From the NCBI GenBank assembly GCA_019915015.1, contig JAHBBC010000020.1:124001-188000 (forward strand): 64,000 nucleotides of DNA, in the 5' to 3' direction. Position numbers and translations under genes: made by a program. This document shows, piece by piece, positions 1 to 64,000 of this stretch (position 1 is its first letter; the number at the start of each line of letters is the position of its first letter). A model generated the notes under the pieces. It searched no databases. It worked only from the letters and a program-made list of their open reading frames with translations, and was not told the origin of the DNA. This DNA is from Auriscalpium vulgare. Its lineage: Eukaryota; Basidiomycota; Agaricomycetes; Russulales; Auriscalpiaceae.

Positions 1-443
1 GGAATCATAGCCGAAGAGGTGGATGATGTGTATGTATGCCTCCAACGCGGCTTGCGTGGCCTGGCTACCGTGCACAAGCTGTTGAGACAGATGGGCACAC
101 CATTTCGTCATCGCAGGCCATGTTTCCGTGACGTCTGGGATGTGAATAGCACCTGGTTCCTGTAGGAGCATGCCAAGGCCATAGAAGCATTGTCCGATGA
201 GGTCGTCGTTTTTGCGTGTGACTATTGGCGTCTTGCGTATGTGTGCGCATAAAAGAACGATAACTTCATATTTGTGGGCATCCGGGATCAAGTTGTCTGG
301 GTCGCGGCTCAGAGCTCGAATTGCGGGGTAGGATCCGGCCTTCGCAGCCTTGATTACCTGGGCGGGAGAGTTCGGTCAACAACCAGGGAGTCGAGTACAG
401 TGGTACGTACTTTGGATGGCGAGACACGCAGCAGAGCATCCAT
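1..443 (-). CDS. MYND-family protein M1, N-terminal part, cut by window edge
   Basis: This is the 5' end of a paralogue of MYND gene M4 (18417-20300); the rest lies beyond base 1. Exon 1 (411-443) encodes MDALLRVSPSK, the same 11 residues as M4 exon 1. Exon 2 reads open to the window edge with helical motifs shared with M4 (VIVLLCAHIRKTP, then a DVTETWPAMTKW-type segment). The donor GTACGT (405-410) is intact, but the acceptor used in M4 (ACAG before AACTCTC) reads ACCG here. The next usable AG (CCCAG, 358-360) would start exon 2 at 357 in frame and drop five codons. The MYND finger itself is not in the window. M1 may therefore be functional with a shifted acceptor, or decaying. Confidence 0.65.
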
Positions 444-869
444 CGCAAATCGCTCCGGTAGGTATGTGGAGATGAAGGACTCGGACAGGAAGACACGGTG
501 TTTGGAAGAGCGGCCTCGTCGTGGCGTCCAGGAAGAAGAGCGCGGCACCCGGTGCAAGCCCGCTCCTCGGCAGTCACGTGACGCGCTGCGAGAGCGGCGA
601 GCGCAGCCTGAAGACGATGCGGACAGCGGAGGAACAGCGTGGGGCCGCAACTTCATAAATAAAAAAGGCTTTTAATATGGCGCAAGCGAGTTCTACGTCT
701 GCCAGACAGCTTCAGAATGCAACCCAAAATTCTTGATCAGATGCCTCGTGTTCTGCGCGATCTTCTTTCCCAACGACCAGCTCATCGCCAGTTCTGCGCT
801 AGTTGTTATATCCGCCATCTGCGTCTAGCCCAAGTCGGGACCTTTTATCGCAAGTCTGCAGCAACTGCG

Positions 870-3143
870 ATGGAAGCAGAGATCAGTATGAGGTGCGCTC
901 GTCTATTACTGTTTTCTGGAATACGCCTGACACGGTTGACGTACAGAAACGACGAGCCCGGGATCCAAGACGCAGACTACTGGGCCGATGCAGCTGCGCG
1001 CCGCCTTACACAGCTGGGCGAACTCCCACAACACCATGCCCTCATCGATCCCGCCGATCTGCGCGCTGCTGAGGAACACGCGGCGTCCTTGCAGCGCGTC
1101 TTAGATGCCCTCTCGCAACAACTCCGCGATGAACAGCAGGCGCTGCACCGCGCGATGCGTACCCTCGAATGCTACCACGAGCGCGGACAGGATGACCTGC
1201 GCAATTCCCTGAGCGCCACAAATTCACGGCGAAATTTCTTCGTCCCCGTTGGCCGCCTCCCGCCCGAGGTCGTTGAGAAGATTTTCCTGGCGCTGGTAGC
1301 TGTGGACCCTCCCACCAAAACTGATCTCGGATGGATCAGTCGGGCTACGCATGTCTGTCAGGCGTGGCGGCGAATCGCGCTCGGGTATCCGGGCCTCTGG
1401 GCCACCATCTCAGTACCCCTTCTTGGCCGTAAATGGACGGACACTGTGTTTCTCCGCAGCAAGAATGCCGCGCTCAACCTTCATGTGCAGCTCCTCGATG
1501 CAGGTGATAGCCGCGATGTGGAGCTCGTTCGCAATAATCTTCATCGCACTACACGCCTGCGCATACGGTCTCGAACCGCGATAGATGCATCGTATTTCGC
1601 ATCCCCGGACCTCGAGAGACTCGAGATCAACCTAGAAGCGAAGGCGCACCCTTGGCCAAATTCACTGACAATCCCCATCACCGACATCGGCGCCGCACTG
1701 CGGGAGCTTTGCTGCACAACGACTTTCCACTCGGAGTTCCCTTGGACGGCGCCAGTATTCCAGGGCCTCGTTAGCTTGAAGGTGGTGTACGTGGCATGCC
1801 AGGCCTGTGCCGGGCTGTATGCTGACTGTCGCGCGCCGACCGTAGAAGCGATTGTGGATGCTCTCGGAGGAATGCCTCACCTTGCCGAGCTCACGCTCGT
1901 GTTCCCTGGAAATGGCGCTACCCCATCTGCTCAACTAGGCCCCACTGCCCGGAGCACCGTCCGCCTGCAGAGACTCTCAAATATGAGCCTGCAGGCTGCT
2001 ATGCCTTATGCGCAATGCCTCCTGCAGCTGCTGGATCTCCCGACGCAGGCGCGGCTTCGGGTACACATCCCGGACGGAAATCGCTCTGAGGGACCCGAGA
2101 AAATTGCAGCATTTATCTCAACACTCCATCCATTCCTTCTGTGCTGCGACGAACCCATCACTAAACTTGTTCTATCGCGCTGCGAGTCGCCCTGGTCGTT
2201 TACGTTCTTCAACGGCTCCATCACTGTGTCTGCCTGGCGCGGCACGCGTCGGACCTACTGTCCACCGGTATCGCTTACCTTCAGTCGCGCTGAGAATTGG
2301 GTGCCTTCCACACTGGCGGCTGTCAAGGCGATGTCGTCGCGATCTTTACACGAGCTCGTCGTACTCGACACACAGTGGGATGAGGACACCTGGAGGGTGG
2401 CGCTCTCGTGTTGTCCTTGTGTGGAGCGCATCGAGACAGTAGACAGCGCGGCCAAAGAACTTTGCGCTGCGCTCGGATCTTCCGCATCTTCCGGAGAAGG
2501 TACGCACAGCAGTCTACGCGTACTTATGCTGTCGCTCATACTGAACATGAGTACCAGGGTTCCTCCCGTCACTCTCAGTACTCAAGCTGCGCGATGTAGA
2601 CCTTTCTTCTCCCGTTTTTGGACCGGGTTTTGAAGGGGGGTACAGAGGGGACATGGATGTTCTCCTGCCAAAATGGCTCGGAGAGCGCACGCACACTGGG
2701 TATGGCTTGCGAAAACTAGATCTCCGCCGCTGCGGGCGCCCCGGGGATATATTAGAGAAGCTACACGCCGCTCTCCCAGACACGGAAATTGTCCATCCGA
2801 CGGACCCGCCTGGAGGACGTACGTATGGCCTTATCTGCGTGCGTGCCGTGTGCTGACGTTGTGTGATTTTCAGCGCTTTTCTTGCAGTGGGGTATGTCCA
2901 TCAAGAAGGACACAGTTGGGGGTGACAACGACTGCGACTGCAACGTGCTGCGTGTCTGCGCGATCCCGCCCACTGGCTCCGAGTCAGATGCTGTCATCCT
3001 CGACGAGCTGGAGGTGAATGATAAGCGGGACATGCCGTCGGCGGACGAGGTGCTAGAAACGTGAGTAAAAGCGCGAGCTGGGATGAAATAGGCCGCTTTA
3101 CTGATAGAGTTGATTTTCGCACCGCAGGTTTGTTCAAGGGTGA
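870..3143 (+). CDS. F-box-like protein A with N-terminal coiled coil and LRR-like tail
   Basis: Predicted 697 aa. F-box proteins join SCF ubiquitin ligases through Skp1 and present substrates with their C-terminal repeats; the substrate cannot be inferred here. Residues about 60-115 form a charged heptad-rich coiled coil (AAEEHAASLQRVLDALSQQL). The F-box starts near residue 125 (GRLPPEVVEKIF, then THVCQAWRRIA and LW), followed by leucine-rich repeat-like segments. Exons: 870-2499, 2558-2818, 2874-3060, 3128-3143, all with GT-AG borders and matching phases; introns are 55-67 nt. The start at 870 (MEAEIS) is chosen because it is shared with paralogue G; an in-frame ATG at 717 would add 51 residues. 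The last exon adds only FVQG before TGA. Confidence 0.85.
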
Positions 3144-3890
3144 GCGCATACCCAGAAACTATGGCAATGATTTTTGCACGGTCACATACAGATAGAGCGC
3201 GATATGGACGCACTGAACGTCGAGTCCGTGTTTGGGTTCTCGCGAGATAGCTCGTAGGCCTAGGGCCATAATGTCATGCATTGCGATGTTTTCGTCGCGT
3301 CCTGAAATGAATGCATTATGTGCATCTGAGACATGCATCCCTCGAGAGATCGAGGAGACGCACCGAAGGCAAACCAACGATACAGTAGGCGCAATGGCCC
3401 GGCCCGGCCCGGGTGGCGCGCATCCGAAGATGCGCCGCTCTCGCAGACACGCATCTTTCTCCTCTCACCATCACCTCGAGCTTGATGTTGTGCCCCTCAT
3501 CCACCGTTCAAAATGTTCAGCCAGCAAAACTGACTTCATTTCATTCCGTATATGCTCGGGCCGACATCGCTCGGCTCAACAACGCGACGAAGGAGTGGTC
3601 AACATCAACCTCTACCCCGCAGCCCGCTTCACTGCGAGGCGATTCCAAAAGCACGCCGCGGGGAGGCGGATGGGCAGCGTTGATCTAAGCGTAAGGAACT
3701 CAGGTAAGACAATGAGAGACGACAGTGGGCTGGATTAGGTCTATGGGATGACTTAATATTTAATCGTGCGTGCCGAGTTTCGCGTTCCTTTCGAGTGATG
3801 GGCTAATTTCAGCGACGACGGCGCAGGAAATATTGCAGTGTATCGTCAAAAGCTATATCTGTGCTGAAAGGTTGAGGTGCGCTCACATTT
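3144..3890. other. Spacer downstream of F-box gene A
   Basis: No convincing gene. The sequence is conserved in the inverted copy near 57000-58120, including CCTCGAGAGATCGAGGA and a segment (about 3550-3720) also found at 57000-57150 and 61430-61620. One frame of that segment reads LYPAARFTARR in two of the copies, so it may descend from an old exon. Confidence 0.4.
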
Positions 3891-3949
3891 AAACTTTGGT
3901 ACGCCCGCTGACAAGTCGACGGGCCCTCTCGTCAGGTCTTGTCCGCTAC

Positions 3950-4168
3950 TTACCGAAGCACCGCGGCGTATACCATAGCCTGGCAGAAGGGAAGCATGTC
4001 GTCAGCTGCGAAGATGTTTTGCGGCTCGGGTTGACAGACCTTTATCAGGACGAATGTGCGCTCATCGTCAATCGTGTACACGGCGCTTGGCTGACAAGCG
4101 GATTTTTTGACCGGAGAAGACGAGGTCAGCGACGACTTGGCCATGGGAAGAGCACCATCAACTTTCAC
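3950..4168 (-). pseudogene. Unrecognised exon-like relic
   Basis: A short open frame reads MAKSSLTSSSPVKKSA, then YTIDDERTFVLIKV and MLPFCQAMVYAAVL, ending at a possible GTAAGT donor. The inverted copy at 56550-56800 has small indels that break this frame (it reads MAKSSPALFFPSQYDPL and stops soon after). I do not recognise the family. The frame looks protein-like but has no clear start or end, so a remnant of a spliced gene is the safest description. Confidence 0.3.
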
Positions 4169-4176
4169 GTCGGTAT

Positions 4177-4763
4177 CTAATCCACCAGTTCAGCCAGCGA
4201 TGGGACGCGCGTAGGACCATCCATTTCAACGACGGCACGTCGGTCGACTCATCCACAACATCCGCTAAATACCCCATCCTGGAAGATGCACAGCTCGAAG
4301 TGACACGCTGACAATCCACTTCCCACCACGCTTTCCGCTACGGACCATGTGCAGATGCGCGGGGAGCAGATGGTGTGCGGCACGGAGTTTGTTTCTCTGA
4401 ATTTAGGGTGATTTGGACAGGAATCATCGAGCCGTAGGTTTCTCATCGTCGTGCGTGCTTCGTGTCGTTGGTCAAGGCCGAGGGCTGATTCGCTGACCGG
4501 ATTTTCAGCGTTCATGCACATGGCGCGCAAGTGACTACTTTGTCAATTTCGCGCTGAGGTGTGATGAATGCAGATCGGCACGTTGGGCAGCGTTGCGTTC
4601 TCGTCTGGCCTCGGCGGGAAGACGTGGATCGTCGTGTACGGCTAACATAGGGACAATGGAAATAGATTGCATTACCAGCTGTACAATAGACATACAAAAT
4701 AGAGAACGGCGCACATCCGCCGCGACATATTCATGTACCGATATTTCCAGTACCATATTCCTT
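4177..4763. other. Spacer between two gene blocks
   Basis: No gene seen. Bases 4559-4763 are the 3' flank of MYND gene M2 and recur as the 3' flank of M5 (33095-33301). The part before 4559 is unique in the window. Confidence 0.4.
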
Positions 4764-7215
4764 CTAAGAGCTCAGACTGCCGGTATGCGTCCTCACCACG
4801 ATATGACTGACTCGCTCGGCGACGTCATCCAAGGCGTCGCGGATATCAAGTTCACTGTCGCCCTACGAAGCATAATCATCAAGATTTTTCCTAGCGAAAG
4901 GAAGGCTGCCAGCGACGCACCTGCTCTGGAATATCTCCCCCCACCTCATCTTCAGACCACAGAGACGCGACTTTGAGAGTCCAGACCTCCACGTACTCTC
5001 CGAGCTGAATTTTATACCGGATAGTGGTAGACGCGCGATAGTCACTACCCTCGTGTTCCATCGGATGCGCCCGCCGTTCACCGTTGTTGACAAACAGGTT
5101 CCCAAGCGCGCACTCCGGTTTCAACGCTTTTGTGTAGTCTAGATAGACCGCGAGACTGCACAGTGGGATGTTGAAAAACCTCTGTGCAGCATAGATGCGC
5201 AGTTCTGGGACACAACGTCTCGCATCGACTGCGACTCTTGCCTTCTGAAGACTGGCGTCGCTGTTTATGAGAATAGGAGCGAGGTAGTCTGGTAATGAAA
5301 CCGTCAGAGATATGCACGGGCCGTACCAGTGTGTGTCACCTACGGCGTGAATATTGTGGGCATTCAGCTTTGTGTTTCGCCTCCCATGCTGCCTTCTGGC
5401 ACTGGATCGAACAGTAGAAGAACGAATGACACCTTGAGCACCGCTTGAACGATGCCTTCCTTCCGGTTACCAGACACTAGCTGACACTGAGCAAGATCCA
5501 ACGCAGTAGCACAGTACATACATTGGCGCATGTTGCTCTTGACCGCGATGCTTGGCTCTCTAGCTGCTCTATGCCGACCTCGAGAGACCGGGCGAGCACG
5601 CCCAAGAACTCCCACCTTTGTTGCAGCTGCGCGTCGGCAAAGTGGGCCTCTGGGTGTGTGGATAGCAGGGCGCGCATCGACTGACAGACGGCCTCTGTGA
5701 CGGACCGGAAGAGCACGTAGCGCAGGAGAATATCGCTCAACAGCGTCTGGATAAGCGCCGTCGTCTGCACGCGCGTCGGCAGGGCGTGGAGATCCGCGCC
5801 AAAGTTGAGGCACGCCGTGAGGATGCCTGCGCGCACGCAGTCCCGAACGGCCTCGATGCCGGTGCCGGCCTCGATGAAGCGGGTGACGAGGGACAGCCCG
5901 ACGTGCTGCAACTTGACGAGCTCAGCCTGGGTGATGGCGGCACGGCCCCGGCACAAGTCGCGCGCGGACACGCGCACGACGGCTTTCGTCAGCGTGCGCA
6001 TGATGCCCTCAGCGCACAGGGCCTCCCGCATCTCGGGATCCGCGCGCCCCAGCCCGCAGAGGAGCTGCAGGTACGCGGCGGCGTGGTCCGTCGTGGCCGG
6101 GAGCATCTTGGCCGCGATGCGCAGGTGGCGGATCAGCCGCGCGGCGACGTCGCGGGGCGCAGCGGCGGTGCGGACCTCGCGCTCGGCGGGCGGCGGGAGG
6201 CTGTTGAGGATGGTGGCGAGGCACCACACTGGCGCGGCCGAGGGCAGGTCGCACGTGAGCTCTCCGTGCATCCAGACCGAGGCCGTGAACGCCACGATGC
6301 CGGGCGTGTGCGTGACTTGGTCTTTCATCTCATCCCGCGTGAGGGCACACAATATGGTGTTGATGCAGATGTTCGTTATCGGGAGCAAGGTGGCGTCCGC
6401 GCGGTGGAGCGCGTAGACGTAGACCATCCATTGGTAGAGGCCGGTCCATGCGGCGGTCAGGGGTGTCAACGTGCGCAGGGTGTCGCGGGCCCGAGGCAGC
6501 TCCGCCATCCGAGCGTCAAGCACCTGGCGCACGCCCATGATGCAGTAGCACGCGCGGTCGACCGCGTCGCGCGCTCCTCCATCCTGCGCAGAAAGGAGGT
6601 GCGGGTCTGGCCGCTCGGAATCTTGGAGGAAGGAACAGTAGGCGGAAAGTAAGTCGGCGCGTTGACGAGGCGGGGTAGAGACGAGAACGTGGAGAGCGAG
6701 GAGAGAGCCCTCGCCGGCTAGCTTTGTGATCTGTAGAATGTCATGGTAAGTAAGTCAGCGTGCAGTAAAGAGAGATGCTCACCTGAGCGGAGGTTTTGTT
6801 GTTCATTGCCTTCTGTGCTCGATCTGAAAACACCCTGGGATACCAAGAGGGCATAGCCATGACGGGATTAAGTGAACAGGTGAATATCTGATGAACCAAT
6901 GTTGAGACGTCCGGTGCGGATACGAGGTCTTCGCGAATGTAGTGGTGAATGGTCCGCGTGTCAAGTCGATGCGGCGTGTTGAGAGAGTGTAGGTAGGCTT
7001 TAATCCACTAATGGATGGATGAGATGGAGGTTTCAAGGCGATTTGAATGCGAGGGACTCACTGTAGGTCAGAAGTCGTGAATGATAGGAGGTCAAGTGCA
7101 TCTGCGGTCACCGCCGTGTAAGACCGTGAAGTGAGACGCCCGCGCCTTGCCCTTTGGCCCCAAGGCTATGATATATGACCTTCACGCCTTCGTGAAACCA
7201 AATCCTTGACGCACT
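4559..7215 (-). repeat. Inverted segmental duplication D2, left copy
   Basis: This block carries MYND gene M2 and matches 30624-33301 in reverse. The match runs from the 3' flank (CGGCACGTTGG region) to beyond the 5' exon. Similarity is uneven: nearly identical over the 3' half, clearly lower in the 5' half of the large exon. Confidence 0.85.
4764..6860 (-). CDS. MYND-type zinc finger protein M2
   Basis: Predicted 628 aa. MYND fingers bind two zinc ions and mediate protein contacts, often with transcription repressors; the partner is unknown. Exons: 6783-6860, 5522-6730, 5344-5476, 4921-5288, 4764-4862, with introns of 45-58 nt in consistent phase. The long second exon is alpha-helical (RDCVRAGILTACLNFGADL). 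The finger spans the exon 2/3 junction: CAN, intron, C, then FKRCSRCHSFFYCSIQC and HKAEC, giving the C-x2-C ... C-x2-C ... C-x3-C ... H-x3-C pattern. A 122-residue exon after the finger has no recognised fold. The start (MAMPSWYP) is shared with M5. Reading straight through the intron after CAN gives a false stop and loses the finger. Confidence 0.85.
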
Positions 7216-7701
7216 GGCCTGAACTCACAAATCAATGACAAGACAGACAGATTACCTACGAGGATGATCTATAGGCCATGCCGGCGATGGACGTACCACA
7301 TCGTCATCTGCTCTGATGATATACAGTGACCTCCAAGCCGCTCGTAAGCTCCTCCGATGAAACATCCTGGAGAAACGGCTCTTGCGCTCTTGGACGTTGG
7401 GCGACTGCGATGCGAATGACCCGCTTGCTGCGACGCGGTCAGCTGGACGCGGTTGGTCGGCGCCGGGCGGAGGCAGGCGCAACGCGCTGCGCTGCCCCTA
7501 CAGTGGGGTTTGCCGAATACGGCGGCGGATGCGTCCCACCACGATCGATTTTCCCAGAGGACGTCACATTTAGTGACAGGCTCGTAGCTTGAAGCTTCAA
7601 GAGCTTCGCATATATCCATCTATTTGCAGCTGCCAGCGACCGCCGTTTGCATTATCGACCGTCCTCATGCTGGCCAAACCCGACACAGTCGAGATCTTGC
7701 G
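6861..7701. other. Divergent spacer between M2 and K1
   Basis: No gene. Bases up to 7215 belong to duplication D2 and form the M2 promoter side; from 7270 the sequence belongs to duplication D3 and leads into gene K1. The segment around 7330-7480 also resembles 11370-11500. Confidence 0.4.
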
Positions 7702-7709
7702 TATAAAAG
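7702..7709 (+). promoter_or_regulatory. TATA box of gene K1
   Basis: TATAAAAG lies 76 bases upstream of the K1 start codon. The same box at the same distance precedes K2 (27892-27899, minus strand), which supports both the promoter and the chosen starts. Confidence 0.65.
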
Positions 7710-7777
7710 TACCCCATGTGTTCCCTAACGGTCCTCGCCGTCCTCGTCGCCGCCGACATCCTCAGTCAACCGCCAAA

Positions 7778-8951
7778 ATGTCTGCGCCCACGTCTCCGCT
7801 CTCCGGCTCGCCGCCACTTCCCAACGCACCTAGCATTGCCTCATCCTCTACAGATGGCGAGCAGTCGTTACCAGGCCTCACGGAGTCATCGGGCCTGTCC
7901 AGCCAGGGCATGCCCAACGAGGGAAGCGCACACGGTACACGCATCTCATGTATTCTTCTCCGTCATCATGCAATTGACGTTCTTTTCAGGTTCCTCTACT
8001 TCTTCACGTCGACGGGTCACACAGGACCTTGAGGAGATTCTGACGGGTTTCGCCAACCAGACCATCGACACCAACGAGAGCAACGAGGGCAACGAGGGCA
8101 ACGAGGCCGACGCCGAGGCCGACAACACCCCCAACGCCCTCGACACAGAGGAGGTCCCCGACGCAGACAACACCCCCGACGTCCACGACTCCGCCGGGGC
8201 CCAGGCCGCCGAGATCAATCAGCAGCAAGACCGCGGTGCCGACGACGCCCCCGACTCCGTCAATGTCCCCGACACCGACGACACCCCCGACGCCCTCGAC
8301 ACAGAGGAGGTCCCCGACGCAGATGACATCCCCGACGCCCACGACTCCGACGGGGCCCTGACCGCCGAGACCAATCAGCGCCAAGACCCCGTCGACGAGC
8401 GCGTGCAGGGCGAGCTCACGCTCGAACAGCGTGAATCCGCCGTCACCGTGAGTGCGGCCGCATTGACCCAGCGCGAGACGTAGCTTAACATTGAACACCA
8501 GGAGCGTATGGCCGACGTCATCCGTAGGGAGGAGCGTCTTACCGTCCAACGCAAGGATTGGAAGGAGCAGGCGACGCGTGACGCCGACTCGGAACACAAT
8601 GTGCGGACGGACGACTTCCTCCGTGAGCACCTCGTCCGCTGGGAGGCGCACCTCGTCCGCTGGGAGGCGCGCCTCGTCCGCTGGGAGGAGCAGCTCGTCA
8701 TCGACCGTGCGGAGTGGACGAAGAGGATTGATAGCCTCGAGGCGCGCCTCGTCCGCTGGGAGGAGCAGCTCGTCATCGACCGTGCGGAGTGGACGAAGAG
8801 GATTGATAGCCTCGACGCGGCGCGCGAAGCCATACACCAGGATCGGCTCGACGTCATCGTCTCAAGGGAGAAGGCCGTGCGAGCACAGCAGGAAGAAATG
8901 GGGCAGCTCGGTCTCATTCAGTGGTTGACCAAAGGGCGTTTTTTCTTTTGA
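7778..8951 (+). CDS. Acidic-repeat and coiled-coil protein K1
   Basis: Predicted 354 aa, function unknown. Exons: 7778-7934, 7990-8447, 8502-8951; both introns have good donors (GTACAC, GTGAGT) and YAG acceptors. The N-terminus is Ser/Pro-rich (MSAPTSPLSGSPPLPNAPS). Exon 2 begins RRRVTQDLEEIL and then holds imperfect acidic repeats (NTPNALDTEEVPDAD type). Exon 3 is a charged coiled coil with tandem seven-residue units LVRWEAH, LVRWEAR and LVRWEEQ, and a 25-residue block ending TKRIDSL that is present twice. The paralogue K2 has this block once. Coiled coils suggest self-association; no enzymatic motif is visible. I do not recognise the family. Confidence 0.8.
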
Positions 8952-9800
8952 AGCTGTGTATTCTCTCTTGTTCTCGCCGCCTCTGTATCGACTCGCATTT
9001 TGTTCTCAATAAGAAGTTGTGCCCACATTCTTTGACGCCGGGAACGTTCACTAAATTGCAACCAAACTGCAAGCATGCTGCACATGTGCGTCTTCCTTTC
9101 CCCATGAATACTGCCTTTATGTCAACCTAAATGCGTAGATAACTGTAGCTCGACGAATTCCCGGCGTCGATAACTAGGTCATCGACTCGGAGCTGATGGG
9201 CAAGCTCTTCCTGACCCCCCTCCTCGAGCCGCTCCCCTCGCCGTTATGCACGACCACCGAGAGGCACTGCAAGAAGACTCAGTGCGAGTGCTGGAAATAA
9301 CGAAGATGCATACTCAAGGACGCTCATGATTGACAATGTTCGGTGTCCCGAGTTGAAGAATGACACCGTTGGGAGAGTAGGAAGCCGCGCGATGATGCGA
9401 GCATCTTCTGAGAATAACCGTGGACCTCCGCTGGCCGCAATGCACAACGGATAGAGCCAAAAATAGAAGACGCACGTTCCCGCAGCTCGCATCGTTGCGC
9501 TCTTCTTGACGGCCAGGCGCACTTCGGCGAGACGCGCTGGGTGCCCGAGCACCTGCAACCTCTTCACTCCTCTGTCTGCCCTGCTATATCGCAGCGTCGC
9601 CAAAGCTTCACCGCCTGCGCGGACGACCGAGGGAAAGCGGGGATAGCGTGGACGGGTGACAGCTTATACATGCGGGAGTCCTCGTCGACGGTGTGTAGCT
9701 CGCCGGCAATGTTTGCCAGCGCGTCGAGACGCCCCGCGCATGCTTTGTTCCACGCAGTTCATGTTCGTGCCAGTGTTCAGCTGAACAGCGCAGACACGCG
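8952..9800. other. 3' flank of K1 and spacer
   Basis: The first 220 bases are shared with K2. Beyond 9175 there is no supported gene; the minus-strand frame at 9244-9603 has no homologue in the window and no clear gene signals. Confidence 0.4.
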
Positions 9801-9801
9801 C

Positions 9802-10830
9802 TTATGATGATGTATGTTTGCATGTCTCTATGCATCGGGCGACGCGAAACATGCAGCAGGGTGTGTGCGACGCCTTTGACGGCGAGAACCGATTGCTGAA
9901 GTGGCGATGACACCACCGGTGTGGTGTGCATAGCGCTTGAAGGAGATGTATGCTCGTGTGGAAAACGGCGCCGTCTACGTCAAGGTCCCGCGAAGCGAGA
10001 GGCACGGCGGATGGACAGCGCGCAGGCGAAGAGCTCAGTGTCGCAGGCTGCGGCAGTGATGATCGCGTCGAAGATGCGGGAGGGGTCGGGGCGCATCGCA
10101 AGGGGCTGTTGGTGGCCGTCTCAGTCATCCGCGACGAGCGAGACGAAGCCGGGGGTCGCAAGGAGCACGTCCTGCAGCTCTGGAGTCCGAGCATGTCGTG
10201 GAGGCAACGAGAAGTCTTGGATGTGATGAAGGGCAGCGAGATATTCGCGTGCGCCAATGGTTCAGCAGCATGGCACCTTGCGGTACGCAGGCTTGCCGTG
10301 AGCAAGGCGATCGCACGTTGTGATAAACCAACACGTACTTTCACCGCGTTTTCCAGCAACAATGCTCTTCTCCTCGAGCGGCGCATCTCCTGGATTCCAG
10401 AGCCCGTGCCACGTTCTACATGCTTGTCGGTGAACTTGCGATGAACTCGGAGCAAGGAGAAATGTACCCAGTGTAGCACGGTGCGCGATAGGTCGCCACC
10501 GCTCGGAGGGTGCCGCTGTTCAGATCGACGACCGGGATAAAGTCGACACGCAGCCGCCCCGCCACATGTCATATCTCAGGACATCCGAGCACGGCACGGC
10601 AGACAGGCCTTGGCCACTATTCGTGCGATTTGCGTCGCACGATGGGACTGCGCGGAAGCGCGGTCGGCCAATACACAGCAAAATGAGATGCAAGCATTAT
10701 GCTCACCTTGGATAGATTTCCGCAAGGAGCTTGTGTTGTGCTCCGTCTGCGCGCAGTGCGTGGAAGTTGAGACTGGGAGCAGTTGCCCGTCGTGCAGACG
10801 GGATATTTGCAGCGTCGATTCGCGTGGCCT
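9802..10830 (-). pseudogene. Degenerate multi-exon relic with a second copy at 51300-51870
   Basis: The minus strand shows exon-like pieces separated by intron-like gaps: RADGAQHKLLAE before a GTGAGC donor, then a frame reading FIPVVDLNSGTLRAVATYR, then TPELQDVLLATPGFVSLVA. The same pieces, with different damage, occur on the plus strand at 51300-51870. Several stops and frame changes are present, and no start-to-stop path exists. The TPGFVSLVA segment recalls the TPGIVAFTASVW motif of the MYND proteins here, but that link is weak. Confidence 0.4.
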
Positions 10831-10918
10831 GGCAACGCAGAGTCGCCGCGTTCAATGGCCGAGAAAGTTCAGAGCAGGAAACTCGACGTCGGAAACCGAG
10901 AGCGGGATGGCAAAGTAG

Positions 10919-11480
10919 AGCTGCTCCAGGAGGGGACACCATTCGATTTGAGATGACATGATCGACATGAGACGTGGTGGAGTCGCATGCGGCAGCAAGC
11001 GATGATGTCGTCCACCCCGGGCGCAACGGTTTCAGGGTACTATCTCTGTTGTTTCCTCCAGTTTGTCACCCCAGTGCTAGAGAAGTGGCGGAGCCGTGAT
11101 TTTGCACTCGATAACCCACACCAGTTGCTGTAGCCGACTCATGGTTGATCTCGCACCGTCGCTAAATAACTGAGGATGAGTGGCAGCGTGGATCCGAGGC
11201 AGACTTGACACACTGGGAGGACAAGTTCCGTTCGTCCTGAGGTGTCCGCCAAGCAGCGTCTCGAGAACCTTGGGGGATTCAGGCCTGGCAGCGTGAACAT
11301 GAGCATTTCGACAAGAGTATGATCCACGATGGACGTACCACATCGTCATGTCTCTGCTCTGATAAGATACAGTGCCCTCCAAGCCGCTCGTAGGCTCCTC
11401 GGATGAAACATCCTCGATGAACGGCTCTTGCGCTTCTAGACGGCGGACGCTGGGCGACCGCGATGTGCGCAATCAATGGG
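10919..11480 (+). repeat. Duplicated relic segment D4, left copy
   Basis: Matches 28200-28715 in reverse orientation. The plus strand reads MMSSTPGATVSGYYL and FLQFVTPVLEKW; the other copy reads MMSSTPGVTASG and FLQFVTPLLEKW, so a protein once existed here. No complete gene remains. Confidence 0.5.
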
Positions 11481-12025
11481 ATCGCACGCGCACTCGTCGC
11501 TCGACAAGAGCAGCGGATCGGGAGGATAGGAATGCTGCAGGATTGAGAAGCAAGCGGGGAATGCATCTTCAGACTGGCGATGTGGGGCAGCGACGAGAAC
11601 GTCAAGAGCAAGAAGTATGAGCAAAGAGAGAGCAGGAACTGGCAATGCCGCCGTATGACGTTATCTTGAATACAGGATCTTATCTACTGACTCAAGGAGC
11701 TGCTGGCAGTTTGCCCGGTTTTTCAACGCGGCCGACGCCATCATCAGCGTTTTCAAACCCGGAGCAGTCATCGGCAACAACTCTCGATAGTCATCGAGAC
11801 GGCTACAACTACTACCTCGGCTGCAGAAGTTTGCCTTGCCTGTCTTCCCTCATTTCGCCCGCAACGATCACTGCGGCAGGCTCGAAGTTCCTTATAATTC
11901 CCTGAGCGACCTGCTGAGCCTCGCCGCTACATTTTGCTGGACTCTGAACGTTCTCTTAGCCATCCTTACGGGACTTGCTTGAGGAAGGATAGTATCACAT
12001 CACTTCAATACCTCAATACGACGCG
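11481..12025. other. Spacer upstream of M3
   Basis: No gene that I can support. A 86-codon frame at 11645-11905 lacks repeat or family support. Confidence 0.35.
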
Positions 12026-14138
12026 ATGTTCTCGGGGTCAGCCCTCCAACTTGCGCAGGCGCGAGATAGCTTGCGCAAAAACCCAGCCGCGGTCCGTCAC
12101 AGTCTCCTGATTAGTATATTATACCGCTCATACCGTCCCACAGATGATAGAGCGCGTATGGAATGGATCCATACTTGCCCTCGATGCTTTGTCGGGGAGT
12201 GTCATACTAGAGTTTCCCGCCGTACAGACCGTGGCAACCCTCCGATTGTTTTACTTCATTCTTTCTGCATCGAACCTACCATCCCAACCCCTTCCCCTTT
12301 TACCGTCGACCTCTGCGATGTTCCCCATCAAGCGTGCGTTCTTTTCTCTGCGCGGCATCTCCCACATGATCAGGCACCCTGTCAACAACGACATCATTGT
12401 CGATGTATGGCCCAACATTTTCGACTGGCTCAAGTTCTTCAACGGGCTTGTGTGGACGTAAATCACCCTGTGCTCAGGGATGATGTCCTCAAAGTCGTAG
12501 GAATTGCCTTGTGCATTTTCGCGTCCCCGCCGTCTTCTATCGTTCATCAAGTGGTTACCACGTCGGGGGTCATGGAGCTAGCTGCCTCTATGTGGCTCAA
12601 GGAGAGCGACCACCGCATGCCAACAGGATCTTCAGTCTGCTCCGCCGCCGTGTATGCGCTGCTTTCCCATGACCATGATGGAGACATGCTCGACGAGTTC
12701 GTGCAGCACGCAGGCAGCTCGACCACATCCCGCAAGATTGCAAACATTGCTGTGTCGCGCCTGCGACGCGCTATTCCCAACGCGGTACCCCCAATGTGCG
12801 ATATCGATGGATACATCAACGTGATGTCTGCATTGTCAAGAAACACCATCCTCTGCTTCTCGATCTTGAAGTCAGCCGGCATCCCCACCGTCATCGACGT
12901 CCTCACCAAGCTGGCCGGCCTGCACAACCTCCACTGCAAAGAGAAGCCCGAATCCGGCGCGGTTAGGTCGAACGAGGTCGAATACCGCATCTACAGGGTG
13001 ATGGGAGCATGCTATTCTTACCTCACGCGGGTCATCGAGGCGGGCAACGGTCTCACTTGGGTCCGGCAAGCTGTCCGCAATGGACTGCTCGACTTATCCA
13101 TTGGATTTGCAAGAACCAATGCCCATATGCCGGCGTCCCTCCAGTAGCTATTGCTCGAGCTGGTAGCGACGATTGCCCCATATTTCTTCTACCGTTCGGT
13201 GTTCTCTCTCTGCACCACATCGTATTCCGACCACCCAGCCATCTGGAAGGCCCTTCCGAGCAGCTCACTCAAATTATCCCTGGAGAAGGTCTACCGCCGT
13301 GCAGCGCATCATAAGCAGCTCGCGCAACATTGGGATGCCTTCAAGGATATTGCGCACTGTGACAATGTGCGTAGCCGTTTGGATGCTTGTATCGTGTATT
13401 CACATCCCTGTCAATAATCCAGTGCGAGAAGAACGATTCAAAGCGCACCCTGAAATGGTGCGCGGGGTGCCGCTCTGTGTTTCACTGCTCGAAGGAGTGC
13501 CAGACGACGCACTGGGAGACGATCCACCGCGTTCAGTGCATGCTCAGACGTGCTTATCGTATAGGCAAGTTGTTTCCGACTCTTTCGCCTTCACATGCCT
13601 TACGAGCACGCTCATCATAGATTCAACAAGCCAGCCTCCAAGCAAAGCTGACCGCCGCTTCCACACATTATATGTCATACACGATGCGATCAATAGTCTA
13701 GAAAGACTGCGTGCAACAGTCTCTTCATCCGAGCCTCTCTCCGACATCGGCGTATCCATCAACTACACCGACGGCGAGCCCTTCTACTGCACATTTTCGC
13801 TGAAGCACTACACGGACAATATTGCCGACGAGTCGAACGATGCGGAGCGGGTCGACCTCATGAACGGTATAATCAAACAGGCGCGCTCCGACAAGGGCCG
13901 CACCTCGCTCATCGAGAGCATCGTGGCCCTTGGGGAATGCACGGAGATCTTCTTCACTCTCGTAGCGCCGCCGATATGGGACGCGCAGGACGGCCGGTTA
14001 AATGCACTAGACTTCCGCATCGTGAACGCGGCTGCCCTTGATACCAATACGTCGACGAGCTCCGACGAGGAGTCGTGGAGTGATGGTGGCGGGGACGATG
14101 AGGAAGAGGGTGATGGGGACGAGTGCGATGAACCATGA
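12026..14138 (+). pseudogene. MYND-type zinc finger gene M3 with an internal stop
   Basis: The layout follows M2 and M5: exon 1 12026-12091 (MFSGSALQLAQARD), exon 2 from 12144 (GSILALDAL, matching GSLLALHVL in M5), exon 3 13423-13558 and exon 4 13621-14138. The finger again spans an intron: CDN, intron 13367-13422, C, then WCAGCRSVFHCSKEC and HRVQC. Two problems exist in exon 2. The frame changes near 12440; a weak 44 nt intron (12434-12477) would restore it. An in-frame TAG at 13145-13147 interrupts a helical segment that continues as LELVATIAPYFFYRSV. The C-terminus is acidic (SSDEESWSDGGGDDEEEGD). Most likely a recent pseudogene, unless the TAG is removed by splicing I did not recognise. 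Confidence 0.65.
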
Positions 14139-14459
14139 CACCGTGTTAATGTGTGTGTTTGACAGAACTTATCTTTTGATGTCCGAGCAGTGACGGACAC
14201 GGTCTCCAGGAGAGCGAGTTGTGTTTGTGTTTTTTTTTGCGTGTGAAATGGACGCGCACCCATATGTCGGCTGTACCCATGCTTCAGACGAATCAGAGCA
14301 TTTCAAAGTTGAGTTATGATTCCTGAGGCCTGACTCGTCTAGATACAGTAGGATCTGCATACTTGGGTACAGAGCTGCGCTTCAACGTAGGTGACAACAA
14401 TTGCGTTCCCGCCGCCGTGTAGCATTCCTGTGTGGGCGCTGGCGGATGTACATGGTCAT

Positions 14460-14872
14460 CGGCGTCATGTCGAGCTAGCATGGAAGATGCTCGACCCGGT
14501 GCACCTGTAATTAGACCACATGGGCGGCGTACCTTCGTCTGGGCAACCCCGTCGTCTTACTCGGCCGTGAGGTAGAGGTTGTCGCGGCGTCGTAGCCTGA
14601 AAACAAGTGCAGCTGCACAGTATGTTCAGAATCAGAGCCCAAGGCCCGCGTTTCAGGGAGACGCACCTTTGCTTTGAAGCCAGCGGAAACCATGCCAAAC
14701 CACGGGGAGTGATTGGCGAACGAATGTGATTCGGCAGACGAGCGTGACGGTAGGGAGAAAGGGTAAAGCTCGGACGGCGATCCGAGGCACCGACTCCCAT
14801 GCATCTTGCGGAGTGACTGCCACTGTGAGCTCTCTCGAAGTACTCTCGAAGTCTACTCCTCTTCCCACTCAC
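14460..14872 (-). repeat. Relic unit, first of a tandem pair
   Basis: Shares a string of blocks with 15730-16170 in the same orientation, including GACCCGGTGCAC, TTTCAGGGAGACGCACC and a frame reading NHSPWFGM against DHSPRFGM. A third partial copy lies at about 24200-24290 in the opposite orientation. It looks like a spliced-gene remnant; no complete frame is left. Confidence 0.45.
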
Positions 14873-15097
14873 TCGATACGTGCCAGATATTGATGTCCAG
14901 CACGTCCTTGGTCACAGCAGGCCGCGCGCCCGCCGTCGTCCTGCCTCTCGACGCTCAGGACTGCAGCACGCGTCCGGTCATAACCAAGCACGGAAACACC
15001 TCTAAACCTGTTTTTCGTTCGTGGGGCCGGCATCTGGAAGAGATGGAGGGACAATGCAAGAGCTTGTCTGTGTTGACGGACAGCGCGGGTGGTACGC
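14873..15097. other. Spacer
   Basis: No feature recognised. Confidence 0.3.
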
Positions 15098-15702
15098 TCA
15101 ATCTTGGGAAATTGGTCCTCTTGATGATATCCAATCAACGTGTCGCGGACGCTGGGTATTCGGAAGGTTTAGCGTCACGTTGACAGTTGTGCCTACCTCT
15201 TAGAGAACACTCACTGGGAAGTGTTCTGGCGTCTTGAATGTCACGAGTTTGACACCCAACTCACGGCAAACGTCTGCGAGCTCCGCTAGCGTGTCTAGAG
15301 GCAGGTTCTTTAGGGTGACTGAAACTGAATTGGGGTGGTCGATGCGGTGGATCATGGAGAACTGCGGCGGGGTGCTGGAGGAGGGCAGGTGCGCAGGACT
15401 GAGTGATTCCAGGGACGATGGCGCTAGCGCGTCCGCTGTCGTGCCTTTCGTTGGCTTCGGATGGACAGGCGATGAAGCGGTGGAATATATGTGATGCGGG
15501 AGACCTGTTGCAGTCCGGCTCTGCAGAGTTTCGAAAGAGGCGCGTGCGCGCGGCGGTCGAAGGTGAAGGAGCACGAGGAAGGAGAAGGTAGCGTGGAAGA
15601 TCGACGTCTATCGAGAAGCTCGTCAAGCTGTCCCGGTGTGATGTTGAGCGAATAACGCACCTTAGCTCCATGCTCGCATGCCCTTCTCTCCCAGCGCACC
15701 AT
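15098..15702 (-). CDS. Small spliced protein of unknown function
   Basis: Predicted 162 aa. Exons 15661-15702, 15215-15607 and 15098-15151 join in phase 0 with donors GTGCGT and GTGAGT and acceptors ATAG and CCAG. The start codon opens MVRWERRACEHGAK; exon 2 has a hydrophobic stretch (FSFLVLLHL) and a conserved-looking end (SVTLKNLPLDTLAELADVC). No domain recognised. It sits between two copies of a tandem relic unit. Splice signals are good, but there is no paralogue in the window to confirm the model. Confidence 0.45.
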
Positions 15703-15729
15703 ATCAGTCTAGCATCGTGGTCACTGGGC

Positions 15730-16170
15730 GTGCTGGAAGACGCACATGGTCACCGGTCACCGGCAACGCGTCAAGCTAGCGGGAACGGTGATCGACCCGG
15801 TGCACGTACAATCAGAAGACATGCGCGGCGCACCTGTTTGAACATTCCAGCGGGCATATTCAGTTGTGAGGCAGAGGTTATCGCGGCGTCGCAGCCTGAA
15901 AACAAGTGAAGTGCACTATGTTCAAATCAAAGCACAACGCACGCGTTTCAGGGAGACGCACCGTTGCATTTCAGCCAGTAAAACCCATGCCAAAGCGCGG
16001 GGAGTGGTCGACAAATGAATGGAATGCGACAGACGAGCGCATGATGGTAGTAGGGAGAGACGAGCAGCAAAGGCGGCCCGAGGCACGACTCCCACGCGCG
16101 CGCATCTCTCGGGCCCCTGCTCCTCTCATGACACCAGCACCTAGCTTCCAGCCGCCATCCATCTCCAACG
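15730..16170 (-). repeat. Relic unit, second of a tandem pair
   Basis: Same blocks as 14460-14872. It continues towards the upstream region of F-box gene B. Confidence 0.45.
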
Positions 16171-16521
16171 TCGTTCAGCAGCTAGAGACGCTGGGACGCG
16201 TTCCAGCCCGCTTCGGTTCATGCCGACACCGCAGAACGATGAACGAGTCAACGACACCGATACAATGACCCATCCAAGGAGACTACGCATGCACGCAAAG
16301 GCCGATAGGCACATCATCGTCGCAAACGAGGGCGAGGTGCGTTCATCTCTACTGTCTGTGTAGGTTCCTCCCGCTGACCGTTGATTCACCACGAAGGTAT
16401 GGGTTGGCCGACAATGCTGTGTGTCATCAGCATCTCCGACCCCCGCCTGCACTAAGTAACCTTTTGACCCGAAGGTGCGCTCATATAGTAGTCTGCTTGC
16501 GCGATATGGCTGACCGGTCGA

Positions 16522-16559
16522 CTTGGCAAAGATATTGTTCGGCTGCGCTGCCGTTACCT
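16522..16559 (-). promoter_or_regulatory. Conserved F-box upstream block, gene B
   Basis: Read on the minus strand, AGCCGAACAATATCTT and GCCAAGTCGACCGGTCAGCC recur in nearly the same form upstream of F-box genes C (26144) and D (49639). Distance to the start codon is 126-166 bases in the three genes. A likely shared promoter element, or ancestral promoter sequence kept after duplication. Confidence 0.5.
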
Positions 16560-16669
16560 CCCAAACGCCGACGCGTTTGCAGGATTCGACACGCTCGATG
16601 TAGCATGAAGCGAGGCGCCGGCGTGGCCTACACTTTTTTCCCTGCCATCGATGGGAGTTCAGGGCCACC

Positions 16670-18193
16670 ATGTCCACCCTCGAGAACGCACAGAACATGC
16701 ACGACGCCGACTCGGTCGACGAGAGACACACCCAGGCTGCGGCTGGTCAAGACGCCGCGCAGCATAACGCTCAGCGCCCCGTTGCCCGCATCCCGCCCGA
16801 AATCCTCAGCCGGATTTTCGCCACCCTCTCCTCCATATACCCTCCCCGTCCATATGGAACCAGTCCTATCGAAGCGCAGGGCGGTCTGGGGTGGCTGAAG
16901 GCCACTCATGTTTGCCAGCGGTGGCGAAGCGTGGCGCTAGAAGACGCTTCACTGTGGGCCTCCAACATCACCGTGCCATTCACGCTCGGTGCCCGTTGGG
17001 CCGAAACCTTCCTTTCCCGCGCGCAGGACGCCCCGCTTACAATCACGAAGCCACCGGATTCATCATTTCATTCGACACGCGCAGAACGCGCCTTTCTCAC
17101 CGACAATCTCGCGCGCACGCAAGTTTTGCGTCTGAACATCAACGAGGACCACCTCCGCGCGCTATGCACGCCAGCGCCACTTCTGTGCACACTCGATATC
17201 ACGTACCGCTTGGACATGATGCCATGGGAGAAGCAACCCATTCTCCCGGAAAGCCTGCTCGGCGGGGCTACCCATGCGGCTGCCCTGCGCCACCTGTTCG
17301 TGGAGACGATGGGGCCGCTGCCATGGACATCCCCACTCCTCGCGCGTCTCAAATTGCTGGACCTCAAGTCCTACATGAGGACCATCGATGGCGGGGAGGT
17401 CAGGGAGATGTTCACTGCGCTGGCCGGCATGGGCGCGCTGGAGGAGCTTTCACTGCAGCTGCAGCTTGACGCGCCTGCGGCAGCGCCGCAGTCCGTCGTT
17501 GCTCTTCCCGCCCTGCGCAAGCTCGACTTGCTGACAACCGTCGACAGCGCGCGTCACATCCTGGCAGGCGTTGCGCTCCCCGCGACCGCTCGCGTTTTCT
17601 GTCTGCTGGACGGCTTCGGGGTCCCTTCCGCGGACCCGCCTGCGCTCTTCAGTGCCGCAGCTGTATGTATCGACGTGCCCGCCGCCCCAATCGCGCGCAT
17701 CGAGATCCTGCACCTAGGGGTCATGCCAAGCGTCATCGCGTGGCGGGCGGATGTGCCCGCGCTGACGATAATCTTCATGGGCGACCCGCAGCCTCATCAG
17801 GGCCTGGTTGCAGGCGTACTGGCGGCGCTGGCCTCAGCGCATCCTGTGGAGCTTATTGTGGGCTGGGACAGGGGCGACGGCGCGTGGCTGGAGACGCTGC
17901 AGCGCGTGGACAGGCTGCGCAGCGTCACGGTCGCGGGCGGCGCGGCGCAGCAGTGCTGCGCGGCGCTCGCTGCGGCGCCCGCAGGTTTCCTCCCCGCGCT
18001 CGTGGCACTCGAGATGCGCGACGTCGACTTTAGCGTGGGCGGCGATTGGAACGAGCTGGTGTCGGTTCTGGAGCGGCGCGCGGGTGCGGGGTGTGTTCTC
18101 GAGTGGCTCAGATTGATAGGGTGTGAGGTGGACAAGACGCAGTTGCGCAGGCTGAGGAAGGCGGTGCCGGGCATGAACGTTTTGAAGTGTTGA
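16670..18193 (+). CDS. F-box-like protein B with LRR-like tail
   Basis: Predicted 507 aa in one uninterrupted frame, no intron needed. The F-box begins near residue 38 (ARIPPEILSRIFATLSS), with ATHVCQRWRSVALED and LWASN completing the motif. The rest is leucine-rich repeat-like and ends with a family-wide tail (APAGFLPALVALEMRDVDF, LERRAGAG, GCEVDKTQLRRLR). The start MSTLENAQNM matches MSTIAGAQN in gene C. Probable SCF substrate adaptor, target unknown. It converges on MYND gene M4. Confidence 0.88.
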   Translation: MSTLENAQNMHDADSVDERHTQAAAGQDAAQHNAQRPVARIPPEILSRIFATLSSIYPPRPYGTSPIEAQGGLGWLKATHVCQRWRSVALEDASLWASNITVPFTLGARWAETFLSRAQDAPLTITKPPDSSFHSTRAERAFLTDNLARTQVLRLNINEDHLRALCTPAPLLCTLDITYRLDMMPWEKQPILPESLLGGATHAAALRHLFVETMGPLPWTSPLLARLKLLDLKSYMRTIDGGEVREMFTALAGMGALEELSLQLQLDAPAAAPQSVVALPALRKLDLLTTVDSARHILAGVALPATARVFCLLDGFGVPSADPPALFSAAAVCIDVPAAPIARIEILHLGVMPSVIAWRADVPALTIIFMGDPQPHQGLVAGVLAALASAHPVELIVGWDRGDGAWLETLQRVDRLRSVTVAGGAAQQCCAALAAAPAGFLPALVALEMRDVDFSVGGDWNELVSVLERRAGAGCVLEWLRLIGCEVDKTQLRRLRKAVPGMNVLKC

Positions 18194-18416
18194 CTGCCGT
18201 GCGTGTAGACGAGTCTCTGGTTGTATGCGCATAGAGTACTGACGAAGAGCGCTGCGTACGCTTCTTTCTGATAGCGTACAATCGTAGTAGATGTCAGGTT
18301 TTCTTCATGCCGTACTATATACCACTTGGATTGTGGTGCATAGCTGCGAGGGATATCCGCGAATACCGTCTAAATACGGCTTCATATGTCGAGTATAGGG
18401 AAATCAATGAGAAATG
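18194..18416. terminator. Convergent 3' spacer between B and M4
   Basis: This AT-richer stretch holds the 3' ends of two convergent genes. No specific polyadenylation signal could be pinned down. Confidence 0.3.
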
Positions 18417-20300
18417 TTAAAATGTCTTGGCTACATGATGGATGCCGTGCCCGCCATACTCCACAGGAATCCTGTCTAGCACGTCGTCTATCATAGTCGC
18501 TTCAGCCGAAGCCAGTGCGGTATGGGGCATGAATGTCTCTATGTGATAATAAGCCTGCCCGAGTATCACATCGCTCTCCATGGACAAACAAACGTTCGCA
18601 TTTTTGCGCGTGTCGCCCTCGCCTTCATTCATTTTCTGCCGCATGCTGAGCTTCCAAGGGCTTTGCATGCAATTGAGACAGATGCAGAGAGAGCTAAGGT
18701 ACTGAGTTCTGTCGGGCGACGCGTCTGGGGCCAGCTTGAGGGCATTGATTGATGCTGCGAGCGCGACGGCGTTGGCCCAAACCCACATGATATGGAACTC
18801 TTGCTCGTGGGCGCTGACAACGCCCTCGAACTGGACTGAATGATGATGGGCCCGTCAGTGGGATGTACGATCGACGCCTCCTGTGCACGTACCTTCAGGC
18901 TCGATCCACTGCTCACAGTGCGCCTTGTGCGACTGTTTCCAGTGTGCAACCTGGCACGCGAGCGAGCAGTAATGCTCCTCGCGGCAGCGCGCGCAGCGTC
19001 GGAAGGTATACCTGTCGCCCTGTTTGGCGCACTGCGTGGCGCTGGTCAGCATCTGTATTCGACAGCAGGTGAAGAAGCAAACAAACACCCGCATAGCCGC
19101 ACTTCCTCAACGTCCAGGTCCTCAGCACCGCGACGCATTCTTCAGCAAACTCCTTCAGATAAGCCCATGCGTCCACGAAGGCACGCGACTGCACTAGGGT
19201 AATGCTCGGGCTGTCCTTCAGCCGCTCCAACGCCGTTCGAACAGCCCTGATCACGGGGCGATAGAGAAGATACCGCGGGAGGATGACCTTGACGATATTG
19301 ATGCATATTGTCTGTACGTCTTCTTCATACGTGTGCAGGTGTGGCGCGATGATGACAAGAGCCTCCAGCAGGCCATGGCGTACGCTCTGCGCGACCCACG
19401 CAATGCCCGTGGCCAACTGGATGAGTGTGTAGAGGATGCCTATGCAATGGCGGATCATAAGGTCTGCGCCATCCTCGTGCAGGTCCAGTCGCGAAAAGTG
19501 CAGCAGCGTACGGGTGACACCGGGCACAGCTCCGGCTGAAAGAAGGGCGGGCAAGAATCGCGCGGTCTGAGGCGAATATAAAAACTCCTCGAGCAGCCAG
19601 ACATATGCCGCGAAGAATGATGAGCGCGGGGGCGGGTGTGTCGCTAAGGCGATGCGCAGAGGGTGCACGAGACGCATTGCGACGGCAGAAACGTCTCCGC
19701 CGGAAGAAGAAGAAATGAGGTCGATGGTGGGTTTTGGGGCGTAGACGAGAAGCTGCGATAAGGCCATAGCGGCGCTGGGGTACAGTGGCAGGACAGTCAT
19801 GTCTGCCTCCAGCCACATTGTCGTCGCAAATTTCATTGCATCGGGCGTTTCGAGGACGTGTGACCGCGTTGTCGAATCACATGAGAGGAGGTGGATGATT
19901 TGCATGTATGAATGCAACACTTTTTCCGCCGCCGGGCCCTGGTGAAGTTCTTGATTAAACCATTTGATCATCGTGGGCCATGTGTCGATGACGTCCGGAA
20001 TCTGGAGAGCACCTGCAGATTGAAGGAGTACACTCAGTCCGGCACAGCATTGTCTGATGAGGTCGTGGTGTTTGCGTGGGCCAGTGGGCGTTTTGCGTAT
20101 GTGTGCGCAGAAAAGCACGATGACTTCGGCTTTGTGGCCTTCCGGTATAAGAGCTGTGTTGCGTCTGAGGGCTTGGATTGCGGAGAAGGATCCGCCCCTC
20201 GCAGCCTCGATTACCTGGGCGAGAGAGTTCTGTCGAGAGCCAGTGAAACGTGTGCAGCGGTACGTACTTTAGATGGCGAGACACGCAGTAGCGCATCCAT
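18417..20300 (-). CDS. MYND-type zinc finger protein M4
   Basis: Predicted 563 aa. Exons: 20268-20300 (MDALLRVSPSK), 19129-20229, 18893-19031, 18417-18835; phases agree throughout. The first intron is short (38 nt) with GTACGT and ACAG. The finger spans the exon 2/3 junction as in M2, M3 and M5: CVA, intron (19032-19128, CTGAC branch point, weak GTGCTG donor), then CAKQG, RRCARCREEHYCSLAC and HKAHC. A 140-residue C-terminal exon follows. Helical motifs in exon 2 (LETPDAMKFATTMWLEAD) align with the other MYND proteins here. Likely a protein-interaction factor; no catalytic SET or other enzyme domain is visible. Confidence 0.85.
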
Positions 20301-21117
20301 AGCAAATCGCTCTGGTCAAGAGGCAGATATGGGTCTTGGGGACGACAGGACACGGTGTTTGAAGACAAGGCCTCGTTGCGGCGTCCAGGAAGAAGAGCTC
20401 GCGCGCTATGCACGTCTATTGTTCTCAGTCACGTGACCCGCTGCTAGAGCGCGTTCGCCTGCCGACGATGCGGACAGAGGAGGAACAGAGTGGCGGAACA
20501 ATTTGAAAGAGATGGTTTTGAACTGTGAGTAAGCTAGTGCTACGACTGCCAGAAAGGTTCAGAGAAAGCTCAGGGCCGCGCAGTAAGGTATGCGCACCTC
20601 TACTATCCCCCAATGCACTGAGGCGCGCTGCTCGCCCAACGCGGGTCTATACCAAGATTTTCCCGCCCGCCACCCACAAAGTCAACCTGTCCTCGCTTCC
20701 ACATCGTCGCACGACCCCAGCTCATGCTACGTCCTCCATCGGTGTTCCTGCGCCCGGTGACGACGCGTCATCCGGCGACCTCTTATTGCCTCTGTGCAAT
20801 CGTTTCTGCTTCGCGACACGCTGGGACATTGATAAGTAGAGGGAAGTGGGAGCTGGGAGGAAGATAGAGCGCGAGTGTCGATGAGGCGCGAGTTGGTTCA
20901 ACTTGTCGGCGACTCCGGGAGACGTGAGCAAGACGCCGGCGGCCGGCGACGCCGCCGTGAGATTGCCCACCTACTTACCCTCAAACGAAGCTTAGTTTGG
21001 CTTCAAAACATATTTTACCGAAAGAACTTGCGCTGGCGGCGGCTGGTCGACGACTCTCACTTGCGATGACCCCTCCACAACCTCGTCAGACAGACTGCCA
21101 CCGCCCACATGAGACAA
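20301..21117. other. Spacer upstream of M4
   Basis: M4 promoter side. Bases 20301-20440 share sequence with the equivalent position upstream of M1 (444-580). No other gene is supported. Confidence 0.4.
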
Positions 21118-21360
21118 ACAGCGTCACAGTCGTGGGGAGGACGGTGCAGCGGTTCTGCGCAGGACTCTCAGTGGCGCCCGCAGGCTTCTTCCCCGCGCTC
21201 GCGGAGCTCGAGGTTCACGATGTCGACTTGTCGGTGGGTGGTGCCTGGAGCGAGCTGGCGCGGGGCCTGGAGCGTCGCGCAGGTGCGGGGTACGAGCTCG
21301 GGGAGTTCCGATTGGTAGGATGCGATGTGGACGGTGCGCAGGCGGCACCCCAGTCACTTT
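21118..21360 (+). pseudogene. F-box gene C-terminal fragment H
   Basis: Only the family tail remains: VAPAGFFPALAELEVHDVDL, GGAWSELARGLERRAGAG and LVGCDVDGAQ, which align with the ends of genes B, C, E and F. There is no F-box and no start. The fragment lies tail to tail with gene U, an arrangement repeated in reverse at 55375-56548. Confidence 0.7.
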
Positions 21361-21723
21361 CGCGAAGCGATAGGATCCACGGATAGAACCAAGCTTACAT
21401 TCCCAAGTAATCATCCATCCTACTTACATGCCATAAGTCCCATAACGCAACTGAACTTCCATCTGTGCATTCAATACTCCGTCAAACCAGAAGCAAGAAC
21501 CAAGCATGGAGCCACACAACCTCTATACCTGTTCTTCGTTCGGGATCCACAGATCTGTACGGGAGCGCGAGTTGGCCGTTTTTTGTTTGGTAGCAAACAG
21601 TATGCAAGTTCTGTGGTCGCGACATTCACGGATAGCCAGAAAAAGGACAAAGGAGATAACTGCATCGCCGCAGGCATGAAGCAATTCTAGCCGGCCTGAG
21701 AAACCACCCTCAATTCCACCTAC

Positions 21724-22528
21724 CTACTCATCATCCTCGAGAGGCACCATACCCGCCACCATCTCCTTGAAGTCAGCAAGGAGCACCTGGCGTTCCTGCC
21801 CGTCCTCCGCGCGCAGCACGAAGTACTCGCCTCGCGCGATACTCTTCCCGGCGTCCTCGACGTAGTACCTCTCGCCCGTGTCACGCTCGCGGAACGAGGC
21901 GCCAACCCAGTCGAGGAGATCCGGCTCGGCCAACGCGTCGATGGGGGGTTGATATGGCTTCGGGTTCGGGTTGAGCACTTTCATACTGGAGGCGGAAAGT
22001 CAGGATGACGAGATCGGGAAGGAATGACCAGAACATACGCTTCAGCGGCGGCATCTGCCAGAAGCTGATCGTGTACATCGTCTCCACCGTCGAGCTCGCA
22101 GAAGGAGATGAACTGGATGGCCATTGACCCAACCCACCACTGGATCATGTGTCTGCGCGGCGCCGACGATCAGCGGCGCTATATACATAAGATAACACTG
22201 ACTCCTTGCTCGTCCGCGCACGGCGTCCTCCAGGATAGTCGCATACCGCGTCGCACTTGCGCCACCATGCTGCGACCTTGGCAGTTTCACTACGCAACAT
22301 GAATTCGCCCGGATACGTGGCAGGGTTGGCGGCAATCTCGGCTTCAACTTGTTTGTACAGCTGCTCCACTTGTGCGTCAGACATGCCCACTTTTCCTGCC
22401 ATGCTGTGTCGCTCGCCGTGGACGAGGTACCACCGATACCTGTCGTGGAGGTCGACGAGGCGGGGGTCGTGCGACCAGGGCTTTGAGGGTTGGAGGGACT
22501 GCATCGGCTGATTTGGAGGGGAAGACAT
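21724..22528 (-). CDS. Unknown conserved protein U
   Basis: Predicted 214 aa, function unknown. Exons 22247-22528, 22039-22139 and 21724-21985 join in phase; donors are GTATGC and GTATGT, acceptors CCAG,  and the second intron has a CTGAC branch point. Exon 1 opens MSSPPNQPMQSLQPSKPWSH and ends AKVAAWWRKCDA; exon 3 carries LLDWVGASFRERDTGERYYV and KSIARGEYFVLRAEDGQE. A broken partial copy of exons 2 and 3 lies at 55375-55826, which supports the exon 2/3 junction. The first intron (107 nt) is less certain than the second. No family recognised. Confidence 0.65.
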
Positions 22529-24487
22529 GGCGTTCTCAAATTTGAGATTGATGTGGTGTCGTGTCGTCGGTGCAGCAGAGGGAAAGACAGGTGAACAGCA
22601 AGCAGCACAGCGCGACTCGTCACCACGACACGTCGCCACGGTCACCTGATCATCCCGCCACAAAGCAAACACAGACAAATACCCGGGCGCCAGGCCGTCG
22701 CTTTTCAGTTCGCAGCCTCTGTCTTCCATGTCCATATTGGCATCCTTCCGCCCGTGCTCGATGAGCATCACTGCGCCCGCTTCCCCTTGCAGGAGACAGA
22801 CACCAAGGGTTAGCTATGCAACCACTAGCGGGTAAGCAGCCCATTCTCGCCCGCGATTTTGACTCATTCTCAGTCTCTACTCGTCGTTCAGATCCCTCCC
22901 CCCGTTCGATGTACGCGCATCCTGCGCGCGCGCCGCCCGTGTCGCCCACCAGTCTATGTTCTTGATATGCAGCCGGTCCTCTTGCAGACTCGGAGGTGCG
23001 TTCCCTCCGTGTCTTTGCAGGAGCAGCTGCTAACGCACTTGCATGCGCGCAGATTCACCGCCAGGCGCTCACGCACGCCCATTGTAACATTCATATCGCC
23101 GCCGTCTACCGTGCACCTTACCGCATCCACCGTCTCGCCCACGTATGCCAGTCAGTCGGACTGGAAAGCTCAACCTCAAACTTCCCACTCTCGCTCGGCG
23201 CTGCGGTGCGACTATCGGTGCTCCTCGACTCGGGGCGCGGGTGCAGTTTGCGCAGGCGGAGTGACGTCTGCGTGCGTGATGCTGCCGCCCTGCCTCATCT
23301 CACCCTCGCGTTCGCTCGGACGCCTCCTTGCCGGAGTTAGGCACGAAATGAGCAGCCTGACAGCGTGCTGTGAGTTCTGCCCAGGTATGCTACCTCTTCT
23401 CTCCGCGATTTTGACCCGTTCTCATCTATTCATCGTGCAGTTTCGCCACCGTCGTCATACTTTTTTCTCCCGCGCCTACCGCCTGTGCTGCTACGCCCGT
23501 ACATGCGCTCGATTGACAGCTGGCCCGCTGACAGAGGTAAGGCTCGTTTCTTCCATTTATTCATTTGCCTCGGCGGCCGCTGATGCATGCCACGCGTGCA
23601 GACCCGCGACCCGGCGCACTCCCGGCGCTCACCCCACGTCTACTGCGACAGCCAATTTTGCCGCTGTGCACTTTATGGAACCCGCCGTCGCGCGCACGCA
23701 TGCCAGTCAGGCTGATGCATGAAGCTCGAGCATTAGCTTCCCAACAAGTTCCGCTGTTGCTCATGGGGCCTGTTCCACCTGCTGGGAGAGAAGAGAATGC
23801 GATGCATTGTGCCGCGGGGCCGCCGTGCGCCGCAGTACGACCTGTGTACCATTTCCCTCCGCTTGGCTCCGTCCGAGATCTGCTGGCGGCGCGGACGCGG
23901 CGGTCGTGCAGTAGACGGGGTCGAGATGACAGTGGGCGTGTGGTGCGCGTCCGGGCGCGGCGTGCGCAATCTGCGTCGACGAGCTGATGAATGAGCGGCT
24001 GCTAGGGAGAGGGCGGGGAGAGAAGGGGGCAAACACGTACCGCTAACCTTCTCGTCAAACTAACGCTTTTACTTAGCATAGGCTAGGGTCGAAGATGCTG
24101 ACGAGAGCACTGTCGGCCGTTCGTGGTGATTCAACAGTCAGCGGGAGGAACCTACACAGACAGTAGAGGTGAATGCACTGCGCTCGGCGTCTGCCGCATC
24201 CCGCGGTTTGGAATGGGATCCACTGGCTGCAAAGCAAAGGTGCGTCTCTTTGAAACGCGTGCCTGGTGCTCTGATTTTGAACTGTGTTTAGGGCGGTAAT
24301 GAAGTCAGTGCTAGCGCACAGAGCAAAAGCCCGCACCCCACAATAACAGCTAAGGTTACATAGAGCAGGACAGCCTACGTTTGTAGCAGAGCAGCCACTG
24401 CATTGTAGCGAAAACATGTTGAACGCGCATATACTCATACGGCTCGTTGCATACGCAAGATGTTGAAAGCAACCTGCCCCCCGCAAT
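22529..24487. other. GC-rich spacer with short repeated relics
   Basis: No complete gene. Segments at about 22900-23300, 23550-23720 and 23820-24000 resemble each other and 49900-50300 and 52090-52550; one frame shows RLSVLLDSGRG against RLSVLIDSGNG. Bases 24120-24170 repeat an F-box upstream segment (CAGCGGGAGGAACC) in the plus orientation. Confidence 0.4.
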
Positions 24488-26005
24488 TCATATCCTCCGC
24501 AGCATATCGACCCTACTCATCCTCAGCCTCGGTACCACCTCCCTCAGCCTGCGCACCTGCGCATCGTCCACCTCGCACCTTACCATTATGAGCTTCCCAA
24601 GCTCGTAACCCGCGCCCGCGCGCCTCTCCAGACCTAGCGCCAGCTCGTTCCAATCCACGCCCATGCCGCAGTCGACGTCGCAGAGCTCGAGCTTGGCGAG
24701 CGCGGGGAGGAATCCTGCGGGCGCCGCTGCGAGCGCTGCGCAGAACCTCGGCGCCGCGCTGCCCGTGACTGTGAGACTGCACAACCCGCCCGCACACCGC
24801 AGCGCCTCAGGCCATGGGTCGTATTTCCCCTCGCAGCCCACTTCGAGCGACTCGAGGTTCGCCGATGCGAGCGCCGCCAACGCCCGCGAAGCCAGGCCCT
24901 GCTCAACGAGAACGCATACTAAGGACGTCGTGTCATCCCGCGTCCACATAACAAAGGCAGTTTTGGTTCCCGGGACATCCGGCAGGATCCTGATGCGCAC
25001 GATGGGTTCCGAGGGGGCGTCGACACATGCGCTGGCGGCGCGGAAAAGTGCAGGCAGGTCCGCGGCCATGCCCCCGCGAACGCCCACGATGCCCAAGACC
25101 CTGGCTGTCACAGGCAGCGCAACGGTCTCAAGAATGTGCGCCGCGCTGGCGACAGTGGTGCTGATTCTTAGCTGCCGCAGGTTGGCCAGTACGACGACGG
25201 GCCGCGACGCCGCGCGGAGGTCGAGGAGCTTGAGGTCCAGCTCGAGTCGCTCTAGGGCGGGAATGCCGCGTAGCGCCGCGAACATCTCCACGGCCTCAGC
25301 GTGGTCCATTCGCCTCTCCTTCTGCGTGATGTCGAGCGACGTGAGATGTGTGAGGGGGAGCGAGGTCCATGGCAGCGGCGCGCGCGTCTGCAAGCGCAAG
25401 TGGCGCAGAGCGGGCGCACCGGTGGTGCCGCCGAGTAGGCCTTCCGGGATGATGGGTGGTCTCGTCTGAATTTTGCCCATGAGATAATTGAGATCAAGCG
25501 TGCGGAGAAGCGGGGCTGGCGTGCATATCTTGCGGATGTGGGCATCACTGGCGATCAGACGCAGTGCGCGTGCGCGTGCAAGATTGGCGGAGAGGAAATC
25601 GAGTTCCGCCTTTGTCGGGTAGACGATTGTCACTCGATGTGGCGTCGTGATTGCAAGCGATGCATCTTGCGCACGGGAGAGGAAGGTGTCGGCCCAACGG
25701 GCGCCCAGTACGAATGGCACGGTGATGTTGGATGCCCACAAGGACGCGTCTTCAAGAGCGACTCCCCTCCACCGCTGGCAAACATGAGTGGCTGTGATCC
25801 ATCCCAAACCGCCCCGGTCTTCAGATTGTTTGGCAGAGGGCCGGGGTTCGTCGATGGAGGAGAGGATAAAGAAAATTCGACAGAGGATCTCGGGTGGGAT
25901 GCGGATGACGGGGACCAGGGCGTTGTGCTGCGCAGCGTCTTGGCCGGCAGCGGTTTTGCTCTCATCGACGGAGTCTATGTTCTGAGCGCCAGCGATTGTG
26001 GACAT
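24488..26005 (-). CDS. F-box-like protein C with LRR-like tail
   Basis: Predicted 505 aa in one frame. The F-box begins near residue 33 (IRIPPEILCRIFFILSS), followed by ATHVCQRWRGVALED and LWASN, then leucine-rich repeat-like sequence and the family tail (APAGFLPALAKLELCDVDC, LERRAGAGYELGK, CEVDDAQVRRLREVVP). The start at 26005 (MSTIAGAQN) matches gene B. The frame stays open further upstream, but that part looks like a 5' UTR intron: GTGAGT near 26067 and TTTTCAG just before CGACCGTCATG. Probable SCF substrate adaptor. Confidence 0.85.
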   Translation of the reverse strand: MSTIAGAQNIDSVDESKTAAGQDAAQHNALVPVIRIPPEILCRIFFILSSIDEPRPSAKQSEDRGGLGWITATHVCQRWRGVALEDASLWASNITVPFVLGARWADTFLSRAQDASLAITTPHRVTIVYPTKAELDFLSANLARARALRLIASDAHIRKICTPAPLLRTLDLNYLMGKIQTRPPIIPEGLLGGTTGAPALRHLRLQTRAPLPWTSLPLTHLTSLDITQKERRMDHAEAVEMFAALRGIPALERLELDLKLLDLRAASRPVVVLANLRQLRISTTVASAAHILETVALPVTARVLGIVGVRGGMAADLPALFRAASACVDAPSEPIVRIRILPDVPGTKTAFVMWTRDDTTSLVCVLVEQGLASRALAALASANLESLEVGCEGKYDPWPEALRCAGGLCSLTVTGSAAPRFCAALAAAPAGFLPALAKLELCDVDCGMGVDWNELALGLERRAGAGYELGKLIMVRCEVDDAQVRRLREVVPRLRMSRVDMLRRI

Positions 26006-26143
26006 GACGGTCGCTGAAAAGAAAGGTCTGTCATCCCACGAACCGCAGAAAGAAACGTCACTCACGCCGGCGCCTTGCTCCATGTCGAGCTTGTCGAATC
26101 CTCCACAGGTGTCGGCGTTTGAGTGGTACTGTAACAGCCGCGC

Positions 26144-26181
26144 AGCCGAAAAAATATCTTCGCCAAGTCGACTGGTCAGCC
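26144..26181 (+). promoter_or_regulatory. Conserved F-box upstream block, gene C
   Basis: Contains AGCCGAAAAAATATCTTCGC and CCAAGTCGACTGGTCAGCC, matching the blocks upstream of B and D. It starts 139 bases upstream of the C start codon. A second shared block (GGTCAGCGGGAGGAACC) lies further up at about 26308-26325. Confidence 0.5.
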
Positions 26182-26818
26182 AAATCGCACCATCGTACTA
26201 CCAGATGGGCACACCTTCAGATTATAGGCGCACTTCAGCACAAGGCAGTGTTTGGGGTCAGAGATGCTGGAGATAGGAGTGGATGCCTTCGTGTTCCTTC
26301 GCGAACGGTCAGCGGGAGGAACCACAAAAAGTAAAAGTGAACGCACGTATGCCTCATGTGCCTTTCCTTGCGTGCGTGCGCAGTCTCCTCGCGGCGAACC
26401 GAGCCTTGGCGGTGGATGGGTGTCGCCCGATCGTCACCGATGTGTCGTTAAAGTGTCGTTCATCTGCGCGGTGCCGGCATCGATGGAGGCGTGTCCAAGC
26501 GTTGCTGGCTATGAACGACGTTGAAGGTACTTAGGTAGATGGAGGCTGGAGGCTACTTTGGTGCTCACGAGAGGAGAGCAGGTGACCTGGTTATCGACGC
26601 CGGAAATTCGTCGAGCTGCAGTTATCTACGCATTTAGGTTGACATCAAGGGAGCTAGCATTCATGGGCAAAGGAAAACGCATATGTGTACATCCCGCTCG
26701 CAATTTGGTTGCAATTTAGTGAACGCGCCCGGCATCAAAGAATGTGGGCACAACTTGTTATTGAGAACAAAATGCGACTCGATACAGAGGCGGCGAGAGC
26801 AAGAGAACGTACACAGCT

Positions 26819-27813
26819 TCAAATGAAAAAACACCCTTTGGTCAACCACTGAATAAGACCGAGCCGCCCCATTTCTTCCTGCTGTGCTCGCACGGCCTGC
26901 TCCCTTAGGAGGACGGCCTTCTCCCTTAAGTCAACGGTATCGAGCCGATCCTTGTGTGTGGCTTCGCGCGCCGCGTCGAGGCTATCAATCCTCTTCGTCC
27001 ACTCCGCACGGTCGATGACGAGCTGCTCCTCCCAGCGGACGAGGCGCGCCTCCCAGCGGACGAGGTGCGCCTCCCAGCGGACGAGGTGCTCACGGAGGAA
27101 GTCGTCCGTCCGCACATTGTGTTCCGAGTCGGCGTCCCGCGTCGCCTGCTCCTTCCAATCCTTCCGTTGGACGGTAAGACGCTCCTCCCTACGGATGACG
27201 TCGGCCATACGCTCCTGGTGTTCAATGTTAAGCTACGTCTCGCGCTGGGTCAATGCGGCCGCACTCACAGTGACGGCGGATTCACGCTGTTCGAGCGTGA
27301 GCTCGCCCTGCACGCGCTCGTCGACGGGGTTATGCCGCTGATTGATCTGTGCGGCCTGGGTCCCGTCGGCGTCGGGGGCGTCGGGGGTGTCGTCTGCGTT
27401 GGGGGCGTCGTCGGCGTCGGGGGCGTCGTCGGCGTCGGGGACATTGTCGGCGTCGGGGGCGTTGTCGGCACCGTGGGCGTTGTGGGTGTCGTCGGCCTCG
27501 TTGCCCTCGTTGCCCTCATTGGCGTCGATGGCCTGGTTGGCAAAACCGGCTAGAATCTCCTCAAGGTCCTGTGTGACCCGTCGACGTGAAGAAGTAGGGG
27601 AACCTGAAAACAGCGTGAATTGCATACTGACGGAGAAGATAATGAGATGCGCATACCGTGTGCGCTTCCCTCGATGGGCATGCCCTGGCTGGACAGGCCC
27701 GACGACTCCGTGAGGCCTGGTGACGACTGCTCGCCATCTGTAGATGACGAGGCAATGCTGGGTGCGTTGGGAAGTGGCGGAGAGCCGGAGAGCGGAGACG
27801 TGGGCGCAGACAT
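26819..27813 (-). CDS. Acidic-repeat and coiled-coil protein K2
   Basis: Predicted 295 aa, paralogue of K1. Exons 27657-27813, 27269-27603 and 26819-27214 have the same borders and phases as K1 (exon 1 has exactly the same length, 157 nt). The acidic region is shorter and made of simple DADDAPDADDAPNADDTPDA repeats, with GC-rich minisatellite DNA beneath. The coiled coil keeps the LVRWEAH/LVRWEAR/LVRWEEQ units but lacks the second 25-residue block of K1; near the end it has an extra REKAVLLREQAV turn. Conservation of frame despite repeat-length change suggests both copies are, or were recently, functional. Confidence 0.8.
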
Positions 27814-27891
27814 CTTGGTCGTTGACTGACGATGTTGGCGGCGACGAGGACGGCGAGGACCATTAGGAAACACATGGGGTACTTTTATACG

Positions 27892-27899
27892 CAAGATCT
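27892..27899 (-). promoter_or_regulatory. TATA box of gene K2
   Basis: TATAAAAG on the minus strand, 79 bases upstream of the K2 start, at the position equivalent to the K1 box. Confidence 0.65.
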
Positions 27900-28199
27900 C
27901 GACTGTGTCGGGTTTGGCCAGCATGAGGGTCGATAATGAAAGCGGCGGTCGCTGGCAGCTCCAAATGGATGGATATATTCGAAGCTCTTCAAGCTTCAAG
28001 CTACAAGCCTGTCACTGAATGTGACCTCCTCTGGGAAAATCGATCATGGTGGGATGCATCCGCCGCCGCATTCGGCAAACCCCACTGTAGGGGCAGCGCG
28101 TTGCGCCTGCCACCGCCGACCAACCGCGTCCAGCTGACGGCGTCGCAGCATTAAGCGGGTCATTCGCATCGCGGTCGCCCAACGTCCAAGAGCGCAAGA

Positions 28200-28715
28200 G
28201 CCGTTCATCCAGGATGTTTTCATCGGAGGAGCTTACGAGCGGCTTGGAGGGCACTGTATCTTATCAGAGCAGAGACATGACGGTGTGGTACGTCCATCGT
28301 GGATCATGCTCTTGTCGAAATGCTCATGTTCACGCTGCCAGGCCCCAATCCCCCGTCTTCGCCCAAGCTTCTCGAGACGCTGCTTGGCGGGCACCTCAGG
28401 ACGAACGGAACTTGTCCTCCCAGTGTGTCAAGTCTGCCTCTGATCTACGCTGCCACTCATGCACAGTTATTTAGTGACGGTGCGAGATCAACCCTGCAGT
28501 CGGCTACAGCAACCAGCGCGAGCATCGAGTGCAAAATTACGGCTCGCCCACTTCTCTAGCAATGGGGTGACGAACTGGAGGAAACGACAGAGATCCCCTG
28601 AAGCCGTTACGCCCGGGGTGGACGACATCATCGCTCGCCGCCGCATGCAACTCCAGCACGTCTCATGTCGATCATTCCATCTCAAATCGAATGGTGTCCC
28701 CTCCTGGAGCAGCTC
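28200..28715 (-). repeat. Duplicated relic segment D4, right copy
   Basis: Reverse match of 10919-11480. The minus strand reads MMSSTPGVTASG and FLQFVTPLLEKW. Not a complete gene. Confidence 0.5.
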
Positions 28716-30623
28716 GACGTCCCACCTGAGCAATCGCAAGACCTGTCAGAAGATCATCGCTTCAACAGTCGGTCGACCCCGCCTCAGCTTGCTGCACAAA
28801 CGCCGACCACAGACGACGTACCATCTCCGTTGATGTTTTCCCGTCCTTCCCAACATTCGGCAGTATCGATCTTGGCCCTGCGGTGTCTCTGACCATCTTG
28901 GCCTGCGCTGGAGGCGCATCCACCGGTCGGCATTGATACCGCGCTCGAACGTCTCGTCTTGCGGAGGAGGCAGCGTCCGGCGTCGTGAAAAACGAGCAGG
29001 GAGATGGAGATCGCGGTACTGGCGTACAGTCCGGAGGGTGGTTTCCGTGCGCGGGCAAAGATCCTGCCAGTGGCAGTGGTGGGCAGGCGCGTCTTCACGG
29101 CCGCTGTCTCGTCTCAGGCTCTCCAGGACGCAAACTCACTGACCATCGGCAGATCGTGCTCCCGCACTCCATACGTCCTATCCAACCGAACACACGCGCG
29201 GTATGTCTCCGCCTCTTCTTCGCGCACGATCCCGTCCTAGAGCTCATCTTCGTGTGCACATCCAGCATCCAACGCGCGCCCGCTCCGAACTTCATCGGCC
29301 AAATGAATCGCGGGAGTCGCGCGAATTCCGCCAACTGCCGCTCCTCTAGCGCCATGAGATACGCACGGCGCGCCGCGCGCCCAGCGCAGACGGAGTACAA
29401 TCTGCCTCGATGTAAGGTGCGCATCATGAATGCACTCTTCTCCCCGCACTGGCCGACCAACATATACAGTCACTATCCCGGCCCGGGTACGCAATACGCA
29501 TGAAGATACCTAAGTACGGTGGTGACGACACTGTAGACGCTGCTGTTTGTCGCTGTTTGGCACGCATGCCGACAAGTTGTCGCCGCCTGTCCACCCGACC
29601 CCGAGCTACTATATGTACACGCACCGTCTCCGCCCCGCCCTGCGACCCGTGCTGTTGTCCATCCCTGGGGAAACTGTTCTAGCTCCAGTGTGTGCGCCGT
29701 TTTCGCAAGCTCTCCTGCACGCATACTCACTAAACACCGGCAGCTCGCACCTCCGCGCCTTGTCAACCTGGCCAACCGACACGCACGAGTACCGGAGCCC
29801 ATGGCTGTTGCACGCGGCTAGTCTGCGCGCGGACGGCGGGCGTCAAGTTCAAAAGTCTGTATGCCAAAGGAACGGGAACGGAGTACGCACAGGCTTCTCC
29901 ACCAAAGGACCATGGGCAACTTGCGCACGCCCTCCTTCATCCGGGTACGCAGCACTAGTACATATCGACCAACCGCCAGCCGACGAGGAGCACACGCCCA
30001 ACTACACCGCAGTCTGCCCCGCGTGCGCGCAGGAACGAGCCCATCGATCTTGGGCTGGGTTGGATTCTGCCCGACCCACGCATCCACGAGCGCTGCTGCT
30101 GCTCGTAGATCCCGCGCTCTCCAACACACACAGAACGTGGGCCATATCCACGTCTATGCCCTGCCAGGCGCGCTATGTATAACGTGAGCATCACGCTCGC
30201 GTGCACTGGCCGACCAGCATATACTTATGGTCATGACGCGCAAAGAGTGCCATCCAATGCGATATGAGGACATCATCACCATCACTGCTTCCCGCGACAT
30301 TGTCAACACGTCTCCTACGCCGATCAGCCTTGCGGATGCCCTGGCAAACATCGAGTAGATCCTAGAATGGAAGAAGGCTCGGAGACGTATATCCTGGCCC
30401 GCGCCCCCGGTACATACGCAATACGTCCGGCCGCCAGAAACATATCTGTAGGAAGTCAGGCCCTTGGTACCCGGTGAAGCGCTGAAGCTGAAGCTCTCCA
30501 CGCTGGGAAAGATACAACGGACGCGGTGCACACACCGGGCCCCCGCTCTGCGAATGCGAACTTCAACTGTTGTCGCCCCGCCCCGCCCGGCGTCCAACCG
30601 GACCCACTGCACGCCCCGACAGT
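28716..30623. other. Spacer with decayed repeated segments
   Basis: No complete gene. Several short segments recur within it (for example HWPTNIYSHYPGPG-like frames at about 29450 and 30210-30410, and ACTCAC...CGGCAG segments near 29135 and 29728). Confidence 0.35.
29270..29518 (+). repeat. Direct repeat, copy 1
   Basis: Nearly identical to 33303-33540 in the same orientation, from CGCGCGCCCGCTCCGAAC to CGCAATACGCATGAA. It carries no complete gene. Confidence 0.8.
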
Positions 30624-33301
30624 GCGTCAAGGATTTGGTTTCATGATGGCGTGAAGCTCATATAAGTATCATAGCTTGAATCGGAGGGGCCGAAGGGTAA
30701 GGTGCGGCACCGCGGGCGTCTCACTTCACGGTCTTACTCGGCGGTGGCCGCAGACCCACTTGACCTCCTATCATCCACGACTCCTAACCTACAGTGAGTC
30801 CCTCGCATTCAAATTGCCTTGATACCTCTATCTCATACGTCCATTAGTGAACTATAGCCTACCTACACTCTCGCAACACGCTGCATCGACTTGACACGCG
30901 GACAATTCGCCACCAAAATTGTAAAAACATCGTATCCGCACCGGACGTCTCAACATTGGTTCATCAGATATTCATTTGTTCAGTTAATCTCGTCATGGCT
31001 ATTCCCTCTTCGTATCCCAGGGAGTTTTCCGATCGAGCACAGAAGGCAATGAACAACAAAACCTCCGCTCAGGTGAGTTTCTCGGCTTACTGTACGCTGA
31101 TTCACTTACCATGATATCCCACAGATCACAAAGCTAGCCGGACAAGGCTCGCTTCTTGCTCTCCACGTCCTCGTCTCTACCCCGCCTCGTCAATGCGCCG
31201 ACTTGCTTTCCGCCTACTGTTCCTTCCTCCAAGATTCCGAGCGGCCAGACCCGCACCTCCTTTCTGCGCAGAATGGAGGAGTGCGCGACGCGGTCGACCG
31301 CGCGTGCTACTGCATCATAGGCGTGCGCCAGGTGCTCTACGGGATGGCGAAGGTGCCTCGGGATCGCGACATGGCGCGCAAGTTGACACCCCTGATCGCT
31401 GCATGGACCGGCACCTACCAATGGATCGTCTACGTCTACGAGCTCCACCGCGCGGACGCTACCTTACCCCCGATAACGGACATCTGCATGAAGACTATGA
31501 TGTGTGCCCTCGCGTGGGACGAGATGAAAGACCAAGTCACGCAGACGCCCGGCATCGTGGCGTTCACGGCCTCGGTCTGGATGCACGGAGATCTCACGCC
31601 CAACCTGCCCTCGCCAGCGTCGGTGTTGTGCCTCGCCGCCATCCTAGACGACCTCCCGCCGTCCGCCGAGCGCGGGGTCCGCGACGCAGCCGCGCCCCGC
31701 GTCGTCGCCGCGCGGCTGACCCGCCATCTGCGCATCGCGGCCAAGACGCTCCTGTCCGCGCCGTCCCACACCTCCGCGTACCTGCAACTTCTCTGCGGGT
31801 TGGGGCGTGCGGATCCCGAGATGCGGGAGGCCCTGTGCGCCGCGGGTATCGTGCGCACGCTGACGAAAGCCGTCGTGCGCGTGTCTGTGTCCATGCGCGA
31901 CTTGCGCCGGGACCGTGACGCCCAAACCCAGTCTGAGCTTCTCAATATGCGGCACGTCGGGCTGTTCCTCGTCACCCGCTTCATCGACGCCGGCACCGGC
32001 GTCGACGCCGTTCGGGACTGCGTGCGCGCGGGCATCCTCACGGCGTGCCTCAACTTTGGCGCGGATCTCCACGCCCTGCCGACGCGCGTGCAGACGACGG
32101 CGCTTATCCAGACGCTGTTGAGCGATATTCTCCTGCGCTACGTGCTCTTCCGGTCCGTCACAGAGGCTGTCTGTCAGTCGCTGCGCGCCCTGCAATCCAC
32201 ACACCCGGAGGCCCACTTTGCTGACGCGCAGCTGCAACAAAGATGGGATTTCTTGGGCGTGCTCGCCCGGTCTCTGGAGGTCGGCATAGAGCAGATAGAG
32301 AGCCAAGCATCGCGGTCAAGAGCAACATGCGCCAATGTATGTACTGTGCTACTGCGTTGGATCTTGCTCAGTGTCAGCTAGTGTCTGGTAACCGGAAGGA
32401 AGGCATCGTTCAAGCGGTGCTCAAGGTGTCATTCGTTCTTCTACTGTTCAATCCAGTGTCAGAAGGCAGCATGGGAGGCGAAACACAAAGCTGAATGCCC
32501 ACAATATTCACGCCGTAGGTGACACACACTGGTACGGCCCGTGCATATCTCTGACGGTTTCATTACCAGACTACCTCGCTCCTATTCTCATAAACAGCGA
32601 CGCCAGTCTTCAGAAGGCAAGAGTCGCAGTCGATGCAAGACGTTGTGTCCCAGAACTGCGCATCTATGCTGCACAGAGGTTTTTCAACATCCCACTGTGC
32701 AGTCTCGCGGTCTATCTAGACTACACAAAAGCGTTGAAACCGGAGTGCGCGCTTGGGAACCTGTTTGTCAACAACGGTGAACGGCGGGCGCATCCGATGG
32801 AACACGAGGGTAGTGACTATCGCGCGTCTACCACTATCCGGTATAAAATTCAGCTCGGAGAGTACGTGGAGGTCTGGACTCTCAAAGTCGCGTCTCTGTG
32901 GTCTGAAGATGAGGTGGGGGGAGATATTCCAGAGCAGGTGCGTCGCTGGCAGCCTTCCTTTCGCTAGGAAAAATCTTGATGATTATGCTTCGTAGGGCGA
33001 CAGTGAACTTGATATCCGCGACGCCTTGGATGACGTCGCCGAGCGAGTCAGTCATATCGTGGTGAGGACGCATACCGGCAGCCTGAGCTCTTAGAAGGAA
33101 TATGTTACTGGAAAAATCGGTACATGAATATGTCGCGGCGGATGTTCGCCGTTCTCTATTTTGTATGTATATTGTACAGCTGGTAATGCAATCTATTTCC
33201 ATTGTCCCTATGCTATCCGTACACGACGATGCACGTCTTCCCGCCGAGGCCAGACGAGAATGCAGCGCGCCCCAACATGCCGATCAGCAATCATCACACC
33301 T
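30624..33301 (+). repeat. Inverted segmental duplication D2, right copy
   Basis: Reverse match of 4559-7215, carrying MYND gene M5. Confidence 0.85.
30995..33094 (+). CDS. MYND-type zinc finger protein M5
   Basis: Predicted 629 aa, close paralogue of M2. Exons: 30995-31072 (MAIPSSYPREFSDRAQ), 31125-32336, 32382-32514, 32570-32937, 32996-33094; every phase matches M2. The finger is split after CAN by a 45 nt intron (GTATGT to CTAG) and continues FKRCSRCHSFFYCSIQC, HKAEC. Exons 3-5 are nearly identical to M2, while the first half of exon 2 differs at many codons and by small indels. Probable protein-interaction factor; partner unknown. Confidence 0.85.
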
Positions 33302-33302
33302 T

Positions 33303-33540
33303 TCCAACGCGCGCCCGCTCCGAACTTCATCGGCCAAATGAATCGCGGGAGGCACGCGAATTCCGCCAATTGCCGCTCCTCTAGCGCCATGAGATACGCA
33401 CGGCGCGCCGCGCGCCCAGCGCAGACGGAGTACAATCTGCCTCGATGTTAGGTGCGCATCATGAACGCACTCTTCTCCCCGCACTGGCCGACCGACATAT
33501 ACAGTTTCTATCCCGGCCCGGGTACGCAATACGCATGAAT
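33303..33540 (+). repeat. Direct repeat, copy 2
   Basis: Second copy of 29270-29518, fused directly to the end of duplication D2. Confidence 0.8.
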
Positions 33541-34160
33541 ATCCCTAGGCCTTCGTGCGCCCCGCCTGCGCTAGATGTATTTCCACAAACTCCTCTCCGG
33601 AACGACGCAATCACCCCGTCGCCCCGCGCTAACTCAGCTGGACAGATAAATTACAGGCGAAGCATCTGTGAGCTGCTCGCACATCTTTTCGCTTTGTCTG
33701 ACGAGTATATTTCCTTTTCGCGCTGTCTGCGAGGCTGCACCCGGTGAGGCGCAACGGGCCAACCGGCGAGAAGCAGATGTCTGCGCGATCCGTCCTGCTG
33801 AGAGGATTATGTTGCAGCCAACGGCGGAAATCTTCGACCCCGGACACCTTGGTCCTATTTCCTTCATATGCATATATAGGCGGTCCGAGTCATGCCTTCT
33901 GTGCACCAACACATTTAACCAGACGATAAGAAACACAAGGACGTCGTCCTCTTCTCCACAAATATAGGCATTGTGTTCCTCGCTGACTTCTTGCGCACGC
34001 ATCGCCGCCACGAATTGTCAAATTCAAATACCACGTCGAGGGTGAACACATACACTCCTGTCCTATGGATGACTTGCCCGACGCGATGCGCTGGTCCGTA
34101 TTGTTCCGTAAGATACCTGCATCATGAGGACGTATCAGTGCATACTCATACAGCGTGAAA
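33541..34160. other. Spacer
   Basis: No gene recognised between the direct repeat and the F-box tail fragment. Confidence 0.35.
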
Positions 34161-34551
34161 TCAACAAGATTCCTTCCCACCGACACGCCATGAAATCTCC
34201 ATCCCCAGCACAGCCTCTCTACGCCTGCGCACCTGCACCCCATCCAGCCTGCACCCCACCGAGGTGAGCACCCGCACACCGCACGCCCGCGTTCCTCTCC
34301 AGACCACGCGCCAGCGCGCTGCACTGGCCGCCCACCGGGAACGCCACGCAGACGGCCCATACATATCTCGAGATCCACACGCGCAGGGAGGACTCAGCCG
34401 GCCGGCGCTCCCACGGAACTGCTGCCGGGCCTACAAACGTGATCGACACTGCGCAGGGCGTGCACGCGCTGCAGCGGCCCCTGCAGCAGTCTACGACGCG
34501 CACATGGAGGCACGCCGATGCCCGCGCCGCCACGGTGCGTGTGGCTAGGAA
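34161..34551 (-). pseudogene. C-terminal part of the F-box gene split by the KDZ element
   Basis: Read on the minus strand, this is the family tail in three frames because of indels: VHALRSV, then APAG, stop, LPARVDLE; next ALARGLERNAGV; last VGCRLDGVQVRRRREAVLGM. Its 5' edge is the 8 bp repeat at 34544-34551. The missing N-terminal part ends at the other copy of that repeat (48337-48344). See the entry at 48337-49473. Confidence 0.8.
34544..34551. other. Target-site duplication, left
   Basis: GCTAGGAA, identical to 48337-48344. It flanks the KDZ element exactly where the F-box gene is interrupted. Confidence 0.8.
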
Positions 34552-34556
34552 GAGCC

Positions 34557-34569
34557 GTGTCAGTAGTTA
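34557..34569 (+). repeat. Left terminal inverted repeat of the KDZ element
   Basis: GTGTCAGTAGTTA, starting six bases from the inferred element end. It pairs with 48320-48332. Confidence 0.5.
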
Positions 34570-34775
34570 AGGTAACTATATGACTGGAGTAGTAGCGAAA
34601 TGAAAGTACCGCTAGTGGCTGGTCCCATTACTTTACTGCGTGACTACAACTCCAGGCCCTTCAATGCAGCAGTGGATCCCTGCTCCAGCTGTCGTGTAGT
34701 ATTAACTATGTACTGAAGATCCTGTAGTAATCACCCTGCACTATGTAGTAGATATGGTTCAAGACGGCATAGTAA

Positions 34776-36500
34776 ATACTTCTGCCTCGCCAGTGCGGTC
34801 CGAAAGCGCGCAGTAAATACTTTAGGCGCGCAGTAAATATCCCTGCGATTGTTGCAGGCCTGTAGGGACGTCTCAGTAAATACTTCCGCCGCTCTAGTGC
34901 GGTCCGATTGCGCGCAGTAAATACTTTAGGCCCGCAGTAAATATCCCTGCGATTGTTGCAGGCCTGTAGGGACGTCTCAGTAAATACTTCCGCCGCTCTA
35001 GTGCGGTCCGATTGCGCGCAGTAAATACTTTAGGCCCGCAGTAAATATTACTGCGATTGTTGCAGGCCTGTAGGGACGTCTCAGTAAATACTTCCGCCGC
35101 TCTAGTGCGGTCCGATAGCGCGCAGTAAATACTTTAGGCCTGCAGTAAATATTACTGCGATTGTTGCAGGCCTGTAGGGACGTCTCAGTAAGTACTTCCG
35201 CCGCTCTAGTGCGGTCCGATTGCGCGCAGTAAATACTTTAGGCCCGCAGTAAATATTACTGCGATTGTTGCAGGCCTGTAGGGACGTCTCAGTAAATACT
35301 TCCGCCGCTCTAGTGCGGTCCGATTGCGCGCAGTAAATACTTTAGGCCCGCAGTAAATATTACTGCGATTGTTGCAGGCCTGTAGGGACGTCTCAGTAAA
35401 TACTTCCGCCGCTCTAGTGCGGTCCGATAGCGCGCAGTAAATACTTTAGGCCTGCAGTAAATATTACTGCGATTGTTGCAGGCCTGTAGGGACGTCTCAG
35501 TAAATACTTCCGCCGCTCTAGTGCGGTCCGATTGCGCGCAGTAAATACTTTAGGCCCGCAGTAAATATTACTGCGATTGTTGCAGGCCTGTAGGGACGTC
35601 TCAGTAAATACTTCCGCCGCTCTAGTGCGGTCCGATAGCGCGCAGTAAATACTTTAGGCCTGCAGTAAATATTACTGCGATTGTTGCAGGCCTGTAGGGA
35701 CGTCTCAGTAAGTACTTCCGCCGCTCTAGTGCGGTCCGATTGCGCGCAGTAAATACTTTAGGCCCGCAGTAAATATTACTGCGATTGTTGCAGGCCTGTA
35801 GGGACGTCTCAGTAAATATTCCGCCGCTCTAGTTTGGTCCGATAGTAAATACTTTAGGCCCGCAGTAAATATTCCTGCAATTGTTGCAGGCCTGTAGGGA
35901 CGTCCCAGTAAATATTCCGCCGCTCTAGTTTGGTCCGATAGTAAATACTTTAGGCCCGCAGTAAATATTCCTGCAATTGTTGCAGGCCTGTAGGGACGTC
36001 TCAGTAAATACTTCCGCCGCTCTAGTGCGGTCCGATAGCGCGCCGTAAATACTTTAGGCCCGCAGTAAATATTACTGCGATTGTTGCAGGCCTGTAGGGA
36101 CGTCTCAGTAAATAATTCCGCCGCTCTAGTGCGGTCCGATTGCGCGCAGTAAATACTTTAGGCCCGCAGTAAATATTACTGCAGCTGTTGTAGGCCTGTA
36201 GGGACGTCTCAGTAAATACTTCTGCCGCTCTAGTGCGGTCCGATAGCGCACAGTAAATACTTTAGGCCCGCAGTAAATATTCCTGCAATTGTTGCAGGCC
36301 TGTAGGGACGTCTCAGTAAACATCGGAACATTACGGCCACTCAGGCATCTCGCTTTCAAAGCGAGATGCCTGAGTGGCCGTAATCCCCCGACGAGCGCTT
36401 ATCTAGTGTGGTCCGATAGTAAATACTTTAGGCCCGCAGTAAATATTCCTGCAATTGTTGCAGGCCTGTAGGGACGTCTCAGTAAATACTTCAGCCATGA
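34776..36500 (+). repeat. Left subterminal tandem array, 104 bp unit
   Basis: About 16-17 head-to-tail units. Most have a period of exactly 104 bp (TCTCAG at 34871, 34975, 35079, 35183, 35287 and so on); a few near 35807-36000 are shorter. Each unit contains AGTAAATACTTCCGCCGC, AGTAAATACTTTAGGC and AGTAAATATTACTGCG. No open gene is encoded. Its place just inside one end of the transposon, and the motif shared with the right array, fit a transposase-binding or replication-control function. Confidence 0.9.
36330..36384. repeat. Perfect 27 bp palindrome inside the array
   Basis: Two 27-base arms (36330-36356 and 36358-36384) are exact reverse complements around a single C. The arm begins ATTACGGCCACTCAGG and ends CTCGCTTT. 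It interrupts one 104 bp unit and resembles nothing else in the window. It could extrude a cruciform or form an RNA hairpin. Confidence 0.9.
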
Positions 36501-36539
36501 TAGTATGATCCTAAATCATGCACCGGTAAATACTTCTAC

Positions 36540-37153
36540 TTCGCTAACAAGCCCAATATAGTATTTACTACAGTGTTGGCAACTCGGAGCGAATCGTCTA
36601 AGTCGTGCTGTGTGAATCCTACGCGCGCGTGCTTAGCATTCCGCTGAGCTCTGGTCGGAGCACAAGTCAGCTCGCCACGGCACATCACTCTAGAGGCACA
36701 GGGACAACAAATAGTTTGATCAATATTACGTAGATACATGGTCGCGCTCGTCGCGCGCAACATCTCATGCAAACGCTAGACATAATGCTATGGAAATCCC
36801 CGAGGGACAGTGGAGCGGAGCTACAACGGAACGATGCGTGTTGAAACGATCAGGAAGGTATACGATGACGCGTGTTGGAACGCGGAATGAGAAAAATGAA
36901 AGAAGCCACGTGTTGAACGTTGAGATGTTGAAGCGAGTGAGAAGGAGATCTTGAAGGCGTCGCACGTTGAGGCGAGCCGGCGCGCGTTGAGGCGAGAATT
37001 ACTGAAATGTTGAGGCGAGGTTTGCTGAAATGTTGAGCTGAGGTTTACTGAACGGAGTGCATGCGGCAACAACGCGGGATGAACATTCATTTACGTGTCG
37101 TCCGTCGCCTAGTACATTTGATCAGCGATATATTTCCTGACATCAGATAGTAC
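36540..37153. other. Spacer with GTTGAGGCGAG repeats
   Basis: No gene. Bases 36900-37060 contain several imperfect copies of TGTTGAGGCGAGGTTTGCTG-like sequence, downstream (3') of the minus-strand gene. Confidence 0.5.
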
Positions 37154-39906
37154 TCACTTCTTACTATCCGGAAGCTTCTCTTCTGCCTGAGCCTGCGCTG
37201 CACGCTTCTGCGATGTGCGTGCCTTGCTGGCAGGGGCCTCAACCGGTGCGACGCGCTTCTTCTGCGAGGCGCGGGTCGTCTTGCCGGCACCAGCGGCCTC
37301 TGGCGGACTTGCTGATGTCTGCACCACACTCAGAGCGATGCGCTTCACCATATTGCGTCCTTTGCTGGCAGGAGCCGTCGCGAGACCGGGGCTGTTCTCC
37401 GTGTTCGGGGCATCGCTGCGCAGATGCGCGACCATCTGCTCGAGAACCCAGACGACATCTTCCACAGCCGACTCCCACTCGCGCATCTCCTGGTCCCCCT
37501 CCGCTGCCGTGTGCCACCAGCAGAGCGCGAAGAGAATGAGCTCAAAGCCGGTCCGCCCGCCTTTCAAGCATGCCTGCCATCCTTCGAGCGGAGTGGACAC
37601 GTCACGCTTCAGCGGCCAGTCCTGGCCTCGCCACTCCGGTTGCAAACCAATCCACCAGGCGCGCCAGCACTCCGAGAAGTCCGATACATCGTCGATCTCG
37701 GGCGTCTTCGCAAGGTCGCGGCTGCGAAGCCAACGGGTGACTTGGGCAGGGCGTGCGGTGGCCGAGAGCTGGAATTGCTTTCCCTAGCAAACCGTGAGCC
37801 GCCTTTGCCATCTCCGATGAACAAACTGACGCACCTTTCCTGTCTGGAAACCGAGAATCTCCTCCATCTTCGCCCACAACTCTACTGCCAGCCCCCACGT
37901 GTCATCCTCTATAGCCTCCTCGAGATGCTTGTGATCGTTGACGATCCACGATGGCCGTGCGATTGTCTTCCCATCGTCGGGGCTCGTGGCGTCTTCTTCG
38001 TCGTTGTCAACAGAGTCGGTTGACGCGCTCTTCTCACTGTTCAACGCCTCGGGTCTGAGTGGCTGCAGGTCGGCGTTGGGAGGAGCAGCTGTTCTGGACG
38101 ATGCTGCTGATGAGGGTGTGCAATCGGGAGGTGCGTTGGTGGTCAAGGAAGGGAGGAGGGGTTCTGTGCGATCAGGAGCGGTGTCGGTGGTTGATGAAGG
38201 GGGGAGGAGTTCCGTTGATGCGGAGTGCCTTGCCTGTTCATCAGCGCTGGACACTGCCTGCTCGTGCGGCACCCTGAAAATAACTTGAGTGAGCATTTTA
38301 GTACTCAGAAGAAAGGAACACGACATACTGGTCGTTGGGCTCACTGACAACCAGCGCTTTCAGCCTCGCAGAATGTCGTGGAGGCCCGACGTCATCTCCC
38401 AGCGCCGCCAACTTTGCCCGCTTCACCTCCCTCTCCGTCGGCGTCTTCTCCTCCGGTGCGAAGAACGGCTGGTCAAGTTTGAGCGCCTTGAGCAGCTCCT
38501 TGTTTCGTGCGATGTTGTCGAGGCGCTCTTGCTCGTATGGGGTGATACCGTGGGATATGAGGGGAAGCGCGGGTGCGTCTGGATCAGTATCGTTGTCAGC
38601 TTCGAAGTCCACCTCCTCGTCGTCTTCTTCATCATCGCTATCTCCGTTGCTAGTGTCGTCAAGAGCTCGGGCCTTGCGTTTCTTCCCCTTCAAGCCCGCA
38701 CCCTTCTCTGCGGTCGCCGGCGCATCGATTGGTGAGTCGACTGTGCCTGATTTGGCGTGCACAGCCTCATCTGACTCGGTCTCAGCGGGCTGCGAGCCAA
38801 AGGGAGTCGTCGACGTGTCACGCGCTGCGGCAGTATGAGAAGCTAGGATCGCTTGGTGAGTACTGAAACAAGCAAGGACGGCCAATTTCGACTTACCGTA
38901 GACGGCCTGCAGGAAGTTCCGAAAGGGCGCTTCAACACCGTCTTTGAAATTGGGGTACATGGTGGAAAAGTTGCGGCCGTCTTCCAAGCTCGAATGGACG
39001 CTGCGGCGCGGATACATCGCGGTGAGTACACAGCGCATTTTACGACGATATGTACTCACGAGTATGTCATGATCTTGCCGCCATGCTCAGGACTCGGGCC
39101 GCCAAAGATCATCGTGCAATGCCACCCCGTCAAGTCGTGAATCTCCCCTACCGCAATAGCTGCGGTTCTGGGGAGCTTCTCAATCTTTCTGTTGCGTCAG
39201 GTGAGTTCATTGTTTTACAGAGACAAGCGGGAGACTTACTCTTGGTACTGTCGCGCCTTCAATGCCCCGCTCTCATCGGGTCCCGGGCTGTTGTCGTCAT
39301 CCGGCGAGCCGTCGCAGCCCTCGTCCTCGTCAACCTGTTCGCCGTTGCGGACTTTGGCAACGAGGCTCTTAACCTCGTCGGTCTCGGCTTCCAGCAACTC
39401 ACGGCACTTGCGGTTGCGGAACACAAGCTCGGTGACAGCTTCTTCATCGTCGGGCTTCTTCTCCAGGTACTCCTTCCAGGCCGCCTCGACATCCGCCTTC
39501 AACTTGTCTTTCCAGAAGAGCTGCTGGTAGACCTGGTAGTCGGACTTCTTCCGTGTCTGCTTACCAGTCAGATTGAGGACGCCACGTCGACCGGGTCCTT
39601 TGGCGGCGCGGGGCGTTCCGCGGGAATTGTTATTGAACCACTGCTTTAGACGCTGAATGACATGACGTGTCGTAAGTCCCACTTCTCCTTCTTCATACAG
39701 ACGACATGGCTTACCGTTCGTATAGGCGGCTGACCTTTCACAGGCGGGCCGGCGTCGGTGTCGTCCGTCTCCGGCCATCTCGCAAGCCAGGCGGAAAACA
39801 AGTGAGGCCAGAAGTCGGCGATAGAAAGCGAGCCTCCGCTCTGGGCCTCGCGGTAGGTGACTATATATTCCTTGAGAAAAGCGGCCTGCTCGCGGTTTGC
39901 CCACAT
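37154..39906 (-). CDS. KDZ-element accessory protein with homeodomain-like WFNN motif
   Basis: Predicted 806 aa. Exons: 39715-39906, 39240-39652, 39060-39188, 38897-39000, 38329-38842, 37835-38273, 37154-37783; all seven join in phase with introns of 51-62 nt. The N-terminus has a W/F-rich helical domain (MWANREQAAFLKEY, FWPHLFSAWLARWPE) leading to RLKQWFNNNSRG, which recalls helix 3 of homeodomains. A basic segment (GRRGVLNLTGKQTRKKS) follows, then a nuclear-signal-like GKKRKAR beside an acidic run (DSDDEEDDEEVDF). The C-terminal exon holds WRAWWIGLQPEWRGQDW and a lysine-rich end. Similar proteins are, from memory, common near transposons in agaricomycetes. A DNA-binding nuclear partner of the transposase is inferred, not shown. 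Confidence 0.8.
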
Positions 39907-40200
39907 GAGGAACTGGTGGGCCGGGCGACGGGAATGGATGGGTGGTGGGGCAAAGGTGGGTTGTGGGACGACAGCGGAAGTTATTACTGATTTCCCTGGA
40001 GTAAAGAAAACCCCGACAGGTCAGCGTAGTGATGGTGTAACTCCGCCAAATCACTACGATCTCCTGGATCGATTTCACTACGGCTTGCGCGGGGTCTTGG
40101 CCGCGCGATATATTTATAAGGCAAGTCGATCAGTCTCCCTTGTTCACTACCACATCACTATCCGATCCCTTCCCTCGCGCAGCGCTCAATTGCCCCAAGT
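39907..40200. promoter_or_regulatory. Divergent promoter inside the KDZ element
   Basis: The 294 bp between two outward-facing genes. TATATTTATAAGG at 40109-40121 lies 80-92 bases before the plus-strand start, a good TATA box for that gene. No equally clear box was found for the minus-strand gene. Confidence 0.55.
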
Positions 40201-41181
40201 ATGACCTCCTTCCCTGTCGACGTCCAAGAGGCTGCAGAGCCAGCCGGTACGCTCCCTCGATGCTGCGCAGATTTGGTTCTGATTTCTATCTTGCCACTTA
40301 GCGGCTACAAAGCTCGAGCGCCTCCCGACCTACACAGAGGCTCCAATCCCTGGCAAATGGAAGTACTATGCCCTGGTGGATACCCGGTTCCGCGGCATAT
40401 ACACTGACTGGTACGTCTTCTTCACAATCACGGCGGCCCCTCGTGCTAATATCCTGCTAGGGTGGTTGTTGGCCCCGTCGCTGCCGCTCTCAATGGCACG
40501 GTCAAAAAGTGCGTGTCGTTCGCTGACGCGATGAAGGCTATGAACGACAATTCCACTGCGATGGAAATGCTCGCAGCGGCGATGGGCAGTGTCGCCCTCA
40601 CCGACGCAACGAGTTCCGGCGGTTCCTCGGCGGCCGGCGCCACCGGCGCCACCGGCGCCACCGGCGCCACCGGCGCCGCGGACGCTGTCGCCACCAACAT
40701 TGCCGCGCACGGCGCTCAAGCTCCCGTTCAAACCGCCAACAATCAGGCCAGCTTGCAAGGCAACGAGGCTGGCTCGCAAGATGACGGGTTGGGCTCCGAT
40801 GACAGTTCGACGGGAACATCCGACGGCGCGGAGAATGCGGCTGAGCATGGCTTGGTCGCACTGATTCCCACTGCGGAAGAAATTGGTACGTCTCCTTGTT
40901 TCTCTCTCTTCGTTCTTATTGACACCTCATACAGAGCAGGCTCGTCACGAAGAGCGTGGCAGTCGTCCTGGTGGGGGGTGGCCCTACCTTGCGGTCGCCC
41001 GCGGGCACAGGACCGGTGTCTTTGCGAATGGGTACGTCGTCCACCTTTCAGGTTCCCTTCGCATTTTCTGACTAAATGCAGGCCTGCGGCTACGGCACTT
41101 ATTGTCGGGTTCCCCGGCGCCTCTGCCATAGGATTCCGTACGGTTGCGGGCGGGTATTTGTGGATGCACCCTGAAGCATGA
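40201..41181 (+). CDS. Protein with two RNase H1 N-terminal-like domains
   Basis: Predicted 258 aa. Exons: 40201-40246, 40302-40410, 40461-40885, 40935-41031, 41082-41181, with strong GTACGT donors and consistent phases. Residues about 28-80 (KWKYYALVDTRFRGIYTDW, then GPVAAALNGTVKKCVSF) match the pattern of the RNase H1 N-terminal hybrid-binding domain: YYAV, G-I/V-Y-x-x-W, and a segment ending in a Phe/Thr-rich strand. A second, shorter copy lies near the C-terminus (WPYLAVARGHRTGVFANG). Between them is a low-complexity linker with GATGATGAT repeats from a 9 bp minisatellite. No catalytic RNase H domain follows. Binding to RNA/DNA hybrids or double-stranded nucleic acid is a family-based inference. 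Confidence 0.75.
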
Positions 41182-41658
41182 AGTGTAGACTAGGAAATGT
41201 CGAGGCTCATAGAACAATATATGCAGCATGCGCTACTTTGGTGTCCTATATAAGCGTGATCGTGTCCGAAAAGTGGGGTGTTTTTCCGACAGGTGAACGT
41301 CTTCGGGCTTGAGTTCAGTAGTAAAGACATGTCCGGGTGTGAAAGAGGTGTCTCAACCACTGAAAATGTCGTATATTGGGAGAACCAGCGAATGCCTTGG
41401 CTCCGGTACACCTAGGACATTATCTAGGACCATGCCCCTATCATAAAGTAGACGACTTGGGCAGAACTGTGCGGGAGTGCCCAAGGAGCTGTACGAGTAG
41501 CCAAGATTCAGCATGGCGCGCGACCAACACTGCTGGTCACTTGTTTGACTCTTGCTGCGACAACCAACATCCCATCCCATCCCATCCATCCCTGATCCTC
41601 CACCTCTTCTGGCTCCTGGAAAACATTTCTCTGGTCCGTCTTGTGACTGCTCACGTTG

Positions 41659-42314
41659 ATGGGGAACAATCGGCGGCAAAACGACTACAAGAAGTACGTG
41701 AACCGCACCGCTATCGCCCCTTCGTTCTCCTCCACAGCTCACTGTATCACTCCTAATAGACATCGCACGAAACGGCTAGATTACCAGCGGCAATACAATC
41801 TGGTCAAACGTGCCAGCCGTCGCAAGGTCAGCAAGGAGGAGCGTCATCGAGTGGACCAGCTCAAGAAGGTGTCGCTTCATTTTGGTTTGACCCGGTGCGT
41901 AGCACTTTCTTTTGATGATCGCTAGGCACTGAACATGCTATACGTATACGCAGACCATATGACTGTGAAATTGCGTGCAATTGGAAGGCAGCGGACCCTC
42001 TGCGCACACCAGACATGGCTCGCTTCGAGGACGAGCGCTGGACCGAGTGGATCACATTCCGCGACGACATGAAGGCATTCTCTCCGGACGACTGGCTTTC
42101 GCGATACATTGCAGCTGTGCGTGCTGCGATAGAGGACCAGCAAGATGTCGCTCGGGAGGTCATTAATCACCAGGCCTCGAGCGACGCTGACGTCCATCGT
42201 CAGCGAAGGTACATTGCCGCCTTGCATCAGGAAATCGAACTCATACAGCGCGGCATTGACACATATGAAGCTGCCCTGTACAACGAAGCCTTCATATTCG
42301 GAGGTCGGCGGTGA
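41659..42314 (+). CDS. Small basic protein of the KDZ element
   Basis: Predicted 176 aa. Exons 41659-41693, 41760-41894 and 41954-42314 join in phase (2, then 2). The N-terminal third is strongly basic (MGNNRRQNDYKK, KRASRRKVSKEERHR), the rest acidic and helical with a heptad-like end (ALHQEIELIQRGIDTYEAAL). This basic-then-helical layout suggests nucleic-acid binding and dimerisation, but no named domain is recognised. It lies 205 bases upstream of the transposase gene in the same direction. Confidence 0.65.
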
Positions 42315-42519
42315 GTCCTCGCCGCACACTCTGCCTGACTATTCACTCAGGTCAGTTTCTGCAGTGTCCGCATGGCATATTTTAAGAAGATGTATGGGTT
42401 CTGACTGTACATTGTCGTGGCAGACCGCTCGAGGCACTGGCAGTTAGACTGTACTCGCTGTACATATGCTCGGTATTTGATTATGTCATACTGGCTGTCT
42501 CTTCGACTTGTCCACCACG

Positions 42520-45500
42520 ATGCCGCGAGGCGGGAAACGCAAGCACCGCGCCGCAGTCATCATTCCATCTGAGGCCAGACAGCCCAGACAGACTGTTACA
42601 TCGACACATGTCAACATTGCGGTAGCTGGCAGCAACCGGAGGCGAAAGACGAGCCACAAGACATCTCATTACACGGACACTGTCCTCACACCAACGGAGC
42701 TAGCCGATGCCCTTCCCCCAGAGCCCTCCGCACCCGCCGATGCCTTGAATATAACTGAAGACCCTTCGCTCGAAGGCCAGTCGCTGGGAGTGCACGTTGA
42801 GGACATAGTACGGCGGCGGCGGCGGCGGCACAAGCGCGTACGTGTATTCTCCTCTGTTCCTGTGCGTTACTGATGACTAGCAGTCAAGCGGCAAGCCCAT
42901 AACAGACTGGATACCCTTCCGGGGTATCTATTTGGATGAAATTATGCGGTTAGAAGGTCTCGGCGAGGATGAAGTGTTGCCTCCATGCAGCGGATGCAAG
43001 ACCGCACTCGGTGAGCTGAGGTGCACGGACTGCATGACCGGGAGTCGACTGTGCTCCCCTTGCATCGTCTCCGCACACTGTGGGCTCCCCTTTCACCGAA
43101 TAGAGGTGCGCTTTCATTATCTTGAGTTGAGGAGGTGCTGAACAGCGAGTAGAAATGGAACGGCATCTTCCACGAGAAGTTCACGTTGCGTGAAGCCGGT
43201 CTCCGCATTCAACTCGGCCACGACGGTCAGCCTTGTCCACACCCGTACCAAAAGCCGGCACCTATGACGGTCATTGATGTCAGCGGCGTGCACGAGGTCC
43301 AGATCGACTTCTGCGCTTGCGGCATTGTCGGTTCTCATCACCACACAGTCCAACTCCTCCGCGCACGCCTGTGGCCAGCAACAACAGAGCGCCCGCAAAC
43401 GGCGGTGACTCTGCGCACGCTCAGAGGTTTCCATGCGATGACGGTGCAGAGCAAATTGAATGCGTATGACTACTGGTGCAGCCTTGTGCGGCTCACGGAC
43501 GGAATTGGAACGCGTGTTCCCAAGGTACATGTCTCTCAATTCAGTCGTGTCTTTCTCTACTGACCATAGTGTTCACAGTACCGCTACAGAGAGTTCATAC
43601 GCTCTGTGCGGTTCTTTCGACACATCCGAGCTCTCAAGCGTGCCGGTCGCGGGCACGATCCTGCGGGCATCGAGGCTACGAGGCACGGCGAATTAGTGGT
43701 CCAGTGCCCGCTCTGTCCGCAGCCGGGCATCAATATGCCCGATGGGTGGGAGAATGTTCCTGAAGACGAGAGGTGCGTCTGATGCGCCTTAATCATTTGG
43801 GCGCACATTCATATCGCTTGCGTTCAGATGGAAGCACGCCTTGTTTCTTGCCGTCGACGCCAACTTCAAGCTCAAACTCAAGAACCGGAAGCTCGTGGAC
43901 ACGGAGCTCGCACCAGGCTGGGGTTATTTCGTCGAGCAAGGCCCGTACAACGAGCACTGCGAGAAGTACAAGTCGGAGCCGGAGGTAAGTCCAATATCAC
44001 CGGTCATCAGTATCGTCTGATGGTCTGATATATCTCCGCAGATCAAATATTGCGACTCCAATCACTCGGCTATCGACCATGCCAACCTCCCCGCACAGCG
44101 CCGCTTCAGTGTCAACGGTGTCGGCGCGGTCATTTGCTCCCGCCATTGCTACTATCTTCGTCACGGCGTAGGGGACTTACTCTTCGGTGAAAGGTGAGTA
44201 GGATTATTTTCAATGTAGTCGCTTACTGAGACAGTCGGGCAGATACGCTAGCATGGATTACATGCTCCTTTCGGCTCTTGCGCTATCAGCGCCGAAGATC
44301 AAGACACTGTACATTTCATATGATATTGCGTGTTCATTTTCCAAGAACTTCGACGTCCGGCAGAAGAGGTACCCGGAGCATATTCGTATCGACATTCTTG
44401 AGGCACTGCGCCTCATATGGGCCGTCCCCAAATTCCATCTCATCGCGCACGGCCCCAAGTGCCAGACAAAGTACTCGCTCAACAACATATTTGGTGTGGG
44501 CCGAACGCATGGTGAGGGAATCGAGGGCGGATGGTCAGACTTGAATGGGGTCGCGCTGAGCACGCGGGAGATGACCGGGGCATCGCGTCACGAGAGCATT
44601 GACGACAGTCTGGGCGCCATCAATTGGCGCAAGACGATATCAATTCGTACGTCTAGCCTCCCTATCCGATATTGATCCGGGAATCTAACGGTGTCGCAGC
44701 TCGACTGGTGAAGAAGAGCCTCAAGGTAGCGTTCGAAGCTCTGGAAACGCAGCGGCCAGCCTTTGCGGAGGCAAGCGAGAACATACCCGTCGAGACTCAG
44801 CAGGAGTGGGCCGCAATGATGCGCGCATACGATGCGGATCGAAACGCACCGAATCCGTACGAGGAACCCGTCGTATGTATGTCTCAGTTATTGTACCTGA
44901 CCTGATTTGGGCTGCGCTCATATGTTCTTCCCTTAGCTACGTCTATGGTTGATGTCCGCTTGGAGCTCGCCGAGGAAGAGGCAAGAGAAGCAGCCGAGGG
45001 ACAGCTTGCCCCCCATGAGACGACGGCAAGCATGTTCTTGACGGTCGGGTTCGAGCTCGAAGAACAACAGTGCGTGTGCTCGTCTCCTGCGTGTGAGTTG
45101 TGCCTAACCAGATTGCTAGGCGACTCGTGCGAGAAAAGGCTCGGAGTGTCCGCGCGACGGCTCGCATACCAGCAGAAGGCGCAAGTAAATTGAAGACGCC
45201 AAAGGACAGACACAACAGTGCTGAGAAGGTGGCTCTCAAGGAGAAACAGACGATCCTTCGGCATCGCATCAACAATTGGCGCCATATTCAACAGCTATAC
45301 ATCCCTTGCGCTAGCGCACTGCTCTCTCAAGCTTCCGCCGCTTCAGACCCTTCCCAGGCGACTGACGACAACGCCGCGGCAGTCGATCATCCAGAGAACG
45401 AGATCCTCTACCTGCCGTCGCAGCTTCCTGCGGAGCTCCGTGCAACGGGCTGCGTGCCCGGTTTGGTTCAGAAGGAGTTGAAGCTGCGATTGGGGCAAGT

Positions 45501-46550
45501 GGAGGACGCCCTGTATCAGGTGAGTCGAGCACACGTCGAGCATCCTTCTAGAGTTGAGGCTAAACTGAAAGCTCAGGTCCGTCGCTCCCTACGGATACGA
45601 CATACCCACGTACAATTCAAGCGCGTCCACATTGCTGGTCCTGGGCAGAAGGCAAACACACGCGCACGCAACTACATCACCCGACTGATGGAGAAGGCCA
45701 CTCGTCATGTCCAGCGCTATCGTGCCGGTTACGCCGCACTGATTGAGCTGGACCCGAACGGCGCCTGGAAACAGAAGTTCAAGGAGCTCCGAGATACCGA
45801 CGTCCGCGCACCGCGCCAGGAAGCCAACACTCTCGGCAAGGGTCACTTCGAACAGAGCTGGATATGGCGCGCCTTGCGGGCAGATGCGCGCGATATTGTT
45901 GGCATGGATGACGATGCATCGGAGGCTGAGATCACAGACAGTGAGTATTACCCCGTTATCCCTCGAACAAACAGGCTGATGTCTTTGCATCCGAAGCTGT
46001 TCGTGTTGACTGGGTGAACGCAAAGTCTCGCGTTGACCGCTGGGAGGAAGAAATCGTGCTCCTTCAAGAGGAGATGCGTCGAGCGGTGCGATTCATGGAT
46101 GCACGCGCACAGCAGTGGAGGGCGTGCATTCCCAGTCGTCCCGAGGCCCGGCCTGACATCGTATCCGGGATCAAAGCGTACGCTCATCGTCAGGCCGCTC
46201 AGTTCGATGAGCTCAGCCATTCCTTTGTGTCCATCTGGAAGCCCGTCCTTGCGCAGTTCTCTCTCCCCGACCCCTGGCCTCTCGAATCCCCATCGCCTTC
46301 TACGGACACCAATCACATCGGCGCTGGCGACGCCAATCACGATGGCGCATGCGCTGCCGTCCCGATGCACGCCGCAGACAACAGCATCGTCGTCAACGAC
46401 GACACGGACGAAGAGCTCTCAGATGCCGACGCCTCGGACGCATCTGAAGAGTCTTCCCAAGGCGACGCCTCGCATACTCGGGAGCTGGATGGTGCAGATC
46501 TTGTGACAGCTGGTGGCGACGTGCACGATGTGATGGACGACATGTGGTAG
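42520..46550 (+). CDS. KDZ-superfamily transposase with CxC2-type cysteine cluster
   Basis: Predicted 1148 aa in 12 exons: 42520-42837, 42884-43105, 43153-43524, 43579-43772, 43828-43984, 44042-44193, 44243-44646, 44700-44876, 44937-45069, 45120-45519, 45577-45940, 45997-46550. All borders are GT-AG and all phases agree. The CxC2-like cluster is in exon 2 (PCSGCKTALGELRCTDC, then CSPC and HCGLPFHRIE). Candidate catalytic positions are the D of AVDANFKL (about residue 378), the D of SYDIACSFSKN (about 500) and the E of GRTHGEGIEGGW (about 566), with VPKFHLIAHGPKCQ between. The tail is acidic. The 57 nt intron 10 has no stop and keeps frame, so it could be retained. No disabling mutation was found; probably active or recently active. 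Confidence 0.9.
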
Positions 46551-46689
46551 ATAGTGCTCGAATTGGACATGTATGCGTGAGTAGCTATGAAATGGACATA
46601 TATGAGGACTTCAGGCGCAATTTGCGACGACATGGCGTGCGCTGCGATAGGATAAGTCATTCGGCACATTCTGAGTACCGGGCACACAA

Positions 46690-48300
46690 GAAAGTTATTA
46701 CTACACCGTTGGCTAAGTCTCGGGCATGCTAAGTCTTGTGCACGCTAGTAGTAAATACTATGTCGTGGCTTGGTGGCCTGATGTACAGCGAAGTCCTAAA
46801 GCCTTGAAGCACACGAGCAAGTAATTACTACTACGTCGCAATTTGAGGCACACGAGTTAGTACTACGTCGCAACCCAGCAGCAACTCGCGAGGCACGGTA
46901 GTAATGACCATGTCATAGGTTCCCATAATTTCAGCCAAGTCCCGACTCAAATGAGTAAGTATTTACTACGTTTTGGCGCAGCGGTGGCCTGGCGTCCTCG
47001 AGGCACGCTAATATTACTATACTACTTCACAGTCTAGTAGCCTGCTGCATAAGTCTCTACAACTATCAGGAAGGCGGTAGGAGGTAATCACTATGTCTCA
47101 GAGGTGGAAAGTAATTACTGCGTACCCGTACTAGCCTGCTATCGGCAACAGGAGTATTCTCCATACAGTATTTACTATCGCTGCGAAGTAATTCCATATG
47201 CAAAAAGTAGCTACCATATCCTATCCTATGAGAAATACTACCCAGTGGAAGCCGAAGTGAATACTCTGCGCTGCGCTTCGAAGTAATCCTGTAGGTACAC
47301 AGTAAATACTCTCAGAGAAATTACCATGTAGTAGACCCTGGTGAACGTCGGAGTAAATACTATGCGCTGCGGAGTAACACTATAGGTACAAAGTAAATAG
47401 CCTAGCGGAACGCGACGTGATTACTACGCGCTGCGACAGTAAGTACAAAGTAAATACAACATCCTATGAATTATTTCCGTACAGTAGACCCTAGCGGACG
47501 TCGGAGTAAATACTACGCCCTGCGGAACAACCCTATAGGTTAAATACTACACGCTGCAACTGTAGGTACAAAGTATATACCACATCCTATGAGCAATTAC
47601 TGTACAGTAGACCCTAGCGGACGTCGGAGTAAATACTACGTACTGCGGAACAACCCTATAGGTTAAATACTACACGCTGCAACTGTAGGTACAAAGTATA
47701 TACCACATCCTATGAGCAATTACTGTACAGTAGACCCTAGCGGCGGACGTCGGAGTAAATACTACGTACTGCGGAACAACCCTATAGGTTAAATACTACA
47801 CGCTGCAACTGTAGGTACAAAGTATATACCACATCCTATGAGCAATTACTGTACAGTAGACCCTAGCGGACGTCGGAGTAAATACTACGTACTGCGGAAC
47901 AACCCTATAGGTTAAATACTACACGCTGCAACTGTAGGTACAAAGTATATACCACATCCTATGAGCAATTACTGTACAGTAGACCCTAGCGGCGGACGTT
48001 GGAGTAAATACTACGTACTGCGGAACAACCCTATAGGTTAAATACTACACGCTGCAACTGTAGGTACAAAGTATATACCACATCCTATGAGCAATTACTG
48101 TACAGTAGACCCTAGCGGACGTCGGAGTAAATACTACGCGCTGCGGAACAACCCTATAGGTACAAAATAAATATATTGTATGAGAACTACTGCCTAGTGG
48201 ACTCTAGTAGACTCCGCAGTGAATACTACGCACTGCTAGGTTGGCTACTATGATATGTACTCGTATCAGCTACTAGTGGCACTTCGTATATACTACTATT
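46690..48300 (+). repeat. Right subterminal tandem array, 123/126 bp unit
   Basis: Six well-kept units lie between about 47480 and 48160, marked by ACAGTAGACCCTAGCGG at 47481, 47604, 47727, 47853, 47976 and 48102; spacing alternates 123 and 126 because of an extra CGG. Units contain GGAGTAAATACTACG and GTTAAATACTACACGC. More diverged AGTAAATACT-bearing sequence extends left to 46690. The unit differs from the left array except for this core motif. Confidence 0.88.
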
Positions 48301-48319
48301 ATAGGTACTACTACTACTA

Positions 48320-48332
48320 TACCTACCTACAC
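48320..48332 (-). repeat. Right terminal inverted repeat of the KDZ element
   Basis: GTGTAGGTAGGTA on the minus strand, pairing with 34557-34569. Confidence 0.5.
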
Positions 48333-48336
48333 AGTT

Positions 48337-48344
48337 GCTAGGAA
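48337..48344. other. Target-site duplication, right
   Basis: GCTAGGAA, identical to 34544-34551. Confidence 0.8.
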
Positions 48345-49473
48345 CTGCGGCGGCGGCGGCGTGGCGACAGCGAGAGTTGGCACGGTGTCCGCGCTTCCGG
48401 TGACGGCGATCACCATGAATGCGCCGGAGATCCGCTCCTTGTGAGTAGAGGTGACCATCGCGATGCGCACGATGGGGGCAGCGCGCTGCTCAGGCTGCAG
48501 CGGCGCTGAGGATTGAACGCAGACAGGTCCGCGGCTGTGGCCCGGTAGCTGTGCCGCGCACCATGGACGCAGGCCGGCGCACGAAGCGCGAGGTGCGCCA
48601 AAATCCAGAATGCCCTGCGCGTTGGCGACAGTGGTGCGAAGCTGCTGCAGTTCGCGCAGAGTGGCCGCGCGCCAGGCTTGCCACGGAGCTCCAGGCTCTC
48701 CGGGGACAGCGCGGGCATGCCGCGCAGCGAACATCTCCACGGCCGCAGCGTCGTCCACGAGCGTGTCGTTCTGCGAAATGTCGCGCCGCGTTAGATGCGC
48801 GAGGGGGGCGAGGTCCATGGCAGCGGCCCGCGCGCCTTCAAGCAAGCGCAAGTGGCGCCCCGGTAGCGCCGGCGAGCAGGCCTTTTGGGGTGTCATCAAA
48901 ACTAGGTTCGTGATATAAGTAATCCAGATCAAGCGTGCGGAGGAGCGGGGCCGGCGTGCATAGCTCGCGGATGCAGTGGGCATCAGTGGCGGTCCGTGTG
49001 CGCGTGCAAGATTGGCAGAGAGAAAAGCGAGGTCTGCGTGTGTCGGGACTGCTAGTACTGGAAGGTAGCTTAGTCTGGTAGTAGCACCGTGATTGCAAGT
49101 GATGCGTCCTGTGTGCGGGAGAGGTTGAAGGTGTCGGCGCAATGGGCACCGAGCATGAATGAATGAATGGCATGACTAGGCTATATAGTGTTGGAGGCCC
49201 ACAGCGAGGCGTCTTCAAGAGCGACGCTCCGCCACCGCCGGCAAACATGAGCGGCCGCGATCCATCCCGGTCGTCAGAATGCCCGTCGGAGGGCCGGGGC
49301 TTGGCGATGGAGGACAGGATACCGATGTGGAAGATACGGCAGAGGGGTGCGGGTGGGATGCGGGCGACGGGGAGGTGAGCGTTGTGCTGTGCAGCGTCTT
49401 GACCGGCGGCGGCGGTGCCCTCGTTGATCGGGTGTCCGCCGTGCATGTTCTCTGCGCCGTCGATGGTGTTCAT
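48337..49473 (-). pseudogene. N-terminal part of the F-box gene split by the KDZ element
   Basis: Starts MNTIDGAENMHGG and has the family F-box (ARIPPAPLCRIFH). A one-base shift follows, after which AAHVCRRWRSVALEDASLW is read in another frame. The frame at 48345-49142 carries the middle of the family sequence and ends with VPTLAVATPPPPQFL at the 8 bp repeat. On the other side of the transposon the sequence continues as ATRTVAARASACLH, which aligns with VARTLDALASAHL in gene E. The gene was probably already damaged, or decayed after insertion. Confidence 0.8.
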
Positions 49474-49638
49474 GCTGGTTGCTGAACAGAAACGTCTGCG
49501 CCCTGAGGCCTGAACTCCTACTTATAGATCGCATGAGAAAGAGTCGGCCACGCCGGCGCCGCGCTTCACGCTAAATCGAGCTTGTTGGATCCTTCAAAAG
49601 CATCGGCGTTTGGGAGCTGAGCTAGCTAAGAACCGCGC

Positions 49639-49677
49639 AGCCGAACAATATCTTCGCCAAGTCGCTTTCCTCCCAGC
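49639..49677 (+). promoter_or_regulatory. Conserved F-box upstream block, split gene
   Basis: AGCCGAACAATATCTTCGCC followed by AAGTCG, starting 166 bases upstream of the broken F-box start. Same block as upstream of B and C; the end of the block diverges here. Confidence 0.5.
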
Positions 49678-49931
49678 TCCACACCTCCACGCGCAGACAC
49701 CACCACCTCCTCGACCCCTGCTGTATGCATACTGCGACACGCGTCCGGGGTTTAGCACTGGATCGCCCCTCCATCGACTGTGTGCGCTCGGACAGGCATG
49801 ACGGCGGACGCCGGCCGATTGCCAGCCGGGAAGAGAAGACGCGCGCAACGGGGCGAGGTGAGCGCACCCATGCCCCGTGGCATGTGTGGCGCGCGCAACC
49901 AGTGTCGGCGCACGGCAGACGGGCCCGCGCA

Positions 49932-50571
49932 TCATGGAGTGGCGGCGCGACGGGAATGGGACGCAGGCGACAGAGCAGCGTGGTGGGAGAACGGCCGGCG
50001 AAGGGGCGACGCGGGAATGGCTCTGCTGGGCCCTCGATCGTGTTCGTCCGTGCCACTTGTCGAGGGGCGCGGTGGCATATAAGTAGCACCGCGTGGGGTA
50101 CGCTGGACGACGGCGTCTTCACGCACCCGGCGGGCGCCGCAGCACGGCCTGTGGCCCCTCCGCCTGCCCGCGCCCCCGCTCGTGGCACATATCAGCCGGC
50201 GTCGCCGCGGTGCCCGTGAGATACACCGGGGTCGAGATGGCGGTGGGCGTGGGGTGCGCGTCCGGGCGCGGCGTGCGCAGTCTGCGGGAGGATGAAGGAC
50301 AACGTCAGCGGGAATGGGAATGGGAATGGGGCGGTCGCGATGGATGGAAGGAGCGGGCGTACCGCTGCCAGCGTTGGAGTGTGCGCTCACCGGGCTGCGC
50401 GGGCGGCGGGGCGGGGGTGGGCTGCGGCGCGCTGCGTGGACAAAGATACGGATGTCGGTGGGGACGTGGCGGCGGAGGGCGCGGGGGCACGTACGTTGGC
50501 AGCAGCGCTGCGGGGTGCTGCTGGGTGGCGAGCGTGGCTGTGCAGGCGAGGAGGGCGAGGGCGACGCGCAT
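49932..50571 (-). CDS. Possible small secreted protein
   Basis: Tentative model of 155 aa: exons 50495-50571, 50391-50431, 49932-50281 join in phase with donors GTACGT and GTGAGC and acceptors GCAG. Exon 1 encodes a signal-peptide-like start (MRVALALLACTATLA), and TATATAG lies about 45 bases upstream. Exon 2 is Pro/Ala-rich (APQPTPAPPPAQP). Exon 3 is Arg/Pro-rich and in this frame unconvincing; an alternative frame reads LRTPRPDAHPTPTAISTPV, which is better conserved in the relic at 23830-24000. The gene probably exists in some form, but its 3' part is uncertain. Confidence 0.3.
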
Positions 50572-50649
50572 CGTGTGGGCGGGAGAGCAGAGGGAAGTGA
50601 GGCGAGGGGCTCTCTATATAGCGGGAAGGAGGAGCTGTACATATGGCGG

Positions 50650-53267
50650 ACGGTCGCGCGCGGTGACGCAGTGACGTGACGTGGACGCTGCCAGATCGCA
50701 GCGGCAGGCGACGCAGGGCGTGTGTGTGGGAACGCTCGGCGGCGGCGGAGGAGCACGCACAGACGCTGCCTTGTCTGAATCGGGCAAATGGATGCCTTGT
50801 GTCGCCCGCCGCCGACGCTGCAGATCGCGGAAAACGCGAAGCATACGAGCTTCCATCCGTCCAGACTCCAGCAGCGTGGGAGACGGATGCGCAGCTGTGC
50901 GAGAATCTGAAGGCGGATCCGCATGACGTGGACGTGGACGTTGACAGGCATGCGCTGATCGTCGACAGGCTGGACGACGGCGCGCACCTGCATCACGGTG
51001 AGTCGGTCCTGCCTGCCTGCTGTGAGGCCAGGACATGTCCTGGAGATACGGGCCAGGCCGGCTGCGTATCGATGTTTTCCGATTCGGCCGGTCGTCTCTG
51101 ACTGTTTGTCCCTGTTGGGCACGCACGCCCACAGTAACAGTTCCCCGTCACTGAACCACACCACACCAGGGGCTCGGCCTCCACACGACCACGCCTCTCC
51201 AGTTGGGCACCTGGCCCTCCCAGCTTCGCAGGCGAGGCGCTCTCCGCCGTCCGTCACGCGTCACTGCGCTTGCTCACTGATACCTGGCAGGCGCCTCCGC
51301 CTCGCCACCCGTCCATTCAAGAGACATGTACACATCGCGCGCAGACGGAGCACAAGCTGCTTGCCGAACACTCTCGCAGGTCGGCATAATGCTCCCATTT
51401 TATTTTGCGGTGCATTGGCCGGCCGACCGTGCATCCGCACTGTCCTATCCTGCAACGCAACTCGCGTGGATAGCCAAGGCCTGCCTGTTGTGCTTAGATG
51501 TCCTAGGGATATGCGGCGGGGCGGCTGCGTGTCCATTCTTTCCCCGGGCGACGAGCGGCTCAGCGGCACCTCCGAGCGGTGTCGCTCTGGTCACGCACCG
51601 TGCTACTACATGCATCGGGGCACGTCTCTCTTCGCTCCGAGTTCACCGCAAGCTCACTGATGAGCACGGTGAACCTGGCGCGCGCTCGTGGATCCAGGAC
51701 ATGCGCCGCTCGATGAGAAGAGAAATTTGGTTGCTGGAGACCACGCAGGTGCGTGTACATTGGTTCATCACAATGTGCGATCGCCTTGCTCACAGCAAGC
51801 TCGCGTACCGCAAAGGTGGGCTGCGCAATTATTGGCGCACGCGAGTGTGTGCCGCCCTGCCGCGTCACACGCCTGCGACCTGTAACCCAGAACCACCGCC
51901 TCGACGTCCGCATCCTGGATCATCGGTCCGCCGTCTCTGTCTGCCATGTCCGTATCCTCTTTCCGCCGGCGCACTGCGTCCGAGTCGACCGTGCCTGCCA
52001 GTGCGCGTCCCGGCAGGAGATACACCTGCAGGATTAGTGCTGCCCAGGTGCGCTGCCCCGCTCCCCCTGCGATCTTGACCCATCTTTATTGATTTTCGAG
52101 CAGCGCGTCCGCCCCCATCCTACGCACACATGTCCCGCGCACGCCGTCCGTGCGTCCATGCGCTCGTTCCGCCGCCGGCCCGCTCGCAGAGGTGCGCTTC
52201 CTTTTTGTCCTTGCCTGAGCATCTGCTCATGCACAAGTTGTATGCGCGCAGATCCGCGCCCAGCGCCCACCCGCCGTGCACTTTACCTCACGCGCTGTTT
52301 CACCTACGCATGTCACGCATGCGGGCTGCAGCAACTCCGGCCTCCGGCCTCCGGCCAGCGCGCGGCGCTCCGGCGCGACTATCCGTCCTTATCGACTCGG
52401 GGAATGGCTCCAGTCCGCGCCAGCAGGGGGAGACGATAACGCGATGCATCGTGTGCGAGGCGGAGTACCGGGCTGCTGTGGTAGATCAGCCTCGGGGCAC
52501 TGTTTCTGCGGTATGCTCTCAGGATACGTGGGTGCCCATCGTTTGATATAATATCTTTCAAGTACTTACAGCGCTTCAACGGGCACTGCGTCGATTGCAC
52601 CGTGTGCGCCGCCGTTGGGCCAGAGTCGTCCTGGTGACTGTCCGGCGTGTCCCCCGCGGTGCCTTGTGCGCACATCGCCCTCACCTGCTGGCTTTGTGGA
52701 AAGTCCGGCCGGGAGATGGAGGGGCGCGACCACCAAACACCTGCCACCCGTCTGTCGTGGTCCGCGACGCGTCAAGTTGTCGGCGAGGAACGACGCGCAG
52801 ATGGCATGCACCATGGAGCGCGCGGCAGGTGTTTTAAACACTCCACTCAGGGCGGACATGAACTTAAGCAGGCGCGTTTGCTCGTCTTCCATCCCTGCTT
52901 AGCTCGTTTTCCTTGGCCGCCGGCTCGACAGCGCGTTGTTCGTCTTCGTCAAAAGCGCGCTCGGGTGATGGCCTGCGTCGTGCGGCCAGACGCCGTGGAA
53001 CCCATGTGCATGCACCATGCGCGGGCTCCAGTCGCGGGTGGCACTGTGGGGACGCACACGAGGGACGAATATGGGTCTTTTGACAGACCGCCAGCAGTGA
53101 ACCAAGGTGCTCCCGCTGGTGATTTGTTGGAATGACACCTGGCTGACGAGTGGATTCCTTCGACTGCTTAGCAGCCGCAACGAGCACCCGCCCGCGCCAA
53201 ATAATAGATATGACAAATCAAGTCTGCCTGCAATCCGATCGATCAAGGGCCCTTGCTTGCAACGACC
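50650..53267. other. GC-rich spacer with decayed gene pieces
   Basis: No complete gene. Bases 51300-51870 are the second copy of the relic at 9802-10830 (reverse orientation). Bases 52090-52550 resemble 22900-23300. A minus-strand frame at 52566-52892 (MEDEQTRLLKFMSALSG) looks protein-like but stands alone. Confidence 0.4.
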
Positions 53268-54830
53268 ATGGCCGCCTTCAACATGCACGCAGACTCTGAC
53301 GAGATCAACACCAGCGCGGCTCAAGAAGCTGCACAGCACAACAGTCTTCCTGTGATGCGCCTCCCGCCCGAACTCCTCGGACGCATATTCTTCGTCCTCT
53401 CCTCCATCCACGCACCGCGATATGCGAAGAAGGGTAGCCTGGGATGGCTCACCGCCACTCATGTTTGCAAGCGGTGGCGCAGAGTCGCGCTTGAAGACCC
53501 CCCGCTGTGGGCATCCAACATCACTGTGCCGTTCGTGCGCGGTGGCCGTTGGACCGAAGCCTTCCTCTCCCGCGCACAGGACGCCCCGCTCGCAATCACG
53601 AAGCCACAAGGCCACTCCCCTTCATTTAGCGTTCCGACGCACGCAGTTGAACTCGCCTTTCTCATCGCCAATCTCGCGCGCACGGAAACATCTGTGTCTG
53701 GACGCCCACGATGCCCACCTCCGCGCGCTGTGCACGCCACGCCGGCCCCACTTCTCCGCACGCTCGATGTCAGATACCAATTGGCCAGAACGCATCGCGT
53801 GCGCGCCGGGGTGCCATTGAAGACGCCTCCCATCCTCTCCGAAGGCCTGCTCGGCGGTGCTGCCGGTGCGCCCGCTCTGCGCCACCTGCGGGTGGAGACG
53901 CAGGGCCCGCTGCCATGGACGTCCCCGCACCTCGCGGGTCTCCAGTCACTTGACGTCAACCAGCTCACCAGGACTGTCATCGGCGCCGAGGTCGGGGACA
54001 TGCTCACCGCCCTGGGTGGCATGGCCGCGCCAGAGCAGCTTGCGCTGCGGCTGCAGCTTGCCGCCCCTGCCGCAGCGCCGGCGCCCGTCATCGCACTCGC
54101 CGCGCTGCGCGAGCTCGCGCTGGAGACGACTGTCGACAGCGCGCGCCGCATCCTGGCGCGCGTTGCGCTCCGCGCGACTGTCAGTGTTCTGTGCGAGCTG
54201 AGCTGCTTCGGCGGCCTGCCCGCGGACCTGCCTGCATTCCTCAACACCGCCGCAGCCAGCATCGACGTGCGCGCCGCCCCGATTGTGCGCATCGAAATCG
54301 TGCGGACCGTGGTGGAAACGTCGTGGGCCGCGGATACTACGACTGTCGATATCAGCGCGTGGCGGGCGGAGAGCGCGGACATGCCCGCGCTGACGATGTC
54401 CTTCATGGGCGACATGCAGCTCCAGCAGGGCCTGGTCGCGCGAACACTGGACGCGCTGGCGTCCGCGCACCTCACGCTCCTCATCATGGGCAGCAACGAG
54501 GCCGACGCCGCGTGGCTCGCGGCGCTGCAGTGCGCGCACGCGCTGCGCCGCCTCTCGGTGGGCCGCCGCGCGGGGCAGCAGCTCTGTGCGGCGCTCGCGG
54601 CGGCGCCTGCGGGCTGTCTCCCCGCGCTGGTGCACGTCGCGCTCCAGGACGTCGGCTTTGGCGGCGGCGGCGATGGGCGCGCGCAGGTCTTGGCGCAGAG
54701 TCTGGCGCGACGGGCTCGCGCGGGATGCGCGTTGCGGGAACTCACTTTGGTCGGGTGTGGATTTGACGGCGCGCAGGTCTGCGGGCTGAGGGAAGCGGTG
54801 CCGGGTATGGAGGTTATATGCAAAGTGTAA
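53268..54830 (+). CDS. F-box-like protein E with LRR-like tail
   Basis: Predicted 520 aa in one frame. The F-box starts near residue 30 (MRLPPELLGRIFFVLSS), then ATHVCKRWRRVALED and LWASN, followed by leucine-rich repeat-like sequence and the family tail (APAGCLPALVHVALQDVGF, GCGFDGAQVCGLREAVPGM). The start is the ATG at 53268 (MAAFNMHADSDE), matching MASLNIV in gene F; the frame is open 15 bases further up but without ATG. The segment around the middle (TETSVSGRPRCPPPRAVH) departs from the paralogues and may reflect two compensating indels. Very GC-rich. Confidence 0.85.
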   Translation: MAAFNMHADSDEINTSAAQEAAQHNSLPVMRLPPELLGRIFFVLSSIHAPRYAKKGSLGWLTATHVCKRWRRVALEDPPLWASNITVPFVRGGRWTEAFLSRAQDAPLAITKPQGHSPSFSVPTHAVELAFLIANLARTETSVSGRPRCPPPRAVHATPAPLLRTLDVRYQLARTHRVRAGVPLKTPPILSEGLLGGAAGAPALRHLRVETQGPLPWTSPHLAGLQSLDVNQLTRTVIGAEVGDMLTALGGMAAPEQLALRLQLAAPAAAPAPVIALAALRELALETTVDSARRILARVALRATVSVLCELSCFGGLPADLPAFLNTAAASIDVRAAPIVRIEIVRTVVETSWAADTTTVDISAWRAESADMPALTMSFMGDMQLQQGLVARTLDALASAHLTLLIMGSNEADAAWLAALQCAHALRRLSVGRRAGQQLCAALAAAPAGCLPALVHVALQDVGFGGGGDGRAQVLAQSLARRARAGCALRELTLVGCGFDGAQVCGLREAVPGMEVICKV

Positions 54831-55374
54831 ATTGTGGTGCGCGGCTCGCTTTTGTTTTCATTCAATGCGCCGTCGTATGAATATGTGTGTGCTCATTGCC
54901 CAGGTCCCAGTGGCGTCACGTTGATCTCGGTTCCGTGCGCTGTCATGGCCACGCCGGCGCCTCAATTCATGCTAAATCGAGAGGCTTGTTCAACCCTCCA
55001 ACAGTTTCGGTTTCTGGAATGCCTTCGGAGGTAAATACGGCCGCCCAGCCGACGCAGCATCCAGGCCAAGTCGACTGGTCACCCAGATCGCGCCAGCAAA
55101 CTACTTGATGGGTGCACCTTCGAATTCAAGGATAGCTTTCAGCACCGGCGGGACTCGCTGGTCAGAGATGCTGAAGTATACGGAAAGCACAGTCGACCAA
55201 TGCCCTCTTGACATATGAAAGGTCAGCAGGATCAAGGGCAATCAAACATGCACTACGGCGTGCCTTTCCTTCGTGGGGAAAAAACCCTGGCGTTCGACCG
55301 ATCTGTCGTTCATCTGAGCGGTGTCGGCCACACCGCCGCGCGGCTCCAAGGCGGGCTGGAACATGGTACACCAT
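54831..55374. other. Orphan F-box upstream region
   Basis: Bases 54940-55200 match the 5' flanks of F-box genes C and D (CACGCCGGCGCC, CTAAATCGAG, GGCCAAGTCGACTGGTCA, TGGTCAGAGATGCTG) in the orientation of a minus-strand gene. However, the expected F-box gene is absent; the end of gene E stands in its place. This is a recombination scar. Confidence 0.5.
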
Positions 55375-55826
55375 TGGTCCTCTCACCTTTTCGCAAATGA
55401 CCTCTATCTCTCTCGCCTCGAGGAAATCTCTCTGGCCATGCAGTTTGTCCTCGACGACAGCCGTATGTCCGATCTGCTTCTCGCAGATGCTAATAATGAA
55501 GCGTACGTCCATTTCTCCTTCCACGACGCACTTCGCTCATCCTCATCGTGACTTGTCGCCTCTGGTATGAAAGTGCTCAACACGAACCCGAAGCCGTACC
55601 AGCCCCCCGTCGGCGCGTTGGCCGAGCCGATCTCCTCGACTGGGTCGGTGCGTCGTTCCACGAGCGTGACACGGGCAAGAGTTACTACGTCGATGACGCC
55701 GGGAAGAGCATTATGCGAGGCGAGTACTTCGCGCTGCGCGCGGAGGACGTGCAGGAACGCCAGGTCTCCTTGCTGACTTCAAGGCGACGGTGGTGGGCAT
55801 GGTGCCTTCAGAGGATGACGAGTAGG
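55375..55826 (+). pseudogene. Broken partial copy of gene U
   Basis: Contains the equivalents of exons 2 and 3 of gene U. The donor is kept (GTACGT), but the acceptor CTCCAG has become CTCTGG. A one-base loss after GCCGAGCCGAT shifts the frame, so DLLDWVGASFHERDTGKSYY continues in another frame, and a second indel follows at CAGGTCTCC. Exon 1 is missing. Confidence 0.75.
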
Positions 55827-56335
55827 TTTGTAGTATCTCCGACCAGAATTGTCTTTTGCGCCTTTCCTGCTGTAGAACGAACCTGTACTATGAACGCCGA
55901 CGCTCTGCAGCTTGCCAACCCCGTAGTCTGACGGTACTTGCGGTTGTATTTTACCCCTCTCTGCCATGACGCGATGATGAAGCTACACATTCTGTGCATT
56001 ATATGATAGAACCCCGGACAAGTGGTCCAATATCACGGTAGGCTAGCGAGACGAAGCAGTCAGTCTTCCATGTGTACGGACCCGCCTGTAATTCATCCGG
56101 CGTACCTTCATGCCCTGCACCGCCTTCGTCAACCTGCGGTATACCATCAAACAAAACTAACCAAGTAACTAACCAAGGCAAGAAGCATCGTAAGCTAGTG
56201 GGAATAAGAGCACACTCGCGCGGACAACGTGACACCAAGAAACAGAACTCTCCATCACGGCGGGCAATTTTTTCTTAGTACAACTTGACAGCAAGAAATA
56301 ACCCTCTCCACGTTCAAGAACGGACTCACTACAAA
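55827..56335. other. Spacer
   Basis: Nothing recognised between the U pseudogene and the F-box fragment. Confidence 0.35.
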
Positions 56336-56548
56336 TTATGCGTGCGCGTGCGGCAAAATCTCGACCTCCAGGCCCGGCAGCACCTCCCTCACCCTGCGCA
56401 CCTGCGCATCGTCCACCTCGTCTTCTACCATTCTGAGCACCCCCAGCGTACGCCCCGCACCCGCGCGCCGCTCCAAAGCCACCACCAAACCGTTACCGTT
56501 CCAGTCGCCGCCCGCGCCGAAGTCGAAATCAGCGGATCCGATGGTGAC
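56336..56548 (-). pseudogene. F-box gene C-terminal fragment I
   Basis: Only the tail is left: ADFDFGAGGDWNGNG, ALERRAGAGRTLGVLRM, DDAQVRRVREVLPGLEV. Upstream it is fused directly to the end of duplication D1, so no F-box precedes it. Confidence 0.7.
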
Positions 56549-57284
56549 ATGGACGTTGATGGTGCTCTTCCCATGGCCAAGTCGTCGCCTGCACTCTTCT
56601 TCCCCAGTCAATATGATCCGCTCGTCAGCCAAGCGCCGTGGACACAATTCACGACGAGCAAACCTTCGTCCTGGTGAAGATCTGTCAACCCGAGCTGCAA
56701 AACATTCGCGCTCCAGGCTATGGTATACGCCGCGGTACTTCGGTTGGCTTGGCGGACAAGACCTGACGAGAGGGCCCCGCCGACTTGTCAACGGGCGCAC
56801 CAAAAAAGAAATGTGAACGCACCTTGAAGCTTGAGCACAGAGATAGCTTCTGAAGATACATTGCGATGTTTCCTGGGCCATGGTCGCTGAAATCAGCCCA
56901 TCGCGCGAAAGGAACGCGATACTCGGCACGCACGATGGAATTCCAAGTCACCCCGTAGACCTCCCTAATCCCGCCCACTGTTGTCTCTCATCGTCTTCTC
57001 TGAGTTTCTTATGCTGAGATCAATCCTGCGCAGCCGCCTCCCCGCGGCCGTGCTCACACCATCTCCTCGCAGTGAAGCGGCCTGCGCTGATGTTAATCAC
57101 TCCTTCGTCGCATTGTTAAGCTGAGCAATGCTGGCCTGAATATATACGGGATGAAAAAAAAATCGCTGGCTGAGCACCGGGAACGGTGGATGAGGGTGAT
57201 GGTGAGAGGAGAAAGATGCGTGGCTGCAAGAGCGGCACATCATGGGTTGCGCGCCACCCGGGCCGGGGGCCGGCCTAGTATCGT

Positions 57285-57909
57285 TGGGTTCCGGTGATTT
57301 ACGATTCCCACGAATCGTTGCTTATGTCATGTTCATACAGCGTTTTTTCGGACCATGCAACACACAAGTATAGCACTATATATAGTTATTTACTCCCACG
57401 ATGATTTTGAGTCATGATCGTTGTGCTTTGGCCTCCCTCCCTTTTGCCCGTAAACAACTGCACAGATCATTGTCTTTGCAGCATTTTTGAGACCATACAA
57501 TGTCCACAAAAGATGCAAAATGGTGAGATTGCAAGGGTTACTTACAGGTACAATTTGCAGACGGGGAAAGACAATGACATCATCCCGGGGTTTTAAATGC
57601 AGTTTAAAACCCGGAATGATGTCATTGCTCTCAATCCCAGGTGTCAACCGCATGCAACTGCACATTCAGTGTCCTCCAGTGTTGCCTGACACTGCGCAGC
57701 ATTGCCCACCATTGCTCAGTACCCCCCAGGGCCGCTCAGTCATGTCGCAGTGGCACATAGTCTCCAATAGTAGTGCAGTAATATTATTTTGCAGTGTACT
57801 TACTATCTGATTATGTAAAATAAATCCCAGTCCAACCCAGAATTGGGAGGGGACTCGGAATCGTACCGCCGTGCTACGCACCGGCCCACTCCCAGCAAGT
57901 GCAAGACAA
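57285..57909 (-). mobile_element. Insertion of about 625 bp with tRNA-like head, possibly SINE-like
   Basis: The sister copy (around 3355-3385) runs straight through this point, so the segment is an insertion. Read on the minus strand, it begins with a tRNA-like piece (57844-57894): TGGGAG and CTCCCA can pair as a short acceptor stem, and GGTACGATTCC resembles the B box GGTTCGANTCC. The anticodon arm is missing. The body contains a strong inverted repeat (57572-57627). No protein is encoded. A clear target-site duplication was not found. Confidence 0.45.
57572..57627. repeat. Inverted repeat, 25-26 bp arms
   Basis: CAATGACATCATCCCGGG faces CAATGACATCATTCCGGG on the other strand, both continuing into TTTTAAA around a TGCAG loop. 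One mismatch and one extra G. Confidence 0.85.
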
Positions 57910-58120
57910 GGTGCGTCTCCTCCGAGTCCTCGATCTCTCGAGGGATGCATGTGTCAGATGCACATAATTCATTCATTTCAGGACGCGACAAAAACATCGG
58001 CATGCATAACATTATGGCACTAGGCCTACGGGCTATCTCGCGAGGACCGAAGCACGAACTCGATGCTCAGTGCGTCCACATCGCGCTCTGTCTGTATATG
58101 CGACCGTGCCGTGCAAAAAA

Positions 58121-60441
58121 TCAGAGCCATAGTTTCCGGGTATGCGCCCACCCTTGAACAAACCTGCGGTGCGAAGATCAATTCTGTCAGCAGTGGCCTA
58201 TTTCGTCCCACTGCAGCTCGCGCTTTTACTCACGTTTCTAGCACCTCTCCCGCCGACGGCATGTCCCGCCTATCATTCACCTCCAGCTCGTCGAGGATGA
58301 CAGCTTCCGACTCGGAGCCCGTGGGTGGGATCGCGCAGACACGCAGCACGTTGCAGTCACGGTCGTTGTCACCCTCAACTGTGTCGTTCTCGATGGACAT
58401 ACCCCACTGCAAGAAAAACGCTGAAGGTCGCACAACGTCAGCACACGGGACGCACGCAAATAGGGCCGTACGCACGTCCTCCAGGCGGGCCCGTCGGATG
58501 GACAATTTCCGTGTCTGGGAGAGCGGCGTGTAGCTTCTCTAATATATCCCCGGGGCGCCCGCAGCGTCGGAGATCTAGTTTTTGCAAGCCGTAACCAGTG
58601 TGCGTACGTTCTTCGAGCCATTTGGGCAGGAGCACATCGACGTCCCCTCTGTATCCCGCTCCAAAACCCGGACCAAAATAGGCGGCAGAAAGGTCTACGT
58701 CGCGCAGCTTGAGTACTGAGAGTGACGGGAGGAACCCTGGTACTCATGTTCAGTATGAGCGACAGCATACCCGCAGACTGCTGTGCGTACCTTCTCCGGA
58801 CGACGCAGAAGATCCGAGCGCAGCGCAAAGTTCCTTGGCCGCACTGTCTACTGTCTCGATGTGCTCCACACACGGACAACACGAGAGTGCCACCCTCCAG
58901 GTGTCCTCATCCCACTGTGTGTCGAGTACGACGAGCTCGCGTAAAGATCGCGATGACATCGCCTTGACGGCCGCCAGTGTGCAAGGCACCCCATCCTCAG
59001 CGCGACCGAAGTTAAGCGATACGGGTGGACAGTAGGTCCGGCGCGTGCCGCGCCATGCAGACACAGTGATGGAACCGTAGTTGAACGCGAACGACCAGGG
59101 CTGCTCGCAGTGTGATAGAACAAGTTTGGTGATGGGCTCGTCGCAGCACAGAAGGAATGGATGGAGTGTTGAGATAAATGCTGCAATTTTCTCTGGTCCC
59201 TCAGAGCGATTTCCGTCCGGGATGTGTACCCGAAGTCGCGCCTGCGTCGGGAGATCCAGCAGCTGCAGGAGGCATTGCGCGTAAGGCATAGCAGCCTGTA
59301 GGCTCATATTTGCGAGTCTTTGCAGCCGGACTGTGCCACGGAGAGTGCTGTCTGGTTGAGCGGGTGCGGTAGTGCCATCGCGAACGGGGGGAGGCGGGAA
59401 CACGAGGGCGATCTCGGCAAGGTGAGGCATTTCCCCGAGAGCATCCGCAATCGCTTCGACGGTCGGCACGCGACCGCTATGGGCAACCCCAAGGTCGCAA
59501 GACCTGCATGCCACATACACTACCTTCAAGCTAACGAGGCCGCGGAGTCCTGACGCTGTCCAAGGAAACTCCGAGTGGAAACCAGTGGTGCAGCGGAGCT
59601 CCCGCAGTGCAGTCCCAACATCGGCGATGGGGATGATGGTGATTGCACGTGGCGTCGACCAGTAGTGAGGCTCCGCTCCGAGATCTATTTCGAGGCTCTC
59701 GAGGTCTTGAGACACGAAATATGATGCATCGATAGCGGTTACAGATTGTATGCGCAGGCGCGGAGTGCGGTGTAGATTCTCGCAAATGAGCTCCACATCC
59801 TGGTTATAACATGCGTCGAGCTGCACATCCAAATCGAGCTGGGAGTTCTGGCTGCGGAAGAAGACAGTATCCGTCCATTCGCGGCCGAGAAGGGGGATTG
59901 TGATTCTGGTCCAGAGGTCCGGGTTCCCGAGCGCGATTCGCCGCCACGCCTGACAGACATGCGTAGCCCGACTGATCCATCCGAGATCAGTTTTGTTGGG
60001 AGGGTCCACAGCTAACAGCGCCAGGAAAATCTTCTCAACGACCTCGGGCGGGAGGCGGCCGACGGGGACGAAGAAATTTCGCCGTGAATTTGTGGCGCTC
60101 AGGGAATTGCGCAGGTCATCCTGTCCGCGCTCGTGGTAGCATTCGAGGGTACGCATCGCGCGGTGCAGCGCCTGCTGTTCATTGCGGAGTTGTTGCGAGA
60201 GGGCATCCAAGACGCGCTGCAAGGACGCCGCGTGTTCCTCAGCAGCGTGCAGATCGGCGGGATCGATGAGGGCATGGTGTTGTGGGATTTCGCCCAGCTG
60301 TGTAAGGCGGCGCGCAGCTGCATCGGCCCAGTAGTCTGCGTCTTGGATCCCATGCTCGTCGTTTCTGCATGTCAACTGTGTCAGGCGTACTCCAGAAAAC
60401 AGTAATAGACGAGCGCACTTCATACTGATTTCTGCTTCCAT
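58121..60441 (-). CDS. F-box-like protein G, paralogue of A
   Basis: Predicted 713 aa. Exons: 58791-60441, 58476-58736, 58234-58420, 58121-58163, with the same borders and phases as gene A (exons 2 and 3 have exactly the same lengths, 261 and 187 nt). Start MEAEISMKCARLLLF; coiled coil AAEEHAASLQRVLDALSQQL; F-box from near residue 125 (GRLPPEVVEKIF, THVCQAWRRIALG). The last exon runs 9 residues longer than in A (FVQGWAHTRKLWL) because the TGA of A is TGG here. Upstream, the frame that opens gene A at 717 is shifted in this copy, which supports MEAEIS as the real start of both. Probable SCF substrate adaptor. Confidence 0.85.
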
Positions 60442-60606
60442 CGCAGTTGCTGCACTCTTGCGAAGAAAGGTCCCGACTTGGGATGGACAGAAATGGGGGA
60501 TAGAACGACTAGCGCAGAACTGACGGGCAGAGCGCGATGAGCTGGTCGTTGGGAAAGCAGAGCGCGCAAAACACGAGGCATCTGATGAAGGATTTTGGGT
60601 TGCATT

Positions 60607-62229
60607 CGCACGCCGAGCAGGCGTCTATGGATCCCACGGCGACCATACGATAGGTCATCCACTGGCTCATGTGGCAAAGAAACAGACGGAAAAGGACCAG
60701 CAGCACCAATAGAGGATGTCGGTCCAGTAGCGCGGCGAAGAGAGCATCACTGACTCTGGGAAGACGAGTCATTGTAAGAACCTAAGGATACACAGTGACC
60801 GGCCAGCGTTGGGGCAATTCGATCGCTCGACCCTGCACTTCCCCGTTAATCAGCGCATGGTATTCATACATTGATAACGAAGACGCACCGTGCGGCAGGT
60901 TTGACAGTAAACGCCGTTATTTGTGCTCACTATACATGAGCATTGATGGCGGTTGTCGTGTCGGAAACGGGGATACGTTCAGTTCTGTAGGACTGCATAT
61001 ATTGCGTAAGAACGGAGGTTTGACAGAGTATAGGAAAGACTGCTGACCAGCCGACTCGACGTGCGTCAACGTGAGGGTCTACGATGACGCTCGTGTTGCA
61101 AAGTGGGCAAGGTCCGCGCGTTGACCTTGGTTGAGAGCTTCAGCGGGAGCCGAAGCAACTGCGTTCAAATCGTCGGCGGAGAGAACGAGGAAGGTTGAAG
61201 GTGGCGCTGAATACAAGGCCGATGGACACTGTTACATAGACCACCATCCGCGCTGGCGCGCAGTCGGACCGCATGCGCCCTGTGCGCGCCTCGAGGCAGA
61301 TAATTGGTGGCAGAGTGAGGGAACCGTATGGTCAAACTTTTCATGGAGAGCATTGTGGTGCTCAGACGGACGGAAGCTCGCGCGCGGACGAGCATGCCCC
61401 ATGCGGTGCTGGCGCACTTTGTCATGTAATTCCGCACAACTTCGACTCTGAAGCTCTTCTCCGAGTTGTTCCACACGCTGATATCAATGCTGCGCAGCCG
61501 CCTCCCCACGGCGTGCTCGCGCAATCTCCTCGCAGTGAAGCGGGCTGCGGGATAGAGATCGACACTCCTTCGTCGCGTTGTTGAGTCGAGGGATACCGGC
61601 CTGCACATAAAACTAAATCAACGTCAATTGCTGGCTGAACGCGCGCGCGGACTCAAGAACGGGACATCCTCGGATGCGCGCCACCCGGGCCCGGGGGCCG
61701 GAGACGCTCAACGGCCCGGCAATCTCACGGCGCGTCGACGTCTGCTCGGAGTCGCTGACAACTCGCGCCCTCCTCGACACTTGCGCTCGACCTTCCTCCC
61801 AGCTGCCGCTTTCCCTCTATTTATGGATGTCCACCGCAGCTCGCGAACCAGAAACAGTTGCTCAGAGGCAAGAGGTCGGCGGAAGACGCGTCGGTGTTCA
61901 GGCGTGGGTCTGCAATCCGCGGAAGAATGCGTTGCGGAAAGACAGTGGAGAAGCGCGGCGGCGCAGACACCGGTGACCCTGACGGGCGAATAGGTCCAGG
62001 GACGTGTGGGTCAACTGGAGGTTGGCCAAGGAGGTGAATCCACGCGCAAGCTGCGCGCAAACCTTTGAACTCGCCAACGAATTCGATTCCAAGACGACGG
62101 TGAAGAGAACAATGCGTTCCCTGGATGTATGCTGTGGCTTGATCACAAGAACATCTGCAATATGAACACATATTTGTACAGCGTGACATCGAAAAGACAC
62201 CACGTACACTCTGACCCTCTCACCACAAT
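60607..62229. other. Spacer between F-box genes G and F
   Basis: No complete gene. Bases 61430-61620 are the third copy of the segment at 3550-3720 and 57000-57150; in the minus-strand frame this copy stays open longest (LYPAARFTARRLREHAVGRR, then SIDISVWNNSEKSFRVEVV), so it is closest to the ancestral coding sequence. Confidence 0.4.
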
Positions 62230-63807
62230 TCACACACCGCGCCACAGAACCTCCATCCCCGGCACCGCCCCTCTCAGCCCGCGCACCTGCGCATCGTCCA
62301 TCCTGCGCCCCAGCAAAGTCAGCACCCGCAATGTGCATCCCGCGCGAGCCCGGCGCTCCAGACCCTGCGCCAAGATCTCCGCGTCCGCGTCGCCACCCAC
62401 GCCAAATTCGACGTCCTGGAACGCAAGCTCCGTAAGCGCGGGGAGGAAGCCAGCTGGGGCCTCCACGAGCGCCGCACAGAACTGCTGTGCCGCGCGGCGT
62501 GCGACCGTGACGCTGCGCAGCGCGTGCGCGCCATTCAGCGCCTCCGGCCATGCCTCGTCGCCACCGTCGCTGCCCACAACAAGCTCTGTGAGGGACTCCG
62601 ATGCCAGTGCTGCCAGTGCGCCGGTGATCATGGCCTGCTGGAGCCGCGCGTCGTCCATAAAGGACATCGTCAGCACGGGCGCGCTCTCGGCGCGAAACGC
62701 GGTGATATCGACAACCATCGCGCCGTCGACCCACGGCGTTTTCGACACGATCGACACGATCTTGAGGCGCGTGATCGGGGCGGCGCGCACGCCTATACAT
62801 GCGGCGGCGGCGCTGAAGAGCGCAGGGAGGTTTGGGGATTCATCCCTTAAAAACTGCAGCCTGCATTGGACTTTGGCGGCTGCGGGGAGTGTAATGTGCG
62901 CGAGGATGTGCTGCGCGCCATCGATGGTCGTCCTTAGGTAGAGCTCGCGCAGGGTGGCCAGGACGACGACTGGCTGCGGCGATGCGGGAGACACGACAAA
63001 CGTGACAAGCTCCAGCTCCAGCGCGAGCAGCTCCACCGCGGGCATGCCGCCCAGCGCGGCGAACATCCCCGCGCCTTCGGTGCCACCAATCAACCTGCAA
63101 GATTGCTTGACGCGGAGCGACGTGAGATACGTGAGGAGAGGCGATGTCCATGGCAGCGGCCCGTCCGTCACCACGCGCAGATGGCGCAGAGAGGATGCGC
63201 CGGCAGCGCCGCCGAGCAAGCCTTCCGGGAGGATGGGAGGTATGTCCAATGCTACACCGGGGCGCGGGTAGTAACGAGTGAAGTATGTGAGATCTAGCGT
63301 GTGGATACGCGGGGCTGGAGTGCATAAAACATGGACGTGTGCATCGATGGCGTCGAGATGCAGAACTTGGGTGCGCGCGAGATTGGCGTTGAGAAAGGCG
63401 AGTTCTGCGCGTATAGTAGAGCTTGGTGAATGGATGTATTCCTGGGGCTTTGTGATTACAAGCGAGTCGTCCTTCGCGCGGAAGAGGAAGGTTTCGGTCC
63501 AACGAGCACCAAGTGCGAATGGCACGACAATGTTGGATGCCCACAGCAAGGCATCTTCAAGAGCGACGCTCCGCCACCGCTGGCAAACATGAGTGGCGTT
63601 GAGCCATCCCAGACTGCCCTTGTTCGTATACGATCGAGGTCGGTAGATGGAGGAGAGGATGGAGAAGATGTGGTGGAGGATCTCAGGCGGGAGGCGCGTG
63701 GCCGGACATTGAGCGTTGTGCTGCGCACCGTCCAGAGCGACGGCGGCGTTGGTCTCGTCGAGGGAGTCTGCGCCTCGCATGTTCTGCACGATGTTGAGAG
63801 AGGCCAT
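62230..63807 (-). CDS. F-box-like protein F with LRR-like tail
   Basis: Predicted 525 aa in one frame. Start MASLNIVQNMRGADSLDE at 63807; the frame continues 15 bases upstream without ATG. The F-box begins near residue 37 (TRLPPEILHHIFSILSS), followed by NATHVCQRWRSVALED and LWASN, then leucine-rich repeat-like sequence and the family tail (APAGFLPALTELAFQDVEF, LERRARAGCTLRVLTLLG, DDAQVRGLRGAVPGMEV). Closest in organisation to E. Probable SCF substrate adaptor, target unknown. Confidence 0.87.
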   Translation of the reverse strand: MASLNIVQNMRGADSLDETNAAVALDGAQHNAQCPATRLPPEILHHIFSILSSIYRPRSYTNKGSLGWLNATHVCQRWRSVALEDALLWASNIVVPFALGARWTETFLFRAKDDSLVITKPQEYIHSPSSTIRAELAFLNANLARTQVLHLDAIDAHVHVLCTPAPRIHTLDLTYFTRYYPRPGVALDIPPILPEGLLGGAAGASSLRHLRVVTDGPLPWTSPLLTYLTSLRVKQSCRLIGGTEGAGMFAALGGMPAVELLALELELVTFVVSPASPQPVVVLATLRELYLRTTIDGAQHILAHITLPAAAKVQCRLQFLRDESPNLPALFSAAAACIGVRAAPITRLKIVSIVSKTPWVDGAMVVDITAFRAESAPVLTMSFMDDARLQQAMITGALAALASESLTELVVGSDGGDEAWPEALNGAHALRSVTVARRAAQQFCAALVEAPAGFLPALTELAFQDVEFGVGGDADAEILAQGLERRARAGCTLRVLTLLGRRMDDAQVRGLRGAVPGMEVLWRGV

Positions 63808-63931
63808 GGTGGTTGCAAGCAAAAGTCTGATCGATCTTGATCGATCGCAGACGGACTGAAAGTGGTAATGAAGTTAGGCGCGGGTGTTTGCTCGGTGGGA
63901 GTTGCATTGCCCACCTGCAAGCATTGAGAAG

Positions 63932-64000
63932 TTCGACCTTGAAGCTTCGCCCTTGGGGCTTCGATCTTGACGCTTCGCCCTCGAGGTTTCGACCTTGAAG
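63932..64000. repeat. 28 bp minisatellite at window end
   Basis: Two and a half copies of a 28 bp unit (starts 63932, 63960, 63988) containing TTCGACCTTGAAGCTTCGCC, probably continuing past the window. It lies upstream of F-box gene F. Confidence 0.6.

Follow-up and report, generated by a model that had tools for sequence, protein, structure and literature searches.

The window analyzed here, a stretch of 64,000 nucleotides from contig C20 of the Auriscalpium vulgare genome (C20:124001-188000; the genome comprises 51.6 Mb in 96 contigs), very probably carries a complete, recently active and apparently autonomous DNA transposon of the KDZ superfamily, which is of the CxC2 type and Kyakuja-like. 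Positions given below are those of the window unless a contig is named. The element spans nucleotides 34552 to 48337, starting with GAGCCGTGTCAG and finishing with CACAGTTG, wherein the termini were defined by comparison with other copies in the genome. The features that can be read directly are these termini, a 7-bp duplication of the target site, a transposase whose catalytic motifs are kept, and three further genes that are under selection and occur in a fixed order. The element is a real cut-and-paste transposon of a mushroom-type fungus that has recently moved. An earlier note had described the KDZ transposon as complete and its four genes as open, and this description is supported. Its claim that both ends can be placed to the base also stands, except that the right end is located at 48337 and not at 48336. 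The element is thus 13,786 bp long, or one base more at the right than the 13785 bp originally given.

Other copies were found by searching the genome with both ends of the element. The left terminus (34552-34581, + strand), an imperfect inverted end, is identical in the copies on C10 (355180-374975, hereafter C10a), C26 (179168-192670) and C8, in a second C10 copy beginning at 75904, and at a left end on C4. The C10a and C26 copies each have both termini as in the C20 copy on one stretch. The second C10 insertion has its left end at 75904 and its right end at 133156 with much inserted DNA between, and the C8 insertion exists as two pieces in opposite orientation; for these two, the ends were paired via matching 7-mers and not by contiguity. 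We also identified a second KDZ family, which starts with GAGCCCTGTCTGTCATTAAGG and finishes with CGACAGAGTTG, with left ends at C4:44546 and C26:370455. In total, seven insertions were read, five of the C20 family and two of the second family, with both ends on one stretch in five of the seven. A place on C4 where a left end occurs alone was left out of this count. Because the other copies have exactly the same termini in unrelated flanks, the ends of the element are confirmed.

The C20 copy is flanked by the 7-mer CTAGGAA (34545-34551 and 48338-48344, + strand). The other four insertions of its family, again with unrelated flanks, are bounded by AGGTCGA, CGAGCAA, GAAATAC and TCTGACC, and those of the second family by CAATGCC and GAGGTGC, such that the duplication has the same length at the six other insertions. 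Comparison of the copies also assigns the last G of the right terminus (48308-48337, + strand) to the element itself.

It had been proposed earlier that the duplication is 8 bp, GCTAGGAA, with a right end at 48336. The 8-mer does occur at either end (34544-34551 and 48337-48344), and 8-bp target site duplications (TSDs) are given for the Dileera element Zisupton-1_PGr (PMC12730594) and for Cryptococcus KDZ1 (PMC12810828). However, GCTAGGAA occurs four times in the window against 1.26 expected, four copies also being reached in 3 of 100 shuffles, and therefore the 8-mer alone is little proof. The base before the right-hand 7-mer is G in all seven insertions, whereas the corresponding left base is G only at the C20 insertion and A or C in the other six, where seven bases match and the eighth does not (two of these six had been paired by the 7-mer itself). 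Since the right G is constant and the left match is found only here, the 8-mer consists of 7 bp and a chance G, and we consider the 8-bp version scarcely credible. The 8-bp duplications anticipated at other copies are likewise 7 bp at all insertions read. The same termini, as had also been anticipated, do recur, and apart from the one-base correction no different ends were seen among the copies found.

A search of the same genome for an empty site, using the joined flanks, returned the C20 locus only. The joined flanks open one 387-amino acid frame on the - strand, which is given no weight in view of the high GC content of both flanks (0.59 and 0.65). Separately, a locus on C4 (L060, 16356-16411, - strand) has the left 51 bp of the family and, immediately after them, a further GAGCCGT... 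start, which looks like the insertion of a related element in the left end. The rest of this left end was not found on C4 in the search with the element end.

The short imperfect inverted ends noted previously are evident, wherein the left end and the inverted right end agree at 17 of 30 positions. The second KDZ family exhibits agreement at 18 of 30 positions, with mismatches at nearly the same places. At the sixth position, both ends have G in the C20 family, and both have C in the second. Among the first 12 positions, seven agree (probability of seven or more by chance, 0.015). A long terminal inverted repeat (TIR) is lacking, as inverted matches between the subterminal regions of the two ends reach 15 bp at most.

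When its nested insert is left out, C10a differs from the C20 copy by 30 mismatches in 13,602 aligned bases. Of these mismatches, 29 are located in the left repeat region (34771-36700), along with 9 of 11 indels. Beyond 36700, there is one mismatch (48314), a 1-bp indel and a 9-bp indel in 11,628 aligned bases. This near-identity outside the left repeat region shows that the family moved recently, which concerns past movement and does not imply present mobility. So small a difference could also be read as the product of a segmental duplication or an assembly error rather than of transposition, but the two copies have unrelated flanks and different 7-bp duplications, and C10a has acquired a Copia insertion of its own. 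We regard such an origin as very improbable and retain the interpretation of recent transposition.

The insertion in C10a (L051-L053, C10:363093-369078) is a 5,986-bp Copia LTR retrotransposon, named from its open 1440-amino acid frame, that has identical 482-bp LTRs and is nested between the gene AP3 and the transposase gene, both described below. The split C8 copy consists of halves at C8:1398571-1407121 (L057/L058, + strand) and from C8:1497277 down to 1492381 (L059/L073, - strand). These halves are in opposite orientation about 90 kb apart, are both broken at the equivalent of window positions 43306-43308 in transposase exon 3, and carry the same duplication, TCTGACC, on their outer ends. 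Such a pattern would result from an inversion that had one of its breaks within the element.

The predicted transposase gene (42520-46550, + strand) has 12 exons encoding 1148 amino acids. Exon 2 of the model was corrected by hand, the gene-finder having given a 2-base exon, and one exon border is still uncertain. Exon 3 (43153-43524, + strand) carries the CxC2 cysteine cluster (PF18803, E 5.6e-37), which precedes the KDZ catalytic domain (PF18758, E 2.2e-55; 188.2 bits against a cut-off of 26.6, profile positions 2-217 of 217). The exons for this domain (43828-44646, + strand) keep the motifs DANF, YDIAC and GEGIE. The acidic positions D398, D518, E581 and E584 (P0006 numbering) are invariant in all nine aligned proteins, including the C20 transposase, and on the basis of this conservation are the putative catalytic residues. 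A Foldseek search with the predicted transposase model gave no match at E ≤ 0.001. The best relatives are from A. vulgare (partial proteins with 67-71% identity) and Artomyces pyxidatus, both members of the Russulales. Thus, the four open genes reported previously, including a 12-exon transposase of the CxC2 type, are confirmed, with uncertainty only at the transposase exon border mentioned above and at the 3′ end of AP2. In an observation that concerns the DNA of this region, the catalytic exons and introns at 43850-44900 are 93-98% identical between the C20 and C26 copies, compared with 77-88% in the preceding 750 bp, which may reflect either recent exchange between copies or constraint at the DNA level.

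The remaining genes are AP1 (37087-39906, - strand; nine exons, 783 amino acids), AP2 (first three exons at 40201-40885, + strand) and AP3 (41659-42404, + strand; four exons, 180 amino acids). The gene-finder had joined AP2 and AP3 in a single model of 11 exons; AP3 was then modeled separately and AP2 was ended by hand at 40885, such that its 3′ end is uncertain. Pfam scans revealed no family for AP1 or AP3 (the latter scanned as its core exon), a weak RNase H1 N-terminal-like match for AP2 that does not reach the cut-off (E 0.09), and no TET/JBP match among the frames and gene models scanned. When the ~7,990 candidates that had the most words in common with the query were scored, AP1 had one outside relative, the A. 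vulgare protein P0001 (39% identical over 88%), and a profile search among ~7,990 scored candidates gave no relative beyond P0001, which was itself in the query.

In the older C26 copy, the frames and GT..AG borders of the transposase, AP1 and AP2 are intact, and exons 2-4 of AP3 are without a stop or gap. The dN/dS between the C20 and C26 copies (95% bootstrap interval) is 0.10 (0.08-0.13) for the transposase, 0.28 (0.22-0.35) for AP1, 0.39 (0.24-0.63) for AP2 and 0.22 (0.12-0.40) for AP3. The range of 0.22-0.39 for the latter three genes indicates that each is under purifying selection, as judged from these coding sequences.

The order AP1(-) AP2(+) AP3(+) KDZ(+) repeats across the genome, which has at least 88 matches to AP1 (counts for this gene are lower bounds, with 57 of 186 candidates scored), 27 to AP2 and 43 to AP3. 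For 26 of 36 AP1 loci, 16 of 19 AP2 loci and 35 of 43 AP3 loci, a KDZ match is no more than 12 kb away with side and strand as expected; at most ~5% of the genome is that near a KDZ match. The 21 exceptions include eight at 12-31 kb in the right sense and three from the left half of the split C8 copy, and the others do not conform. For the majority of the 107 KDZ clusters in the genome, there is no AP1 match nearby among the matches listed, and thus the AP gene set seems to mark one KDZ lineage and not all KDZ elements. The genome also holds 17 TET/JBP matches, six of which are ~4.3 kb from an opposite-strand KDZ match (C8:1578966, C9:154498, C9:492869, C13:416026, C13:539088 and C14:947177). 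These six sites are a separate TET-bearing KDZ family, wherein TET holds the place that AP1 has in the C20 element.

The AP genes might instead be host passengers outside the transposition machinery. Their products have no recognized domain apart from the weak AP2 match, their role is read from sequence only, and the single-sequence fold of AP1 has a pLDDT of 37.4, which is too low for use. Passenger genes are nevertheless an improbable explanation, given that the order and strands of AP1, AP2 and AP3 repeat beside KDZ matches genome-wide and that selection is seen in each of the three.

Tandem arrays are located inside both ends of the element, with 15.1 units of 104 bp at the left (34771-36320, + strand) and six units of 123 bp at the right (47422-48161, + strand). 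The sequence AGTAAATACT occurs 38 times in the window, compared to 0.03 expected, and all copies are within the element. Of these, 27 form a left group (34771-36569; one on the - strand, the rest on the + strand) and 11 form a right group (46750-48135; two on the - strand). AGTAAATACT is the only 10-mer common to six ends, namely those of the C20 copy, the diverged C8 copy and the second KDZ family, and the 8-mers and 9-mers common to these ends are parts of it. Six control stretches in the window, whose base composition was unmatched, have no common 8-mer. Genome-wide, AGTAAATACT has 458 matches and its reversed control 56. Among the first 100 of the 458, 88 are located inside nine AP1-to-KDZ spans or no more than 3 kb from them, and 12 are elsewhere.

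We considered whether, instead of serving as binding sites in transposition, the arrays could be promoter or silencing elements or the outcome of tandem-repeat drift. In favor of this, many copies belong to tandem arrays and are not independent, and a few are internal to the element spans, with 10 of the 88 between genes. Because of this non-independence, the weight rests on the 10-mer being common to different array units. That it is the sole 10-mer in six ends of three elements whose array units differ, together with its excess over the reversed control, makes these other roles unlikely, though they deserve some consideration, and argues for AGTAAATACT as a candidate binding site. In Ac/Ds and CACTA elements, a short motif repeated inside both ends is the transposase binding region; the subterminal repeats of the C20 element are similar, although those elements belong to other superfamilies and have other motifs.

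These findings lead us to propose, tentatively and at somewhat less than even confidence, that one KDZ lineage moves with a four-protein machine (the transposase with AP1, AP2 and AP3) that reads a single conserved near-palindromic 10-bp signal, AGTAAATACT. Inside both ends, this signal would be repeated in fast-changing arrays whose units turn over without any change of the signal from one family to another. As for the mechanism inferred for the C20 element in our main reading, the transposase (or AP1) would bind the AGTAAATACT arrays inside both ends, the bound ends would then be paired, and cleavage would occur at 5′-GA...TG-3′. The element would be joined to target DNA with a 7-base stagger whose repair makes the duplication, and AP1-AP3 may assist transposition in some way.

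Published Kyakuja elements of Agaricomycotina have CA..TG termini and 7-bp TSDs and lack TIRs; the families described carry a TET/JBP gene, and TET/JBP families occur in five orders including Russulales (Kojima 2025, PMC12730594). The C20 element resembles Kyakuja in its KDZ transposase, its occurrence in mushroom-forming fungi, its ...TG-3′ end and its TSD, which is 7 bp in seven of seven insertions. It differs in that the 5′ end is GA in both families read and that it has three other genes and no TET/JBP match among the frames and models scanned. With regard to TIRs, the comparison is less clear-cut: a long TIR is lacking, yet short imperfect inverted ends exist, with 17 and 18 of 30 positions agreeing in the two families and mismatches at nearly the same places. 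KDZ1-3 of Cryptococcus neoformans (PMC12810828), which are ~9-11 kb, also have a KDZ transposase and defined ends, and their movement is demonstrated by insertion into a reporter gene. Unlike the C20 element, however, they are of the CxC1 type and have TIRs of 139-241 bp; their TSDs measure 8 bp in KDZ1 and 4-8 bp in KDZ2 and KDZ3. A Dileera element with TET/JBP, Zisupton-1_PGr of Puccinia graminis (PMC12730594), belongs to the same KDZ superfamily, but its TSD is 8 bp. Zisupton elements also have an 8-bp TSD, which is not that of the C20 element.

The remark in the earlier note that KDZ ends are poorly known is therefore true in part, as Kyakuja termini and 7-bp TSDs (PMC12730594) and the TIRs and TSDs of Cryptococcus KDZ1-3 (PMC12810828) are published. 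KDZ elements with 7-bp TSDs and exact KDZ ends in Cryptococcus are thus already on record. A Marasmius oreades genome paper (PMC8290104) states that TIR motifs of KDZ and Plavaka elements were characterized, in its supplement, and the available portion of a later paper on this species (PMC9674265) names Dileera once, for load variation, and does not name Kyakuja. Our literature search on KDZ subterminal motifs and Kyakuja accessory genes did not find the AGTAAATACT motif or the helper genes described, although Iyer et al. 2014 and Repbase may hold some.

The C20 element is a new KDZ family, Kyakuja-like by its 7-bp duplication, but because its 5′ end is GA we assign it to KDZ rather than to Kyakuja. 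Its interesting part is the end signal common to two families, together with the conserved gene set. KDZ elements are common in mushroom genomes, and the literature searched says little about their ends, their signals or their helper genes. Here, one genome yields termini placed to the base, a 7-bp stagger, a candidate signal for recognition that occurs in two families, and helper genes that form a conserved set.
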